Source: Fibrobacter sp. (lineage in GTDB: Bacteria > Fibrobacterota > Fibrobacteria > Fibrobacterales > Fibrobacteraceae). Taken from it: a stretch of 64,000 nt of DNA. Within the stretch, counting starts at the first letter, position 1. Every line of letters begins with the position of its first letter. Shown piece by piece: positions 1-64,000 of the stretch. The stretch lies in contig JAFPWY010000010.1 in NCBI GenBank assembly GCA_017412605.1, positions 1-64,000 of the forward strand, written 5' to 3'. Under the pieces are notes generated by a model that was given only the letters and a program-made list of their open reading frames with translations, did not search any database and had not been told where the DNA came from. The position numbers were made by a program, and so were the translations under genes.

Positions 1-622
<622 letters not shown>

Positions 623-728
623 GTGTGCTCCTTTTTTGTTGTGCTGCGTTTAAAATAAACTGAAAAAAAGGATACATTTCCCGTCTGTTCCCCTTGCGTT
701 GAATAAACGTTGTTAGTTGCTCTACATC

Positions 729-763
729 AAAAAAATCCCGCGAAAAAGCGGGATTTTTTGTTT
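729..763 (-). terminator. Intrinsic terminator after the 128-residue lipoprotein gene
   Basis: AATCCCGC, a short A-rich loop, then GCGGGATT, with A and T runs on both sides. It lies downstream of the minus-strand gene at 806-1192. Confidence 0.8.
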
Positions 764-805
764 TGAAATATTTACACTTCGGAAATGCTAGACCATGCCG
801 TCTTG

Positions 806-1192
806 TCAGTTTACTTGTTTGCATTGCCTTCTGAATGCATTCTCGATGGATTCGAATTCGCTTTCGGTCAATTCCATGCTGCTTATGGCCTTGATGGTTT
901 TTCCGGAGCAGGAAACGTCGCCGTAGTCGGTGTCGTTCTTGTATGTCTGACAGGCTTGAGAGGGAACGTCGGTGTCGAATTTGACGGTCTCGACAAGCCT
1001 TTTGTCCTTCAGTTCAATTGTGCTTGTAGATTTTATGCCGTCTTCGTTCGTACTAAGTACTAGCGGGTCTTCTGAAACAATGTTACATGTAATCACGGTT
1101 TCGCTGCTGCTTGAACTGCTGTCATCTCCACATGCGATGAGCGCGAATGCGGAGGAAAAGACGACTGCCATACCGAGTTTTCTGAAGAACAT
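806..1192 (-). CDS. Small Ser-linker lipoprotein of unknown function
   Basis: 128 residues. The signal peptide ends ALIAC, with the lipid cysteine near residue 21, followed by GDD and a run of six serines. This is the typical Fibrobacter outer-surface lipoprotein start. The mature part of about 95 residues has three cysteines (TCNI, SQACQ, VSCSG) plus one near the end (RRQCK), so disulfides are likely. AAGGAG precedes the ATG. I do not recognise the mature domain. It is flanked by terminators on both sides and is probably transcribed alone. Confidence 0.75.
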   Translation of the reverse strand: MFFRKLGMAVVFSSAFALIACGDDSSSSSSETVITCNIVSEDPLVLSTNEDGIKSTSTIELKDKRLVETVKFDTDVPSQACQTYKNDTDYGDVSCSGKTIKAISSMELTESEFESIENAFRRQCKQVN

Positions 1193-1235
1193 AGAGATTC
1201 TCCTTGCTTTATCAACTTGTTAAAGAATATATACT

Positions 1236-1273
1236 AAAAAGGATGGAATAATTAAATATCCCATCCTTTTTTA
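1236..1273 (-). terminator. Intrinsic terminator after the M23 gene
   Basis: AAAAAGGATGG and CCATCCTTTTTT form a stem around an AT-rich loop. It lies just downstream of the minus-strand gene ending at 1304. Confidence 0.65.
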
Positions 1274-1303
1274 CAAAATAACTAGGAACGAAACTCTTTT
1301 TGA

Positions 1304-3226
1304 TTAAAGATCCGGTACGGTCACGTCAAATTTGTTTTTGCGCTTCGCTTCGTCAATAATTATAATGCTGATGTTTTCACCGGCATCGGGAACTTTGGTG
1401 CCTTCGAGCACGAGTTCGCGAGGTTCGGAATCATATTCGACGGCGATCCATTTGCCTTTTGCCTTGGCGGTAATCGCATTCCCGTTAGGGACTCCGTCAT
1501 ACTTGTAGACGAGCGGAATTCTCAGGACGGGCTGGCTGATGCCCTCGATGTAGGAATTGGCCCAGTAGGGGTATCCGATGGACATCGGCTCTTCGCTTGG
1601 GGGAATTGCGGCCACGTCGCGCAGTTCGTTTGCCGATGCGCAGCGAGTCTTGCCCTTGGTCTGCTTGTCGAAGATGAACCAGTCGCGGGTGGTTTCGCCG
1701 AGCCAGTAGAGCGGAGCCTTGTCTCCCTTGGTGTCTATGCAGACGTTCCAGTTCTTCAGCTGGAGTCCCTTGGGGTGGAATTCGAAGAAGTCCAGGCTGT
1801 CGGTGTGCGTACGAGTGACTGCCATCGCGATGGGGGTCGAGTCCAGCTTTGCAACCGGGATGCCCGTAATCTTCTGCGTGATGGTTGTCCCGTTGCCGAG
1901 ATCGGCCTTCCAGTTGACGTTCGTCTGGTACGGTGTGCGCCTGAAGACGGCAATCTTTTCGTCTACGGCCTTGCCGTCACCCGTGGAAGAGGCGTTGGCC
2001 GTGTACTCGATGTACTTGGCCGTGGGGTAGTCCTGGAGTACCCTGCCCAGGGTCGTGATTTTCTGGGACATGGCTGAGCAGAGGTCGTCGGCGAGGACTT
2101 CGTCCTTGTCTCCGGTAATCCTGAAGCTGTAGCCGGAACGGCACATGAACAGGTTCAGCATGGTCTTGCCGAGGAATGTGTAGACAGGTGCTGTCTGGTT
2201 CTTGACCTGAGTGATGGGCTTGTTGCCGTTGCACTTGGGGTGGAGCGTGAATATGCGCTTCGTGATGTTCCCGGCGAAGTCTTCGACTTCAACGGTGTAC
2301 TTGGAAAGTGGGGCAATCTTGGCCGGGATATAGTGCCAATCGCCAGCCGTGTCGGCTTCTTCGCTCCACAGGAGCTCGTTACGGATGTCGGCCATCTTGC
2401 TGTAGCGCAGCGTATCGACGACCTTGCTGTAAATTTTTTCGTCGTAGCGCCAGACTTCGAGGCGGCGTATGGCCATCGGATTTTCCTTGGGTTCGCGGCT
2501 GTAGTCGGCGATTTTCAGGGCGAGGTACAGGCCGAACTCGTTCTTGACGGGCGTGACCATGCAGCCTTTCTCGATGGCTTCTGCACTTGTGACGGCTACG
2601 CTGTTACCCTGCCAGATGGCGCCTGCGAATATCTGCGGTGCGATGGTGTCGAGACAGAGGGCGCCCAGTACGCAGGGGGAAACCACGCGGTCCTTGTCCA
2701 GTCGGACTTCGAGGTGCAGATGCGGATTGCCGATTCCCGAGCTGCCCGAGAAGGTGAGCGTGTCGCCTTTGCGGTAGGGCGTGTTCGGGGTCAGTGTCAC
2801 GTCGTTCTTGTGGCTTGCGTACTGCTTGTTGCGAACTTGAATGTCCAGTTTGCCAAAGCTGCTCTGGTGTGCGAAAACCCATGTCTTGCCGCTCTTGCCC
2901 TGGAAGAACATCACCTTGCCGTAGCCGAACGGGCTCGTGCGGATTTCCTTGACGCGTCCGTCTTCCGGAGCAAGGATGGGCCAGCCTTCTTCCATGTTGG
3001 TGGAGTAGTCGATACCCGCATGGTAACGGGTTCCCCTGTTCTCGCCGAAGGAGGATGTCAGGTAGGCGTCCTTTTCGAAAGGCGAATAGGTGACTGCCGT
3101 GTTTCTGCGGATTTCGTTTTTAGGGGACTTGCTGCCCGTATCGCCGAAAATCAAGTCTTCGTTGAAGTTGTCTTCCGAAGCGAAAGTGCTTCCGGCCAAA
3201 AGAAGGATGAATAGGAGTTTTCGCAT
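1304..3226 (-). CDS. Secreted M23 (LytM-type) zinc metallopeptidase
   Basis: 640 residues with an N-terminal signal peptide (cleavage near ...GSTFAS). Residues about 55-175 form an M23 domain. HAGID supplies zinc ligands His69 and Asp73, and HLHLE supplies His171; His120 and His169 match the catalytic histidines. All key residues are present, so it should be an active endopeptidase cutting peptide cross-links in murein or a Gly-rich substrate. The remaining 450 residues are beta-rich and unfamiliar; they include scattered cysteines and may hold Ig-like substrate-binding domains. The M23 assignment is firm; the exact substrate is not known. Confidence 0.9.
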   Translation of the reverse strand: MRKLLFILLLAGSTFASEDNFNEDLIFGDTGSKSPKNEIRRNTAVTYSPFEKDAYLTSSFGENRGTRYHAGIDYSTNMEEGWPILAPEDGRVKEIRTSPFGYGKVMFFQGKSGKTWVFAHQSSFGKLDIQVRNKQYASHKNDVTLTPNTPYRKGDTLTFSGSSGIGNPHLHLEVRLDKDRVVSPCVLGALCLDTIAPQIFAGAIWQGNSVAVTSAEAIEKGCMVTPVKNEFGLYLALKIADYSREPKENPMAIRRLEVWRYDEKIYSKVVDTLRYSKMADIRNELLWSEEADTAGDWHYIPAKIAPLSKYTVEVEDFAGNITKRIFTLHPKCNGNKPITQVKNQTAPVYTFLGKTMLNLFMCRSGYSFRITGDKDEVLADDLCSAMSQKITTLGRVLQDYPTAKYIEYTANASSTGDGKAVDEKIAVFRRTPYQTNVNWKADLGNGTTITQKITGIPVAKLDSTPIAMAVTRTHTDSLDFFEFHPKGLQLKNWNVCIDTKGDKAPLYWLGETTRDWFIFDKQTKGKTRCASANELRDVAAIPPSEEPMSIGYPYWANSYIEGISQPVLRIPLVYKYDGVPNGNAITAKAKGKWIAVEYDSEPRELVLEGTKVPDAGENISIIIIDEAKRKNKFDVTVPDL

Positions 3227-3333
3227 AGTGCGAAAAAAATATAAAAATCTTACAGGCCTGTCTTGTATAAATTAGTGTTTGACTAGAAAGTTTTGTCTTA
3301 ATCACAACGTATTGCATTTTTTGACATGGTGAC

Positions 3334-3368
3334 AAAAAAAGACCCGCTTTTTCAAGCGAGTCTTTTTT
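3334..3368 (-). terminator. Terminator of tRNA-Ala(GGC)
   Basis: AAAAAGAC-CGCTT, loop TTTC, AAGCG-GTCTTTTT. It lies three bases beyond the tRNA 3' end on the minus strand. Confidence 0.8.
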
Positions 3369-3371
3369 CAG

Positions 3372-3444
3372 TGGAGCTAAGGAGAGTCGAACTCCTGACC
3401 TCCTGCATGCCATGCAGGCGCTCTACCAACTGAGCTATAACCCC
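3372..3444 (-). tRNA. tRNA-Ala, anticodon GGC
   Basis: 73 nt that fold as a full cloverleaf. The acceptor stem is GGGGTTA with TAGCTCC, including the G3-T70 pair that marks alanine tRNAs. The anticodon stem is CCTGC/GCAGG with loop ATGGCAT, giving anticodon GGC. The T-arm is AGGAG/CTCCT around TTCGACT. The discriminator base is A and CCA is not encoded. Confidence 0.95.
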
Positions 3445-3457
3445 GAAAGGTGAGCCA

Positions 3458-3486
3458 AATAGAGAAAATTATTTGGCCCTTGTCAA
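3458..3486 (-). promoter_or_regulatory. Promoter of tRNA-Ala(GGC)
   Basis: On the minus strand: TTGACA (3481-3486), a 17-base spacer, then TCTATTTG. This matches seven of eight positions of the layout TAnnTTTG seen at other genes here and sits 13 bases before the mature tRNA. Confidence 0.7.
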
Positions 3487-3491
3487 GGGGG

Positions 3492-3523
3492 AGATTGAAA
3501 AATTTGAAAAAATTTTTCAATCT
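3492..3523. repeat. Perfect 14-bp inverted repeat
   Basis: AGATTGAAAAATTT, loop GAAA, then its exact complement. It lies between the cyclophilin gene end and the tRNA promoter. It may terminate the cyclophilin transcript, but no T run follows the stem. Confidence 0.6.
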
Positions 3524-3590
3524 AGGGGTTAGAGGCTAGAGGTTAGGGGCTAGAGTGAACAATCCCTAGATCCTAGCCCCTAGATCCTTG
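3521..3590. repeat. Intergenic TAG-word repeat
   Basis: A string of variants of TAGAGG, TAGGGG and CTAGATC. TAGGGGCTAG (3544-3553) has its exact inverse CTAGCCCCTA at 3573-3582. It belongs to the intergenic repeat family also seen near 42.3, 56.4, 62.9 and 63.9 kb. Confidence 0.6.
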
Positions 3591-3598
3591 TCCCTTCC

Positions 3599-4144
3599 TT
3601 ACGCCTTTTCGATTGTCACGGATTCGATAATCACGTCGTCGAAGGGACGGTCCATTCGGTCCGTCTTGACGCCTGCGATTTCGTCGAGGACTTCGAAGCC
3701 TTCGTAGAGCTGGCCGAACACGGAGTAGCCGTCAGCCGGGCCGGGGCCGCACTGGTCGTGGTCGAGGAAGTGCACGTTGTCGCCGTGGACAATGAAGAAC
3801 TGGCTGCCGATGGAGTTCGGCATGGCCGTCTTTGCCCAGCTGAGGGCGCCGCGCATGTGGGTGAGGCACGGGTCGTACTTGTCGCCGATGGTCGTGCCCG
3901 GGCCCTTGGCGGAGTGTCCACCTGTGCCGTTCCTGCGGGTGAAGTCACCACCCTGGATCATGAATCCGCTGATGATGCGGTGGAAGGGGGCTCCGTCGTA
4001 CTTGCCCTGCTTTGCAAGTTCAATGAAGTTTGTGGCGCATTCGCCCACACGGTCTTCGAAGAGGCGGAGCTTCATCGTGCCGTGGTTGGTTTTCATGATG
4101 GCGATGGTCTCGCCGGCCTGGGGCTTGTCGAGCTGGTTGAACAT
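3599..4144 (-). CDS. Cyclophilin-type peptidyl-prolyl cis-trans isomerase
   Basis: 181 residues from the ATG at 4144 (MFNQLDKPQ), which has GGAG just upstream. The open frame extends 30 codons further, but that part runs through an intergenic repeat and is unlikely to be translated. Core cyclophilin motifs are present: FHRIISGFMIQGGDF contains the catalytic Arg, and SQFFIVHGD follows. There is no signal peptide, so it acts in the cytoplasm, catalysing proline isomerisation during folding. The gene is monocistronic between the tRNA and the pyr operon. Confidence 0.93.
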   Translation of the reverse strand: MFNQLDKPQAGETIAIMKTNHGTMKLRLFEDRVGECATNFIELAKQGKYDGAPFHRIISGFMIQGGDFTRRNGTGGHSAKGPGTTIGDKYDPCLTHMRGALSWAKTAMPNSIGSQFFIVHGDNVHFLDHDQCGPGPADGYSVFGQLYEGFEVLDEIAGVKTDRMDRPFDDVIIESVTIEKA

Positions 4145-4153
4145 GGGAACTCC

Positions 4154-4189
4154 TATAGCTATGAGGAATGAGGTCGTTGCGCTCTGAGG
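4154..4189. repeat. Intergenic GAGGT-word repeat
   Basis: Words TATGAGGAATGAGGTCG, TTGCGCTC and TGAGGTAAGAGG lie immediately upstream of the cyclophilin start. They are of the same family as the repeats at 4304-4377 and 17343-17395. Confidence 0.5.
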
Positions 4190-4303
4190 TAAGAGGTGGA
4201 ATACCTGTAAAGCGTAACAGGATTTATTGCTCATATATATAAAAAATGGGGGTGATTTACTCTTTTTTCAGAGTAAAAAGGACCAGAAAAAACTAATTTC
4301 TAG

Positions 4304-4377
4304 GTGATAAACTCAAAACTCGCGGAGCGAGTGACCTCATCCCTCAGAGGGAGCGAAGCGACCGCGCTGATACCTAT
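4304..4377. repeat. Intergenic repeat with mini-hairpins abutting pyrR
   Basis: Contains the perfect mini-hairpin ACTCGC-GGA-GCGAGT (4318-4332), then CCTCATCCCTC and GGGAGCGAAGCGACC with the GCGAAGC core at 4353-4359. The last part is the reverse complement of the unit at 17375-17394. The repeat ends right at the pyrR start codon and offers no ribosome-binding site. Confidence 0.6.
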
Positions 4378-4938
4378 ATGAAAGACAACTGCAAACGTAT
4401 TCAGGAACTGCTTTCGGCGCAGGCCATGGAATTCGCCCTGGACGAAATGGCCGCAAAGATTGCAAAAATGCATCCGTCGGCCGAGAACTTGATTGTGCTG
4501 GGCATGGCGAGCCGCGGAATTCCGCTGGCGAAAAAATTGACAGAACGTCTCTCCCAAAAGTTTGGCAAGCAAATCGAGATGGGAAGCCTCGACGCGACGT
4601 TCTACCGTGACGACTTCCATTACCGCAAGACGGTAGGCTCCACCGAGATGCGCTTTACCGAGATGCCCGCCTCCGTGGAAGGCAAGACGGTCATCCTCGT
4701 GGACGATGTGCTCTACACGGGCCGCTCGGTGCGTGCCGCCATGCAGGCCATCCTCGACCTCGGTCGCCCTGCCGCCATCCGCCTGTGCGTGCTGGTGGAC
4801 CGCGGACACCGCGAACTGCCCATCGCGCCCGACTGCGTTGGTCTGACCGTTGAGACGGCTCGCAACCAGGAAGTCCGCGTGATGATTGAACCTATTGACA
4901 ATGAAAATTCAGTATATCTCGTAGAAGTGGAGGCTTAG
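4378..4938 (+). CDS. pyrR: PyrR: pyrimidine operon regulator / uracil phosphoribosyltransferase
   Basis: 186 residues aligning end to end with PyrR as known from Bacillus. The PRPP-binding signature VILVDDVLYTGR is at residues 105-116, and VDRGHRELPIAPD is conserved. In Gram-positive bacteria PyrR binds pyr mRNA to attenuate transcription and has weak uracil phosphoribosyltransferase activity; whether it binds RNA here is unknown. I see no clear PyrR-type attenuator upstream, only the repeat with small hairpins. The ATG at 4378 lacks a Shine-Dalgarno site, but homology supports it. It is first in an operon with pyrB, one base apart. Confidence 0.93.
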   Translation: MKDNCKRIQELLSAQAMEFALDEMAAKIAKMHPSAENLIVLGMASRGIPLAKKLTERLSQKFGKQIEMGSLDATFYRDDFHYRKTVGSTEMRFTEMPASVEGKTVILVDDVLYTGRSVRAAMQAILDLGRPAAIRLCVLVDRGHRELPIAPDCVGLTVETARNQEVRVMIEPIDNENSVYLVEVEA

Positions 4939-4939
4939 C

Positions 4940-5875
4940 TTGAGCGCCTTGGAGATTAAACACTTGTTCGGGCTGCGCGGAGTATCGAAACACGACATCC
5001 GCCTGATTCTCGACAACGCAAAACAATTCCGCGAAATTTTGGAACGCCCCGTGAAGAAGGTCCCGAGCCTGCGCGGCATGACGGTGGTGAACTTGTTCTT
5101 CGAGAACAGCACCCGCACCCGCACGAGTTTCGAACTCGCCGAGAAGCGCCTTTCGGCAGACACGGTGAATTTCACGAGCAGCAATTCGAGCGTGAAGAAG
5201 GGCGAAACCCTCGTCGATACGCTCCGCAACATCGAGGCGATGAAGATCGACATCGTGGTCGTCCGCCACAAGGGGACCGGCGTGCCGAAGTTCCTCGCCG
5301 ACAATAGCGATGCGATTATCGTGAATGCGGGCGACGGGGCACACGAGCACCCTACACAGGCGCTGCTCGACATGCTCACCATCGAAGAAAAACTTGGAAC
5401 GCTCGAAGGCAAGAACGTGACCATCGTGGGCGACATCCGCCACAGCCGCGTGGCCCGCAGTAACCTCTGGGGCATGACGACGATGGGTGCGCACGTGACG
5501 CTCTGCGGACCGAGCACTCTGGTCCCGCGCAATACCGAACTCATGGACAAGGTAACGTGGGAATCCGACGTGAAGAAGGCTGTGAAGGACGCCGATGCCA
5601 TCATCGCGCTGCGTCTGCAAAAAGAGCGCATGGACGATGCGCTTCTCCCGAGCATGCGCGAATACCGCAACACCTTCGGCATTACCCACGAACTGCTTGA
5701 GTGCGCCAAGGACAAGGTGCTAATCATGCATCCGGGTCCGATTAACCGCGGCGTGGAACTGGACAGCGAAATCGCCGACGGCGACAATTCGGTTATTCTG
5801 AACCAGGTGACGAACGGCGTCGCCGTGCGTATGGCGGTACTCTATCTTTTGGCAGGAGGTCGTGCCAATGCGTAA
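4940..5875 (+). CDS. pyrB: Aspartate carbamoyltransferase catalytic chain
   Basis: 311 residues from a TTG start at 4940, preceded by GGAGG at a spacing of six bases. The carbamoyl-phosphate loop STRTRTSF is at residues 57-64; HPTQALLDMLTI and HPGPINRG are also intact. It catalyses carbamoyl phosphate plus aspartate to carbamoyl-aspartate, the first committed step of pyrimidine synthesis. There is no pyrI regulatory chain; instead an inactive-looking dihydroorotase overlaps its 3' end. That arrangement is known in ATCases that form dodecamers with a pseudo-dihydroorotase. Confidence 0.95.
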   Translation: MSALEIKHLFGLRGVSKHDIRLILDNAKQFREILERPVKKVPSLRGMTVVNLFFENSTRTRTSFELAEKRLSADTVNFTSSNSSVKKGETLVDTLRNIEAMKIDIVVVRHKGTGVPKFLADNSDAIIVNAGDGAHEHPTQALLDMLTIEEKLGTLEGKNVTIVGDIRHSRVARSNLWGMTTMGAHVTLCGPSTLVPRNTELMDKVTWESDVKKAVKDADAIIALRLQKERMDDALLPSMREYRNTFGITHELLECAKDKVLIMHPGPINRGVELDSEIADGDNSVILNQVTNGVAVRMAVLYLLAGGRANA

Positions 5876-7115
5876 TCTTGTTTTGAATAACGTGCGTCCG
5901 TTCGTGAACGGCAAGTTTGACAATCCGACGAAGATGTGCCTTGTAGATGGTGCTTGGGCCGACAGCGCTCCCGAGGGTACTCAGGAATTCGACGCGAAGG
6001 GCTCCCTTGCCATTCCTGCACTCTTCGGCCTTGGCCTCGATTTCAAGGAACCACTCCGCGACGATATTTACACCTTCAAGGACGGCGTGGATGCGATGCG
6101 CCGTGGCGGTTTCTATGGTGGACTTTACGAGAGCTGCGCCAACGCGATTGACGATTCCTTGAAGCTGTCGGCAATCCAGCAGATCAGTGCGAAGTACGGT
6201 CTTTCGATTGCGTTCCTTGGCGCCTTCAGCAATGGCTACCAGTGCAAGGACCTTTCCGAGATGGTCGAACTTGCGCAGAGCGGTGCCATCGGTTTTGGCG
6301 ACGGCAATCAGGACTGCTCGCGCTCCAGGTTCCTGCGCCTTGCAATGGAGTACGGCTCCATGACGGGCAAGCGCTTCTTCTTCATGCCGCTCGACGATTC
6401 CTTGCGCCATCACGGTCTTGTTCATGAAGGCTGCTACGCCGATACGCTCGGCATGAAGGCGATTCCGCGTGTGGCCGAAACGATTGCCGCATTCAGGATT
6501 CTCGAGATGGCTCGGTTCCTCAAGGTGCCGGTGCATTTCAAACAAGTTAGCTGTGGCGAGACGCTTCGCCTTATCGAGGACGCCCGCAAGATTGGCGTTG
6601 ACGTCACTTGCGATGTCGACATTTACCATTTGCTCTTCGATGACAGCTGCCTGTTCAACCTGGACAGCAATTACAACGTGCCCATGCCGTTCCGCTCTGC
6701 CGAAGACCGCGAGGCCTTGTGGAAGGGACTCGAGTCCGGTGTGGTGAACGCCATCAGCATTAACCACGACCCCGTGCTCAGGCAGGACAAGGAAGTGAAT
6801 TTCGAGGATGCGGTGCCGGGAGCGATTTCCCTGGAAGTCGCGCTCCCCGCGCTCTGGAAATCGCTCTGCGGGCGGCTGTCCGCCGCACGCGCGGTGGAAC
6901 TGCTTTCCACCGCCCCGGCACAGCTTGCCGGAGTTGCTCCGGCTGAAATCCGCAAGGGTTCGGCTGCAAACCTGGTTCTCTTGGACCCGGACACTCCGAC
7001 GGAGGTGACTCCGTCCATGTTCGCCGGTCAGGTGCGCAACTGCCCGCTACTGGGGCAAAAGCTCCCGAGCAAAATCCTCGGGACATATTTGGGCGGTCTT
7101 TGGACCGAGGTCTAG
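5868..7115 (+). CDS. Dihydroorotase homologue lacking metal ligands (pseudo-DHOase)
   Basis: 415 residues from the ATG at 5868 (AGGAGG eight bases upstream); the start overlaps the end of pyrB by eight bases. The overall pattern is that of class I dihydroorotase, but the catalytic residues are gone. The usual DLHVHLREPG is GLGLDFKEPL, and the later TDHAPH-type motif is reduced to NHDPV. The position of the carbamylated lysine reads GAIGFGDGN. It therefore probably cannot hydrolyse dihydroorotate and is more likely a structural partner that activates or stabilises PyrB, as described for the inactive PyrC' of Pseudomonas. An active pyrC must lie elsewhere. Confidence 0.85.
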   Translation: MRNLVLNNVRPFVNGKFDNPTKMCLVDGAWADSAPEGTQEFDAKGSLAIPALFGLGLDFKEPLRDDIYTFKDGVDAMRRGGFYGGLYESCANAIDDSLKLSAIQQISAKYGLSIAFLGAFSNGYQCKDLSEMVELAQSGAIGFGDGNQDCSRSRFLRLAMEYGSMTGKRFFFMPLDDSLRHHGLVHEGCYADTLGMKAIPRVAETIAAFRILEMARFLKVPVHFKQVSCGETLRLIEDARKIGVDVTCDVDIYHLLFDDSCLFNLDSNYNVPMPFRSAEDREALWKGLESGVVNAISINHDPVLRQDKEVNFEDAVPGAISLEVALPALWKSLCGRLSAARAVELLSTAPAQLAGVAPAEIRKGSAANLVLLDPDTPTEVTPSMFAGQVRNCPLLGQKLPSKILGTYLGGLWTEV

Positions 7116-7118
7116 CCT

Positions 7119-8132
7119 ATGATCCATCCCTTGTACCTGCTTTGGGTTGGCGGCATCATCGCGATGTTCCTCGGACTTCTTGTGCTGGTGGAAACCCAGC
7201 GCATCTATTACCGTAGGCAGAACGAGAAGATGTTCGGAACGGAGGATTTCGACTTGAAAATCCGCGAGTTCCAGTTCACGCCCAAGGAGGTACGCACCCT
7301 GGAAAAGCTTGTCCGCACGTCGCATTTCGAGAACAAGGACGCGGTTCTCAACTCCGCCGATTTGTTCGAACATGCGGTCGGGGACTTCTACGATTTTCGT
7401 AATGTCTTTGATGTGCGAGATGAAACGCTCGCAGCGGTGGCTTCGCTCCGGGACAAGATGGGGTACACGGGCAAAAATCCGGTCGTGTCAATTAGTTCTT
7501 CTAGACAGTTCGAGGTGGGGGACCGCGTGGACCTGCTGCTGGAGAACGGTCGCACGGTCAAGCGTTCATCCATCCAGTGGCGTACGGAAAAGGAATGGGC
7601 GCTCGCTTATGACGGGAGCTGTGGTCCTGGGGCGCAACTTATTGGGCAGACAGTCTATATCCGCTGGACTCGTCCTGGGGATGCCGTCTACTCGATGAAA
7701 TTGCCGATTCGCTCGTTTAAGAACGACAATTTGATATTCCTGCATACGATGAAACTGGGCAAGCAGCAGCTGCGCCGCTGGGTTCGTGAAGAAGTGCGCT
7801 TTCCTGTGGAGGCAACCTTGCATGACGGTTCGCTTTGTCACGGAGTCCTGTATGACCTTTCTGCAGGCGGTATCTTGTTAGGGATCCCGGTAGAAATCCC
7901 GGGCGGTGAGCATATCCGCATCCGTTTTGAGCTTCCGAGTTTTGGCGTAGAGGATGTCGAAATTGAGATTTTGCGCAATTTGGGCAAGAAAAATCCAGAT
8001 TTCCCCGATTATTATTCTCTTACGGCTTCCTTCGCCGGGGCCTTCGGCTGGACCCAGGAAAGGGTCCTACAATACATATTCGAGGTCCACAAGACCCGAA
8101 AAGCCTCCGAAATGGACGCCGAAAATGCCTAA
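7119..8132 (+). CDS. Membrane-anchored PilZ-domain protein
   Basis: 337 residues. One N-terminal membrane helix (about residues 4-26), then a cytoplasmic region with a YcgR-N-like beta domain (around RQFEVGDRVDLLLENG). A C-terminal PilZ domain carries the c-di-GMP signature: RRWVR near residue 220 and YDLSAGG about 25 residues later. It starts three bases after the pseudo-dihydroorotase gene, so it is read from the pyr transcript, yet it lies just upstream of the pilus operon. A role in c-di-GMP control of surface motility or adhesion is inference from the domain and context. Confidence 0.82.
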   Translation: MIHPLYLLWVGGIIAMFLGLLVLVETQRIYYRRQNEKMFGTEDFDLKIREFQFTPKEVRTLEKLVRTSHFENKDAVLNSADLFEHAVGDFYDFRNVFDVRDETLAAVASLRDKMGYTGKNPVVSISSSRQFEVGDRVDLLLENGRTVKRSSIQWRTEKEWALAYDGSCGPGAQLIGQTVYIRWTRPGDAVYSMKLPIRSFKNDNLIFLHTMKLGKQQLRRWVREEVRFPVEATLHDGSLCHGVLYDLSAGGILLGIPVEIPGGEHIRIRFELPSFGVEDVEIEILRNLGKKNPDFPDYYSLTASFAGAFGWTQERVLQYIFEVHKTRKASEMDAENA

Positions 8133-8167
8133 GTAGTTAATTTTCAATGAGTTAGATTGATTTTCAC

Positions 8168-8196
8168 TTGACATTTGGCCTATATAAAGGTAGAAT
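8168..8196 (+). promoter_or_regulatory. Promoter of the pilMNOPQ operon
   Basis: TTGACA (8168-8173), 17 bases, TAGAAT. It lies 33 bases before the TTG start of pilM. It can be read as a sigma70-type promoter. Confidence 0.65.
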
Positions 8197-8228
8197 TTAG
8201 ATAGTATTGTTTGCGATCGGAGTTTATT

Positions 8229-9356
8229 TTGGCTTTAGGATTGATTTCACGAATCCGCGGCGAACGCGAAACAGTTGGCATTGATGTTGGTCACTACAGC
8301 ATCAAGTATGTCAAGGTGTTCCACAATCACCGCGGTGGAAAGATTGTCACGGATGCGGACTTGGAACGCGTCCCGGACGGTGCCATCATCAATGGTGAAA
8401 TACAGCGTCGCGAAAGTGATGGTGGATCGGGTAAGGACGGCTACGAACAGCTCAGCGAAGCGATTTCCAAGCTCCTGCTGCGTCACCCGATTGATTCAAC
8501 ATCCGATGTTGTCGTTTCCGTGAATTGCGGAGCCGGTGCAGGTGGTGTCCTCGTGGACCGACTTGCGGTGAAGGTCCCCCGTGGTGGAAACGAAGCTGCC
8601 ATAATTCTCCAGACCTGCCAGAGCCGTCCGCCCTTCGATGACCAGGACAACGTTCTGGACTACGAGGTCGTGTCTCGTGAAGGGGACGAGGTAAGGGTCA
8701 ACGTGGTTGCCGCAAAAAATGCGCTCCTTGACTCCTGGGCCCAGTTCTTCAAGATGAAGTCTCTTAATTTGTCTGCAATAGACGTTGATATTTTTGGCAT
8801 TGTGAACGCCTATATGGCTACTGTCGGTGATGCGGATGCCGCTGCGACCACTGCCATTTTCAATATTGGCGCAAAGAAGATGAGCGTTGCCTTTATCCAG
8901 CATGGCCAATTCCATTCCATGCGTGCGATGACCGGTGGCTCGCTGGATATGGTGGAGTCCAAGCTCTGCATGCACTTGGGTATTGATATTGACAAGTGCC
9001 ACGAAATTTTTGAAAAAGGGGACCTCTCTATAGTTGACGGGTTCTCCGAGGCCGATGTGGAATCTGCCCTGCAACTTGCCTTCGAAGATTTGATGGCTCA
9101 GGTGGAATTCGGTATTCGTTACTTCTCTACTGCCGAAGATTCCGAACCCCTGACCAAGATCCTCTTGGGCGGCGGTGGCGCCTGCATCCCCGGACTCAAG
9201 GCCTATATCGCCGAGCGTACCGGCATCGAGACCGATACGGTCAATCCGTTCCGTTATGTGGAATGTGATTCCAAGGTCTTCGGCGAAAGCGGATTGTCGC
9301 TTGCCTTGTCCAACATTTACGCCCCTGCTTTGGGCTTAGCGATGAGGAAGTTCTAA
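8229..9356 (+). CDS. pilM: Type IV pilus inner-membrane assembly ATPase-like protein PilM
   Basis: 375 residues using the TTG at 8229, with GGAG six bases upstream; an earlier TTG at 8211 has no such site. The actin-like fold shows ETVGIDVGHYSIKYVKV at the N-terminus and the glycine-rich LLGGGGACIPGL near the C-terminus. PilM is a cytoplasmic actin-like protein that binds the PilN tail and links the pilus motor to the envelope complex. It is the first gene of the operon and overlaps pilN by one base (TAATG). Confidence 0.9.
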   Translation: MALGLISRIRGERETVGIDVGHYSIKYVKVFHNHRGGKIVTDADLERVPDGAIINGEIQRRESDGGSGKDGYEQLSEAISKLLLRHPIDSTSDVVVSVNCGAGAGGVLVDRLAVKVPRGGNEAAIILQTCQSRPPFDDQDNVLDYEVVSREGDEVRVNVVAAKNALLDSWAQFFKMKSLNLSAIDVDIFGIVNAYMATVGDADAAATTAIFNIGAKKMSVAFIQHGQFHSMRAMTGGSLDMVESKLCMHLGIDIDKCHEIFEKGDLSIVDGFSEADVESALQLAFEDLMAQVEFGIRYFSTAEDSEPLTKILLGGGGACIPGLKAYIAERTGIETDTVNPFRYVECDSKVFGESGLSLALSNIYAPALGLAMRKF

Positions 9357-9967
9357 TGGCGGCGAAAAAGGATTTTGCGAAAAAATCGCTCTGCATCTCG
9401 ATAAATCTATTGCCTCCTGAGTATCGTAAGACTCAGAAGGATTTGTCGTGGATTACGGATCGTCGTATTATTTGGCCTACGATCGCTCTTATTGCGGCGC
9501 TTGTTGGCGTATATATGTTGAATGCGTTTACCGTGGATACCATTACCGATTTGAATTCTGAATTGGAAAGGGTCCGTGCCGAGGTTGAACGCGAACGTCC
9601 GCTTCTGACCAAGATTAGCGATCTCGAACAGAAACGCAGTGTAATCAACACGAAGATTAACGCTCTGAAGTCTATCCAGGTTAGTAAGAAGCGCTGGGTG
9701 ATTTTGTTCGAAAACGTTTCGTCTGTCTTGCCGCCGAATATGTGGCTTACCAGCATTTCCCAGCTCGGTGAAAACGAATTGGAAATGAAGGGTGCAACTT
9801 TTGATTTCTCTGAAGTTGCTGAATACATGGTCAAGCTCGAAAAGCAGGTCAGCGTCGACAAGGTTTCCCTGGTGACTATCACGACCACGAAAGTGGACGG
9901 TGAAGAAGCCTACAACTTTACAATAAAGGTCGTCCTAAAACAGGATCTCGGCCTTGCGGAGGGTTGA
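9356..9967 (+). CDS. pilN: Type IV pilus assembly protein PilN
   Basis: 203 residues. A short cytoplasmic segment contains SINLLPPEYR, the conserved PilM-binding motif (usually INLLP). Then come one transmembrane helix (about 35-55), a coiled coil and a small alpha/beta periplasmic domain. Partner of PilO in the inner-membrane alignment complex. The start overlaps the pilM stop and the stop is two bases before the pilO start. Confidence 0.92.
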   Translation: MAAKKDFAKKSLCISINLLPPEYRKTQKDLSWITDRRIIWPTIALIAALVGVYMLNAFTVDTITDLNSELERVRAEVERERPLLTKISDLEQKRSVINTKINALKSIQVSKKRWVILFENVSSVLPPNMWLTSISQLGENELEMKGATFDFSEVAEYMVKLEKQVSVDKVSLVTITTTKVDGEEAYNFTIKVVLKQDLGLAEG

Positions 9968-9969
9968 TC

Positions 9970-10569
9970 ATGGGTAATATCGATTGGAAAGACAAAAAGA
10001 ACATATACGCGATTGTCGTAGTACTTTTGATTTTGGCTGGCGCCTACTGCGTGTATACTTATATATGGGACCCGTTCGTGCAGGAACGCGAGAAGGTCGA
10101 ACGTGACCTTTCGTCTGCCCAGGCGGAACTTGACAAGATTAATGCCCAGAAACTTCGCCTTGCCGAATTGGAAGTCCAGTTGGTACAGGCCGAGAAGGAT
10201 TTCGAAAAGCTGAAGGAAATGTTCCCGGAAGAGGAAAAGGTGCCGCTGCGCCTGCAGGACCTCTATGCCGTTCTCCGTGCTTCCGGTGTGCAAATCCAGA
10301 AGTTCAATCCCGAAGGTCGCTCCGAAAGGGAACACTACATCGAAAACCGCTATTCTATTGCCGTCAACTCCGGCTACCACATGCTGGGTTACTTGTTTGC
10401 CGAAATCGCCAACTTCAATTATCCTACGGCCATCACCAACTTGAGGCTGAACCGTTATTCGGGAATTGCGCAGGAAATGCAGAAGGCGGAAACTCATGGA
10501 TGGACTCCTATCACCATGTCGGTGACGTTTAACCTGACCACCTACACTTCAAAGCAGGTTGGTAAATGA
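9970..10569 (+). CDS. pilO: Type IV pilus assembly protein PilO
   Basis: 199 residues from the ATG at 9970, with GGAGG about eight bases upstream. One transmembrane helix (about residues 12-32), then a coiled coil rich in Glu and Lys, then a ferredoxin-like periplasmic domain (VPLRLQDLYAVLRASGVQIQ onward). It forms heterodimers with PilN. The stop overlaps the start of the following pilP-like gene (ATGA). Confidence 0.9.
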   Translation: MGNIDWKDKKNIYAIVVVLLILAGAYCVYTYIWDPFVQEREKVERDLSSAQAELDKINAQKLRLAELEVQLVQAEKDFEKLKEMFPEEEKVPLRLQDLYAVLRASGVQIQKFNPEGRSEREHYIENRYSIAVNSGYHMLGYLFAEIANFNYPTAITNLRLNRYSGIAQEMQKAETHGWTPITMSVTFNLTTYTSKQVGK

Positions 10570-12443
10570 TGAATAGCAAGATCCTCATGATGCTTTTGAG
10601 CACGGCCATCGCTTGCAGCGCTGCGACGATTAAGGACGTGAAGCTCGGTTGTGCTGCGGACGGCTGCGGACTCAGGTTCCAGTTTACCGGCACCGATGAC
10701 CTCCCTTCGTTCTTCCAGAAGTACAATGCTGCCGCCAAGACGCTTACCCTGGGATTCTCGGAATCCAAGTTTGCATTGGGTGAGGGCAGTTACGAGGTGG
10801 AAGGCGCTTCGCAGTATGTCCGTTCTATGCGGGTGTTCCGCGAGAATTTCCGCGGTATGGATTTCCTCAAGATCGAACTGGCTGTGGGCCCGGCTATTAC
10901 GGGTGACAAGAACGAAATTGCTCTTGAAAAGTCTGACTTCATTTTGAAGGTTCCTGGCGCAAAGGAAAAGGGCTGGACGCTTTCCAAACTGTACGCTTCC
11001 AAGAAGAAGGAAGCCGAAAAGGCCGCTCTTGAAGAGAAGAAGGCCGCTGCCCAGGCTGCCGCCGAAGAGAAGAAGGCTGCCGAAAAGCAGGCTCAGCTTG
11101 ACAAGAAGGAAGCCGCAAGGTTGGCTGCCGAAGAAAAGAAGGCCGCCGCGCAGGCTGCTGCTGAAGAAAAGAAGCGTTTGGCTGAAGAGAAAAAGGCCGC
11201 CGAGAGAGCTCTCATCGAAGAGAAGAAGCGTCTCGCTGAAGAGAAGAAGGCTGCCCAAAAGCAGGCTCTGCTTGACAAGAAGGCCGCTGCTGAAGAAGAA
11301 AAGAGAATTGCTGAAGAACAGAAAAAACTGGACAAGGCTATCAAGGAAGGTGGTGCTGTTTCCGCATTGCTTCCTGGCATTAAGGAAATGACGGTCTTGA
11401 TTGGCTCCGGCATGGAACAGTTCCGTCTAGCCACCGATTCTCCGATTGGCATTAGCCGCATAGCGGGTCCGGGCAAGACGGGTGTCATTACGGTTGCTAT
11501 CGAAGGCCCGCAGAAATCTCCCGTGTTCAAGATTGGTTCCAGCTCGCTGGTGAAGTCGGTGGGCTGGGGTGCCACAGGTCTCCAGATCCAGCTGCAGTCG
11601 GGTGCAAACCCGGTAATGCTGGTGCAGGAAGGCGCCCTGATATTGCAGGCTGCCGAGTCGTCCTTGAAGAAGGATGGGTTCGTGTTCTGGACCGCTCGTC
11701 CGGATGGAATCTACACTCGTAACTGGGTGAAGCCTTCCGATGAAAAGCGCTCGTTCGACAAGTTTGTAGATGGCTATGAGCCGGGCAGCAAGAAAATCGT
11801 TTCCGGTGCCCAGACATTCCACCTGCGTCCGGTTGTCCGCGAACTCATCGTGGTTGCCGATGAAACGGAATTCTACACGGCTCCCAACGAGAATGCACAG
11901 GTCGTGAAGCGCCTTGTATTTGGCGACCGCCTCGTGAGCCTTGACCTGGTCGGCCTCTATCGCAAGGTGCAGTTCGATAACCGTGTGGGTTATGTGAACC
12001 GTCGCGCTGTGAGCTTCTATGATGAACTGTCCTCTGTGCAGATTGAACTCTTGAAGCAGGTTGACAAGGAACGTGGCGAAATCTTGCAGGAAGGTGGTAC
12101 CACGAGCGGCAGCATGCTCGAGTCCCTTTACGAAGATCGCATTATTTATAGCTCCTTCGGTCGTCGCGACCCGTTTGTCGAAATCAAGGGTCTCGTCGAG
12201 GAAGGTATCAATATCGACCAGGTCGAACTGGTGGGTATCATTTGGGAATCCGAAGTGCCGATGGCTATTCTTGTTGAATCCAAGAATCCTTCCATCTCTT
12301 ACACCATCAAGGAAGGCGACAAGATTCTCAATGGCAAAGTTCTTAAAATTACACAAACAGATGTGCTCTTCCTCATTCAAGAATTTGGTGTGAGCCGTCG
12401 CTACTCTATGGGTCTTCCCGATAAATTTGGGGGTCAAAAGTGA
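10566..12443 (+). CDS. pilP: PilP-like pilus protein fused to AMIN, coiled-coil and SH3 domains
   Basis: 625 residues, more than three times a normal PilP. Order: signal peptide (1-19); AMIN-like beta domain (about 20-140); Lys/Ala/Glu coiled coil resembling TolA (about 145-262); a second AMIN-like domain (about 275-400); a bacterial SH3-like domain (about 420-485, FYTAPNENAQVVKRL); and a C-terminal PilP domain (about 530-625, FGRRDPFVEIKG ... YTIKEGDKILNGKVLKI). PilP bridges PilNO and the secretin PilQ. AMIN domains normally sit at the N-terminus of PilQ and bind the cell wall; here they have moved into this protein, while PilQ lacks them. Overlaps pilQ by four bases. Confidence 0.85.
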   Translation: MMNSKILMMLLSTAIACSAATIKDVKLGCAADGCGLRFQFTGTDDLPSFFQKYNAAAKTLTLGFSESKFALGEGSYEVEGASQYVRSMRVFRENFRGMDFLKIELAVGPAITGDKNEIALEKSDFILKVPGAKEKGWTLSKLYASKKKEAEKAALEEKKAAAQAAAEEKKAAEKQAQLDKKEAARLAAEEKKAAAQAAAEEKKRLAEEKKAAERALIEEKKRLAEEKKAAQKQALLDKKAAAEEEKRIAEEQKKLDKAIKEGGAVSALLPGIKEMTVLIGSGMEQFRLATDSPIGISRIAGPGKTGVITVAIEGPQKSPVFKIGSSSLVKSVGWGATGLQIQLQSGANPVMLVQEGALILQAAESSLKKDGFVFWTARPDGIYTRNWVKPSDEKRSFDKFVDGYEPGSKKIVSGAQTFHLRPVVRELIVVADETEFYTAPNENAQVVKRLVFGDRLVSLDLVGLYRKVQFDNRVGYVNRRAVSFYDELSSVQIELLKQVDKERGEILQEGGTTSGSMLESLYEDRIIYSSFGRRDPFVEIKGLVEEGINIDQVELVGIIWESEVPMAILVESKNPSISYTIKEGDKILNGKVLKITQTDVLFLIQEFGVSRRYSMGLPDKFGGQK

Positions 12444-14020
12444 AAAAACTGACGAAAATACTGACGGTTCTTCTTCTGGCGGCTGGTATGTGCATGACCG
12501 CCTGGGCGGCCCCTGCCGAAGGGTCGATGGCTCCCAACAAGAAACTGTATGATTTCAATTTTGTCGACATGGACTACGAGGCGGTCTTCCGCTCCGTATC
12601 GGTGATTGCTGGCGTGGACATTTTGATCGCTCCCGATGTGAAGGGTAAGATGAGCCTCAAGGTGACCAAGAAAACGTGGCAGGAAACTCTCGATATTATT
12701 TGCGAATTGAATGACCTGACTTGGCTCATCCAGGACAAGTACATCACGATCCAGAGACTGGCGACCTACCAGGCAAAGCAGAAGAAGATTGCCGAAGAGG
12801 AAAGCCAGGCCGAGCAGAATGCTCCGCTGGTTCGTAAGAACTTCCAGGTGAACCATGCCGAGGCAAACGAACTGGTCAAGGTGCTCGAAAGCATGAAGTC
12901 CGGTCGTGGCCGCATCACCGTGGTCGAACGTACCAACTCCATCATCGTGTACGATACCGAAGCTCGCATCGAGCAGATGACCCATGCGCTTGACGAACTT
13001 GACGTCGAAACCCTGCAGATCATGATTACGGCTAAGCTTGTCGTCGTGAACAGCGAACTGGCCCGCGAACTGGGCGTCGACTGGACTGCGACCATGGGCT
13101 CCACGGCACTCACTCCGGGTGTTGCCGGTACGCCGACGGGCTCCGATGTTGGATCTACTAGGACGAGTGCTGCCATCCAGTCCTTCCCGAACAAGGGCGT
13201 GACTCCGGCAGTCACAAATGCTTCTACCGCCATTACGACCAGCGTTCTGGATAACCACCTCCAGCTGGCCATTACCAACCTGATGGGTGACGCTTCTACA
13301 GAAGTGCTTGCCAGCCCGCAGGTCTCCACCTTGGACAACACCGAAGCTTTGGTGTTCATGGGTGACAAGGTTTCCATCCGCGTGATTGACGATAGCGGCG
13401 AATCTTCTACGCAGCTCGTCGAAACGGGTATCAAGCTGACGGTGACCCCGCACGTTTCCGGTGACAACCGCATCCTCCTGGATCTCCATCCGGAAAACAA
13501 CTCCTATGACTACGACTCCAAGGGCGAAATCGTCATCAGTACGCAGGAAGCCAAGACGAAGGTCGTGGTGGCCGACGGTGAGACTGTCGTGATCGGTGGT
13601 CTGACCCGTAACGAAGCCCAGGAATCCGAAAGCGGCATCCCGTTCCTCAAGGATATTCCTATCCTCGGCAACCTCTTCAAGTACACCAAGAAGTCCGTTG
13701 CCAAGAAGGACCTCGTGATCTTCGTGACCCCGAGAATCATCCGCAACTACATCGGCAATGTCGACCTTTCCGAACCGACCCAGGAAATTTCTGGCCAGAA
13801 GACGTCGAACAATTCCTCTAAGCCGGAACCGGTACCTGCTGGCGCCGTAGACCCGGCTCCGGCACCTGCCGCTGAACCTGTTGCCGAAGCTCCCGAAGCG
13901 GCTCCCGTTCAGGCTGAACCCGAAGTGATGACCGAAGAAGTCGTCGAAGAGACTGTGGAAGAAGCTCCTGCCGCTCCCGAAGCTCCTGCTCCCGAAGCTG
14001 CCGAAGGCGACTGGCAGTAA
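12440..14020 (+). CDS. pilQ: Type IV pilus secretin PilQ
   Basis: 526 residues from a GTG start that overlaps the pilP stop (GTGA), with GGGGGT upstream. Signal peptide to about residue 23 (AWA/AP), then a secretin N0/STN-like domain (about 35-105), one NolW-type N domain (about 125-200) and the secretin pore domain (about 205-450) with VVIGGLTRNE and the closing IFVTPRII. The last 65 residues are a Pro/Ala/Glu tail, unusual for PilQ. It forms the outer-membrane gate for the pilus. No pilin, PilB, PilT or PilC gene is nearby. Confidence 0.92.
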   Translation: MKKLTKILTVLLLAAGMCMTAWAAPAEGSMAPNKKLYDFNFVDMDYEAVFRSVSVIAGVDILIAPDVKGKMSLKVTKKTWQETLDIICELNDLTWLIQDKYITIQRLATYQAKQKKIAEEESQAEQNAPLVRKNFQVNHAEANELVKVLESMKSGRGRITVVERTNSIIVYDTEARIEQMTHALDELDVETLQIMITAKLVVVNSELARELGVDWTATMGSTALTPGVAGTPTGSDVGSTRTSAAIQSFPNKGVTPAVTNASTAITTSVLDNHLQLAITNLMGDASTEVLASPQVSTLDNTEALVFMGDKVSIRVIDDSGESSTQLVETGIKLTVTPHVSGDNRILLDLHPENNSYDYDSKGEIVISTQEAKTKVVVADGETVVIGGLTRNEAQESESGIPFLKDIPILGNLFKYTKKSVAKKDLVIFVTPRIIRNYIGNVDLSEPTQEISGQKTSNNSSKPEPVPAGAVDPAPAPAAEPVAEAPEAAPVQAEPEVMTEEVVEETVEEAPAAPEAPAPEAAEGDWQ

Positions 14021-14040
14021 GCAACAAGTGATAAAATTTA

Positions 14041-14067
14041 GAAGAGCCCTGTGGGGCTCTTTTTTTG
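14041..14067 (+). terminator. Terminator of the pil operon
   Basis: AGAGCCC, TGT, GGGGCTCT followed by seven T, just after pilQ. Confidence 0.85.
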
Positions 14068-14109
14068 TAGACCATTACGAGAAGGATTAACTGTAACAGA
14101 GCTTTTTAT

Positions 14110-14601
14110 ATGTCAGAACAATTTTTGACGCGTGAATCTTTGGTGGAGTTCTTCGGGGAAGAGGAATTCCAGAAACTGTGCAATCACGAGGCGGGGCATG
14201 CCTTGGTGGCGTTCCTGTTCAAGCGCCCGTTGGATTACGTGAAAATGGACCGCTCCAAGGAACGTCCGGGAATTACGCATATCGCGGGCAGCGAACTCGA
14301 AGGCGACGCACATATCGCTATGGCGGGCCATCTGGCGGAATTCCTGATTCGTCATGGCTTCAAGTGCGACCTCGATACCGTCATGAAGAACCTGCCGATG
14401 GAACTCTACAAAAGCGATGCGGACTACCAGCGTTTTCAGGCGGCATGCTATTATTTCCAGTTGGCAGAGACGAACGTGGTTGAGCAGGACTACAATATCC
14501 TGATGGCCTGCCAGAGGCAACTTTGCGAAATTGCAAAAGCGCTAAACGAGCGGGTGTATTTGTCCCGCGATGAAATTGAGAAAATCGTGAAAGGTGCCTA
14601 G
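14110..14601 (+). CDS. Stand-alone M41-like zinc metalloprotease domain
   Basis: 163 residues. NHEAGHALVAFLFK near the N-terminus matches the active-site helix of FtsH (HEAGHALVA), with His26, Glu27 and His30. IAMAGHLAEFLI resembles the GGRAAEELIFG region, and an Asp in KSDADYQRF could be the third zinc ligand. There is no AAA ATPase domain and no membrane helix, so it is not FtsH. It may be a soluble protease needing a partner unfoldase or a small-protein processing enzyme. Its stop overlaps the convergent holA stop by four bases. No ribosome site is clear before the ATG at 14110. Confidence 0.75.
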   Translation: MSEQFLTRESLVEFFGEEEFQKLCNHEAGHALVAFLFKRPLDYVKMDRSKERPGITHIAGSELEGDAHIAMAGHLAEFLIRHGFKCDLDTVMKNLPMELYKSDADYQRFQAACYYFQLAETNVVEQDYNILMACQRQLCEIAKALNERVYLSRDEIEKIVKGA

Positions 14602-15566
14602 CGCACTACTAATGCAGCGAGTGCGAGTTCCTGGCTTGTGCGGGTGCTGCACTTGCCGCTCTTGATTTCGTAGTCGAGGTCGGCGAGCCTGCGCAGAACG
14701 CGGCAGAGGAGCGGTTTGCCCCAGCGGCGCGCATTTTCGGGCGCCTTGCCTTTGACGTTGAAGATGAAGTCGTTCTTGCCGAGCTTTGCTGCGATGTCCT
14801 TGGGGCCCATGCCCTTGGCGAGCAGCGATGCGGTGTTGAGCAAATCCAGCGTGTAGCTGTAGAGCGATGCGACAATCTGGACGGCGTTCACGCCGTTGTT
14901 GAGCATCTCGTTGAGCTTGCGCGTGTATTCCTTGGCATTGCGTTGCCCGAAGGATTCCTGGATTTCGTAGGCGATGAGTTCGCGCTGCGGGACGACCATG
15001 GTTTTCACGAGGTCGAGCGTGATTTTCGGTGCGTCTGGTGCGAAGAGCAGGATCTTTTCCACTTCCTCGCACACGAGCTTTGTGTCGGTCCCGAGAGCTT
15101 CGGCAAGGTAGTTGCTTGCTGCCGGGTCGATTGGCTTCTTGAAGTGGCCGGGAATCACCGAAGATATCCATTCGGCCATTTTATACTGCCTGGGGACATC
15201 GAATTTCTCGATTTCGGCAGCCTTCTTGAGCGCCTTGTACAGTTCCGTCGTGGCGGCCAGTTTTTCGAAGTCGAACAGCAACTTGCAATCCGGCGAGGTC
15301 GAGAGCCACTTTGCGAGGCTCTTGCAGTCGTCGGCTTTGAGGGCTTCGGCCTTGCGCACGACAATGGCCTGCTCCGGGGCGAACATGGATACCGAGCCGC
15401 ACGATTCGATGACGATGTCGGCTACGGAGGCAATGTTTGTGTCCGTGGCGTACAGAATCTGCTTGGCCAGGGGGTCGTTTTTCCGGTCACCCAAGGAATC
15501 GGACAGGAACTTCTCTATCCGCTGGTCCTTGAGAAACTGGTCGTCTCCGATGAGCGCTACAATCAT
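14598..15566 (-). CDS. holA: DNA polymerase III delta subunit
   Basis: 322 residues. Typical HolA: MIVALIGDDQFLKDQRI at the N-terminus, an AAA+-like module without Walker motifs, and a helical collar domain with VQIVASLYSYTLDLL. Delta opens the beta sliding clamp within the clamp loader. Nine bases separate it from the greA stop on the same strand, so it is co-transcribed with greA. Confidence 0.9.
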   Translation of the reverse strand: MIVALIGDDQFLKDQRIEKFLSDSLGDRKNDPLAKQILYATDTNIASVADIVIESCGSVSMFAPEQAIVVRKAEALKADDCKSLAKWLSTSPDCKLLFDFEKLAATTELYKALKKAAEIEKFDVPRQYKMAEWISSVIPGHFKKPIDPAASNYLAEALGTDTKLVCEEVEKILLFAPDAPKITLDLVKTMVVPQRELIAYEIQESFGQRNAKEYTRKLNEMLNNGVNAVQIVASLYSYTLDLLNTASLLAKGMGPKDIAAKLGKNDFIFNVKGKAPENARRWGKPLLCRVLRRLADLDYEIKSGKCSTRTSQELALAALVVR

Positions 15567-15575
15567 GGAATTGTA

Positions 15576-16046
15576 TTACTTGAAGTCGATGATTTCGAAC
15601 TTGTTGACACCCTTCGGGGTCGTGACTTCGACGGTATCGCCGCGCTTCTTGCCCATGAGGGCCGCCCCGATGGGGCTCTTGAAACTGATTTTGCCATTCA
15701 GGGCGTCGACGCTTTCGGGGGAGACGAGCTGGTAGACGACGTCACGCTTGGTCTTGATGTTCTTGACGGTGACGGTCGCTCCGAACTTGATGGTGTCGGA
15801 GGTGGCGTCAAAGGCGACGACTTCGGCGCGGGCGAGCTGGTCCTGCAACTTGGGCAGTTCCACGTTATCGATGGCGGCGAGACGTTCCTTGGCCGCATGG
15901 TATTCTGCGTTTTCGCTTAAATCGCCTTGTGCACGGGCGTCAATGAGTTCTTGCAGGACGCGGGGGCGTTCTACATTTTTTAAATTATTGAGGTCCTTGA
16001 CGAGCTGGTCATAGGCATCTTGTGTAAACGGGATCTTCTTTTCCAT
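15576..16046 (-). CDS. greA: Transcription elongation factor GreA
   Basis: 156 residues, normal length. The N-terminal coiled coil bears the acidic tip RAQGDLSENAEYHAAKERL, whose Asp and Glu residues stimulate RNA cleavage by backtracked RNA polymerase. The C-terminal FKBP-like domain includes SPIGAALMGKKRGDTVEV. It is first in the greA-holA unit and divergent from argJ. Confidence 0.95.
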   Translation of the reverse strand: MEKKIPFTQDAYDQLVKDLNNLKNVERPRVLQELIDARAQGDLSENAEYHAAKERLAAIDNVELPKLQDQLARAEVVAFDATSDTIKFGATVTVKNIKTKRDVVYQLVSPESVDALNGKISFKSPIGAALMGKKRGDTVEVTTPKGVNKFEIIDFK

Positions 16047-16121
16047 GCTCTACAAGGTAAAAATTTATCGGGCTTTTGTTTTGCCCCCAATGATGAAGAT
16101 GGCTTCTTTTTAGGAGATGGT

Positions 16122-17339
16122 ATGTACAATATCTTGGAAAAAGGCGGTGTCTGTTCCCCGAAGGGATTCACCGCGGCTGGAATCTGCGCTGGCATCAAGG
16201 CTAGCGGAAACGCCGACATGGCGCTCCTCAGGAGCGAGAAGGCCGCACGCTGCTTTGCGGTCTTTACGACGAACAAGGTGAAGGCGGCTCCGGTCCTGTA
16301 CGACAAGGCTGCGCTTGAACATGCCCACTTTGCGACGGCCGTTGTCGTGAACAGCGGTAACGCGAACGCTTGTACTGGCGAACAGGGTTACAAGGATGCC
16401 GAACGCATGGCGACCCTCACCGAAGAAGCCTTGAATCTCGCCCCGAAGAGCGTGCTCGTTTGCAGCACCGGTGTGATTGGTCACCTGATGCCGATGGACA
16501 AGATTGAAGCGGGCATTCCGAAACTCGTGGAAAAGCTCCACGCCGACGCTTCCGAAGAATTCGGCCGCGCCATCCTCACGACGGACTTGGCACTTAAGAG
16601 CCATGCCGTGGAAATCCACACCGAGAAGGGCGTGGTGACAATCGGCGGCGCCTGCAAGGGTTCGGGCATGATCCACCCGAACATGGCGACGATGCTCGCC
16701 TTCATTACGACTGACATTTCTCTCCCCATCGACTTTTTCGCAGAGTTCCGTGCCGACATCGCCGACTCCTTCAATGCGATTACCGTCGACGGTGACACCA
16801 GCACCAACGACACCTGCATCCTGCTTGCAAACGGCATGAGCGGACTCCGCTACGAAGACCTGAGCCTTAGCGAACAGGGTGAATTCCGTGCAGCACTCAT
16901 GCTCATCATGCAGAGCCTCGCGAAGGATATCGTGCGCGACGGTGAAGGTGCTACCAAGCTTATCGAACTGCGCATCGAGAAGGCCGAAAGCCACGAAGAA
17001 GCGCTTCGCATGGCCCGCTTTATCGGTACGTCCAACCTTGCGAAGTGCGCCATGTTCGGCGAAGACCCGAACTGGGGCCGTATCCTCAGCAGTGCCGGTT
17101 CCAGCGGTTGCAACATGGTGGCCGAACATACCGACCTGTACTTTGGCGATGTCAAGGTGCTCGAAGGCGGGCGCCCCATCCAGCTTGACGAAGCCCAGAT
17201 GGCAGCCTTGCATGCCGTGGTCCGTCAGCGTGAGTACAAAGTAACGCTCGTGCTCAACATCGGCCAGGCATCTGCAAGCGCATTCACTTGCGACTTGAGC
17301 TATGGCTACGTGAAGATCAACGCGGAATATACGACGTAG
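16122..17339 (+). CDS. argJ: Bifunctional ornithine acetyltransferase / N-acetylglutamate synthase
   Basis: 405 residues from the ATG at 16122 with AGGAG five bases upstream; the open frame extends further 5' but without support. KGSGMIHPNMATMLAF holds the self-cleavage site before Thr190, which becomes the nucleophile of the beta chain. ArgJ moves the acetyl group from N-acetylornithine to glutamate in the cyclic arginine pathway. No other arg gene is adjacent. It is followed by an intergenic repeat and a terminator. Confidence 0.95.
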   Translation: MYNILEKGGVCSPKGFTAAGICAGIKASGNADMALLRSEKAARCFAVFTTNKVKAAPVLYDKAALEHAHFATAVVVNSGNANACTGEQGYKDAERMATLTEEALNLAPKSVLVCSTGVIGHLMPMDKIEAGIPKLVEKLHADASEEFGRAILTTDLALKSHAVEIHTEKGVVTIGGACKGSGMIHPNMATMLAFITTDISLPIDFFAEFRADIADSFNAITVDGDTSTNDTCILLANGMSGLRYEDLSLSEQGEFRAALMLIMQSLAKDIVRDGEGATKLIELRIEKAESHEEALRMARFIGTSNLAKCAMFGEDPNWGRILSSAGSSGCNMVAEHTDLYFGDVKVLEGGRPIQLDEAQMAALHAVVRQREYKVTLVLNIGQASASAFTCDLSYGYVKINAEYTT

Positions 17340-17342
17340 AGC

Positions 17343-17395
17343 TTTGAGGCATGAGGTCGGGCCTTGCGGCCCTTTGAGGTCGCTTCGCTCTGAGT
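17343..17395. repeat. Intergenic GAGGT-word repeat with mini-hairpins
   Basis: TTTGAGGCATGAGGTC, then GGGCC-TTGC-GGCCC (17359-17372), TTTGAGGTC, GCTTCGC (17382-17388) and TCTGAG. The last section is the reverse complement of the unit upstream of pyrR. Confidence 0.6.
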
Positions 17396-17397
17396 AA

Positions 17398-17431
17398 AAA
17401 TAAGGCCCCCGGTTTTACACCGGGGGCTTTG
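17398..17431. terminator. Bidirectional terminator between argJ and the MORN/FISUMP gene
   Basis: GCCCCCGG, loop TTTTACA, CCGGGGGC with flanking A-rich and T-rich stretches. The two genes converge here. Confidence 0.75.
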
Positions 17432-17451
17432 TTAGTTATACCAGCTAAAAG

Positions 17452-18369
17452 TTAATCTTTCAGGCAGCGGAGGCTGGCGCCGAATTCGGGATTGAACTTC
17501 TCGAACTTGGCGGTGTTCTTGTTCGTGACGAACGTGAGGACTTCGCCTTCGCTTGTCCAGAAGTAGGCCTTCTGTCCGGCTTCTTCGAGTTTGCGTTCCT
17601 TGAGCGGCACGTCGCTCTTGGCGAAATGCGCACCGCCGGCCTTGGCGCCGAATCCGAATTCATCCTTGCCGTTGCCGCGTTCGGCGGTTCCCTTGATGGG
17701 GTCCCAGCCGTAGCCGGCTTTCAACTTCATGCCGGGTTCCTTACCGGCGAAGTCAAGCAAAACTTGCCATTCTTCCTTGCTCGGCATGTGGAATCCGTCG
17801 GGGCATGCCTTCTGGGCGTTTTCGAAGTCGTAGAGACGGCCCCAGTGGTTGCACTGGTAGCAGAGCGATCCGCTTGCCGTCGCGTAGTTGATGTTCTCGG
17901 CGGTCCAGAGCTGCGTGCCGATGCGCACCCATTCGTAGGCGTAGCCGTCGCGCGGGTCCTTGTAGCTGCCGCTGGTGGCTGGCTCGCCGTTTTCGTCCAT
18001 GTACTTGCCGAACTCTATTTGCTTGTTCTGCTTGTAGAGCGCGCTGGAGGCGAGTTTCCCGTTTTTGTGGTAGCGGTTGACGGTGCCTTCGATGTAGCCG
18101 TTCTCGTAGGGGAATTCGGCTTGCAGCGTGCCGTCTTCGTAGTATTCCTTTGTCAATCCCTGGCGACGGTCGGCTTCGTAGTTCGTTTCGCGCTTGAGAA
18201 CGCCGCTTTCGTAGTATTCTTTTTCGATGCCCTGCTTCTTGTCCTTGACGTACGTGGTCTCGAAGCGGACGGCGCCACTCGGGAACTTTTCGACGCGGAC
18301 TTCTTCGCAGCCGGTCAGTGCAAGAATGGCCGCTAAAGCCAATCCCGGAAGTACGATTCTTTTATCCAT
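17452..18369 (-). CDS. Lipoprotein with MORN/YwqK-type repeats and a FISUMP domain
   Basis: 305 residues from the ATG at 18369 (GGAG seven bases upstream). The lipobox is LTGC. Residues about 25-130 hold four to five repeats of the YwqK/MORN_2 kind (FETTYVKDKKQGIEKEYYESG and similar). From about residue 140 it is a FISUMP domain: YKDPRDGYAYEWVRIGTQLW, AENINYAT, CPDGFHMPSKEEW and the closing GASLRCLKD. FISUMP is the largest paralogous domain of Fibrobacter; its function is unknown and surface display is likely. It is preceded by a GH8 gene on the same strand 42 bases away. Confidence 0.85.
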   Translation of the reverse strand: MDKRIVLPGLALAAILALTGCEEVRVEKFPSGAVRFETTYVKDKKQGIEKEYYESGVLKRETNYEADRRQGLTKEYYEDGTLQAEFPYENGYIEGTVNRYHKNGKLASSALYKQNKQIEFGKYMDENGEPATSGSYKDPRDGYAYEWVRIGTQLWTAENINYATASGSLCYQCNHWGRLYDFENAQKACPDGFHMPSKEEWQVLLDFAGKEPGMKLKAGYGWDPIKGTAERGNGKDEFGFGAKAGGAHFAKSDVPLKERKLEEAGQKAYFWTSEGEVLTFVTNKNTAKFEKFNPEFGASLRCLKD

Positions 18370-18411
18370 AGTTAACTCCTTTATATGGAATATAGCAAAC
18401 AAGGGAATGTG

Positions 18412-19527
18412 CTAAATTTCGATTTTCCCGGTGGCGGCCAGCAAACCGATGAGGTAGAGCATGCCGTCGTAGTACCGCCAGAAGCGGATGGGCACGGCTA
18501 GGTTCGCAAGGTCGGCCACGAAGGGCTCGACAAGCGGGCTCCCGACCGGCAATACCTGTGCGCTCGCCGCATTCATGGCGATGAGGCCCGGAGTCGCGTT
18601 GCGGCCTTGGCGCGGGTACGGGGAACCGTCGACGGCGTAGTCCGAGAGGTAAGGCCTGCGGTCGTTGAAATAATGCAGTTGGCGGGTGCAGATTTCGCGT
18701 TCGGCCTCGTCCGTGTGGAACAGGGCGTAATCGAGGCTCAGGTTGAGCGCTACGCGCCATGCGTCGCCGCTAAAGTTGTCGCTCTCGGGGAACCAGGGCA
18801 TGGCCTTGGGCGTGCCGTCGTATTCGGAGTAGTCCGGGAAGAGCGCCGTAATGGGGTGGGCCGCCTTTTTCAGGTATTCAAGGCTGCATGCTGCGACATC
18901 GAGCCAGGTGTTGTCACCGGTTGCTTCTGCGAAGGCGCGGTAGAAGGCAAGCGTATGGTAGCTCGGGTCGGTGAAGTCGTTGCCGAGGACCGGGGAGAAC
19001 TTGACCAGTTTCCGTTCGGGGTCGATCATCGGGCCCACGAGTTCGTTGACCGGCTTGTACTTGATGTCGTTGATGAGCTTGAGGGCGTCGTCGAAATAGT
19101 CGGGGCGGTTGAACCGCTTTGCCGCGATGAGGAGCGCCATGGCGAAGTATTCCTCGCCGTCCGGTGCGGCACCCGGGTCCATCATGGTAAATTCGGTGGT
19201 GGAAACTTGCCAAGAGAAGTAGCCCTTGTGCGGGCCATCGGAGTTGTACAGGTACCTGCGAGAGAAGTTCCAAAGTTTCTGGAACATTTCGGGGTGGTCT
19301 GTCAAAGCCGTTATGAACATCCCGTAGCTCATGCCCTCGGACCGGATATCGTCGTGACCAATGTCGATAATGTACGACATGTCGTTGGAGGCGTCGAAAC
19401 AGACTCGCTCGTCGACGGGGTCGCCTTCAAAAAGTTGACGATAAGCATTGTGAATGAGCTGGTCACCAAAGTTTGGACCATAGCCCGATTCAATAAAAAG
19501 GTCGCGGGGTTTAAAACGTTGTTGCAT
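18412..19527 (-). CDS. GH8 reducing-end xylose-releasing exo-oligoxylanase (Rex-like)
   Basis: 371 residues from the ATG at 19527. The N-terminus (FGDQLIHNAYRQLFEGDP) lines up with the GH8 Rex enzymes. RSEGMSYGMF carries the likely catalytic acid Glu64, and MDPGAAPDGEEYFAMAL and PSYHTLAFYRAFA are typical. There is no signal peptide, matching the cytoplasmic Rex enzymes that trim xylose from the reducing end of xylo-oligosaccharides. No Shine-Dalgarno site is evident; a TATATATATTC stretch lies just upstream. It complements the secreted xylan esterases further along the window. Confidence 0.88.
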   Translation of the reverse strand: MQQRFKPRDLFIESGYGPNFGDQLIHNAYRQLFEGDPVDERVCFDASNDMSYIIDIGHDDIRSEGMSYGMFITALTDHPEMFQKLWNFSRRYLYNSDGPHKGYFSWQVSTTEFTMMDPGAAPDGEEYFAMALLIAAKRFNRPDYFDDALKLINDIKYKPVNELVGPMIDPERKLVKFSPVLGNDFTDPSYHTLAFYRAFAEATGDNTWLDVAACSLEYLKKAAHPITALFPDYSEYDGTPKAMPWFPESDNFSGDAWRVALNLSLDYALFHTDEAEREICTRQLHYFNDRRPYLSDYAVDGSPYPRQGRNATPGLIAMNAASAQVLPVGSPLVEPFVADLANLAVPIRFWRYYDGMLYLIGLLAATGKIEI

Positions 19528-19644
19528 AGTGTGAATATATATATTCAATGGGTGCGGGAACGCGTGTAAGGTAAAAAGACGTTTAATAATACCCTGTGTA
19601 ATAAAAAAATATACAAAGAACGGGCAAAAAAGGGGCAAATGCAA

Positions 19645-19672
19645 AAGGCCGGCGATGATGCCGGCCTTTCGA
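19645..19672 (-). terminator. Terminator of tRNA-Ala(CGC)
   Basis: GGCCGGC, GATGAT, GCCGGCC with TTT on both sides, directly beyond the tRNA 3' end on the minus strand. Confidence 0.7.
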
Positions 19673-19673
19673 G

Positions 19674-19746
19674 TGGAGATAGTGGGAGTCGAACCCATGA
19701 CCTACAGATTGCGAACCTGTCGCTCTACCAACTGAGCTATATCCCC
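19674..19746 (-). tRNA. tRNA-Ala, anticodon CGC
   Basis: 73 nt. The acceptor stem GGGGATA pairs with TATCTCC and includes G3-T70, the alanine identity pair. The anticodon stem is ACAGG/TCTGT with loop TTCGCAA, giving anticodon CGC. T-arm TGGG/CCCA encloses TTCGACT, with one mismatch at its base (49-65). CCA is not encoded. Confidence 0.92.
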
Positions 19747-19757
19747 ATTGAGCGAAG

Positions 19758-19788
19758 CAAATATACGAAATTCGCCTCGTTCCGTCAA
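19758..19788 (-). promoter_or_regulatory. Promoter of tRNA-Ala(CGC)
   Basis: On the minus strand: TTGACG, 17 bases, TATATTTG. This is an exact match to TAnnTTTG, 11 bases before the tRNA. It is the clearest example of the promoter type that recurs in the window. Confidence 0.75.
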
Positions 19789-19809
19789 GCGAAATTCTCC
19801 TAAAAGGGA

Positions 19810-19837
19810 AATCCCGCCATTTCGTTATGGCGGGATT
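19810..19837. repeat. 11-bp inverted repeat, possible terminator
   Basis: AATCCCGCCAT, TTCGTT, ATGGCGGGATT. On the minus strand it is followed by TTTCCCTTTT. It may end transcription of the lipoprotein gene at 19942-20907. Confidence 0.55.
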
Positions 19838-19876
19838 CAGGATGGAAAAGATGATATGGGTTACTTGCCATATTCC

Positions 19877-19910
19877 AAGAGAGCGTCCTTCAAATGAAGG
19901 ATGCTCTCTT
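19877..19910. repeat. 15-bp inverted repeat after a lipoprotein gene
   Basis: AAGAGAGCGTCCTTC, AAAT, GAAGGATGCTCTCTT with one G-T pair. It lies 31 bases downstream of the minus-strand lipoprotein stop. It has a strong stem but only a short T run, so it is a terminator or an mRNA 3'-end stabiliser. Confidence 0.6.
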
Positions 19911-19941
19911 GAGAAAATCATCAAAAATGTGTCTTTCCGTA

Positions 19942-20907
19942 TTAGAAAAGCGGATCGATGTATGATTTAACGACATCGCGAGCGGTATCACCTACAAGAT
20001 TGTAGGCGGAGGAGGCTATGAGAGTGTCATTTTGGAATACCATCATGTGCTTGGCTACTGAAGCGAGCCCATTTGCTTTAGTTCTCCACTGGGCATCATC
20101 GCCATCACCGTTGTTTATGTGATCTGTTGAAAAGCCTTCAAAGTCACTTTGGAATGTGGCGTCGCAAGAAACAATGTCGTATTGACGTGTCTTGTAATTG
20201 AATGTGCGGTATCCGCAGTCCCTGACCATTCTTCCGACAACGCGAACGTAATTAGCGAGGACGGGGTAGTATATCATGTGGCCCATGTAGCTTACATAGT
20301 GAAGAGCCCATGTTTCGTGGAATGCTGTTCGCCATTTGTAAGTGTTGGGGTTGCTTTCGTCAATAATACGAGTGCGTCCAACAAGGCGGCTCAGCGCCTT
20401 TGTATAAAAGACAACGGAATCAATGTCGTTGTCGTTGGAGACGAATTTTCTTGCGAGGTTTTTTGAATCGCCCGCATAGATACAGTCATTGAACAACTTT
20501 TCGTCATCGAGGAATACTTCGCCGGATTCGCTCACGACTTTGTCGTAATCTGCGTTGATGGCGAGAAGTTCCGTTGTGCAAACGTAATCAGCGGGTCTTG
20601 GGACGGACTTATCGTAATTGGCGTCTTCGTTGAGCCTCTTAATGTAGGATTCCTCCAATTCGGAGTAGGCGTTGATATCTTTGACCACCAAGGTTTTTCG
20701 GTCAAGATTTTGCGGGACGGTCTCCTTTGTGGTCGGATCAATGGTGAGGCGCTGGCCGTCATCGCTGAAAAGGAATATCGGATATTCAAGGCCGGTACTT
20801 GTATTTGTTGATGCGGCCTGATTGTCAATGGATTGGAGTGTGGATTCGTTGCTGCAAGCGGCAAATAGCGCTGCAGTACCGAGGATAGAAATAAGGTGCT
20901 TGTTCAT
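19942..20907 (-). CDS. Lipoprotein of unknown function
   Basis: 321 residues with a signal peptide ending LFAAC and GGAG before the ATG. The mature protein is polar and has cysteine pairs (YVCTTE, FNDCIY, VRDCGY, VSCDAT). AFHETWALHYVSYMGHMIYY is the most distinctive stretch; the HETWALH part only superficially resembles a metalloprotease motif. I do not recognise a family. It has its own upstream region, so it is probably a single-gene unit. Confidence 0.7.
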   Translation of the reverse strand: MNKHLISILGTAALFAACSNESTLQSIDNQAASTNTSTGLEYPIFLFSDDGQRLTIDPTTKETVPQNLDRKTLVVKDINAYSELEESYIKRLNEDANYDKSVPRPADYVCTTELLAINADYDKVVSESGEVFLDDEKLFNDCIYAGDSKNLARKFVSNDNDIDSVVFYTKALSRLVGRTRIIDESNPNTYKWRTAFHETWALHYVSYMGHMIYYPVLANYVRVVGRMVRDCGYRTFNYKTRQYDIVSCDATFQSDFEGFSTDHINNGDGDDAQWRTKANGLASVAKHMMVFQNDTLIASSAYNLVGDTARDVVKSYIDPLF

Positions 20908-21051
20908 TAGAACTCCTTTGTATGTTTGGTTTTGTTTGCTGTTGTGTGATATTCTACTTGAATTGTGTTGCGTTGGATGACTTGATGTACTACAAGGAAT
21001 CTTTTTTGTGATACGTTGAATGCTTTATGCGGGCTTTTTGCGGATGTTTTG

Positions 21052-21082
21052 TTGAAACTTGCTCAAATGTTTACTATTTTTG
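21052..21082 (+). promoter_or_regulatory. uvrA promoter adjoining the start codon
   Basis: TTGAAA (21052-21057), 17 bases, TATTTTTG (21075-21082), an exact TAnnTTTG. The ATG follows at 21087, so transcription would start at or within two bases of the start codon. Confidence 0.6.
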
Positions 21083-21086
21083 GGGC

Positions 21087-24000
21087 ATGACCAAATCCAT
21101 CGAGATACGCGACGCGCACGAACATAACCTTAGGCATGTGAATCTTTCCATTCCACGCGATTCCATCGTGGTGGTGACCGGCGTTTCCGGTTCGGGCAAG
21201 TCTAGTCTCGCATTCGATACGGTGTTCCAGGAAGGCCAGAGGCGTTTCGTGGAGTCGCTCTCGGCGTACGCGCGCCAGTTCATCGGCCGCATGAAGCACC
21301 CCGAGGTGGAGAGCGTGCGCGGCATTTCGCCGACGATTTCGATTGACCAGAAGACGGTGAACCGCAACCCGCGTTCCACGGTGGGTACGGTGGTCGAGAT
21401 TTTGGACCATTACCGCTTGCTGTTTGCGCGCTTGGGCGTGCCGCATTGCCCCGATTGCGGACGCGTGATCCAGGCGCAGACGGTGGACCAGATTGTCGAT
21501 AATTTGTATGTGAGCGACGAGGGCAAGCAGATTACGGTGATGGCGCCGATTGTGCAGGAGCGCAAGGGTGAATACCGCAAGGAGTTGGCCGAGCTCAAGG
21601 AAAACGGCTTTGTGCGTGCCCGTGTGGACGGCACGATTTACCGCCTGGAAGATGTTCCGGCACTCGTGCGATACGAGAAGCATACGATTGAGGCGGTGAT
21701 TGATCGCCTGTCACTTGAACGCAAGAACATGAGCCGCTTGCGTGAGGCGCTGGAAGGCGCGCTGAAACTGACTGACGGAAAGTTGGTGAGCTTCTTGCTG
21801 GTTACGGGCGAGGGGAAGGAAGAATATCGCTTGCAGGGCACTTTGCTCGCTTGCCCCAAGTGCGGCATCTCCATCCCGGAACTGGAACCGCGGTTTTTCA
21901 GCTTTAACGATCCGAAGGGCCGCTGCCCCGCGTGCAAGGGCATGGGCGAAAGTTACAAGTTCGACCTGGACTTGATTATCCCGGACAAGACGAAGTCCAT
22001 CAAGGAAGGCTGCATCGCGACCATCAAGAAGGACGACGGTACGCTGATTTTCAGCGACTTCGGGCGCCGCAACTTGAGGAACATCGCGAACGAGATGCAT
22101 TTTTCGCTCGATACGCCGTGGAACAAACTCAAGAAGGCGCAGCAGGACGCCGTACTGTACGGCACGCCGAGCGAATCGGAACGCGGGATTATCCCGATTA
22201 TGCAGGAATTGTGGGACATGTGGCATATTTACCACTTCCGCAAGTACATGCAGATTGGCGTTTGCCCTGAATGCCACGGCACGCGTATCAACCGCACAGC
22301 GAACGCGGTCACGTTCCACGGGCATAATTTGACCGAGATGACGGAATGGTCCGTCGAGAAGTCGGTGGAATTTTTCAACAAGCTCGACTTGTCCGAAAAG
22401 GAAAAGCGAATCGGCAAGGAAATCCTGAAGGAAATTCGCGGGCGACTTTCGTTCCTCAATGCAGTGGGGCTCGGTTATTTGACGATTAACCGCAAGGCGT
22501 CTACGTTGAGCGGCGGCGAGGCGCAGCGAATCAGGCTTGCGAGTGCCGTGGGCGCCGGCTTGCAGGGTGTGCTTTACGTGCTTGATGAGCCGAGCATTGG
22601 GCTCCACCCGCGCGATAACGATAAGTTGCTCGGGATGCTGGAGCATTTGCGCGCGCAGGGCAACTCCCTGATTATCGTGGAGCATGACGAAGACACCATG
22701 CGCCATGCGGACTGCGTGATTGACGTGGGGCCAGGTGCCGGTGTGGAAGGCGGTCGCGTGATTGCGGCAGGGACTGTCGAGGAACTCGAGAAGAACAAGG
22801 CTTCGCTGACGGGTGCGTACTTGAGCGGACGCAAGGCAATCGAGATTCCCGAGAAGCGAAAGAAGATTGACAAGAATACACCGAAACTCAAGATTTGCGG
22901 TGCCGCCGAAAACAACCTGAAGAATATCGATGTCGAAATACCGCTCGATGGTGCTTTGACCGTGGTGACGGGTGTTTCGGGCTCTGGAAAGAGCACTCTG
23001 ATTAACCAGATTCTGCGTCGCGAATTGGCCCGTGTGTTTTATAACGCCGAAGATCCGGTCGGAAAGTTTGACCACCTGGAAGGCCTCGAGAATATCGACA
23101 AGGTGATTGAAATCGACCAGACGCCGATTGGCCGCACGCCGCGAAGTAATCCGGCGACCTACACCAAGATTTGGGACGATGTGCGCGACCTTTTCGCGAG
23201 CATGGAAGAAAGCAAGATTCGCGGTTACAGCAAGAGCCGTTTCAGCTTCAACGTGAAGGGCGGCCGCTGCGATGCGTGCGAAGGCGCGGGCGTGAAAATC
23301 GTGGATATGCACATTCTGCCGAGCGTCCAGGTGACTTGCGAAGTCTGCGGCGGCAAGCGCTTTAACGATGCGACTCGCGAAGTTTATTTCAAGGGCAAGA
23401 ACGTCTCCGAAATTCTCGACATGAGCATTGCCGATGCGGCGGAACTCTTCAAGGACATCCCGAAGATTGCGCAGCCGTTGAACCTGCTCGTGGAAGTGGG
23501 ACTTGGCTACCTCACTCTGGGCCAGCCTTCAACAACATTGAGCGGCGGTGAAGCGCAGAGAATCAAGATTGCTTCTGAGTTGCGCCGCCCGGGTACCGGC
23601 AAGACGCTTTACCTGCTCGACGAGCCGACGACGGGCTTGCATTTTGAAGATATCCGCAAACTCATGGATTGCCTGAATCGCTTGCGCAGTCTCGGCAACA
23701 GCGTCGTGATTATCGAACACAACTTGGACGTGATCAAGTGCGCTGACTGGATTATCGATTTGGGCCCGGATGCGGGCGTTCACGGTGGTCGCGTGATTGC
23801 GACGGGTACGCCCGAACAGATTGCGAAGAGCAAGAAGTCCGAGACGGGCCGCTATCTCGCGCCGGTGCTTGCGAAAAAGCATGGCGAGAACCATCATTTT
23901 GACCGCACGCTCAAGGGCGGCGAAGACTTGTCGCTCGATATCGAGGTGCATGGCGCACGCAAGCATAACCTCAAGAACATCGACGTGACGATTCCGCGCC

Positions 24001-26363
24001 ACAAGCTCACAGTGGTCACGGGTGTTTCGGGTTCCGGCAAGTCGAGCCTTGCGTTCCATACGCTTTTTAGCGAAGGCCAGCGCCGCTTTGTCGAAACCTT
24101 GAGCACTTATGCCCGCCGCTTCCTCGGTCGCCCCGACCACGGGAGCATCGATTCAATTTCGGGCCTGGCGCCGGCCATCGCCATCGACCAGAAGAGTGCG
24201 AGCAAGAGCCCGCGCAGTACGGTGGCGACCCTCACCGAAATCTATGACTACTTCCGCATTTTCTGGGCGAGGGTCGGCACCCCGCATTGTTTGAAATGCG
24301 GGAAGCCTGTGGCTTCGTACAGCGCGGGCGACCTGATGCAATACGCCTTCGACCGAGACTTGAACAAGAAAGTCACGGTGCTTGCCCCGTTCGAAATCAA
24401 GGATGTACTGAAACTTTCCAAGATTCTTACCGAGAAGGGCTATCGCAAGGTTTATTTCGGCGACAAACTTGTGGAACTTCCGCTGCCAAAAATTCCGACT
24501 CGCGAAAAGCAGCTGTTCGCCGTCGTCGATACGGTCATCGTGAAAGAAGAGAATCGTGCCCGTCTGGTGGAAGCTTTCGAGCGCGGCTATCGCGATGGCA
24601 ACGGAATCCTCTACGTGGAAGACGAGACGGGAAGCCGCCTTGCCTGTTCCGAGAAGCCGGGTTGCCCCGAATGTGGCTGGTACATGGATTCGGCGCTCAA
24701 TCCGAAGCATTTCAGTTTCAACACGCACTGGGGCGCTTGCGAAACCTGCCTTGGCCTCGGCCATGATTACGATGGCCATGTCTGCCCAGACTGCCATGGT
24801 GAACGCCTCAAACCCGAATATCTTGCGGTGCGCATTGGCGGTAAGAACATCATGGACGTGAACCACATGAGCATCGCCCAGGCTTACGAATGGTTCAATA
24901 ACGAAAACTTCAAGCGCGATAATTTCAAGGGCGACAAGAATGCCGACGGCAAGATGACTGTCGCCGAACCCCTGCTCCGCGAAATTGTCGGCCGCCTGAA
25001 CTTCTTGAAGGGTGTGGGCCTCGGCTATATCGGCCTCGACCGCGCGGGCGACACGCTCTCCGGCGGCGAATCGCAGAGAATCCGCCTTGCAAGCCAGATC
25101 GGTAGCGGTCTCGAAGGCGTGCTCTATGTGCTTGACGAGCCTACGGTGGGCCTGCACGAAAGCGATACCGCCATGCTGCTCGATACGCTTTACCGCCTGC
25201 GCGACCTCGGCAATACGCTTGTGGTCGTGGAACACGATATGAAGATGATGCAGGCTGCCGACCACATTATCGATATGGGCCCGGCGGCGGGCGAGTTCGG
25301 TGGCGAGGTCGTCGCCGAAGGTTCTCCGGAACAGCTTGCCAAGCCTTATGCACTCCAGCAGTTCCCGCGCAGTGAGACGGTCAAGTACCTCACGCACACT
25401 ATCCCGATGGCAAACGAAATTGCTCCGATTGCTATCACGGATTCTACGGAGTTCTACGAGTTCGAAAAGCTCAAACACAACAACTTGAAGAATTTGTCTG
25501 TAAAGTTCCCGAAAGGTGCGATTAGTGTAGTCTGTGGTGTGTCGGGCTCGGGCAAGAGTTCCATGGTCATGGACGAAATCTTCCCGCGCCTCAAGAAGAA
25601 GTTCCAGGCCCGCGGTCGCAAGAAGCAGAGCGGCGATGTGCTGCTGGTGGACCAGAGCCCGATTTCGGGAACGCCTCGCAGCACGCCCGCCAGTTTTACT
25701 GGCGTGCTCGACGACATCCGTCGCCTCTTCGCCAAGCTTCCTCTGTCCAAGGTCAAGGGTTTCGACTACGGTCGCTTCAGTTACAACTTGGCTCGAGGCC
25801 GCTGCGAGGCCTGCGAGGGCCGCGGTGCTGTGGCCATCGAGATGCACTTCCTCTCCGACGTATGGGAAGTCTGCGACGTTTGTGGCGGCAAGCGCTACAA
25901 CCAGGAAACGCTCAGTGTCACCTTCAAGGGCAAGAACATTGCCGACGTACTCGATATGCGTGTTGCTGAGGCCTGTGAGTTCTTCAAGGACCAGCCGAAA
26001 ATTTTGCCTAAGCTTGAATGTCTTTGCGACGTGGGGCTCCCGTACGTAAAACTGGGCCAGTCGGTTACGACTTTGAGTGGAGGTGAGTCCCAACGCCTCA
26101 AACTGGCGGCCGAACTTGCCAAGCGCCCTGCAACCGAAATGGTCTACTTGCTTGATGAACCGACCACCGGGCTCCACCTCAAGGATATCCAGACGCTTTG
26201 GAACCAGTTGCGCAAACTTTCGGCCCGTGGGGCTACCGTGATTATCATTGAGCACCATCCCGATATTATCCGTCTGGCTGACTGGAAAGTCGAATTAGGA
26301 CCTGTTGGGGGTGCCGAAGGTGGATATTTGCTCAAAATGGGGCCAAATGGGACCCTTTTGTAA
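21087..26363 (+). CDS. uvrA: Tandem-fused excinuclease ABC subunit UvrA
   Basis: 1758 residues from the ATG at 21087, about twice a normal UvrA. Two complete UvrA units are joined head to tail, with the second starting near residue 955. Four Walker A motifs (GVSGSGKS near residues 32, 629, 979 and 1483) are each followed by an intact LSGGE signature and a DEP Walker B, so all four ATPase sites look active. Zinc-finger cysteine pairs occur in both halves ([24 protein letters not shown]). UvrA finds bulky DNA lesions and loads UvrB. Chlamydial UvrA is known to have the same doubled form. An in-frame ATG at 21027 is less likely, because homology begins at [10 protein letters not shown]. Confidence 0.93.
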
Positions 26364-26383
26364 ATTTGTTGTAAGCAAAAATA

Positions 26384-26391
26384 TATCTTTA
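26384..26391 (+). promoter_or_regulatory. Likely -7 element for the FGE-fold gene
   Basis: TATCTTTA, 27 bases before the ATG at 26418, with AAAGGAG between them. A TTGTAA lies 20 bases upstream, a longer gap than the usual 17. Confidence 0.45.
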
Positions 26392-26417
26392 TGCCGAAAG
26401 ACCACAAAGGAGTTTTT

Positions 26418-28760
26418 ATGCGCTTCCTTCATTTGTTTGCGTTGCTTTTAGTTGTACCCGCATTTCTTTTTGCTGCGGGTGATAACAACTATAAGATCAC
26501 ATTGGACAAGTTCAAGGTCGGCGCCAAGATGGAACCGACTGCTGGTCAGATAATCGATCTCCCGAAGGGCGTGCTTTCTATCCAGCCGGGTTTTCCGTTG
26601 AAGGAAAATACGATTTACCTCCGTCAGAAAAAGGGGTCGAAGGAATACAAGTGGTTTGCGGGAACGATTAATTCGGAAAACTTTGTGAAAGTCCATGCGT
26701 TCAGCCTTTCTGAAAATAGGCTGAAGGTGGGCGAGGTCGTGCTGATGCGTTTTTATGCCACGGGAAATTCCAAGGCGTTCCAGGACGAAACCGATATCTA
26801 TTTTGACAAGGAATACATCTATTCTACGCGTCTGCCCAAGTTGTTCTTTTTCAAGAATGGCCGTTGGCAGTTGTTGAAGGAAAGTGAAACTCCGTCTATT
26901 ATCGAGTTGAACTGGGGTGATGGTAAGACCGAAATTGCATCCGAGGATATTTCTGTCAAGAAGGGTGTGCGCTATTTACATCCGGTCGATGCTGGCCTTT
27001 ACACCTTTATCTTCATGAAAGATGGTTGCATGCCTTATGCAGAAATGGTGTCGGTCAAGTCGGCCTCTGTTCAAGTTGTTGCTCCGAAGCTTGTTTCTGC
27101 TGCGGTTTCGGGAAATGCCGCTCCGAAGTTGTCCGTGAACAAACAGATGCTGGACGCTGCGGCAAACCTGCAGGAAACAGAAGAACTGTACGACCGCTTT
27201 ACTGCTGAAACGCAGGGAGAAATTAAATCGGCGGATTCATCTGCATTCTACAAATTTTATCCGAAGCAGAAGAGCGCTTCTGCATTCATGACATCTCCGT
27301 CTTCCATGGAATACCGCAATTACGTCGCCCGCTATACGTCGAAGCGCAACGAGGCTTACGGCATGTGGAAGAAGGGACAAAATGCTGAAGTTGTCGCGCT
27401 GGAAACAGCGTTCAAACACAAGTTCGATAGCTTGCAGGCGCTGGAAAGCCGCATGTATGTTTGGCCGAATACAGTGAACCCGGTCTACCCGATTGCCGTT
27501 CCGGAATATTCTGCGGAATTGAGCCCGGCATCGGTTCAGATGCCCGACCAGTCTAATCCTCCCGCTCCGCTTCAGGAACCTCCTGCTCCGGTAGCACAAG
27601 GTGCTGAACCTGCTGCCCAGCCGGAAGCACCTCAGGTCCCGGCTGAAAAGATTGAACTTGTCATTGGCCACCCTGGCGATCGTTACGATTTCAAGTGGAC
27701 TGGCAAGGCGCTCGGGATGGATGCCGAGAATTTGATTACCCTGATTCGTGCGGGCAAGGTGAACATGATTGTCTCGCTGCAGAACGACAAGCCGGTCTGG
27801 ATATACCAGAACGATGCCGTGTCTAGCCGTCACCATTACCGCTATGTGAAAATGGAATTTGAATTCGGTGGGCAAATCTATCCGGGTGAAGGCGATTTCA
27901 TCTTGCCTTCCTATATCTTGAAACAGACTGAAGTTCAGGATTGGCTGCATCCGAAGCCGGTCGAGTCTTCTTCGTCGGCACAGCCGGTTTCGTCCTCTTC
28001 TTCTGTCCCCGAATTAATTGTCATTCCGCCGTCTTCTTCTTCCGAGGATTCTCGCATTATCCATGATGCCTTCCATGGCGATGTGGTGATGATTGATTCC
28101 GGTTCGTTCCGCTACAAGGGCCGTGTGGTTGACATGTCTCCGTTTGCGATACATGCGACGGAAGTGACGCAGAAGTTCTTTGCCGAAGTGATGTCTCGCC
28201 GGGATTCTGCTCAGCGTGTCGAAGACCGTTCCAAGTTCAAGGGCGACATGAAGCCTGTACATAATGTGACGTGGACCGTTGCGAAGGAATTCTGTGAGCA
28301 GCTAGGTGGCGATTTGCCTAGCGAAGCCCAATGGGAATTTGCTGGACGCGCCGACAACAACGAAGGTGCTCTTTGGGTGCTTGACGATGTTCCGGATCCC
28401 TCGAACTATGCGGTCTACAGGGACAATTCTTACAAGCTGGGCAAGAATTCTGAAGCCTACGGTCCGCAGCCGGTGGGCAAGAGGAAACCGAACGCATGGG
28501 GACTTTCCGACATGTCGGGTAACGTGGCTGAATGGACGCGTGACAGGCATTTCCCGATATCGTTCTGGCAGGAACGTTCCAACCCGACAGGTTCTATGTT
28601 CGGGTACCTGCGCGTGTTCAAGGGCGGTTCCTGGAAGGATTCTGAAAAGGACATAAACTTGGTTGAAACCGATGACGAGGATCCGCGTTATTGGTCTGAC
28701 CGGATTGGTTTCCGCTGTGTGTTCCCGCAAAAGGCAATCCAGAAAAAAGATGGAAAGTAA
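26418..28760 (+). CDS. Secreted protein with C-terminal FGE-sulfatase (SUMF1-type) domain
   Basis: 780 residues from the ATG at 26418 (AAAGGAG upstream). Signal peptide to about residue 20 (AFLFAA/GDN). The N-terminal half is beta-rich and not recognised. A helical stretch near 240-340 and a Pro/Ala-rich linker (about 370-410) follow, then two poly-Ser linkers near 520-550. Residues about 560-775 are an FGE/SUMF1 fold: VVMIDSGSFRYKG, HATEVTQKFFAEVM, NVTWTVAKEFCEQLGGDLPSEAQWE, LSDMSGNVAEWTRD and FKGGSWKD. The paired catalytic cysteines of true formylglycine enzymes are not evident, so it is more likely a binding or structural version, as in gliding proteins GldJ/GldK. That comparison is inference. 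Confidence 0.8.
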   Translation: MRFLHLFALLLVVPAFLFAAGDNNYKITLDKFKVGAKMEPTAGQIIDLPKGVLSIQPGFPLKENTIYLRQKKGSKEYKWFAGTINSENFVKVHAFSLSENRLKVGEVVLMRFYATGNSKAFQDETDIYFDKEYIYSTRLPKLFFFKNGRWQLLKESETPSIIELNWGDGKTEIASEDISVKKGVRYLHPVDAGLYTFIFMKDGCMPYAEMVSVKSASVQVVAPKLVSAAVSGNAAPKLSVNKQMLDAAANLQETEELYDRFTAETQGEIKSADSSAFYKFYPKQKSASAFMTSPSSMEYRNYVARYTSKRNEAYGMWKKGQNAEVVALETAFKHKFDSLQALESRMYVWPNTVNPVYPIAVPEYSAELSPASVQMPDQSNPPAPLQEPPAPVAQGAEPAAQPEAPQVPAEKIELVIGHPGDRYDFKWTGKALGMDAENLITLIRAGKVNMIVSLQNDKPVWIYQNDAVSSRHHYRYVKMEFEFGGQIYPGEGDFILPSYILKQTEVQDWLHPKPVESSSSAQPVSSSSSVPELIVIPPSSSSEDSRIIHDAFHGDVVMIDSGSFRYKGRVVDMSPFAIHATEVTQKFFAEVMSRRDSAQRVEDRSKFKGDMKPVHNVTWTVAKEFCEQLGGDLPSEAQWEFAGRADNNEGALWVLDDVPDPSNYAVYRDNSYKLGKNSEAYGPQPVGKRKPNAWGLSDMSGNVAEWTRDRHFPISFWQERSNPTGSMFGYLRVFKGGSWKDSEKDINLVETDDEDPRYWSDRIGFRCVFPQKAIQKKDGK

Positions 28761-29373
28761 AGTGGATAATAAACAGGAAAAAAAGTCTTTCAAGGATTCG
28801 AAGGAATTCAGCTTTTTCAAGAAAATAATAGCAGTCCCTTACTTGCTTGTACTGCTTGCGTTGCTGATGCCGCTTGCAAATGTGTCGTGCTCGTTTGACG
28901 AGGCGCAGTCAAAGCCGATTTTGGAAGCGAGCGTCTATGATTTGGCACTGGGTCTTAATTTGGATGAATCCCTTGCATCCGATGCGTCCAAGCAACTCCA
29001 CAATATGATTGACAAAAACGAGGCAACGCAGAAAAAGCTCACCTCGATCATGCCGAATTTCCCGAAGATGGAACCGATGAGTTATCTGTGGGGAATCGCG
29101 ATCGCCGTGTTGCTTGCCGCTGCGTTTACTTTTATTTCTCCGCTTGGCTCGCTTACGATGGGCATGCTCGCCATGTTCTCGCTGTGGGCTATGCTGATGC
29201 AACTGGGCGGGCTATGCTCGGCTATGGGCATCCCGATGCTGAAAGTAGATCCCGGAGTCGGCATCTATGCCGCGAGCGCATTAATCCTGGTAGGTTCCGC
29301 GATGAACCTAGCCGTGATTATACGCCCGATTGTCGAAGGCGTGCGCGCAAAGCGCATTGCAAAGAAGAAATAG
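28750..29373 (+). CDS. Four-helix integral membrane protein, unknown
   Basis: 207 residues from the ATG at 28750, overlapping the end of the FGE-fold gene. A charged N-terminus is followed by hydrophobic segments near residues 33-53, 118-138, 141-162 and 172-195. The loop between the first two (VSCSFDEAQSKPILEASVYDLALGLNLDE) is polar and likely periplasmic. I recognise no domain. Overlap suggests co-translation with the FGE-fold protein. A GTG at 28762 is an alternative start. Confidence 0.65.
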   Translation: MESKVDNKQEKKSFKDSKEFSFFKKIIAVPYLLVLLALLMPLANVSCSFDEAQSKPILEASVYDLALGLNLDESLASDASKQLHNMIDKNEATQKKLTSIMPNFPKMEPMSYLWGIAIAVLLAAAFTFISPLGSLTMGMLAMFSLWAMLMQLGGLCSAMGIPMLKVDPGVGIYAASALILVGSAMNLAVIIRPIVEGVRAKRIAKKK

Positions 29374-29393
29374 CGTGAAAAAGGAGTAGGACC

Positions 29394-31142
29394 GTGAAAA
29401 AATTGTTGGCGATAGGCTCCCTTGTGCTTTTTTTTGCAGGATGCTCTGAAACTTCTAGCTCCAGTTCATCTGAAAAACAGGATGATTCCGATTCGTATGA
29501 TAACTCCGCATATTGCCATGACAAATATGGCATTACGGAGGAGGATTCTTGGACGACCGACCTTTCTGACAGCAGTTATGTCGTAGATGGTCTCTGTGAC
29601 TATATGTCTATGTACATGCGTAATATGTTCTCCTTTTTTGCAAATTGCGTGTCTTCTAGTTTCAGTGAATCTAATAACCGTATTGAAATGGAAATTTCCA
29701 CTGAAAGTGGAACTAAGCATATTTGGACTGATATTTCTGGGTGTAAGCATAGGATAGGAAGTGCCGGAGATTTCAAGGATTGGGTTGCTAGTTTGAGCGA
29801 TTGGACATTTGATGATTGCGTTTGCAAAGAAGAAAACGGCGAGACCTACTATTTAAAAAGGAGCCCAAGAAAAGAGAAAAAAAGTTCCAGTTCTTCGACG
29901 GTAAGTTCGGAATCTTCGACACAAGTTTCATCGTCTAGTAAAAAAACGGCTCCGGCTGTGCAAAGTTCCAGTGCCATGAGTAGTTCAAGTGAAGCGCAGA
30001 AAGACAGCTCTGAAACAGACTACTCGTTTATTAAGGAACAATGTACAAGGAAAACTGCTAATCTGAAAGTTTCTTATGACGGGACATATTATGAATGCGA
30101 ATACTGGTATTTAAATTGGACCAAGGTTGATGAAGATTCTTTGCTGCCGCCAGAAAAAGAGGGGAAAATCTGTAAAGAAGATTTGTTCAATACGATGGAA
30201 GTATATGACAAAGATTTTTATGTCTGTGACACAATAAATGCATGGCGTTTGCTGAAAAGCATAGAGTCTGCTCCGTATAGATATAAGGATAGTCTCGGAA
30301 ACTGTGATACGATTTCTAATAAGGTTCTTCACTGGAACGAAGCGGATAGCGCGTTTTTTGGTTGCACAAATGTTGACGGGGTTGAAGAATGGAAACAGGT
30401 CATTGTGGAACCGTACCCTACTTACCTTTTACCGGTGTCGTTTGATAGGGAGAAAATTGCGGGTCAGAGTTTAGGTGATTCTTTGTATAAAGTAACTATA
30501 GATGGAATCGAATATCGCTTTTATTCCAAGATTAGGGGTAGTCAATATTACTTTTTCTTGACAAATGTGGTGATTGATGACGTTGATTATGCAGCAAGTA
30601 CGCGTGGTCGTCAAATATTTTTGCATGGCGAACTGGGAAACGATACTATTTTGTTGAATTCGATTCAAAACAAAAGTTCCTCGTTTGATGATTTTTATGC
30701 TGGATGGACGGAGCGCATCAGTCAAGATTGCCGTTGTGGCGGTAAAACCGTCGAAGTGAATGATTCTTTAGTCTCTGTCGTGCGCTATAAGGAAAGCGTC
30801 TATATGGATTATGAAACGGCCAAGACGTCATGCCCTAGAGGGTATCGTCTTCCCGACACGACCGAATTTAAGAGCTTCTTGAAATACAAAACATCCTACG
30901 CCCAATATCGAAATGATGCTCCGATAATTTGGATGTTTGGGTTAGACAGAGTAGCTTCTTGTTCGCCGCATTATGAAATATATGCGGATGTATTTTGGAC
31001 AAGTACCGAAAAGGATTCCGGAACGCAATATTGCTTTGAAACCGCGATGAATGGCGTTACTATGGATGAAAAAGCATCGCGCATTGTAGAATGCCCCAAA
31101 GACTTGTACCCTATGGTACAAACCCTCTGTATTCAAGAATAA
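29394..31142 (+). CDS. FISUMP-domain lipoprotein
   Basis: 582 residues from a GTG start with AAGGAG upstream. The lipobox FAGC is followed by Ser-rich linkers (residues about 22-30 and 165-205). The middle part has Cys-containing modules of about 40 residues (GKICKEDLFNTMEVYDKDFYVC...). The C-terminal part (about 330-580) is FISUMP-like: CRCGGKTVEVNDSLVSVVRYKE, TAKTSCPRGYRLPDTTEF and a terminal VFWTSTEKDS region. Base composition is more AT-rich than its neighbours. It lies 20 bases after the membrane protein gene, probably in one unit with it. Confidence 0.8.
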   Translation: MKKLLAIGSLVLFFAGCSETSSSSSSEKQDDSDSYDNSAYCHDKYGITEEDSWTTDLSDSSYVVDGLCDYMSMYMRNMFSFFANCVSSSFSESNNRIEMEISTESGTKHIWTDISGCKHRIGSAGDFKDWVASLSDWTFDDCVCKEENGETYYLKRSPRKEKKSSSSSTVSSESSTQVSSSSKKTAPAVQSSSAMSSSSEAQKDSSETDYSFIKEQCTRKTANLKVSYDGTYYECEYWYLNWTKVDEDSLLPPEKEGKICKEDLFNTMEVYDKDFYVCDTINAWRLLKSIESAPYRYKDSLGNCDTISNKVLHWNEADSAFFGCTNVDGVEEWKQVIVEPYPTYLLPVSFDREKIAGQSLGDSLYKVTIDGIEYRFYSKIRGSQYYFFLTNVVIDDVDYAASTRGRQIFLHGELGNDTILLNSIQNKSSSFDDFYAGWTERISQDCRCGGKTVEVNDSLVSVVRYKESVYMDYETAKTSCPRGYRLPDTTEFKSFLKYKTSYAQYRNDAPIIWMFGLDRVASCSPHYEIYADVFWTSTEKDSGTQYCFETAMNGVTMDEKASRIVECPKDLYPMVQTLCIQE

Positions 31143-31149
31143 GTAAAAG

Positions 31150-31206
31150 CCTAAACATAAAGGCTCGAGCTTCGAACCCCGAGCCCCGAGCCTCGAGCCT
31201 CGAACC
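31150..31206. repeat. Intergenic CGAG-word repeat
   Basis: Successive variants of CTCGAGC, CCCCGAGC and CTTCGAAC fill the gap between two convergent genes. No poly-T terminator is visible. Confidence 0.5.
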
Positions 31207-31210
31207 TTAA

Positions 31211-32308
31211 TTACACATTGAACAGGAAGTACATGATGTCGCCATCTTGTACTAGGTAGTCCTTGCCTTCGGTACGGACAAGGCCTGCTTCCTTGGCGGC
31301 GTTCCAGCTGCCGTGCTTGAGGAAGTCTGCGTAGCTCAGCGTTTCGGCACGGATGAAACCGCGTTCGAAGTCGGTGTGGATGACGCCTGCGCACTGTGGT
31401 GCTTTGTAGCCTGCGTGGAACGTCCAGGCGCGGCATTCCTTTTCGCCGGCGGTGAAGAACGTGCGGAGGCCGAGGATTTCGTAGCCCTTGCGCACGACGG
31501 CGTCGAGGCCCGATTCCTTCATGCCAAGTTCCTTGAGGAATTCAGCCTTGTCGGCGGGTTCCATGGCGGAGAGTTCTTCTTCGATCTTTCCGCTGATGAC
31601 GATGACTTCGTGACCGTTCTTGGCGGCGTATTCCTTGAGCTGGTCCACATAGGCGTTGCCTGTGAGGATGTCGTCTTCCTTGACGTTAGCGCAGTAGAAC
31701 AGCGGCTTGGCGGTGAGGAGCGCGAGGTCTTTGACGACGCCGATCATTTCGTCGCTGTCGTTCATGACGGTGCGTGCGGAGCGGCCTTCTTCGAGTGTCT
31801 TCTTCAAGAGTTCGCAGGCGGCGAGGCGAGCCTTTGCTTCGGCGTTACCGGTGCGGGCGCCCTTGGCTTCGGTGGCAAGGCGTTTCTCGACGGAGTCGAG
31901 GTCCTTGAGGATAAGTTCCGTTTCGATGACTTCCACATCGCGAACCGGGTCCACGGAACCACTCACGTGTACGATGTTCTCGTCGTCGAAGCAGCGGATG
32001 ACTTCCATGATGGCTTCGCATTCGCGGATGTGGGTGAGGAACTGGTTGCCGAGACCTTCGCCCTGGGCGGCGCCCTTCACGAGGCCTGCGATGTCGACGA
32101 ATTCCGTGACGGCGGGGACGATGGACTTGGGATTGTAGACCTTCACGAGTTCATCGAGGCGGCTGTCGGGGACGCTGACCATGCCCACGTTCGGCTCGAT
32201 GGTGCAGAAGGGGTAGTTCGCGGCTTCGGCGCCGGCGTTGGTGATAGCGTTAAAGATGGTGGACTTGCCCACGTTGGGGAGGCCTACGATGCCGCATTTG
32301 AAACCCAT
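31211..32308 (-). CDS. ychF: Redox-regulated ATPase YchF (OLA1/Obg family)
   Basis: 365 residues from the ATG at 32308 (GGAG upstream), the normal length. The G1 motif GLPNVGKST is at residues 8-16, and DIAGLVKGAAQGEGLGNQFL is G3. The usual NKxD is replaced by NVKE, the change that gives this family its ATP preference. The C-terminal TGS domain ends in YLVQDGDIMYFLFNV. It binds ribosomes and is nearly universal. Extra upstream codons in the open frame lack a ribosome site. Confidence 0.95.
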   Translation of the reverse strand: MGFKCGIVGLPNVGKSTIFNAITNAGAEAANYPFCTIEPNVGMVSVPDSRLDELVKVYNPKSIVPAVTEFVDIAGLVKGAAQGEGLGNQFLTHIRECEAIMEVIRCFDDENIVHVSGSVDPVRDVEVIETELILKDLDSVEKRLATEAKGARTGNAEAKARLAACELLKKTLEEGRSARTVMNDSDEMIGVVKDLALLTAKPLFYCANVKEDDILTGNAYVDQLKEYAAKNGHEVIVISGKIEEELSAMEPADKAEFLKELGMKESGLDAVVRKGYEILGLRTFFTAGEKECRAWTFHAGYKAPQCAGVIHTDFERGFIRAETLSYADFLKHGSWNAAKEAGLVRTEGKDYLVQDGDIMYFLFNV

Positions 32309-32353
32309 GATAATCTCCAGTTTTGTGCAGGCTAACGCCCGCTTTTTCCGACC

Positions 32354-32361
32354 CAAAGGTA
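32354..32361 (-). promoter_or_regulatory. Likely ychF -7 promoter element
   Basis: TACCTTTG on the minus strand, an exact TAnnTTTG, 45 bases before the ATG. A TTGAGG lies 22 bases further upstream. Confidence 0.45.
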
Positions 32362-32474
32362 GTAATTTTGGTGGTGCTTGCCTCCTCAAATGTTTAAGGG
32401 TCCCTGTTTTCTGTTGGTAACGAATGTAAACATTTTTTATCTGGACGTGGCTGAAATTATCCATGTTTCGTTTT

Positions 32475-32489
32475 TTGACATTTTGTCAA
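32475..32489. promoter_or_regulatory. Palindrome TTGACA-TTT-TGTCAA, possible operator
   Basis: A perfect 6-bp inverted repeat with a 3-base centre, about 127 bases before the CE15 esterase gene. It lies in the 307-base gap between ychF and CE15, which also holds a T tract and AT-rich promoter-like DNA at 32520-32545 but no gene. Confidence 0.4.
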
Positions 32490-32615
32490 TAATCCAAAAA
32501 TCCGATTCTGCGTGATTGCTCATATAAATAGATAAGTTATATACATCCCTAGGCTTCTAGGGGGTTGGTTTAGAGCAGTTGGTTTGGAGTTCCTTTGGTT
32601 TTTGGAGGACCGTTT

Positions 32616-34184
32616 ATGCGTAGTGCCGTTATAAGTGCAGTTGTTCTGGGTTTATGCGGTTACGCATTCTCTCAGGTTCCCCTCAATTTCGATACGGAAA
32701 ACCGTGGCAAGGACTTGGGCGCCAAGGCTGGCGAGCTCAAGGAAAATAAAAAACTGCCCAATCCGTTCGAATTCAATGACGGATCCAAGGTCGCTACTTT
32801 CGACGACTGGAGCAAACGCCGCAATGAAATCAAGGCGGATATCGAAAAGTACGAGATTGGCGAGAAGCCGATTCCTTCTGATGTTACGGCAACGTATAGC
32901 GGCGGCACCCTCACGGTGACTGTCAAGGAAGGTGGCAAGACCGCGACGATTACTTCTAAGTTCAGTATTCCTTCTGGAGAGGGCCCGCATCCGATTATCA
33001 TAGGTATGAATAGCGGTACGGGCTCGCTTTCTTCTAGCATTTTTAGCGGCTTTGTTCAGGTGCCCTTCAGCCATGATCAGGTGGCCAAATATTCCATGAA
33101 CGGCCAGAAGGACACGGGCGTAGGTTTCTACAAATTCTATGGTGATAAGAATTCCAATGGTGACTATTCAGCATGGTCTTGGGGCGTGAGCCGCCTGATT
33201 GACGGCCTTGCACTGATTGCCGAAGAACATCACCTTGACATGAGCAAAATCGCGGTGACGGGTTGTTCCTACGCGGGCAAGATGGCCCTCTTTGCAGGAG
33301 CCTTTGATGAACGCGTGACGCTTACCATTGCCCAGGAATCGGGTGGCGGTGGCATCAACTCCTGGCGTACCTCGGATGATTTTGCCAAGCGCGGCACGAA
33401 CATCGAAAAAATCGACAATACGAACTACAGCTGGTTCATGCAGAGCCTGCAGCGTCAGGATCCCTACAAGCTCCCGCACGACCACCACGAACTTATTGCC
33501 ATGATTGCCCCGCGTGCAGTGATTGCTCTCGGTAACCCCGGTTACGAATGGCTTGGCGACGAATCGGGTTACAAGTCCATGATGGCGGCGACCGAAGTGT
33601 GGAAGGCCATGGGTATTGAAGACCGTATTGGTTTCGACTTTACCGGTGGTCATGAACACTGCCAGGCAGCTTTGAGCCAGACCAAGTCGGTGACCGCATT
33701 TGTGGACAAGTTCCTCCGCAACAAGGAAGCCAATACGGATATCCACGTGAAGCCCACTAATGGTAAGGGTTTCAAGATAGACAACTATGCTGACTGGATC
33801 GACTGGGAAACTCCGACCATCAAGTACGAAGCGTCCACCACGACAACGCCTCCTGAGGATTCCACGACGACGCCTTCTGTGAATGACTCGACTAAGACTA
33901 CGCCGGGTGATACTTCTGCAACCGATTCCACCAAGAAGCCTTTGTTCTCGGCTGTGAGAGGTGTTGCTCCTGTTGCCGAAATCGATATTGTCGGTAATTT
34001 CCTCGCTCTGTCCGGAGCTCCTGTAGGTGCCGTAGTCAAGCTGTTCGACCTCCAGGGTCACTTGGTCAGTGTCTTGGGCGAGAATGGCGGATTGATTCCG
34101 CGTTCCGGAAAGTTCGTTGCCATGGTGCTCAGTTCCAATGGTTCTGTGCTCATGACGAAGAGTTTTACCCATAGGGCTCGTTAG
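32616..34184 (+). CDS. CE15 glucuronoyl esterase with C-terminal sorting-like domain
   Basis: 522 residues from the ATG at 32616 (GGAGG upstream). Signal peptide to about residue 20 (YAFS/Q). The alpha/beta-hydrolase domain spans about 25-395, with nucleophile Ser218 in VTGCSYAGKMAL and the catalytic His in GGHEHCQA (His346 or 348). Family CE15 cleaves ester bonds between lignin alcohols and 4-O-methylglucuronic acid on xylan. A Thr/Pro/Asp linker (about 405-445) leads to a C-terminal beta domain (VVKLFDLQGHLVSVLGENG ... KSFTHRAR) resembling type IX secretion sorting domains, so it is probably exported to the surface. CE6 follows 17 bases downstream. Confidence 0.87.
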   Translation: MRSAVISAVVLGLCGYAFSQVPLNFDTENRGKDLGAKAGELKENKKLPNPFEFNDGSKVATFDDWSKRRNEIKADIEKYEIGEKPIPSDVTATYSGGTLTVTVKEGGKTATITSKFSIPSGEGPHPIIIGMNSGTGSLSSSIFSGFVQVPFSHDQVAKYSMNGQKDTGVGFYKFYGDKNSNGDYSAWSWGVSRLIDGLALIAEEHHLDMSKIAVTGCSYAGKMALFAGAFDERVTLTIAQESGGGGINSWRTSDDFAKRGTNIEKIDNTNYSWFMQSLQRQDPYKLPHDHHELIAMIAPRAVIALGNPGYEWLGDESGYKSMMAATEVWKAMGIEDRIGFDFTGGHEHCQAALSQTKSVTAFVDKFLRNKEANTDIHVKPTNGKGFKIDNYADWIDWETPTIKYEASTTTTPPEDSTTTPSVNDSTKTTPGDTSATDSTKKPLFSAVRGVAPVAEIDIVGNFLALSGAPVGAVVKLFDLQGHLVSVLGENGGLIPRSGKFVAMVLSSNGSVLMTKSFTHRAR

Positions 34185-34201
34185 TTTGTACGAGAAGTAA
34201 A

Positions 34202-35332
34202 ATGCATAAATCTATTTTTCCTGCGTTTGTTGTTGCTGCCACAGTTTCCTTGAGCTTTGCCCAGGACCCGAACCTCCACATTTATCTTGCCTATGGGCAG
34301 TCCAATATGTCCGGTCAGGCGGATGTGACCGCAGCCGACCGTGCGGAGGATCCGCGCTTCCTGGTCTTGCGTGCGGCAAACCATTCGAATCAAAAGGTTG
34401 GAGAGTTTTACCCTGCTGCACCGCCAATGGGGCATAGTGCTTCCAAGGTGGGCATCGTGGATATTTTCGGCCGCAAGATGGTGAAGGAATTGCCCGACAG
34501 CATCAAGATTGCTGTCGCGAACATCGCCATTGGCGGCCAGAGCATCGACTTGTTCGACAAGGACCGCAACAAGACGTATGTCCAGAATGCAAAGAACAAG
34601 GGCGACACGTGGTGGATCCAGTATCTGGACGAATACGGTGGCGACCTCTACAAGCGCATTGTGGAAATGGGAAAGATTGCAAAGGAAAAGGGCGTCATCA
34701 AGGGGTTCCTTTTCCATCAGGGCGAGGCGGACTACCAGATGAACGACTGGCCCAAGCGTGTCAAGAAAGTTTACGACGATCTTATTAAGGATTTGGGATT
34801 AGACTCGACAAAGGTGCCTATCCTTGTTGGGGAACTGGCAACAACCGCTGCGGGTGGAGATCTGGGCTGGCGAAACAGTGCAGTTGCCGAAGCGGCGAGT
34901 CTAATCCCTAATGGTCATCTCATTTCGGCAGAAGGATGCCCCGCGTTGAAGGAGCCCAACTATACGCTCCACTTTACGCGTCAGGGTTACGAAACGTTCG
35001 GTGAACGCTATGCCGAAAAGATGCTCGAACTGCTGAAGAAGGCCGAGCCGGAAGTTCCGCCGGCTGATACTTCGGCAAAAGACACTACGGTTGCTGCCGC
35101 TGATTCGTCTGTGAAGGATTCTTCTGTTTCTGTTGCAGATACTTCGAAGGTTGCTGCAGATACTTCAACGACTGCTATTCACAATTCAAAATCCACGGAA
35201 TTAGCCATAAGATACTCCTCCAAAAACAACGGCCATCTTATCTACGATGAAAAACGCCATAAGGTGTTTATCAGCGTAGAAAAAAATGGTCGAAAATGGC
35301 TAATCGATGTCACGGGGGGTCGGAACAGGTAA
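34202..35332 (+). CDS. CE6 acetyl xylan esterase (SGNH/SASA type)
   Basis: 376 residues. Signal peptide to residue 20 (SLSFA/Q). Catalytic Ser34 lies in YGQSNMSG; FHQGEADYQM is the second conserved block; HFTRQGYETFG carries the catalytic His. These are marks of family CE6, which removes acetyl groups from xylan. After the domain (to about residue 280) comes a linker of TSAKDTT-like repeats and a short tail (HKVFISVEKNGRKWLIDV) that may be a reduced sorting domain. It is in an operon with CE15, so the pair attacks two kinds of xylan side-group ester. Confidence 0.88.
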   Translation: MHKSIFPAFVVAATVSLSFAQDPNLHIYLAYGQSNMSGQADVTAADRAEDPRFLVLRAANHSNQKVGEFYPAAPPMGHSASKVGIVDIFGRKMVKELPDSIKIAVANIAIGGQSIDLFDKDRNKTYVQNAKNKGDTWWIQYLDEYGGDLYKRIVEMGKIAKEKGVIKGFLFHQGEADYQMNDWPKRVKKVYDDLIKDLGLDSTKVPILVGELATTAAGGDLGWRNSAVAEAASLIPNGHLISAEGCPALKEPNYTLHFTRQGYETFGERYAEKMLELLKKAEPEVPPADTSAKDTTVAAADSSVKDSSVSVADTSKVAADTSTTAIHNSKSTELAIRYSSKNNGHLIYDEKRHKVFISVEKNGRKWLIDVTGGRNR

Positions 35333-36868
35333 CTACTTCAAGTCGTCCCGGTTGATGCCGTACATCCTTACGTTGTCGACTAGGATACTGCTCCCGTCAT
35401 AGGCGAAGATTGTAAACCTAGTTATCCGATTTCTCGTGACATCCCAGCCGTGGTATTTCACTGTATCTTTCGTGTCGAAATCCTGCGGACGCACTGCGTA
35501 GCGTTTCCAACTTCCGTTACCTTCCGTCTTGTACGTGGCCTTGAAGTTGGTGTCGGATTCGATAATTGTTTCAAGGATAATCTCGATCTTTCCATCCGTC
35601 TTGATCCATACTTCGACAGAATCGAGGCGGCTCAAATCATGTGGAATGTCCGAGATACGCGTGCCGATGACAACGTATTCCGGTTTTTCTGCCTTGTAGT
35701 TTACCTGAAGAACCTTGGATTCGAAAGCTCCGCCACCGGAATCGATGACTCCTTTGCGGATGTCTTCTGCGACGGAATCGTAGACGGTGGCCCCGTCGTG
35801 TGCCTGGACGTACCAGTCCTTCGGTGTCAGCGGCGTCGGAAGATCGTTCTTGTAGGTGCCACTCTCGAAATCGAGTATCTGGACGGTATTTAATGCCCAG
35901 ATGAGGGAGTCGCTAAGGCCTTCCCATACATCGGCTCTTTTTTGCGGGGCTTCGGTTGAATCTCCCCACTCGAGCGTCCAGAGCTTTGCAGTGTCGGCTT
36001 TGGATTCGATGCGGATATTAATCACACCGCTCTGGATGTCCTTGTCCCAGGAGTCAATCTCGATGGGAAGCGGATTGCCGTCGTTGTCGAGCAGGTGAAT
36101 ATCCCTTCCGTCTTCTGTGGTCTCGAAGAAGTTGAATGTGGAATCGAGGCGCAGGATGAGGACGGTCGGTATCGGTAATGGACGCATCCAGCTGGAAATC
36201 AATTCACGTGGATTGATTTTCATCGTCCTCTTGAACACGACTTCGTCGGTGGTGTCGGAAACGTTGCCCACGTCGAGTGTATCGTTTGCGGGCACGGACA
36301 CTTCTGCCTCTGCGATGAACTTCTGGATATTGGGGACCCAGGCCTTGAGCTTGAGGTCGCCGGCGGGCAAGTTGCTGATGGCAAAGGCGCCCTTGCGGTC
36401 AGTCTTTTCGACCCTTTCGATACCCTGCATGTAGATCCAGGCGTATTTCGCGGAGTCCGGCAGGTCAACGCGGCCCTTGATGGTACCAGGCTTGGCAAGC
36501 GTTACGCTGTCGATGGTGACGTGGGGTGTCAGGTTGTCAAGCGTGTATGTCGCGACAATGGAATACTTGTTCTTGCTGAACTGGACGGTGAAGGATCCTT
36601 CCGGATGCCCGTCGATGTGCATCCATCCGTCTTCGTCGGTTTCGCCTGTGTAGACGTATTCGCTGTCAATCGCCGTTTCGTTGGTGTCGGCGACGAACCA
36701 TGAAGGCAGCACTCGGTAGGCGACTCCGTGTGCCGGACTATCCCCGTCGAATACCCTGATGGCAATAGCGTTTTCGATTTCGGTCGTGTTGCCAGCCGTG
36801 TCGCTGCGGTCGCAGGACATCATCAGCCCCAGGGGGAGCAATAAGAGTAGTCTCGATGCGAATCTCAT
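35333..36868 (-). CDS. Lipoprotein with carboxypeptidase-regulatory, DUF2341-like and CBM-like domains
   Basis: 511 residues from the ATG at 36868 (AGGAGG upstream); the start overlaps the regulator stop (ATGA). The lipobox is MMSC. Residues about 35-120 and 130-210 resemble carboxypeptidase-regulatory/SpaA beta sandwiches (GRVDLPDSAKYAWIY...). About 225-325 resembles DUF2341 (LDSTFNFFETTEDGRDIHL, then LPIEIDSWD). The C-terminal 180 residues look like a CBM11/CIA30-type jelly roll (VQILDFESG ... SILVDNVRMYGI). Likely a surface carbohydrate-binding lipoprotein. Coupling to a TIGR02147 gene suggests dedicated regulation. Its stop faces CE6 with no gap. Confidence 0.75.
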   Translation of the reverse strand: MRFASRLLLLLPLGLMMSCDRSDTAGNTTEIENAIAIRVFDGDSPAHGVAYRVLPSWFVADTNETAIDSEYVYTGETDEDGWMHIDGHPEGSFTVQFSKNKYSIVATYTLDNLTPHVTIDSVTLAKPGTIKGRVDLPDSAKYAWIYMQGIERVEKTDRKGAFAISNLPAGDLKLKAWVPNIQKFIAEAEVSVPANDTLDVGNVSDTTDEVVFKRTMKINPRELISSWMRPLPIPTVLILRLDSTFNFFETTEDGRDIHLLDNDGNPLPIEIDSWDKDIQSGVINIRIESKADTAKLWTLEWGDSTEAPQKRADVWEGLSDSLIWALNTVQILDFESGTYKNDLPTPLTPKDWYVQAHDGATVYDSVAEDIRKGVIDSGGGAFESKVLQVNYKAEKPEYVVIGTRISDIPHDLSRLDSVEVWIKTDGKIEIILETIIESDTNFKATYKTEGNGSWKRYAVRPQDFDTKDTVKYHGWDVTRNRITRFTIFAYDGSSILVDNVRMYGINRDDLK

Positions 36869-37695
36869 TTTGACTTCCTCCTGTTGTTCATGGCAACCGG
36901 GAAAAGGGCAAGATTGAGCTGCATCACTCGGTCCGGGACGCTGCACTTGTCTACGCGAATCTGCAATTCTTTCCGAAATTCTCGAATCATGTTCTTTATG
37001 TCGCTAAACCCCTTGGCGTCAACCGCCATGGTAATTGTAGAAACATCTCGGTCGCTTGGGGGGATTTCTGTCAGCGAACGAATGGCAAATTGCATGACTT
37101 TTGACTGGAAACTGCGGATAGCCTCCGCTTTTTCGGCCCCCTGGATGGTAATATGGGAGTCCGAAATCTTGACAAGATTGTCATTTATGGGTTTAATGAA
37201 GCCCAGGGACTTGAGAATATCCAGGCTGGTCTGGGCCTGTTCTTCGGTAATGGGCGGGATAAGGCTGTTGGCAATTTCGGCAACGTCAATATTGCCGTGC
37301 TTGACTTCGACCAGGGCGCGGACGACGACGGTCCACCATTCGCTCAGGTACTTGATTTCGGTGTCTTCCAGCATATGACGCTTGACGTCGCGGAGCTGGA
37401 AGGCCTTCTGCATAATTTCGGCTTTCTTCTTTTCGGATTTTGTACGGGAGGCGACCAACAGCAGGTCGAAATACGTGGCAGCACGACCTTCGAGCCCGAG
37501 CATCTTTTTGGCGGCGGGTACTGCATGGACGGGCAGGTTGCGCTTTTTTTGTACAATGTAGTACGCGTGGCTGGCGTCCAGCCCAAGCATTTTTCCGAGA
37601 GTGTTGAAGGAATACAGGGAGTTCTTTTTCTTATGCTCCTGGTAGTAATCCTTGATCATATCCCGGTAGTCATCATAGTCAAAGATTTCTGCCAT
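36865..37695 (-). CDS. TIGR02147-family (DUF4423) putative transcriptional regulator
   Basis: 276 residues from the ATG at 37695, which has GGAG seven bases upstream; an ATG four codons earlier lacks a site. The N-terminus IFDYDDYRDMIKDYYQEHKKKN ... YSFNTLGKMLGLDASHAYYIVQKKRNL fits TIGR02147, with an HTH-like segment near residues 25-60. The C-terminal DUF4423 part includes ISDSHITIQG and RDVSTITMAVD. TIGR02147 is one of the largest paralogous families in Fibrobacter, thought to be DNA-binding. Translational coupling to the downstream lipoprotein is clear. Confidence 0.85.
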   Translation of the reverse strand: MAEIFDYDDYRDMIKDYYQEHKKKNSLYSFNTLGKMLGLDASHAYYIVQKKRNLPVHAVPAAKKMLGLEGRAATYFDLLLVASRTKSEKKKAEIMQKAFQLRDVKRHMLEDTEIKYLSEWWTVVVRALVEVKHGNIDVAEIANSLIPPITEEQAQTSLDILKSLGFIKPINDNLVKISDSHITIQGAEKAEAIRSFQSKVMQFAIRSLTEIPPSDRDVSTITMAVDAKGFSDIKNMIREFRKELQIRVDKCSVPDRVMQLNLALFPVAMNNRRKSK

Positions 37696-37799
37696 GACAT
37701 ACTCCATGATTTGTTTAAAATATACTTAAATTTGAAAGAAAGAGAATAATACCATAAGGCTATTTTTTTTGACGATTTGTTAAGGCGGAATGTGAGAAA

Positions 37800-38825
37800 A
37801 TGCACAATAAACGCGTGATTTTTCTGTTAATCCTGTGCCTTGCGACATTGTTTTTTGCGATTCGCGAGATTAAGGAAATTTCGGACCAGCGGGCTGAATT
37901 CGAACACCACAATTCTCTGGTGATCGAGGCGAACGATTGTCTTGCCTCGGGGGATTGGATATGTGCCGAAAAGGGGATCCGTGCTTTGCTTGAGGAGGCC
38001 CCAGACGATGCGAACTTGCAACTCCATCTGGCGGGAATCCTTTTTGAACAGGAACGTTACGAGGAGTGCATTCGGTATGTGGATTCGTTGCAAAACGACG
38101 GTGCCGATTTCAAGGTGCTCAAGGAAAAGTCCCAGACAATCATGCGCGAAATGCGCGAACTCAAACTTGAATCGTCGGACCATTTCCGTCTGGAATTCGA
38201 GGGAACTCCTGCCTTGAACGATATCCTGGAGGCTTTGAGCGTCCTCGAGGTGGCTTACGATTCCCTGAGCCGGCTTTTCGACTTCAGGCCGGCGAACAAG
38301 ATGGGACTGGTGCTCTATCAATCCTCGGAATACCAGGGCGTGGGTCCGCGACCCGACTGGGTCGGGGCCGTCTTCGACGGCAAATTGCGCGTCCCGGTCA
38401 ATGTGATGCAGTACCGCGAAGTGTACCGCCCGATGCTATTCCATGAGTTGACGCACGCCTTTGTCCGCGCAATGACCCGCGCCAAGGTCCCGCTTTGGCT
38501 GAACGAGGGCATTGCCCAGGTGGTTGATGCCTCGCGTAACGACAAACCGCGGCCCGAAGGCCCCGTTCCTGATTTGGAAATGTTGACGCAGCCGTTCGTG
38601 AACCAGGAAAACTCCGCCGTGGCCACTCGGCTCTACTGGTATTCGCAGAGGATGGTAGAGGCTTTGCTGTATCGCGATGGTGTTACGCGCGGGGACGAAC
38701 GCGCTGTCGAGTCGGTCCGCAAGTTGCGTGCCTGCATCCAGGATTTGTACACACTCGGGACTGACGGCGCCTTGAAAAAACATTACGGCCTGACTGCAGC
38801 GCAGTTGCTGGACCAGGTGAGGTAG
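37800..38825 (+). CDS. Membrane-anchored gluzincin peptidase (peptidase MA-like) with TPR region
   Basis: 341 residues. One N-terminal membrane helix (about 5-22) is followed by TPR-like helices (about 35-115). A zinc peptidase core then has HELTH at 215-219 and the third ligand Glu236 in WLNEGIAQ, 17 residues on. This is the HExxH...E layout of gluzincins such as the peptidase MA family. The catalytic domain would face the periplasm. Substrate unknown. It is first in a unit with asparaginase and dtd (9-base gap to the next start). Confidence 0.82.
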   Translation: MHNKRVIFLLILCLATLFFAIREIKEISDQRAEFEHHNSLVIEANDCLASGDWICAEKGIRALLEEAPDDANLQLHLAGILFEQERYEECIRYVDSLQNDGADFKVLKEKSQTIMREMRELKLESSDHFRLEFEGTPALNDILEALSVLEVAYDSLSRLFDFRPANKMGLVLYQSSEYQGVGPRPDWVGAVFDGKLRVPVNVMQYREVYRPMLFHELTHAFVRAMTRAKVPLWLNEGIAQVVDASRNDKPRPEGPVPDLEMLTQPFVNQENSAVATRLYWYSQRMVEALLYRDGVTRGDERAVESVRKLRACIQDLYTLGTDGALKKHYGLTAAQLLDQVR

Positions 38826-38834
38826 GGGGTGCAG

Positions 38835-39752
38835 ATGAAAAAGATTGTGGTGCTCGCTACGGGTGGAACGATTGCCGGTGCCGGGAAGCCCGGCGAGAAT
38901 CTGGGCTACCGTTCCGGTTCCATTTCCGGTGTGGAACTGGTGAAATCGGTTCCGGGGCTATCCGGCCTTGCCGAATTGGAAGTGGAGCAGGTGTGTAATA
39001 TCAATTCCGACGACGTGAATTCGAAGATTTGGATTGCCCTGGCAAACCGCATCCAGGCAGTTTGTGAACGCGGGGATGTCGACGGCGTTGTCGTGATGCA
39101 CGGGACGGACACGATGGAAGAAACCGCATTTTTCCTGAGTCTCGTGCTGGATGTAGAAAAGCCCGTTGTGCTGACGGGGGCCATGCGGCCTGCCACTTCG
39201 CTTGCACCCGACGGTCCGGCGAATTTGTGCTTTGCCGTTGGCATCGCCGCGGGCTGTAACGGCGCCGCTTGCCGTGGCGTGTGCGTTGCCTTTGCGGGGA
39301 AGGTGCTCGATGCGAGGCGTGTTCAGAAGGTCCATGCGAACGACCTCGATGCGTTCGACGCCATCGGCTCGGCATGCGGGAGCGTGTTGCCCAAGTTCTC
39401 CATTGAAGGCTTTTCCGAGTTGCCGAAAGTCGCCGTGCTGTATTTCCATGCCGATGCGGATTCGGCTCTGCTCGAATTCGCAGCGCAACGTTCCGCCGGG
39501 ATTGTCATTGCGGGCGCCGGTGCTGGTGAGTTCAGCAAGGAATGGGCGGATGCACTTGCCCGTGTAAACGTGCCGGTCGTCGTTGCTTCACGTATCGGGC
39601 GCGGAACGGTAATGCCCGAAGGGTTACTTGTTCCCGGCACGATTCCGGCATATTCGCTCCCGCCGCAGAAAGCCGCAGTCCTCTTGCGTCTTGCGCTGAC
39701 GGAAACACAGAATGTCGAAAAAATCAAGGAGTTTTTTGAGGAGTTTGTATGA
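38835..39752 (+). CDS. L-asparaginase
   Basis: 305 residues from the ATG at 38835 (AGGGGG upstream; a GTG at 38829 is possible). LATGGTIAG contains nucleophile Thr12, and [10 protein letters not shown] is the second active-site block with the Thr-Asp pair. VLTGAMRP and the C-terminal SRIGRGTV are conserved. It hydrolyses L-asparagine to aspartate and ammonia. No signal peptide, so a cytoplasmic enzyme. The stop overlaps the dtd start (ATGA). Confidence 0.92.
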
Positions 39753-40186
39753 AGTTTTTGATCCAGCGGGTCACGCAGGCCGATGTGAAAATCGATGGCG
39801 AGGTCGTCGGGAAAATAGATGGCCGAGGCTTTTTGGTCCTTGTTGGTGTGGCTGAGACGGACACCCGCGAAATTGCCGATCGGTTCATCCGCAAGATGCT
39901 ATCTCTGCGCATTTTTGCCGACGAGAACGGCAAGACGAACCTCTCTATCAAGGATGTCGGCGGCTCGTTACTGATTGTCTCGCAATTTACTCTGTATGCC
40001 GATTGCCACAAGGGAAACCGTCCTACGTTCAATGGCGCCGGAAACCCGGAATTGGCAAACGAATTGTATGAGTATGTTGTGGAACAATGTCGGAAGGAAG
40101 TCGGCATCGTGGAAACGGGACGCTTTGGTGCCGACATGCAGGTGAGCCTTGTCAACGATGGCCCGTTCACCATCATGTTGGACTAG
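39749..40186 (+). CDS. dtd: D-aminoacyl-tRNA deacylase
   Basis: 145 residues, full length. [17 protein letters not shown] and [10 protein letters not shown] match the two conserved DTD motifs (SQFTL and NxGPxT). It removes D-amino acids and mischarged glycine from tRNA. It overlaps the asparaginase gene by four bases. Confidence 0.95.
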
Positions 40187-40195
40187 GTGATAGCA

Positions 40196-40226
40196 TTGCC
40201 GTTCGTGTCGAAATAGTATATCTTTA
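40196..40226 (+). promoter_or_regulatory. Promoter of the CAP-domain lipoprotein gene
   Basis: TTGCCG (40196-40201), 17 bases, TATCTTTA (40219-40226). It lies 24 bases before the ATG, with AGGA between. Confidence 0.6.
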
Positions 40227-40250
40227 ATAGGAGAACATGAGGATTTTTCT

Positions 40251-41477
40251 ATGAAAAAATGGTTTTTAGCGTTGGGCTGTGCCGCATTGCTGGCAATCGC
40301 GTGCTCGGATGACTCTTCCTCTTCTGTGAAGGTGTCGGACGACGAAGTGGGTAACCTTTCTCAGCAGAACGAAAGTTCGTCATCCGTAGCGGATTCGTCA
40401 GATTCGGACGAAGAGGATTCTGATGATATCAAGAAAAAAGTGAACGACGATGATGAAGAGGCGGACTCGAATTCTAAGAAAAGTTCGAGCTCGAAGAAAT
40501 CTTCTGACAAACAGAAGAAGAGCAGTTCGTCGTCCAAGCGTTCTACCCGATCCAGTTCATCTACTGCAAAACCGGTCACCTCGATTGCAGGAACTCCTAC
40601 GCCAGATTCACCGATTGAAATTGGTGTGCTGCAGTATTTGGCCAATGAAGATAAAACCATATTTGTTATTAGAGGTGGGGCGTCCATCGACCTGACGGAT
40701 TCGTCAATCAAGAAAACGGATGCCGATGTCTTCTTTACCGACGTGAAACTGGTGATGGCGAAAGTGGATAGTGATGGCAATAGTACATTAATCGACAAAA
40801 TCCAGGTGACACACGAGGATTTTCCTGACAGTGCGACTAGCATTAACTTGTCTCAACTAAAGACGAAAGTTCTTTTTGATGAGTTTAATGAGTGCGGAAA
40901 GTTCCGTCTTTTTGCAGTGTTCTATGCTTCCGACGAAGCCGATAATCCGACGAAGTATATTTCGATAGATTCCATTGATGTTGCGCGTGAAATGAAATAT
41001 TGCCCGAATGGTAATGGAGTGTCGAGTAGCTCCTCGTCTGCATCATCGAGTGATTGGCAACAGACTTGCCTTGACGTTATCAACGATTACCGTGCGACAG
41101 AAAATTTGGGCCCGATGTCGCTTGCCTCGGAAGAAAAGCAGACCTGTACCGACCAACAGGCCGCCGATGATCTCGCTGATGGCAAGGGCCATGCCAATTT
41201 TGGGGACTGTGGGGAAACTGCACAAAATTCGGGACCGAATGTAAATATGCCTTCCTACAAGACTTACGATGATATTGTCAAGAAGTATCTGAAGATGATG
41301 TGGGAAGACGAAAAAAAGCTTGTTACATCGGGTCAGAGAGATCCCGACAACGATGAAGACTTCCCGTATATCGGGCACTACTTGAATATGAAGGGCTCCT
41401 ACAGGACGGTCTCCTGCGGGATTGCCGTGTCGGATGACGGACAGACGGGTTGGCTGAATGTCGATTTCTATCCCTAG
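40251..41477 (+). CDS. Lipoprotein with Ser-rich stalk and C-terminal CAP (SCP/PR-1) domain
   Basis: 408 residues. The lipobox AIAC is followed by a long Ser/Asp/Lys stalk (about 20-110), a beta domain (about 120-250), a second Ser linker and a CAP-like domain (about 265-408). The CAP part shows CLDVINDYRATENLGPMSL, QQAADDLA, GHANFGDCGETAQN and a closing GWLNVDFYP. The usual second His/Glu set is only partly visible. CAP proteins in bacteria are secreted; some are nucleases or adhesins, but the role here is unknown. Followed after six bases by another lipoprotein gene. Confidence 0.8.
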   Translation: MKKWFLALGCAALLAIACSDDSSSSVKVSDDEVGNLSQQNESSSSVADSSDSDEEDSDDIKKKVNDDDEEADSNSKKSSSSKKSSDKQKKSSSSSKRSTRSSSSTAKPVTSIAGTPTPDSPIEIGVLQYLANEDKTIFVIRGGASIDLTDSSIKKTDADVFFTDVKLVMAKVDSDGNSTLIDKIQVTHEDFPDSATSINLSQLKTKVLFDEFNECGKFRLFAVFYASDEADNPTKYISIDSIDVAREMKYCPNGNGVSSSSSSASSSDWQQTCLDVINDYRATENLGPMSLASEEKQTCTDQQAADDLADGKGHANFGDCGETAQNSGPNVNMPSYKTYDDIVKKYLKMMWEDEKKLVTSGQRDPDNDEDFPYIGHYLNMKGSYRTVSCGIAVSDDGQTGWLNVDFYP

Positions 41478-41483
41478 GTTATT

Positions 41484-42320
41484 ATGAAAATCCGTTCTCT
41501 TTTCGTGATGGCTCTTTTGGGGGCACTTGTGGGCTGTGCCGGTTCGGTCGGCCCCGGTCCCGGTGCGGGCGACAATTCCGGAATGATGGACGGCCCGTGC
41601 AATGAGTGCGGAACCCAGGGGGATATCAAACTCAAGATTTCGAAAGAGGTTGCCTATCGCGAATGGAATCAGGACGCTTATTCCCGCCTAGATTCCAATG
41701 CCGTGGTGGGTGTTTTCCAGACGCTCAAGGTCATCGCGAAACGTCCCGAGAAGTGCAAGATGTGCCACAGCTTTAGCGCTGACGCCCTTGATTTTGACTT
41801 GGCACATATTGAGGATTCCCTGTTCGTGAAAGCTTTCCCCAAGATGAAACGTGAACTGATGTTGCCCGGGATGCGATTGCCCGAAGGGGATTCTCTGTAC
41901 ATAGATACTTTGTCTAGAATTATTCTGGGCTCGAAAATGGCCGATGGAAAAACGCTCAACAGTTTTGAACCATGGGAAAGCCGTGACGGAATCGAGCAGA
42001 CGTTTGTTCGCGAAGTACCGGCTAAACTCAAGGAAGTCATGAACGGCGTGGCTGCCCGCTACGGAATTCGCTATGCTTCGATACCGCTAATCCTGGAAGT
42101 CGAGATGGATCCCAAGTTGGGCAAGAGCGGTGGCTATACGTGGAAAATCGTCTGGACCTTGTGGGACATGCGCTACGGTGAACTGGTGTTCCTGACGTAT
42201 TCCTCCTTTGTGGCGGAAACGACGAGCCGAGTGGCTCCCGAGAAGGAATGGTCGGTGCCTTTTGCCCCGCGCCTGTGGAAGATGTTCAGCACAGACCTTA
42301 ATAAACTTGAAAACCACTAG
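41484..42320 (+). CDS. Lipoprotein of unknown function with CxxC motifs
   Basis: 278 residues; lipobox LVGC. After a Gly/Pro-rich stretch come GPCNECG and later EKCKMCHS, two CxxC pairs that could bind metal or form disulfides. The C-terminal half has GYTWKIVWTLWDMRYGELVFLTYSSFVAE, a beta pattern I cannot assign to a family. It lies six bases behind the CAP lipoprotein and is clearly co-transcribed. Confidence 0.7.
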   Translation: MKIRSLFVMALLGALVGCAGSVGPGPGAGDNSGMMDGPCNECGTQGDIKLKISKEVAYREWNQDAYSRLDSNAVVGVFQTLKVIAKRPEKCKMCHSFSADALDFDLAHIEDSLFVKAFPKMKRELMLPGMRLPEGDSLYIDTLSRIILGSKMADGKTLNSFEPWESRDGIEQTFVREVPAKLKEVMNGVAARYGIRYASIPLILEVEMDPKLGKSGGYTWKIVWTLWDMRYGELVFLTYSSFVAETTSRVAPEKEWSVPFAPRLWKMFSTDLNKLENH

Positions 42321-42350
42321 CCTCTAGTCTCTAGATTCTAGCCCCTATTT
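42319..42350. repeat. Intergenic TAG-word repeat
   Basis: CTCTAGTCTCTAGATTCTAGCCCC, composed of the same words as the repeats at 3.5, 56.4 and 62.9 kb, placed directly after a stop codon. Confidence 0.55.
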
Positions 42351-42352
42351 TC

Positions 42353-42360
42353 TATCTTTA
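42353..42360 (+). promoter_or_regulatory. Likely -7 element of psd
   Basis: TATCTTTA ends six bases before the psd ATG. There is no Shine-Dalgarno site, which suggests a leaderless message. No clear -33 partner is seen. Confidence 0.4.
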
Positions 42361-42365
42361 CCTTT

Positions 42366-43220
42366 ATGAATACCCCCTTCTACGTTTTTATGAAGTTATT
42401 GCCCAAAAATGCAGCCAGTCGCATTTTTGGCAATTTTACGCGCCTTAACCTGCCCCCGTTTACCCGCTGGGCCCGTTCGGCGTTTGCCCGTTACTACAAG
42501 TTGAATATGGCCGAATCGGAATACCCGCTGAGCCATTACAAGAACATTGGGGAACTGTTTATCCGCAGGCTTAAACCCGGCGCACGCGTTATTGACAATG
42601 CCGAAGTCGTGAGCCCGGTCGATGGCGTGCTTTCACAGACGGGTACGTTTGACGATGGAAAGCAGACGCTTATCCAGACGAAGGGCAAGTTCTACGAACT
42701 CAAGGATTTGCTTCGCGATGACGAAATGGCCGCCCGTTTTGACGGTGGCGCGTTTGCGACGATTTATCTCGCACCTTTCAACTACCACCGCATCCATTGC
42801 CCGGTGAAGGGCGACCTGGTCGATGCCAGCTATTGCCCCGGAACGCTTTGGCCGGTGAATGTGGGCAGCGTTGAACGTGTGGAAGGCTTGTTCTGCATTA
42901 ACGAACGTCTCACTAGCCGCATCCGTCTTGAAGACGGTTCCGAAATTCTCGTGGTGAAGGTGGGCGCGACGAACGTAGGCCGCATCGGTGTCGTGTATTC
43001 CGACGAACTGCTTGTGAATGCTGGTAAACTGGACCGCAGCAAGAAGCGTCTGGACTGGCAGCCGGCCAGCAATTTCCATTTTGAAAAGGGCGACGAACTG
43101 GGCCGCTTTGAAATGGGAAGTACAGTCATTCTCATCGTCGACAAGAAAATTCGCGAACGCCATCCGGACCTTTTCAAGAGCCGTCTCGGAAAGGCAGTCA
43201 AGGTCGGCGAATCGCTCTAA
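42366..43220 (+). CDS. psd: Phosphatidylserine decarboxylase
   Basis: 284 residues. The self-cleavage site Gly-Ser-Thr is at 251-253 (FEMGSTVIL); Ser252 becomes the pyruvoyl group of the alpha chain. APFNYHRIHCPVKG with the conserved His, and SPVDGVLSQTG with the catalytic Asp, are present. It makes phosphatidylethanolamine at the inner membrane. The start has no ribosome site. The next gene follows after 16 bases. Confidence 0.94.
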   Translation: MNTPFYVFMKLLPKNAASRIFGNFTRLNLPPFTRWARSAFARYYKLNMAESEYPLSHYKNIGELFIRRLKPGARVIDNAEVVSPVDGVLSQTGTFDDGKQTLIQTKGKFYELKDLLRDDEMAARFDGGAFATIYLAPFNYHRIHCPVKGDLVDASYCPGTLWPVNVGSVERVEGLFCINERLTSRIRLEDGSEILVVKVGATNVGRIGVVYSDELLVNAGKLDRSKKRLDWQPASNFHFEKGDELGRFEMGSTVILIVDKKIRERHPDLFKSRLGKAVKVGESL

Positions 43221-43236
43221 TAATTGACGGTAGGGG

Positions 43237-44070
43237 ATGAAACTCGTAGAAAATTTTGTGCGCGATGAGCCTGCGGCTTTCGAAGCGACGCGGAAGTTTG
43301 TCTCCATGTTCAGTTCTGTGCCCGACCCGGTGGTGCGCGTGGCGCAGCGGGCCAAAACCCCTACAGCGAAAATTGCCTGGACCATCCTTGGGACAACCTT
43401 GTTCCAGAGCCGAACCTACACTGAAATTTCAGCTTTATTGAATGCTCTTTTCGATGCGTTTCCCGACGAAAAACTTTGGACGTTGCCTGTTCCTGTGGCA
43501 GCGAAAATCGAGGGCGTGGCGGAAGGCGTGTTCGGCTGCCGACACTGGACTTTGTTCAAGCACCTTTCCGGCATTTTCTGGAGCGTGGGCATGTTCGTGC
43601 GCCATCATGGCTGCAATCTTGTCGCATGGCTTGCGAGCCGCACTCCCGAAGAAGTCTGGCGCGACCTTGGCGAGGTCTATTTCATGGGCAAGGGGAATCC
43701 GCGTCCGAAGGCCTGTGCCGCATTCTACCGCATGGTCGCCCCCGAGCCGCTGGGGCTTGGCATGCAGTGCGTTCCTTCCAAAAAGATGCCGCCGCTGCCG
43801 CTCACCATGGGGGCTCGCCGCTATCTGTCGTTCCTCGGTCCCGCCAAGGATGCCGATTTTGCAGAAATGGAACCGAAACGGAAACAGGAACTCGCGAACG
43901 CGCTGTTCTGTACGCTCAATCCGAGCCGTCCTTACGATGCGGCCCATGCGTTACAGTTCTACCTGGAACAAGGAAACGAAGACTTTATCTGCCGCGAGTG
44001 GACACATTCTTGTGTGAATTGCCCCCTGTTTGAATTTTGCGGCTATGCCGACAATGGGAGCCGAAAATGA
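43237..44070 (+). CDS. Endonuclease III-like protein with C-terminal [4Fe-4S] loop and altered HhH
   Basis: 277 residues. The C-terminus has C-x6-C-x2-C-x5-C (CREWTHSC, VNC, PLFEFC), exactly the spacing of the iron-sulfur loop in endonuclease III and MutY. The body is helical. In the place of the helix-hairpin-helix LPGVGRKTA it reads VYFMGKGNPRPKA, and the catalytic Lys/Asp pair is not obvious. It is probably a distant member of the HhH-GPD DNA glycosylase superfamily, or a protein that keeps only the cluster. Function not assigned. Overlaps the next gene (ATGA). Confidence 0.6.
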   Translation: MKLVENFVRDEPAAFEATRKFVSMFSSVPDPVVRVAQRAKTPTAKIAWTILGTTLFQSRTYTEISALLNALFDAFPDEKLWTLPVPVAAKIEGVAEGVFGCRHWTLFKHLSGIFWSVGMFVRHHGCNLVAWLASRTPEEVWRDLGEVYFMGKGNPRPKACAAFYRMVAPEPLGLGMQCVPSKKMPPLPLTMGARRYLSFLGPAKDADFAEMEPKRKQELANALFCTLNPSRPYDAAHALQFYLEQGNEDFICREWTHSCVNCPLFEFCGYADNGSRK

Positions 44071-44903
44071 AGTTCGTCTGTAATTGCCTGCTGATGTTTT
44101 TTCTTGCGATAGGCCTTGTGGCGTGCAATCGCCCGAAACCCGAGAAACCGGTGAACTACTCGAAAATAATGTACAAGAATGTCGCCCCGTTTGCACATTC
44201 TGTCAATCCCTCTGTCGCCTCCTATAACATCCCGGCCCTCAAGCGGGTCATCGACTTGAGCTACCGTGTTTCCCCCGGTGATACGCTGAATGTCCATATC
44301 CTCGAGTTCAAGAGCGATGTGTACGCCATGGACCACTATATGAACAGCGGCAAGTTCCAGGGGATTACGCCGATTTTGAGGGGCGAGCACCTGGAACAGA
44401 GCATCCGTGCCGACTGCCACATATTCATATTCAGCCACGATAGTTTCCGCCAGTACGAGCGAAGCGACCTCGAGACCTTTGTCCGGCATTTCCCGGGGTA
44501 TCGTGGCGGTTTCCCGCAGGAGTTCCTGAGCCTCCCGTTCGAATTCCGCGAGGCGGGACGCACGTCGATACAGACAAAATACTTCATGGGGGTCAAGGCG
44601 TTTTTCCCGGTGCTCGTGCAAAGCTACAGGAATGCAGACCTCCGTTGGAATGTCGCCCGCAGTTGGGAACAGGTGGAAGAGCAGGACTTTGATTCTTGGG
44701 CCCTTTTGCTGAACCGCGTCGAACCCGAGGGAATTGAGCCGGAGAGCGATGTCGTGTACTTTGATGCCGGGAACCGCGGAAACGGTATGGCGCAGCAATT
44801 GGCGGGTGGCCGGGTGGCCGTCGTCTGGGGTTACCTTTCGTGGGCTGATTTGGCCAAAAAGTTCAAAATGGCCAGCGACCGCATCTACGAAGCGAGATTT
44901 TAG
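44067..44903 (+). CDS. Lipoprotein of unknown function
   Basis: 278 residues from the ATG at 44067, overlapping the preceding stop. Lipobox LVAC. The mature protein has alternating beta strands and helices (LNVHILEFKSDVYAMDHYMNSGKF, DCHIFIFSHDSFRQYERSDLETFVRHFPGY) but no motif I can name. Coupled to the Fe-S protein gene and followed by the GerW gene 13 bases on. Confidence 0.7.
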   Translation: MKFVCNCLLMFFLAIGLVACNRPKPEKPVNYSKIMYKNVAPFAHSVNPSVASYNIPALKRVIDLSYRVSPGDTLNVHILEFKSDVYAMDHYMNSGKFQGITPILRGEHLEQSIRADCHIFIFSHDSFRQYERSDLETFVRHFPGYRGGFPQEFLSLPFEFREAGRTSIQTKYFMGVKAFFPVLVQSYRNADLRWNVARSWEQVEEQDFDSWALLLNRVEPEGIEPESDVVYFDAGNRGNGMAQQLAGGRVAVVWGYLSWADLAKKFKMASDRIYEARF

Positions 44904-44916
44904 TTATATTAAAGTC

Positions 44917-45252
44917 ATGGCTATTGAAAAACTTGCAGAAACTCTTTTGGAAAAGCTCCGTTTCATTACCCAGGCGGAGACGGTTATCGGAAAACCCATC
45001 CAGGCGGGCGAATCTACGGTCGTTCCCGTGAGCCGCGTCTCGGTCGGCTTCGGTTTCGGCGGTCACCAGTCCAAGGGCGACACGTCCGCTTCCGGTGGTG
45101 GTGCTTCCGTGGAACCGGTGGCGTTCCTCGTCATCAAGGGTGACGATGTGCGCATTATGCCCATCAGCAAGGACAGCTCGCTTGTCGGGAAGGTCATGGA
45201 TATCGTCCCCGACGTGGTGAACAAGTTCAGCAAGAAGACTGCCGCAGAATAA
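44917..45252 (+). CDS. GerW/YtfJ family protein
   Basis: 111 residues. VIGKPIQAGESTVVPVSRVSVGFGFGG, a Gly/Ser loop and VEPVAFLVIKGDDVRIMPI are hallmarks of the YtfJ/GerW family, known from Bacillus spore germination but common in bacteria that do not sporulate. Cytoplasmic; biochemical role unknown. No clear ribosome site before the ATG at 44917. Confidence 0.85.
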   Translation: MAIEKLAETLLEKLRFITQAETVIGKPIQAGESTVVPVSRVSVGFGFGGHQSKGDTSASGGGASVEPVAFLVIKGDDVRIMPISKDSSLVGKVMDIVPDVVNKFSKKTAAE

Positions 45253-45316
45253 GTGCAGCCTTTCTTTCACGTTCTTTTATATGTCATTCCCGCCTTGTGC
45301 GGGCTTCTTCTTTATC

Positions 45317-45348
45317 AAAAAAGCCTCCGCTTTTGCGGAGGCCTTTTA
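45317..45348. terminator. Bidirectional terminator between gerW-like gene and serC
   Basis: AAAAAAGCCTCCGC, TTTT, GCGGAGGCCTTTT between convergent genes. Confidence 0.85.
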
Positions 45349-45374
45349 AAATCAATCGCGTGTTGCGCGGTTAA

Positions 45375-46481
45375 TTAGCCGAGCACCTTCTTTTCGAAGT
45401 CGCCGAGGCAGTCGACGAGGGCCTGCACGCCTTCGACCGGCATCGCGTTGTAGATGGAAGCGCGGAAGCCGCCGACGGAGCGGTGGCCCTTGAGCTGCTG
45501 GAGGCCACGGGCCTTGGCGAACTCGAGGAATTCCTTGGCGAGGTCGTCAGCCTTGTCGGCAGCGACCACGTCCTTGTTGAACACGAACGGGACGTTCATG
45601 ATGGAGCGGTCTTCCTTGGCAGCGGTACCGACGAACACCTTGGAGTTGTCGAGTGCGCTGTAGAGGAGTGCGGCCTTGCTGCGGTTCACCTTTTCGATTG
45701 CGTCCACGCCACCGAATTCCTTGAGCCACTTGAGCGTGCGGTTCATGACGTACACGGCGAATACCGGAGGCGTATTGAACATGTTCTTCGCGTCGATGTG
45801 GGTCTGGAAGTTGAGCATGGTCGGGATGGTGCGGTTCACCTTGCCGAGCAGGTCCTTGCGGATGATGGTCACGGTCACGCCAGCGCAGCTGATGTTCTTC
45901 TGGGCGCCGCCGTACACAACGCCGAAGTCAGAGACGTTGATCTTGCGGGCGAGGAAGTCGGAGCTCACGTCGGCCATGAGGAAGCCGGACTTCGGCTTCG
46001 GGAAGTTGTGCCATTCCGTACCGTAGATGGTGTTGTTGGCGGTAACGTGGAGGTACGTGGCGTTGTCGCTGAGCTTGAGGTTCTTGTCGATGCGGCTGTA
46101 GGTTTCGGATTTGGTGTCGCAAGCGGCGAGGGCGTTGCCGAACTGCTTGGCTTCCTTGTAGGCCTTGTTTGCCCAAACGCCGGTCAGCGCGTAGTCGGCC
46201 GTGGCGTTCTGGTCGAGGAAGTTCATCGGGAGCATGCAGAACAAAAGGGAGCAACCGCCACCGAGGAACACGATATCGTAGTTTTCAGGAATGCCCATCA
46301 AGTCGCGGAGGAACTGTTCGGTTTCCGCAAACATATTCTCAATCGGCTTTGAACGGTGACTCATGGAGAGGATACTGATGCCGCTATTCGCGTAGTCGAT
46401 GCATGCAGCAGATGCTTCCTTGAGTGCTTGTTCGGGCAGGACAGACGGGCCTGCGCTAAAGTTATAGACTTTATTTGCCAT
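45375..46481 (-). CDS. serC: Phosphoserine aminotransferase
   Basis: 368 residues. YNFSAGPSVLP at the N-terminus, the PLP lysine in VVYGGAQKNISCAGVT, and GHRSVGGFRASIYNAMP at the C-terminus are all typical. It converts 3-phosphohydroxypyruvate to phosphoserine. AAGGA precedes the ATG. Transcribed alone from its own promoter. Confidence 0.96.
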   Translation of the reverse strand: MANKVYNFSAGPSVLPEQALKEASAACIDYANSGISILSMSHRSKPIENMFAETEQFLRDLMGIPENYDIVFLGGGCSLLFCMLPMNFLDQNATADYALTGVWANKAYKEAKQFGNALAACDTKSETYSRIDKNLKLSDNATYLHVTANNTIYGTEWHNFPKPKSGFLMADVSSDFLARKINVSDFGVVYGGAQKNISCAGVTVTIIRKDLLGKVNRTIPTMLNFQTHIDAKNMFNTPPVFAVYVMNRTLKWLKEFGGVDAIEKVNRSKAALLYSALDNSKVFVGTAAKEDRSIMNVPFVFNKDVVAADKADDLAKEFLEFAKARGLQQLKGHRSVGGFRASIYNAMPVEGVQALVDCLGDFEKKVLG

Positions 46482-46527
46482 GGATTGTTCCTTTTTAAGG
46501 TTGTTCCTTATTCTTTTTTTGCGATGC

Positions 46528-46558
46528 CAAATCTAGAAAAATAATATCCAGGTGGCAA
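46528..46558 (-). promoter_or_regulatory. serC promoter
   Basis: On the minus strand: TTGCCA, 17 bases, TAGATTTG, an exact TAnnTTTG. It ends 46 bases before the ATG. Confidence 0.65.
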
Positions 46559-46627
46559 TTTTCTTTAAAAAAATGGTGACCGGGCTAAAATACGTTTCAG
46601 GTGCGTCTTGTAAATATTTATTTTCAA

Positions 46628-46658
46628 TTCAAAAAAAGGATTCAGAAAGTTAGTTTTG
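46628..46658 (+). promoter_or_regulatory. Promoter of the GH5 cellulase gene
   Basis: TTCAAA, 17 bases, TAGTTTTG (46651-46658), an exact TAnnTTTG. It lies 38 bases before the ATG at 46697, with AAGGAG at 46685-46690. Confidence 0.6.
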
Positions 46659-46696
46659 TAATTATTTTTTTAGCAAAATAATGATAAGGAGCTACT

Positions 46697-49600
46697 ATGG
46701 TCAGACGTAATTTTTCCTATATAATCATGCTTGGCCTGTTGGCGCTGGGCATCGGACTCGCTTCGGCGCAAACTCAACTCATAAAACCCACCCGCGTGGG
46801 GCCCGTGAGCCAATATGGCCAGCTGCAGGCGAGCAAGAATGCAAGCGGTAAAGGGCGGATTTACGGCAACTGTGCCGCCTATAGCACCAGCGGCAACGAA
46901 GTCATGGTGAAAGGCATGAGCCTTTTCTGGAGTTGTGCGGCAAACCAGCAGCGCTACTGGAAAAAGGACGTTATTGCGGGCCTTGTGGAACATCAGGGAA
47001 TCCAGCTGATTCGTGCGGCCATGGCGGTGGACGACATGGGTGATTGGGCTGACGGGCATTATTTCACAAAACCGACATTCTATCAGGCCATGCTGGACGA
47101 AGCGGTAGAAGCCGCGATAGAAAACGATATCTACGTGATTATCGATTTTCATTCCCATGTTGCTGCGGACAGCGTCGAGAATGCGAAGTCATTTTTCAGA
47201 ACCCAGGCGCAAAAATGGGGCTCCTATGACAACGTGATTTTTGAAGTATTCAACGAGCCTATTTGCGCGTCGGGATCAAAAGGCGACAATGCGCAATGTG
47301 ATGATTTTGGTGGATTTATAGAGATGCCTGCCATCAAGGCATACGCCGACCAAGTCGTTTCCGTAATCCGCGAGTTTTCCGATAATTTGGTTATTGTGGG
47401 GACCCCCCAGTGGGACCAGCATCCGGAAACGGCGATTTACTCCCCGGTTAGTGACTTGAAAAACAATGTGGCCTATGCGCTCCACTTTTATGCGGGCGAA
47501 ACCCTTCATCACGATTTTGATGGACTCACGTCTAATGCGGAACTGGCTATGAACAGTGGCTTGTCCGTGTTTGTGAGCGAGTGGGGAACGGTGGATTATA
47601 ATGGTCGCGGTTCAGTAGGCACGGCCTGGAATCCACAGTGGCAGACTTGGATGAACGCAAACAAGATTTCCCAGGCAAACTGGAATGCGGGAATCAATAC
47701 ATCTGAAGGCAGCCAGTATGCATCGGAATATTTTGGTGCGGATTTTAACCCGACAAACAACTGGACCTATTCTGCTAGCGGCCAGTGGGTCAATGCAAAT
47801 GTCTTTGCCGGACTTACGGCGGAGGAGTACTCGGCTTGCACGGAATACGTGGACGAAGACTTCTTTATCCAGAGTTCCAGTAGCAGCTTCGAAGAACCTG
47901 GCGAATATGTGGTTACGGATTTTGACGGGAACGGAAAAGCTCTTTATAATTATGCCTACGCATACGGCTCCTCCGGTTTCGGGAATACCTGGGATGGTAC
48001 ATGCAACGATGGAGAAGGGTGCTATGTTTTGGTAATGGAGGCCGCAGCCCAAAATGGAACATACGGTGGTGGCCTTCTGGACATTACTGGCGACCCCAAA
48101 AGCGCGAATGCCGACGCCAGCGCTGTAGTGTTCAATGTCGCTGTTCCGGGATTGTCTGGTTGTAAAGTGCTGCAATATAGCTACAAGGGGGCAGGGCACA
48201 ACTTCAAGGTTCGTCTGAACGAAAATGATGACGATACCTACATAAAAGATGGCTTTACGGCAAAGACGGATTGGACCGTAGCGACGGTGACCGTTGCGGA
48301 TATGGAAAAAATGTATGGTTATGGATCACTGGGAGGAAATGAAGGAAACGTTTCCGACATCCGTTTTGAGGTATTTGGTCAACCAAGTCCTGATTACCTC
48401 TACATCGACGATGTGGAGTGTGTGCTGGGAGAACCCTCCAGCAGCTCAAGCGGCGATGAACCTGCAAGTTCCAGTAGCAGCTTCGAAGAATATGCGCTCT
48501 CGCCGAACTACAATTATGCCTACGCTGGCGGTGGGTGGACCATTGCGAACCCGGAAGGTGAATGGGGAACAGAGGCGACCGTTTATGACGACGAAATGGG
48601 CGGTGATTTCTGGGGCCTAAAAAATGTGAATACAGAAGAGGAAGGAGGTTATGCCGGTGTAGGTATGAACATTTCTAATTTGAACGGATGCCAGGTTCTA
48701 TCTTACCAGTATATAGGCATTGGCCATAACCTGACTTTTGCCAGTACTCCCGATGGAGAAGATGTGTTGGCAGAATGGGAAATTCCCAGTAGCAACACTT
48801 GGACAACCCATACATTCAATATGTCTTCACTATCCGGAATCAATTTGGAAAGAGAGCTTGATATCAAGTGGCAGGTTCCTGGTGGTGAAAACGGAAACCT
48901 CTACGTCAAAGAAATCCAGTGTGTATTGGATGGAGGTTCCAGCAGTTCCAGCGTCGGTGAGGAAAGTAGTTCCAGCGTTGAATTGCCCATAGTGGCAGAA
49001 CCCACCACCAATACGGAACTGTTTGACGACTTCGAGGATGGGGACTACCGTCCGCTGTGGGGTGATATTGGAAACTTCTGGAACGAAACGGATGAAATTG
49101 GCGGTGGCGGAGCTTCGACGGCAGAGCTGTCCTTTGTGAAGGGGAATAATTCTTCTAAGGCTTTGCAGATGACATTCTCCCTGGATGTGGGTAACTACCT
49201 AGGGGGCCCTCCCTATGCGGCCATTTCCACCAACGACTTTATAGATATGAATCTTTCCCAGTGTTCAGAAGTGCGCTATGATTACAAGGGGGCTGCCCAC
49301 AAGTTCCGCTTGAAGGTGAGTCCGGACATGAATGACCTGCTGGACATGGGCTGGGGATTCCCCACCTTTGCGGTAACGTCGCCTAGCGAGTCCTGGCAGA
49401 CCGTAACAATTCCCATTGCCAGCTTGAGGCAGGAATGGACCGGAGAAAGCGGCAACTTGGTGGATGTAGAAACGGTGCTCCAGTATGCGAATGGCTTTGA
49501 CTGGAGGGTTGACGGTGAGGATACAGACGACAAATCCAGCGGCACTCTCGCCATCGACAATATTCGTTGCATTGGCCTTGCCGAAACGCAATACTACAAG

Positions 49601-51967
49601 GTTAGGTTCATGAACGGCGAAGAACCGTACGAGGAAAAGGACTGGGCCGCCGGTTCCAATGTTCCCGACCCCGAAGGAATTCCGGAAAAGGCTACTAATG
49701 CCCAGTATACCTATGTCTTTGATCATTGGACTTGGGCCGAGGACGAGAACCATCAACCCACAAGACGCGTCACCGGCACCGCCACCTACGATGCGGTTTA
49801 CACGGAAATCCTGAACGCCTACACGGTCACCTTCCTGATGGACGACGACGCGACCCCGGTTGAAAATGGTGTCGTTGAAAATGTGGATTATGGTACACTC
49901 GTTGCAGATATTGTGCCCGCAGCGCCCACCAAGGATGCCGATGCGCAGTTCACCTACACCTTCGGTGGTTGGAATCCGGCCTTTACCGACGAGACCATTG
50001 TGACGGGGGATGTGTCCTACAAGGCGACCTTCACCACGGTCACGAACAAGTACTCGGTTGCCTTTGTGGATGACGATGAAACCTCGTTGAAGACGGCAGT
50101 AGAATATGACTACGGCACGCCAGTTGACCAGATTGATGTTCCCGTTGTCGGCGATAAGGGCTCGCTTAAGTTTGCTGGCTGGGAACCGGGACTTGCTCCG
50201 GTCACTAGGAGCGTGATTTACAAGGCGCTCTATACAGACAAGATTGTCATCACTTGGAAGGATGACGACGGTTCTGTGTTGCGCCTGGATTATGTTGATG
50301 ATGGCGATATGCCGTACTATGGCGAAGATCCCGCAAAGGATCCCACGGCTGAATACACTTATACCTTCGACAAGTGGACTCCCGCGGTGGTTGCCGCTAC
50401 GGAGAATGCGACCTATACGGCCTCGTATACAAGCGTGAAGAACAAGTACGACGTGACATTTGTGGCCGAGTATAACCCCGATGCGAACATCACTGTTTCC
50501 AAGGAGTACGGAGAAGCGGTCGCATCGTTTGCTCCGCGGGTCGATGGCGCCGTGACCGCCGAATACACCTATGTTTTTGATGGCTGGATGCCGGCCATTA
50601 CGGACCAGACAGTCGTTACGGGCGGAGTCACTTACACGGCCAAGTACAAACAGAACAAGAATCAATACACTGTGGCCTTCGTGAGCGATGACGGCTCCAC
50701 TCCACTCTCCAGTGTCACCAGGGACTACGGCACTGAAATTGCCTCCATGTTCCCGTCGTCAGACCCGACAAAGGAACCGACAGATGCAAAGACCTACGAA
50801 TTCGACAGGTGGGTGATAAAGGTCTCCGACACCGAGGATACGGAACTGGCTGAAGGTGCTGTTCTTGTTTCCGACATGAAGCTCAAGGCCGTATTCAGGG
50901 AATTTGACCGCAAGTATGCAGTTACCTTTGTGAACTACGACAACTCTCCGCTCAAGTCGGCGACTCTTTATGTGTATAACACGCCCGTTTCTGGAATCGC
51001 GCTTCCGGATGATTCAATTCTCGTCAGGCCGGAAGATGACAATTACACCTACACCTTTGCGGGCTGGGAACCGGAACTTTCTGCCGTGACCAAGGAGCAA
51101 GTCTATACGGCGAAATATACGCGCACCGCCAAGGCGGCCACGTACACCATTACCTGGATGCCCGACGAAGGCGAGACCCCGCTGGGGACGGAAACCTATG
51201 TCGAAGGTGAAATTCCGGCGTTTAACGGAACCCCGGCCAAGGATTCTACGGCGGAATACACCTACATCTTTGTGGGTTGGACTCCGGAGATTGTGCCGGT
51301 GACGGGTGATGCCACGTATACGGCGGTGTTCAAGCCTGTGAAGAATTCCTATACCATCACCTTCCTTGATTGGGATGGTTCTGAACTTGCGAAGGGCCGC
51401 TATGACTACAATACCGCGGCGTCGGTCATTGTCCCGGAGGATCCTACTAGGGAAAATGATGCGCACTACTCTTACACCTTTGCGGGCTGGAGTCCTGCGG
51501 TTGTCGCCGTGACGGACAGCGCTACCTACAAGGCGACGTATACGTCCAAGGCTCTGCCGCAACCGGAAAGCAGTAGCAGCAAGAAGGTTGCTTCCAGCAG
51601 CAGCAAGGCTGTGTCGAGTTCCAGCAACAAGGCTGCCTCTTCCAGCAGCAAGAAGGCGGCGTCTTCGAGCAGCAAGAAGTCCGGCAAGTCCAGCTCGTCT
51701 TCGAAGGGCAAGTCAAACGCTCTGCCGGCCGTGGCGGCAATGAACATGGTGGTTCTTTTCGCCGATAACGACCTGATTGTCTCTGCCCCGCATTCCAACC
51801 GTGTCCAGGTACAGGTGTTCGACATGCTCGGAAATAATCGTGGGAACTTCCATGCCAACGTTTCCGGGAGCCACGTGTTCTCCTTGCAATACCTGGAACA
51901 AGGCCGCTATCTTGTCCGCGTTAACAGCGGGAGTTCTGTCCAGAATCTCAATGTTTTAATAAAATAG
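46697..51967 (+). CDS. Giant modular GH5 cellulase with CBM11-like modules and nine B-repeats
   Basis: 1756 residues. Signal peptide to about residue 24 (LASA/Q). The GH5 domain (subfamily 2-like) spans about 30-370, with acid/base Glu187 in FEVFNEP and nucleophile Glu295 in FVSEWG. Three CBM11-like jelly rolls follow, separated by Ser linkers (about 400-580, 595-755, 775-962). From about 966 to 1617 there are nine tandem modules of about 72 residues (pattern YTVTFxxxDG ... YTYTFxGWxPxxxxVTxxATYxAxY). These resemble InlB B-repeats / Flg_new domains. A Lys/Ser linker and a final beta domain (about 1675-1756, VQVQVFDMLGNNRGNF) like type IX sorting domains close it. Likely surface-displayed endoglucanase on a long stalk. 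Confidence 0.9.
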   Translation: MVRRNFSYIIMLGLLALGIGLASAQTQLIKPTRVGPVSQYGQLQASKNASGKGRIYGNCAAYSTSGNEVMVKGMSLFWSCAANQQRYWKKDVIAGLVEHQGIQLIRAAMAVDDMGDWADGHYFTKPTFYQAMLDEAVEAAIENDIYVIIDFHSHVAADSVENAKSFFRTQAQKWGSYDNVIFEVFNEPICASGSKGDNAQCDDFGGFIEMPAIKAYADQVVSVIREFSDNLVIVGTPQWDQHPETAIYSPVSDLKNNVAYALHFYAGETLHHDFDGLTSNAELAMNSGLSVFVSEWGTVDYNGRGSVGTAWNPQWQTWMNANKISQANWNAGINTSEGSQYASEYFGADFNPTNNWTYSASGQWVNANVFAGLTAEEYSACTEYVDEDFFIQSSSSSFEEPGEYVVTDFDGNGKALYNYAYAYGSSGFGNTWDGTCNDGEGCYVLVMEAAAQNGTYGGGLLDITGDPKSANADASAVVFNVAVPGLSGCKVLQYSYKGAGHNFKVRLNENDDDTYIKDGFTAKTDWTVATVTVADMEKMYGYGSLGGNEGNVSDIRFEVFGQPSPDYLYIDDVECVLGEPSSSSSGDEPASSSSSFEEYALSPNYNYAYAGGGWTIANPEGEWGTEATVYDDEMGGDFWGLKNVNTEEEGGYAGVGMNISNLNGCQVLSYQYIGIGHNLTFASTPDGEDVLAEWEIPSSNTWTTHTFNMSSLSGINLERELDIKWQVPGGENGNLYVKEIQCVLDGGSSSSSVGEESSSSVELPIVAEPTTNTELFDDFEDGDYRPLWGDIGNFWNETDEIGGGGASTAELSFVKGNNSSKALQMTFSLDVGNYLGGPPYAAISTNDFIDMNLSQCSEVRYDYKGAAHKFRLKVSPDMNDLLDMGWGFPTFAVTSPSESWQTVTIPIASLRQEWTGESGNLVDVETVLQYANGFDWRVDGEDTDDKSSGTLAIDNIRCIGLAETQYYKVRFMNGEEPYEEKDWAAGSNVPDPEGIPEKATNAQYTYVFDHWTWAEDENHQPTRRVTGTATYDAVYTEILNAYTVTFLMDDDATPVENGVVENVDYGTLVADIVPAAPTKDADAQFTYTFGGWNPAFTDETIVTGDVSYKATFTTVTNKYSVAFVDDDETSLKTAVEYDYGTPVDQIDVPVVGDKGSLKFAGWEPGLAPVTRSVIYKALYTDKIVITWKDDDGSVLRLDYVDDGDMPYYGEDPAKDPTAEYTYTFDKWTPAVVAATENATYTASYTSVKNKYDVTFVAEYNPDANITVSKEYGEAVASFAPRVDGAVTAEYTYVFDGWMPAITDQTVVTGGVTYTAKYKQNKNQYTVAFVSDDGSTPLSSVTRDYGTEIASMFPSSDPTKEPTDAKTYEFDRWVIKVSDTEDTELAEGAVLVSDMKLKAVFREFDRKYAVTFVNYDNSPLKSATLYVYNTPVSGIALPDDSILVRPEDDNYTYTFAGWEPELSAVTKEQVYTAKYTRTAKAATYTITWMPDEGETPLGTETYVEGEIPAFNGTPAKDSTAEYTYIFVGWTPEIVPVTGDATYTAVFKPVKNSYTITFLDWDGSELAKGRYDYNTAASVIVPEDPTRENDAHYSYTFAGWSPAVVAVTDSATYKATYTSKALPQPESSSSKKVASSSSKAVSSSSNKAASSSSKKAASSSSKKSGKSSSSSKGKSNALPAVAAMNMVVLFADNDLIVSAPHSNRVQVQVFDMLGNNRGNFHANVSGSHVFSLQYLEQGRYLVRVNSGSSVQNLNVLIK

Positions 51968-51986
51968 CGCCTTTCCGATAGAAATC

Positions 51987-52020
51987 GCTCCGGCCGAGAA
52001 TGGGATCGGGGCATTTTTTT
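51987..52020 (+). terminator. Terminator of the GH5 cellulase gene
   Basis: GCTCCGG and TCGGGGC form a 7-bp stem with G-T pairs, followed by ATTTTTTT, 20 bases after the stop. Confidence 0.6.
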
Positions 52021-52073
52021 CTAAACTAGCGTTTTTTTTGTGCGAAATGACGGATAAACTAAATTTTGAAAAT

Positions 52074-52185
52074 AAAAATTTACGAACGTTGTGCTCAAAA
52101 ATTGCATATTTTAAAAGTGAAAAAAAGATACTCTCTCCTCCATCAATAGGCGCTTCGGTTCTGCTAGGGGCCGAAGCGTTTTTTT
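52074..52185 (+). ncRNA. Candidate small RNA
   Basis: Between the cellulase terminator and the next gene lies a 130-base segment with its own promoter-like element (TTGTGC at 52038-52043, 17 bases, AAATTTTG). Its own terminator follows (CGCTTCGG, 12-base loop, CCGAAGCG, then T7, 52151-52185). The predicted transcript of about 110 nt has no open frame with a ribosome site and contains CTCTCTCCTCC, complementary to Shine-Dalgarno sequences. The rest of the 324-base gap holds only terminators. Confidence 0.35.
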
Positions 52186-52201
52186 CCGGGGAACGGGGAA
52201 A

Positions 52202-52238
52202 AAAGAAGACGGACATTATGTGTCCGTCTTCTTTTTTT
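52202..52238. terminator. Bidirectional terminator before the degenerate HD gene end
   Basis: AAGAAGACGGACA, TTATG, TGTCCGTCTTCTTTTTTT; a 13-bp perfect stem with A and T runs. It serves the minus-strand gene ending at 52292. Confidence 0.85.
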
Positions 52239-52291
52239 GGGGAATGTCAAATTGTGTCAGCCGTGAACTCGGGGCTGCTGGCTTAGTCCGA

Positions 52292-52816
52292 TTACACTCC
52301 GAGAGCCTGGATGGCGGCCTTGTACTTCTTGAGCCTAAACTTCGTCTTGAGTTCGCGGCGTTCCTGGCGCTGGATATACTTGTCTTCGAGGAGCACGTTC
52401 AAGATGGCGCTCTTGGCCTTTGCTGCCATGGGATTGTCCTTCAGAGTTTCAACGAAGCGCACGAAGTCCTTCTCGCGAGCGTCGTAGGTGGAATCTTCGG
52501 CGGGAACGCCTTTCTCGATAAGCTTGCAGCTGTATTCGTCGATCCAGCCCTGATTCTTGTGGTAGGTCATCTTTTGGATAAGTTCGACCATGTCTGCCGG
52601 AACGCCCATTTTAATCATGTCTTCGGGAGTCTTCTTTGTGGCAGAGGTGATGGAGTCCTGCAAAATGGCAAGGGTCTGTACTTCCTCGGATTCGCCCTTG
52701 TTCTTGAGGTAGTTAGCGACGTTCTGGAGAAAATCAATGTAGGGGCCTCCGGCCTTGTCTTTTTGACCCTTGTGAATTTCCTCCGCAATTTTGTAGGCTT
52801 CGTTATAAGAAAGCAT
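52292..52816 (-). CDS. Degenerate HD-domain protein related to (p)ppGpp hydrolases
   Basis: 174 residues. EAYKIAEEIHKGQKDKAGGPYIDFLQNVANYL and LAILQDSITSATKKTPEDMIKMGVP follow the RelA/SpoT/MESH1 hydrolase pattern. The metal-binding residues are altered: HP is now FL, the HD of LHD is QD, and the ED pair of VVEDT is TS. No synthetase domain is present. It probably binds a ligand or partner without hydrolysing ppGpp; this is inferred from the missing residues. The final third is basic (RQERRELKTKFRLKKYK). Transcribed alone, divergent from the FISUMP pseudogene. Confidence 0.7.
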   Translation of the reverse strand: MLSYNEAYKIAEEIHKGQKDKAGGPYIDFLQNVANYLKNKGESEEVQTLAILQDSITSATKKTPEDMIKMGVPADMVELIQKMTYHKNQGWIDEYSCKLIEKGVPAEDSTYDAREKDFVRFVETLKDNPMAAKAKSAILNVLLEDKYIQRQERRELKTKFRLKKYKAAIQALGV

Positions 52817-52941
52817 TTCTAATCCTTGTTAATTAAATTTCTTGGCACCATGGGTGCTTGCTATCAATATATATAAAAAAGGGGCAGGAAAAAGCTGTCC
52901 GCGGTTGTTAAATTGGGAATTTTCCCTTTTTTTGAAATTTA

Positions 52942-52972
52942 ATTACAAAAAGGATGGATACGACTATCTTTG
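52942..52972 (+). promoter_or_regulatory. Promoter of the frameshifted FISUMP gene
   Basis: TATCTTTG (52965-52972), an exact TAnnTTTG, 25 bases before the ATG at 52998; ATTACA lies 17 bases upstream as a weak -33 partner. Confidence 0.45.
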
Positions 52973-52997
52973 TCCATAAAAATAGCTGGAGACTGAA

Positions 52998-54845
52998 ATG
53001 CCCAAAAGTTTTGTGTGGTTAACTGCCGTGTGTTCTGTTTTTTTTTGCAGCCTGTGGTGATGACTCATCGTCCAATGCGACAGGAGACCTTTCTTATGTC
53101 GACGAGGACGGCGAAGAAATAACCGTTGATGTTTCTACGGGAAGTTTCAAGGATCCCCGTGACGGGACATCCTACAAGACCGTAACTGTCGGCGAAAAGA
53201 CATGGATGGCCGAGAACCTGACTTACTCGGAACAAGGCAGCAACTCCGAAGAAAAGTACGGCTGGGGCACCGCTCAGGTCGTCTGTCCCGAAGGATGGCA
53301 CTTGTCTCTACGGGAGGAATGGCAGGACCTTTTTGAGACACTTGAAAATGTTTACGGGGATTCCTCCGGATGGGCGCTCAAGTCGACAAGCGGCTGGGAC
53401 AACGACACGACCGACGGCGAGGTTGTCAGCGGCAACGGTGGGAACATTCTCGGATTCGACATCGAGCCTACGGGCATTTGCAGGGGTGGCGACTGTCGCT
53501 ATAAAGGAAGCATGGCTGGATTCTGGACCATGTCAAAGATGGATCGTGACGGCTACGCCAACTACATCCGTTTCGAAACGGATCCGGACTGGCATTCGGG
53601 CGAAATTTACCAGGACGCCAGGTTGCACGTTCGCTGCGTAAGCGACAAGAACACCATTTTCGAATCACTCGGCAAATGCACCCGAGAAAAAGAAGGGACC
53701 ATCGGCGAATACGATTCCACCTTCTACAAATGCTCCGATAAATTCTGGGTAAAGGCAAGCCTAGATGAAGCGTTGAACTATAAGTTCGGCACATGCGATT
53801 CTACACAAGAAGGGAAAGTGTACGAGTTGAACGATTCCGCCGCCATTTGCAGGGCGAGTTCCTACGGAGATACATACTCATGGGATACCGCCACCATGGA
53901 AGAAGCCCTGGGAGAATGTTCCGATAAAAATGTCAAGGAAATCAAAAAATACAACGGACAGAAATACGCCTGCCACATGCTGACCTCAAGCTGGTACAGC
54001 TGGGAAGAGGCCGGTGCAAACGACCTTCTTCCGGAATGCAAGCAAAGCATCGAATTTAAAATCGACTATTTCAACGACACCGCCTACATTTGCAAGGAAG
54101 GATTCAGCAGCTATACCTGGCAAATTGCCACCGAGGAAGAAGAAGCGAAAGGCAAGCTGGGCGAATGCACCAGCGCCATGCAAAACAAGGTGGAAAAAAC
54201 CAAGGCTGGAGATTTTGCATGCGTCGACAATTCCTGGAAGAAGATGAACCAGGTGGAACAAGAACTGGGCCTATGTTCAGAAGACAAGAAAGGGTCGCAG
54301 AAAACAACTAGCAATGGAACATTCATGGCCTAGAGCGAACCATAAACATCGTTGCATTCGACAGCGTTTTATGGACGGACATGCGTTATTTCGAAGGAGA
54401 CAGCCCTTCCGGTTTCTATCCGGCATCGCGTTCTGTTTGGGAGTCGATCATTCAGGCCTTGACGGAGAGAGACCAACTTGACGAACTGTATCTGGACAGA
54501 GATTCCAGCTATTATGGATTAAACGTGTTCAGCGGAGCCCAGCTGGGGTTTTTCTCTTTGGGCGAAGAACTTACCAATTGCCGCATGGAAACGGTCGACG
54601 GATACTCATGCCTAGCGGGCAAAGGCTGCAATCACAATTACAGGGAAGTGGTGGTATGCAAACAGGCCGCGATTACGCTATCTAGAGTGGACCCGGATAA
54701 CAAGACATACAAATTTGAAAATCTTGTCAAATGTAAAGGCTGGATTCCCACAGGTTCTTCCAAATGCACCGAAAAACCCAGATCCGACAAGTGCATAAAG
54801 AATTACGGCAAATCTGACGATGCTAAATCCGAAGATTCGGAGTAG
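52998..54845 (+). pseudogene. FISUMP lipoprotein gene interrupted by two frameshifts
   Basis: From the ATG at 52998 the frame encodes a signal peptide (MPKSFVWLTAVCSVFF) but stops after 20 codons. A run of nine T (53038-53046) shifts the frame. With eight T the product would continue ...VFFAACGDDSSS, a perfect lipobox. The following frame stays open to 54333 and encodes a FISUMP domain (FKDPRDGTSYKTVTVGEKTW, AENLTYSE, CPEGWHLSLREEW, HVRCVSDK). After it come about five 40-residue modules with paired cysteines. It stops at TFMA where a cysteine is expected. A one-base shift there restores a frame (ERTINIVAFDSVLWTDMRYFEG) that runs to 54845. It is either a decayed gene, a phase-variable gene with added damage, or a product of sequencing errors. 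Confidence 0.8.
53038..53046 (+). repeat. T9 homopolymer in the signal-peptide codons
   Basis: Nine T where eight would keep the lipoprotein in frame. Such tracts are classic slippage sites. Confidence 0.85.
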
Positions 54846-54856
54846 GGAAGGATATC

Positions 54857-54891
54857 TTGACGCTCCTTCGAATCGCATTTTGCTATCTTTG
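54857..54891 (+). promoter_or_regulatory. cysS promoter
   Basis: TTGACG (54857-54862) and TATCTTTG (54884-54891, exact TAnnTTTG) with a 21-base spacer. A perfect palindrome GGCGCATGTGCGCC (54901-54914) lies at the expected transcript start. Confidence 0.5.
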
Positions 54892-54934
54892 CGCTCGGTT
54901 GGCGCATGTGCGCCGCATTTAACCGGAGGCTAAA

Positions 54935-56389
54935 ATGGCTCTACAGTTCTACAACACCGCATCGCGCAAGAAAGAAGTATTCACTCTCCCCGAAGGCGTT
55001 CCCGCCGTGCGCATGTACTGTTGTGGCCCGACGGTGTACCATTTCGCCCACATCGGCAACCTCCGCACCTACATTTTTGAAGACTTCCTGGTCCGTACGC
55101 TTAAGTACTACGGCTACAAGGTGAACCACATCGTGAACATCACCGACGTGGGCCACTTGACCAGCGACGCGGACTCCGGCGACGACAAGATGGAAAAGGG
55201 CGCCGCCCGCGAAGGCAAGTCTGTGTGGGATATCGCGAAGTTCTACACCGACGCTTTCATGGCTGACTGGCACCGTTTGAACATCCAGGAACCGACCCGC
55301 TGGACGCCTGCTACGCAGCACATCCAGGAACAGATTGACTTGGTGAAGACCCTCGAAGAAAAGGGCTACACCTACCGCACTAGTGACGGCATCTACTTTG
55401 ATAGTCTCAAGTTCCCGCGCTATGCCGACTTCGCCCGCCTCGACGTGGAAAACCTCCGCAAGGGTAGCCGCATCGACATGGGCGAAAAGAAGAACGCCAC
55501 CGACTTCGCTCTGTGGAAGTTCAGCCCGAAGGACAAGAAGCGCGCCATGGAATGGGACAGCCCGTGGGGCGTTGGTTTCCCCGGCTGGCACATTGAATGT
55601 TCCGCTATGGCTATGAAGTACAATGGCCCGACGCTTGACATCCACTGCGGCGGTACGGACCACATCCGCGTGCACCACACGAACGAAATCGCCCAGAGCG
55701 AATGCGCGAACGGCGTTCAGTTTGCCCGCTTCTGGATGCACGGTGAGTTCCTGCGCACCGCAAGCGAAGAAAAGCTAGAAGACGGCACCACCGAGCAGAA
55801 GTTCGGCAAGATGAGCAAGTCCAGCGGCGAATTCCTGACGGTATCACTCCTGATGGACCGCGGCTTCAACCCGCTCGACTATCGCTTCTTCGCGATTGGC
55901 AGCCACTACCGCAACTACCTGAACTTCACGTGGGAAGCTCTGGAAGGCGCGAAGGAAGGCCTGAAGAGCCTGCACAAGAAGACGGACCCGCTGATTGGCA
56001 AGGCTACCGCTATCACTAGCGACGCCGCCAAGGCTTTCCAAAACGAATTCAAGGATGCCATCGGCGACGACCTGAACATGCCGCGTGCTCTCGGTATTAT
56101 GAACACGATGCTCAAGAGCGATATCGATGACGGCGAGAAGGCCGCCCTGGTGGCCGACTTCGACCAGATTTTCGGTTTGAAGCTCGATGAGCCTCGCGAA
56201 GAATACGCCAAGAAGGGTGCGAACGACGGCGTAGATGTCGCAAAGATCGAAGCGCTGATTGCAGCTCGTAAGGAAGCCCGTGCCAACAAGAACTGGGCCG
56301 AAAGTGACCGCATCCGCGATGAACTCGCCGCGATGAACGTGGTCATCAAGGACTCCAAGGAAGGCACGACCTGGGAGATAAAAGGTTAG
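54935..56389 (+). CDS. cysS: Cysteinyl-tRNA synthetase
   Basis: 484 residues with CGGAGG upstream of the ATG. The HIGH motif is FAHIGN (residues 37-42) and the KMSKS motif is GKMSKSSG near residue 290. Zinc ligands include Cys30 in YCCGPTVY, the Cys in GWHIECSAM and the His/Glu in RVHHTNEIAQ. The C-terminal DALR-type helical domain ends in NKNWAESDRIRDELAAMNV. It charges tRNA-Cys. It has its own promoter and is followed by an intergenic repeat and a terminator. Confidence 0.96.
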   Translation: MALQFYNTASRKKEVFTLPEGVPAVRMYCCGPTVYHFAHIGNLRTYIFEDFLVRTLKYYGYKVNHIVNITDVGHLTSDADSGDDKMEKGAAREGKSVWDIAKFYTDAFMADWHRLNIQEPTRWTPATQHIQEQIDLVKTLEEKGYTYRTSDGIYFDSLKFPRYADFARLDVENLRKGSRIDMGEKKNATDFALWKFSPKDKKRAMEWDSPWGVGFPGWHIECSAMAMKYNGPTLDIHCGGTDHIRVHHTNEIAQSECANGVQFARFWMHGEFLRTASEEKLEDGTTEQKFGKMSKSSGEFLTVSLLMDRGFNPLDYRFFAIGSHYRNYLNFTWEALEGAKEGLKSLHKKTDPLIGKATAITSDAAKAFQNEFKDAIGDDLNMPRALGIMNTMLKSDIDDGEKAALVADFDQIFGLKLDEPREEYAKKGANDGVDVAKIEALIAARKEARANKNWAESDRIRDELAAMNVVIKDSKEGTTWEIKG

Positions 56390-56432
56390 AGACTAGAATC
56401 TAGGGACTAGGCTCTAGAGTCTAGAAACTTGA
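56387..56432. repeat. Intergenic TAG-word repeat
   Basis: TTAGAGACTAGAATCTAGGG, then ACTAGGCTCTAGAGTCTAGA. It begins at the cysS stop codon and is of the same family as at 3.5, 42.3, 62.9 and 63.9 kb. Confidence 0.6.
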
Positions 56433-56440
56433 ATCTGTAC

Positions 56441-56479
56441 AAAAAAAGATGAGGCCTTGAATCGGGCCTCATCTTTTTT
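56441..56479. terminator. Bidirectional terminator between cysS and a lipoprotein gene
   Basis: AAAAAAGATGAGGCC, TTGAATC, GGGCCTCATCTTTTTT between convergent genes. Confidence 0.88.
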
Positions 56480-56504
56480 GCTTTTGAAAGATTTTGAAGG
56501 CTAA

Positions 56505-58001
56505 TTATTCGTCCAACTCTTCGTCTTCTTCGTCTTCTTCGTCATCACCTTCGTCTTCTTCTTCAATTTCTTCAGGTTCTTCATCCTTGATTTCAGGGAT
56601 GGTCCAGGTGGCGACCTTTGCTTTCGCTACGCTCGGTTCACCAGCTCCGTTATACGGAAGAACGATGAACGAGACCTTGGACACCGAGGAGTCCTTGACG
56701 AACGACAGGGTGCTGATGCTGCGAGTGAAAACGGAGTCTTCAGAGGCCGTTTGAGAGAAGAAGATGAAGTCGTCCATGGCATCCGTCTTATAGTAGATGT
56801 TGTAGCCGGCGATGTCCTTGGCGCTTGTGTTTGGCTTCCAGGTCAGCTTCAGGTAGCCGTTGTATTCGAAGTTGTACAGGTTGCTGTAATTGTCGTCGTA
56901 TGCAGATTCGTCCAGCTTGACCTTGAGCTCAGAAACATTCTTCGGAATGGCAACGGAGCCGACGGAGAAGGACTTGGAAACCGTGATACGGACACCGTCC
57001 TTGCTGTACACTTCGCCTTCGACGGTATAGGAGTCGTTGGTGGTCCAGCTTTCAGAGAGCGGGGCGATGGTGACGGTCTTCTTGTCCTTGCTCAAGGTGG
57101 CAACCGTCAAGACCTTGCTGGAACCTTTCTTCACGACCCAGAAGCCTTCGATGGAGTCCTTGTCCAGTTCGGTGGAGAAACCGAATTCGAGATCCGTGGA
57201 ATCATCGATAGCGTCAAGGTTGGAGTTGAGGAGCTTCGGAATTTCGCCGTCGGCAACCATGGTGATTTCGTCCATGTTCTTGATGGAGCCGGCACGGGAG
57301 CCGCTTGCGCTGACGTAGCCAGCAGAGCGGTAATACTTCGAGTCAATCTTGGACTGAAGCACGTCGACATAGAAATTGACCAGTTCGGCGACGTTGGTGA
57401 ATTCGTATTCACCCTTGTCGTTTGTTGTGGCGAAGACTTCGGACGGATAGATGGTGAATTCCGGATCCGGAGCTGCGGCGCTGCTTTCGCTCTTCATCAG
57501 ACCGTAATCGTCATCGCTAACGTCAGCGGCCTTTGTGGAACCGGAATAGGACAAGACGACCTTGACCTTTTCTGCCGGGATGAGGTTGCCCGTCGTGCGG
57601 TCACGATAGTAGACTTTACCCTTGACAGTCACGTCGGCCTTGTAGAGAGGAACCGTCAGGAGAACGTCCGGGACGCGGGACACGTCGTTTGCGCCCATTT
57701 CGACAACGGAAACGGTGGCGCGGGTTGTGGAGTAGCCCTTCTTGGAAATGTCAAAGACGTAGGCACCGATATCATTCTTCGTGTAGGAAACGAAGCCATT
57801 CTTGTCCGTGTAGCTGGATTCGTCTTCGAACTGGGGCTTGACCTTTGCAGAGTCAAGGGCTTCGTTCGAGCTACCGTCCAAAACGGAAACGGTGATTGTA
57901 GCTTTGGACTTGGCCTCGTCGAATGAGTTGACGACGGTGTTGTCCGAACAGCCGACCACCAGAGCGATGGCGGATGCGGAGAGGAGGAGTTCTTTTTTCA
58001 T
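56505..58001 (-). CDS. Multidomain lipoprotein with Ig-like and FN3-like domains and acidic tail
   Basis: 498 residues. Lipobox VVGC. Residues about 33-110 resemble a carboxypeptidase-regulatory domain (VSVLDGSSNEALDSAKVKP); about 120-250 resembles a second one. About 260-350 looks like a Big_5/SbsA Ig fold (SNLDAIDDSTDLEFGFSTELD, TVEGEVYSKDG), and about 355-470 like fibronectin III (GYLKLTWKPNTSAKDIAGYNIYYKT). The last 30 residues are almost all Glu and Asp. No catalytic motif. Likely a surface protein; the acidic tail may bind calcium, which is inference. Confidence 0.8.
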   Translation of the reverse strand: MKKELLLSASAIALVVGCSDNTVVNSFDEAKSKATITVSVLDGSSNEALDSAKVKPQFEDESSYTDKNGFVSYTKNDIGAYVFDISKKGYSTTRATVSVVEMGANDVSRVPDVLLTVPLYKADVTVKGKVYYRDRTTGNLIPAEKVKVVLSYSGSTKAADVSDDDYGLMKSESSAAAPDPEFTIYPSEVFATTNDKGEYEFTNVAELVNFYVDVLQSKIDSKYYRSAGYVSASGSRAGSIKNMDEITMVADGEIPKLLNSNLDAIDDSTDLEFGFSTELDKDSIEGFWVVKKGSSKVLTVATLSKDKKTVTIAPLSESWTTNDSYTVEGEVYSKDGVRITVSKSFSVGSVAIPKNVSELKVKLDESAYDDNYSNLYNFEYNGYLKLTWKPNTSAKDIAGYNIYYKTDAMDDFIFFSQTASEDSVFTRSISTLSFVKDSSVSKVSFIVLPYNGAGEPSVAKAKVATWTIPEIKDEEPEEIEEEDEGDDEEDEEDEELDE

Positions 58002-58151
58002 GTTTACCTTGCCTTTTTGGGGTCAAACAGATGTTACAATTATATGTCTGAAAAATAGTTATTTTTTTTGAAAAGTACTGTTTCCCCTGCCAGACCCCCT
58101 TTTTTGCTCATTTTTCCGTTGTAATTTCCCCTTTTTTCTACATTCTGCTGC

Positions 58152-58805
58152 ATGAAGGTCAAGCAATTCGTTTTTAACCCCTTCGGTGTAAACGCCTACG
58201 TATTGAGCAATGATACGGGGGATTCCATACTGATAGATCCCAGTGCGAGCAACGAACGGGAACGTTCCGTTTTGGCCGCCTATATAAAAGATGCCGGTCT
58301 CAAGGTTTGTCGTGTGCTGAATACACACTTGCACCTGGATCATGTTCTAGGCAACGCTTTCGTAGAACGCACCTTTGGCGTGAAGGCGGAGGCCCACGAG
58401 GCCGACACGTTCCTGTTGGACTTGCAGACGGAGCAGGGAAACATGTTTGGCTTGCCTTTCGACGATCCGGCTCCCGCGTTGGGCGGCTGTCTAGTTGATG
58501 GTGATATTGTCGAGGTGCCGGGAATCAAGTTGCGCGTAATTCATGTGCCGGGACATTCTCCCGGAGGTCTCGCCTTTTATTGCGAAAACACCGGCGATAA
58601 ATCAAGTGAAGAGGATGCTCCGGCATTGTTCTCGGGCGACATTCTCTTTGCAGGCAGCATGGGCCGTTCCGATCTTTTTGGTGGTGACGGCAGGGCTCTT
58701 GTAAGCGGTATCAAGTCCAAGATTCTGACGCTTCCCGGAAATACAGTTGTGCTCCCGGGCCACGGTCCGTTCACGACAGTTGCCGACGAAAAGATGTGGT
58801 TCTAA
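58152..58805 (+). CDS. Metallo-beta-lactamase-fold hydrolase (glyoxalase II-like)
   Basis: 217 residues. THLHLDHVLG supplies the zinc motif HxHxDH; further ligands are the His in HVPGHSPGG, the Asp in LFSGDILFAGS and the His in LPGHGPFT. The arrangement is that of small hydroxyacylglutathione hydrolase-like proteins, with cytoplasmic thioesterase activity likely but the substrate unknown. The next gene begins six bases after the stop. Confidence 0.9.
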   Translation: MKVKQFVFNPFGVNAYVLSNDTGDSILIDPSASNERERSVLAAYIKDAGLKVCRVLNTHLHLDHVLGNAFVERTFGVKAEAHEADTFLLDLQTEQGNMFGLPFDDPAPALGGCLVDGDIVEVPGIKLRVIHVPGHSPGGLAFYCENTGDKSSEEDAPALFSGDILFAGSMGRSDLFGGDGRALVSGIKSKILTLPGNTVVLPGHGPFTTVADEKMWF

Positions 58806-58811
58806 GAAACG

Positions 58812-59933
58812 ATGGGCGACGGAAGTCAGAGAATAGGCTGGATTGACGAATTCAAGGGATTCGTGCTGTTGCTCGTTTGCCTTTATCACGTGGAGCAGTC
58901 CTTCCCGTGTGCGTCCATGGGAATGCTCCACCTGAGCGCTCTCCGCATGTCCGCATTCTTCTTCATTTCGGGAGTGCTGTTCAGTACACGTCGTTTTCGC
59001 AATTTCGGGAGCTACGCAGGCCATAAGACTAAGGTGCTCCTCTGGCCGTATGTTGCGCTGTCCTTGCTGTTCATGCTGCTCGATCCGGTAATCTATAACT
59101 TTGACCTGTTCCCGAAGGCCCCGCGCATGACAATCATGAACATCCGTCCGGAAATAGCGAATGTCAAGGATTATATCGGCTGGAATGCCGCGAAGATTTT
59201 CGTGGCCGGAAAGTCTTCTATCGGTTCGGGTCCGCTGTGGTTCGTGTTCACGCTCTATTCCGTGAGTTTGCTCTTTTACCTTGTGCAGCGTGTCTTGAGT
59301 AGGGTGGGGAAAGCGTCTTCGTTTGCCGTTGCCGCGTTTGCCTTGGTGAGCCTTGTTTCCGGATGGCTGATGTTCAAGAACCACATACGCCTTCCGCTGG
59401 GGATTGAGCGCGACCTCACCGTGGCATTCTTCTTTGCTTGTGGTTGGCTGTGCAAACCGGTCATAAAGAAGGCCGGAAAGTTGCGAGGCGCCGTTGTCGC
59501 TGCGGTTGCTGTCGTTAGCCTTGCGCTCTATGCCTTTTTCGAAGTCCCTGATCCGAATTTCAGCATCATGAACAATGTGCTTGGGAAGAGCTTCCCTGTT
59601 TTTTTGGCCAGTTCCGTTTTCGGCATCGTGGGACTTGTGGCGGTGTTCCTGCTCGCAAGCCGGATTCCCGGGGTGGCGCCTGTGCGCATATTCAAGGGAA
59701 TCCTTCGCAACATCTCGCGGAACGCTCTGGTCATTCTCGCTGTCCACTGGTGGGTTTTGCTTGTGATGCGGCTCCTGTTCAAGCCTGAATTCAACAGGCC
59801 AGGCATCGCCTACCTTTCGATACCGGTTGTCGCTTTGATCGTGATAGCCGCTATCCCGCTATTCCGCTGCAAACTGTATAAGTTGCTGGGCAAGGAACGC
59901 ATCAGCGTGAAGGAAAGCTTGAGCCTTAAATAG
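58812..59933 (+). CDS. Acyltransferase 3 family membrane protein
   Basis: 373 residues with about ten hydrophobic helices. RIGWIDEFKGFVLLLVCLYHVEQSF matches the family N-terminus (D-x-x-KG ... H), and FFFISGVLFSTRRF is the second conserved block. Such proteins O-acylate surface sugars or exported glycans. The specific substrate cannot be told. It is in a two-gene unit with the MBL hydrolase. Confidence 0.88.
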   Translation: MGDGSQRIGWIDEFKGFVLLLVCLYHVEQSFPCASMGMLHLSALRMSAFFFISGVLFSTRRFRNFGSYAGHKTKVLLWPYVALSLLFMLLDPVIYNFDLFPKAPRMTIMNIRPEIANVKDYIGWNAAKIFVAGKSSIGSGPLWFVFTLYSVSLLFYLVQRVLSRVGKASSFAVAAFALVSLVSGWLMFKNHIRLPLGIERDLTVAFFFACGWLCKPVIKKAGKLRGAVVAAVAVVSLALYAFFEVPDPNFSIMNNVLGKSFPVFLASSVFGIVGLVAVFLLASRIPGVAPVRIFKGILRNISRNALVILAVHWWVLLVMRLLFKPEFNRPGIAYLSIPVVALIVIAAIPLFRCKLYKLLGKERISVKESLSLK

Positions 59934-59950
59934 ATGGAGCGTTTGCGGGG

Positions 59951-60217
59951 TTACAAGTAAACTTTGACAGGCCGAGTAATCTCGGCTTGTTCCTTTTTCT
60001 TCGGAACGTAGATCTTTATGGCGTACACGTTCTGTTCCGTTTCGGCGACAATATCGCCTTCTTGCAGGTCCTCGTAGATGTCGATTTCTATTTCCACGCC
60101 ATCGCGGGCGATGCAGCGGATGGAATGCGCGGAAAGTTCTTCGCGCAGGAGCGGGACGTCGACAACCTTCTTGTAGGTTCCGTGATGCGTTGTTCCAAGG
60201 ATTCTATTGCAAAGCAT
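59951..60217 (-). CDS. Small protein resembling the UreE N-terminal domain
   Basis: 88 residues. VPLLREELSAHSIRCIARDGVEIEIDIYEDLQEGDIVAETEQNVYAIKI follows the beta pattern of the UreE N-terminal domain (R-x-R ... DG ... GD), but there is no metal-binding C-terminal domain and no urease gene nearby. It may be an unrelated small beta protein. It is convergent with the acyltransferase gene and lies downstream of the GH16 gene on the same strand. Confidence 0.5.
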   Translation of the reverse strand: MLCNRILGTTHHGTYKKVVDVPLLREELSAHSIRCIARDGVEIEIDIYEDLQEGDIVAETEQNVYAIKIYVPKKKEQAEITRPVKVYL

Positions 60218-60243
60218 GGGCTGAATATAAAAAAGACGGTGAA

Positions 60244-61365
60244 TTAGTGTTGGGTTGATTCAGGATAGATCCGGATGTAGTCTACGAGCATCTCGTTGGG
60301 GAACTGCGAGTCGTCAATCTCGAATCCGGGCCAGTTGCCGCCCACCGCGACATTCAGCAGCAGGAAGAAAGGCTTATGGAATGCTTCGGTTCCGCCGGCG
60401 TTGTCTTCAATGGACATTTCGTGATACTTGAAGTCGTCGACATACATGGCGATGAGTTTTTCGTCCCAAGTGAGTTTGTACGTGTGGAACTCGGTGATGT
60501 TCAGTTTCTTTTTCGCTCCATGGAAATCACTTGTGTTGTTGCCGTAATTGGCATGCTGCCCTTCGTATTGCCAGTGGTGGGTGCCGTAGACAATGCTCTC
60601 GTCGTTGATGGATTCGATGATATCGATTTCTCCGCAGGCGGGCCAACTCACTTTATCAATGTTTTCTCCGAGCATCCAGAAAGCTGGCCAGATTCCCTTA
60701 CCTACGGGGAGCGCGATGCGGGCCTCGACTGTACCGTAGGTGAATGTGAACTTGCCCTTGGTTATCATGCGTGCCGAAGTGTAGCCGGAGCCTTCGTAGT
60801 CTTCCTTGTTGGCGCGGATGTGGAGGATGCCGTCTTGCACGTAGGCGTTTTCTTTGCGCCCGGTGTAGTATTCTTTTTCGTTGTTGCCCCAGCCGCTACT
60901 GCCTGTGCCGATTTCGAATGTCCACTTGGAAGTGTCGATGGCGCTGCCGTCGAATTCATCATTCCAGAGGTAAGGCGATTCGCTTGAACTGCCTGGGATG
61001 GCGGAGGAACTGCTCGGAACGGCTAGGGAACTGGAAGAGGAAACCGCCGTTGAATCGTCATGGCGGCCTTGATCCGCCTTTTCGCTGCTGGAAGATTCCT
61101 GCGCGACGGTGCTGCTGGAAAGCGTGTCGTTGCGAGGCGTCGAGGACAGAGCCTGCTGCGAGCTTGACGAAGTGGAATCCGTCTCTTTAAAACTAGAGGA
61201 TTCGATGACGTCTGAAGAAGAACTGCTTGAGTCAACGATTTCGATGGGCTCTTCGCAAATAGTTTCACTGTCTCCGCAAGCAACAAGAACTCCTGCGACG
61301 GCAAATGCCGTGGCCAGTTTTGCCGTGAAAAATGCGGATGTGTGCAGGAACTTCTTGTTGCCCAT
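60244..61365 (-). CDS. GH16 beta-glucanase (laminarinase/lichenase type) lipoprotein
   Basis: 373 residues. The signal peptide has lipobox VLVAC (cysteine near residue 30). A long Ser-rich linker spans about 45-130. The GH16 domain (about 132-370) has catalytic motif GEIDIIE with Glu246, Asp248 and Glu251; the extra residue makes it the beta-1,3-glucanase-like branch rather than classic lichenase EIDIEF. WPAFWMLGEN and FFLLLNVAVGGNWPG are conserved. It cleaves beta-1,3 or mixed-linkage glucans at the cell surface. It is read with ybaK, nine bases upstream. Confidence 0.92.
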   Translation of the reverse strand: MGNKKFLHTSAFFTAKLATAFAVAGVLVACGDSETICEEPIEIVDSSSSSSDVIESSSFKETDSTSSSSQQALSSTPRNDTLSSSTVAQESSSSEKADQGRHDDSTAVSSSSSLAVPSSSSAIPGSSSESPYLWNDEFDGSAIDTSKWTFEIGTGSSGWGNNEKEYYTGRKENAYVQDGILHIRANKEDYEGSGYTSARMITKGKFTFTYGTVEARIALPVGKGIWPAFWMLGENIDKVSWPACGEIDIIESINDESIVYGTHHWQYEGQHANYGNNTSDFHGAKKKLNITEFHTYKLTWDEKLIAMYVDDFKYHEMSIEDNAGGTEAFHKPFFLLLNVAVGGNWPGFEIDDSQFPNEMLVDYIRIYPESTQH

Positions 61366-61374
61366 GGAAACCTC

Positions 61375-61875
61375 TTAATCTACAGGGGCTTCGGGCGGGA
61401 CTCTAGCAATCACGCCGATGGTCGCGCGGGTCGCCTTCACCAGGTCGGCGGGCGCTACCTTCAGCTGCAAACCACGTTCTCCGGCACTTACGTAGATGAA
61501 CGGAAACTGCATCGCCGTCTCGTGAATGAAAATGGGGAAGTTCTTCTTGAGACCGAGCGGGCTGCAACCGCCGCGGATGTAGCCGGTGAGCGGGGTCAAG
61601 TCCTTGAGCGGGACGGTATCGATTTTCTTGTTGCCACTGACCTTGGCAGCGCCTTTCAGGTCGACTTCAAGGTTGCCGGGAACCACGCACACGAGGTAAC
61701 CGATTTTGTCGCCGTGAACAAGGATGGTCTTGAAAACTTGATTGATGTCTTCGCCCAGGCTATCGGCCACATGCTGTGCACCGAGGTCGTTCTCGTCGAC
61801 CTTGTAGGGGATAAGTTCGTAAGAAATTTTCTGGCGGTCGAGAATTCGAGCCGCATTTGTCTTCTTGATATCCAT
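61375..61875 (-). CDS. ybaK: Cys-tRNA(Pro)/Cys-tRNA(Cys) deacylase YbaK/EbsC
   Basis: 166 residues, full length. NAARILDRQKISYELIPY at the N-terminus, VFKTILVHGDKIGYLVCVVPGN, the catalytic Lys in AAKVSGNKKI, and GYIRGGCSPLGLKKNFPIFI are typical YbaK features. It hydrolyses mischarged Cys-tRNA(Pro). AAAGGA is upstream. It is the first gene of a transcript that continues into the GH16 gene. Confidence 0.94.
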   Translation of the reverse strand: MDIKKTNAARILDRQKISYELIPYKVDENDLGAQHVADSLGEDINQVFKTILVHGDKIGYLVCVVPGNLEVDLKGAAKVSGNKKIDTVPLKDLTPLTGYIRGGCSPLGLKKNFPIFIHETAMQFPFIYVSAGERGLQLKVAPADLVKATRATIGVIARVPPEAPVD

Positions 61876-61891
61876 AAATAGTCCTTTGCGG

Positions 61892-61899
61892 TAAATATA
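61892..61899 (-). promoter_or_regulatory. Likely ybaK -7 element
   Basis: TATATTTA on the minus strand, 16 bases before the ATG, with AAAGGA between. No clear -33 partner. Confidence 0.4.
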
Positions 61900-61969
61900 C
61901 TTTAAATGACGAATGCAGAATAGCGATGGTACGTGCTTCTTCCATTTTCTATATTGTCAGCGCAACGCA

Positions 61970-62824
61970 ATGAAATCGTACAACGCCATATTGATTGGAA
62001 ACGGAACCATGGGAGCTCGCCACAGGGCTCGTTTTGAGGCGTGTGGAGTTCGCTTCGTGCAGATTGTCGATGTTGGGGATACCGTTAAAAATTGCGATGT
62101 CGATTTTGCAGTTGTTGCATCTCCCGCATCGACCCATTACGCCTATGCCAAGTTTTTCCTGGAGCGCCAAACGCCCGTGTTCGTGGAAAAACCGCTTGCG
62201 ACATCGGCCGAGGAAGCCCAGGAATTGGTGAATTTTGCGTTGCGCAATGGTGTTACGCTATTCGTGGCTCAGTCGGAGTGCTACAATCCCATTTTTCTCA
62301 ACTTTCGCAAGCATTTTCTTGCCGAGTTGCGTTCGCTTAGCGGAGCCCATCTTGAATTCCGTCGCGAACACCGGCCGTCGAACCGCTGCCTGGATGTCGG
62401 AGTTTCGCTGGATTTGATGGTACATGATTTTAGTTTGTTCTTGACCATGTTCCCATACCGCGATATCCACATTGAAAGTATTGAAGAATCTCCAAATGGT
62501 AATCGCGCCCGAGCCCAGCTCAAGGTGGTAAGCGGACCATTTGCCGGTGTTTCGGCAGACTTTGTCGTTGACCGCGAAAGTGCTACGGACCTTCGGAACA
62601 TTACCGTGAATTTTCCTCGGAATGGCGAATTGCCGTCTTCGAGCTATACAGTGAGCTTGGCGCATTACACTCCGGAAGGTGAAATTGCCCATATTCCCGA
62701 TTCTCTCGACAACGAACACAAGTTTTTCCTGAAGCTCCTTGCCGGAGCATGCGGACACTGGGGAAGGCGTGCCGCACAAAACGCCGCTGATTGTGTGAAG
62801 TTAGCAGCGAGCTATGAGCGGTGA
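61970..62824 (+). CDS. Gfo/Idh/MocA family oxidoreductase
   Basis: 284 residues from the ATG at 61970. The Rossmann start IGNGTMGARHRARFEACGV, then VVASPASTHYAYAKFFLE and the EKP motif (VFVEKPLATSAEEA), define the NAD(P)-binding half. The C-terminal half, from about residue 115, is shorter than usual (families often reach 330). Substrate is probably a sugar or sugar nucleotide, inferred from the family only. It is divergent from ybaK; the open frame upstream of 61970 covers the promoter region. Confidence 0.88.
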   Translation: MKSYNAILIGNGTMGARHRARFEACGVRFVQIVDVGDTVKNCDVDFAVVASPASTHYAYAKFFLERQTPVFVEKPLATSAEEAQELVNFALRNGVTLFVAQSECYNPIFLNFRKHFLAELRSLSGAHLEFRREHRPSNRCLDVGVSLDLMVHDFSLFLTMFPYRDIHIESIEESPNGNRARAQLKVVSGPFAGVSADFVVDRESATDLRNITVNFPRNGELPSSSYTVSLAHYTPEGEIAHIPDSLDNEHKFFLKLLAGACGHWGRRAAQNAADCVKLAASYER

Positions 62825-62843
62825 GCAATGAGGCACGAGGTTC

Positions 62844-62961
62844 GAGCAATGAGTCTTTGAGAGACTAGAGAATAGAGACTAGAGAATAGAGACTAGTGGC
62901 TAGTGAAAAGAATCACGCACTTCGTGCGTCAATATAAGACGGCGAAGCCGTGACATTTTTC
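62844..62961 (+). repeat. 118-bp intergenic direct repeat, copy 1
   Basis: Matches 63897-64000 with one base difference (TGGCTAG versus CGGCTAG) plus one extra 14-bp tandem unit (AGAATAGAGACTAG). Contains mini-hairpins ACGCAC-TTC-GTGCGT (62915-62929) and ACGGC-GAA-GCCGT (62939-62951). Confidence 0.9.
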
Positions 62962-63057
62962 CCTAGTCTCTAGATCCTAGATTCTAACCCCTAATCATAT
63001 CCTACTTATCTCATACCTCAAAGGCGCAAAGCGCCGACCTCATACCTCATCCGTTCG
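62962..63057. repeat. Intergenic word repeats before the last gene
   Basis: CTAGTCTCTAGATCCTAGAT, TTCTAACCCCTAATC and then CTCATACCTC, mini-hairpin GGCGC-AAA-GCGCC (63023-63035), GACCTCATACCTCAT. It combines the TAG and GAGGT word types in one stretch. Confidence 0.65.
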
Positions 63058-63083
63058 TGCATTTTTTTATTTTATGAAAAGGT

Positions 63084-63866
63084 ATGCTGAATTTTCGTAT
63101 TAATAAATTGCTCTTTGTGCTTGGTCTTTTATTTTCGTTGAATGCTTTTGCACAAAAGAATGATTCATTGGACGTTCAAAATGAAGATCCGGTTGCTCTC
63201 TTGGATAGCATAGATCATTATCAAAAACTAATTGATAAAACTGAAGCTAAAATTGAGAATAGATCGTGGGGTTATTTGGGAATTGGCCTTGGCTCAGTCA
63301 GCCTTGTTTCTGGCCTGTATTTGTTGCATGGTATTGCGGGAGCTGGTGGCGCTGGCTATGCCATTGGTGTGGGCGTGATTCCTGCAGTGCTTATCTCTGG
63401 GGGCTTGGCCTTGACCATTGCTGGAGGGATGGCTTTGTCTACTACAAGCAAACTGCCTGAAAAAGTTGCGGAGTATAAAGAGCGGAAGGCGTTTTTTACG
63501 GAGCGCTATGATGAAATCAAAGTCAAATATGTCCAAGATTCTAGTTCTGTGAATATGGCTTACATTGAACTTTTAAATGACGATACTTTTAAATCCCTTA
63601 AGAAAAAAGCTCAGTGCCGCGAAAAAGCAAATATCTCGGATTTTTACCAATGTGTTGGCGACCTTTATAGCGAGGCATCTTTATGGGGCTTTTCTTTGGG
63701 GGGTATATTTACAACTCTTGGAACAGCCTATGTCGGTAGCCAAAAAAATTTTACAGCATCAACGGCAATCATGATTCCTCTGATTGGGTATGGTGTCTAC
63801 TTTATCGTTTGCGGCGGAATATTCAATAGTAAGGCAAATGAATATAGGGCCAAGGCTGGCCACTGA
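63084..63866 (+). CDS. Membrane protein of unknown function between direct repeats
   Basis: 260 residues with AAAAGG before the ATG. A signal peptide to about residue 23 (NAFA/Q) precedes a polar segment predicted as coiled coil (LLDSIDHYQKLIDKTEAKIE). Two Gly-rich hydrophobic segments (about 62-82 and 88-112), a second helical stretch and a final hydrophobic region (about 205-250) follow. No family is recognised. Its codons are clearly more AT-rich than those of neighbours. It is bracketed by the 118-bp and 104-bp direct repeats, which hints at acquisition or cassette-like mobility; this is inference. Confidence 0.65.
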   Translation: MLNFRINKLLFVLGLLFSLNAFAQKNDSLDVQNEDPVALLDSIDHYQKLIDKTEAKIENRSWGYLGIGLGSVSLVSGLYLLHGIAGAGGAGYAIGVGVIPAVLISGGLALTIAGGMALSTTSKLPEKVAEYKERKAFFTERYDEIKVKYVQDSSSVNMAYIELLNDDTFKSLKKKAQCREKANISDFYQCVGDLYSEASLWGFSLGGIFTTLGTAYVGSQKNFTASTAIMIPLIGYGVYFIVCGGIFNSKANEYRAKAGH

Positions 63867-63896
63867 CTTGCAATTGAGCAGTGAGCAATGAGCAGT

Positions 63897-64000
63897 GAGC
63901 AATGAGTCTTTGAGAGACTAGAGAATAGAGACTAGCGGCTAGTGAAAAGAATCACGCACTTCGTGCGTCAATATAAGACGGCGAAGCCGTGACATTTTTC
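63897..64000 (+). repeat. 104-bp intergenic direct repeat, copy 2 (cut by window edge)
   Basis: Second copy of the repeat at 62844-62961, one 14-bp unit shorter. It probably continues past the right edge. It lies just after the membrane protein gene. Confidence 0.9.

Follow-up and report, generated by a model that had tools for sequence, protein, structure and literature searches.

Is a homopolymer that puts the signal peptide of a surface lipoprotein out of frame a switch, or the mark of a gene on its way out? The question is raised by a gene that starts at position 52998 of a 64,000-nucleotide stretch of Fibrobacter DNA (hereafter the window) and carries a run of nine T at its lipobox. The genome is a good draft (3.53 Mb in 15 contigs, 99.5% complete) of a rumen-type Fibrobacter that has roughly ninety surface-lipoprotein genes of the FISUMP (Fibrobacter succinogenes major paralogous) family, and the 52998 gene is a damaged copy. 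The first-pass annotation had recognised the tract and a second frame break downstream, and had weighed phase variation against decay.

The ATG at 52998, preceded by GGAG, opens a plus-strand frame (52998-53060) that translates as MPKSFVWLTAVCSVFFCSLW followed by a stop; this is what is left, out of frame, of a lipoprotein signal peptide. As had been annotated, the tract (53038-53046) holds exactly nine T and stops the frame after 20 codons, while the same tract with one T less gives the lipobox VFFAAC on translation. The tract is the first lesion and is +1 with respect to the mature-protein frame. Read with eight T from the same ATG, the sequence is MPKSFVWLTAVCSVFFAAC, which gives an ungapped alignment with the signal peptide that the positional orthologue carries in the related genome G095; it runs MPKSFVWLTAVCSVFF and then AACGDDSSS, and has the same length as its G095 counterpart, MTKSLTLLMVACSAYFIACGDSS. 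The ACGDD lipobox is typical of the FISUMP family. In the orthologues the site reads TATTTTATTGCC (G095) and TATTTTACCGCC (G019), neither with a long T run, and no T tract was found at the corresponding position in G095, G019, G044 or G048. An alternative start for the mature frame was considered and rejected: with nine T, the mature frame has no ATG, GTG or TTG from its upstream stop to the tract, and none from there to the ATG at 53206, which is inside the domain.

The mature-protein frame extends, also on the plus strand, from 53044 to a TAG at 54331-54333 and contains a FISUMP domain (about 53143-53646) followed by cysteine-bracketed modules. It matches TIGR02145 with an E value of 1.2e-29 and 104.2 bits, against a curated cut-off of 41.65 that places it in the family, and PF09603 with an E value of 7.5e-13. 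With its domain above cut-off, its lipobox and its modules the gene resembles other FISUMP lipoproteins, one of which is listed for F. succinogenes S85 among the cell-envelope proteins detected with each of two cellulose substrates but not with glucose (PMC4619616). It differs from them in its out-of-frame signal peptide and in a second FISUMP-like domain that is degenerate and lies in another frame. The T9 stop and the displaced tail deprive it of the intact secreted or lipoprotein form that is usual for TIGR02145 proteins here, a form typical of the family in this genome and separate from the definition of the TIGR02145 domain. Eleven intact homologues were found in the genus, each in one uninterrupted frame of 623-725 codons.

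The second lesion was described in the first-pass annotation as a one-base shift near 54320 that splits the gene. A frame break does exist there, but it is not a single-base event. The change of frame is bracketed by two TAG codons, that of the second frame at about 54308 and that of the first at 54333 (54308-54333), and beyond it the second frame is open to 54845. In tblastn alignments the G044 and G048 proteins run co-linearly across both frames and change frame in this same interval, so the gene was ancestrally a single frame. The remainder (54312-54845, plus strand), which has no Pfam or NCBIfam match, is matched by the C-termini of the G044 and G048 proteins (E values of 5e-12 and 3e-7). 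The distance from the GxC of the last module to the VAVDS-type motif is 74 nt in the window; in eight intact relatives it is 33 amino acids (G044 and G048), 36 (three relatives) or 38 (three relatives), that is 99, 108 or 114 nt. The window is thus short by 25, 34 or 40 nt, always a 3n+1 deficit, and this spacing excludes a one-base shift. In the alignment the Cys and Trp that close the last module, conserved in the aligned relatives, are missing from the window; in the second FISUMP-like domain these relatives keep a CPxG[W/F] motif, whose cysteine gives way to another residue in the window (SPSGF), beside a further in-frame gap. None of this depends on the true count of the T run. Identity between the window and G044 falls from 49% in the head to 31% in the tail, against 51% and 46% between G044 and G048. 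The tail thus appears to have diverged more than expected, and part of the difference at the second lesion may be divergence of the lineage.

An intact cysS, encoding cysteinyl-tRNA synthetase, follows the gene at 54935-56389 on the plus strand, and the corresponding gene also lies directly before cysS in G019 and G095, which establishes positional orthology; other members of the genus that were read carry different genes there. Over residues 1-240 the window is 62-88% identical to G019 and G095, whereas over residues 241-400 identity to these two is 20-32%, as against 42-50% to G044 and G048. Among the three positional orthologues the first 240-310 residues are well conserved and identity in the remainder drops to 20-60%. 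The contrast between head and residues 241-400 rules out vertical descent of the entire gene at a single rate. These alignments suggest that the gene is a mosaic or that its tail evolves very fast; the head/tail pattern would follow either from tail exchange among paralogues or from very rapid divergence.

Taken with the intact relatives, the two lesions indicate that the 52998 gene is probably a recently inactivated, lineage-restricted member of the large Fibrobacter FISUMP lipoprotein family. The evidence agrees with the earlier argument that two lesions favour decay: both frame breaks were found, and both are absent from the 11 intact homologues. The ancestral protein would have been secreted and lipid-anchored, about 620-690 residues long, with a signal peptide and a FISUMP domain followed by a series of cysteine-bracketed modules and a further FISUMP-like domain. 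In this lineage the tail would have been damaged by a net 3n+1 deletion and by loss of hallmark residues, and the T run, read as nine, would shift the signal peptide out of frame. Ribosomes starting at 52998 would halt after 20 codons, and no secreted protein is expected beyond a little that slippage of RNA polymerase on the T9 might allow. I infer both the order of these events and the loss of function. Whether the run reflects inactivation, error or a mixture depends on its true count, presumably the nine given by the assembly.

The rest of the family provides a scale for this reading. In the same genome 116 FISUMP matches fall in 98 stop-to-stop frames, nearly all of which have an in-frame signal peptide at the start. 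Among these frames, and for FISUMP loci only, the count of other broken genes comes to one clear frameshift split (C4:36335-36978) and one remnant (C1:207676). So few broken frames imply that the family decays now and then and that widespread assembly indels are unlikely. In the split gene the frameshift falls inside the FISUMP domain, and the gene sits in a cluster of similar FISUMP genes. Under the GeneTack criteria, by which a singleton frameshift that lacks a conserved frameshift site is a pseudogene or an error (PMC3711429), the 52998 gene would be classed as a singleton pseudogene or error and not as phase variation. Three observations temper the case for decay. Outside the two breaks there is no further stop in about 600 codons, so either the decay is recent or some of the damage is an artefact of assembly. 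The head keeps amino-acid constraint, with a dN of 0.37 and a dS of 1.3 in comparison with G095, though most of this constraint predates any lesion; synonymous sites are mostly saturated. Finally, the missing tail residues could be divergence of a hypervariable region rather than damage, as the tail also differs greatly between the G019 and G095 genes, both of them intact.

The alternative that survives best, although it is unlikely, is that the ninth T is a sequencing or assembly error, the signal peptide being truly in frame and the tail lesion alone real. Homopolymer runs are common sites of indel errors, and the T8 frame encodes a good signal peptide whose length is right. Against this, the assembly is of high completeness in few contigs, and nearly all its other FISUMP frames are intact from the signal peptide on, five of them with a T8. 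A T9 in another FISUMP gene (C4:20870-21505, minus strand) is in frame. An error at the tract would also leave the second lesion unexplained.

Phase variation, in which slipped-strand mispairing between eight and nine T would switch a surface lipoprotein on and off, fares worse and is improbable. The tract is well placed for this, falling among the codons for a surface protein's signal peptide, and its length sets the frame; its T8 reading matches the G095 signal peptide without a gap. Homopolymer switches are known in gut bacteria, as in the G-tracts of Bifidobacterium breve pili (PMC9187656), which, like those of H. pylori fliP and pldA (PMC11756786), set the reading frame from within the coding region. 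Unlike these G-tracts, the tract of the 52998 gene is of T, nine long, unconserved, the single case in its genome and followed by a second lesion. The tract does not recur in G095, G019, G044 or G048, nor the frameshift at the other readable lipobox tracts (the recurrence threshold of GeneTack is five or more frameshifted genes), and neither state would give an intact product: the lesion at 54308-54333 cuts both short, and the ON allele stops at 54333, about 180 codons early. A search for literature on Fibrobacter phase variation or on the word FISUMP found nothing on point.

Nor is the tract out of the ordinary. The 3.53 Mb contain 71 exact T9 or A9 runs, or about 1.3 per 64 kb. When the window is modelled as a first-order Markov chain, about two A or T runs of at least nine are expected; the T9 tract is not more than chance would give in this genome. 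Since other members of the genus have similar numbers, an enrichment of such runs in this genome is also ruled out. Long T runs arise in signal peptides because their Phe-rich cores are encoded by TTT. When synonymous codons were shuffled in 87 signal peptides (those of lipoproteins from the FISUMP loci and the window), 2.5 runs of at least eight T were expected and 3 were observed. The genus was also searched for a T8 or T9 with a lipobox-like sequence right after it, and matches were read frame by frame. In all 11 readable lipoprotein genes other than the 52998 gene (a number that leaves aside about ten further pattern matches at loci that were not read) the tract is in frame; the 52998 gene alone is out. 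Nine have a T8: one in the window at 29428, its relative in G079, one at C9:134465 of the same genome, and one each in G011, G014, G049, G059, G067 and G006. Two, in G046 and G066, have a T9. The T8 gene of the window is another lipoprotein gene (29394-31142; lipobox LVLFFAGCSE), whose T8 at 29428-29435 is in frame and is kept in the G079 relative. The in-frame controls and the permutation together rule out a phase-variable family, and the proposal that this signal-peptide homopolymer acts as a switch, which also meets an unconserved tract and a truncated ON product, finds no support.

A still less probable reading makes the locus a pseudo-pseudogene, in which RNA polymerase slips on the T9 so that some mRNA regains the mature frame and directs synthesis of a shortened lipoprotein, about 444 residues long. 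Bacterial transcription is known to slip on runs of nine A or T, and extension of a run from eight to nine can leave a gene partly expressed (Baranov et al. 2005, PMC1088944). As in those genes, the frameshift here lengthens the run to a slippage-prone nine, and the truncated form would retain the complete first FISUMP domain. Unlike them, the 52998 gene has a second frame break downstream, which slippage would leave in place; its site is also unconserved, and any slippage in Fibrobacter is presumed. A small amount of truncated lipoprotein made in this way would be possible even from an inactivated gene. Equally doubtful is a combined reading in which the FISUMP lipoproteins of this locus are diversified surface proteins, with a conserved head and an exchangeable tail, and in which this strain also turns the head on and off by T8/T9 slippage and makes functional use of the truncated form, some 444 residues long.

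Runs of G or C were recorded in the same genome as a separate matter. Only 13 of eight or more occur. One, a G9 at C11:360089-360097, separates the ATG of an intact FISUMP lipoprotein gene (AAAGGTGGGGGGGGGAGTTATG) from a Shine-Dalgarno-like AAAGG; no such run was found at this site in the relatives read. It is a better candidate than the T9 tract for slipped-strand control of expression. Others of eight to ten include L215:1499-1508 and L224:1502-1509, some near or upstream of gene starts, and one lies 79 nt before a FISUMP lipoprotein ORF of 474 amino acids. Promoter and terminator scans gave nothing useful.

The 52998 gene carries a caution, namely that one out-of-frame homopolymer should not be taken for a switch; it is the genus-wide control on lipobox tracts that tells a switch apart from a slip in a dying gene. 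Should T8 and T9 turn out to be mixed, this would offer a lead towards phase variation in a rumen genus that degrades cellulose. The conserved head and variable tail of the positional orthologues may be the better clue to the function of FISUMP proteins.
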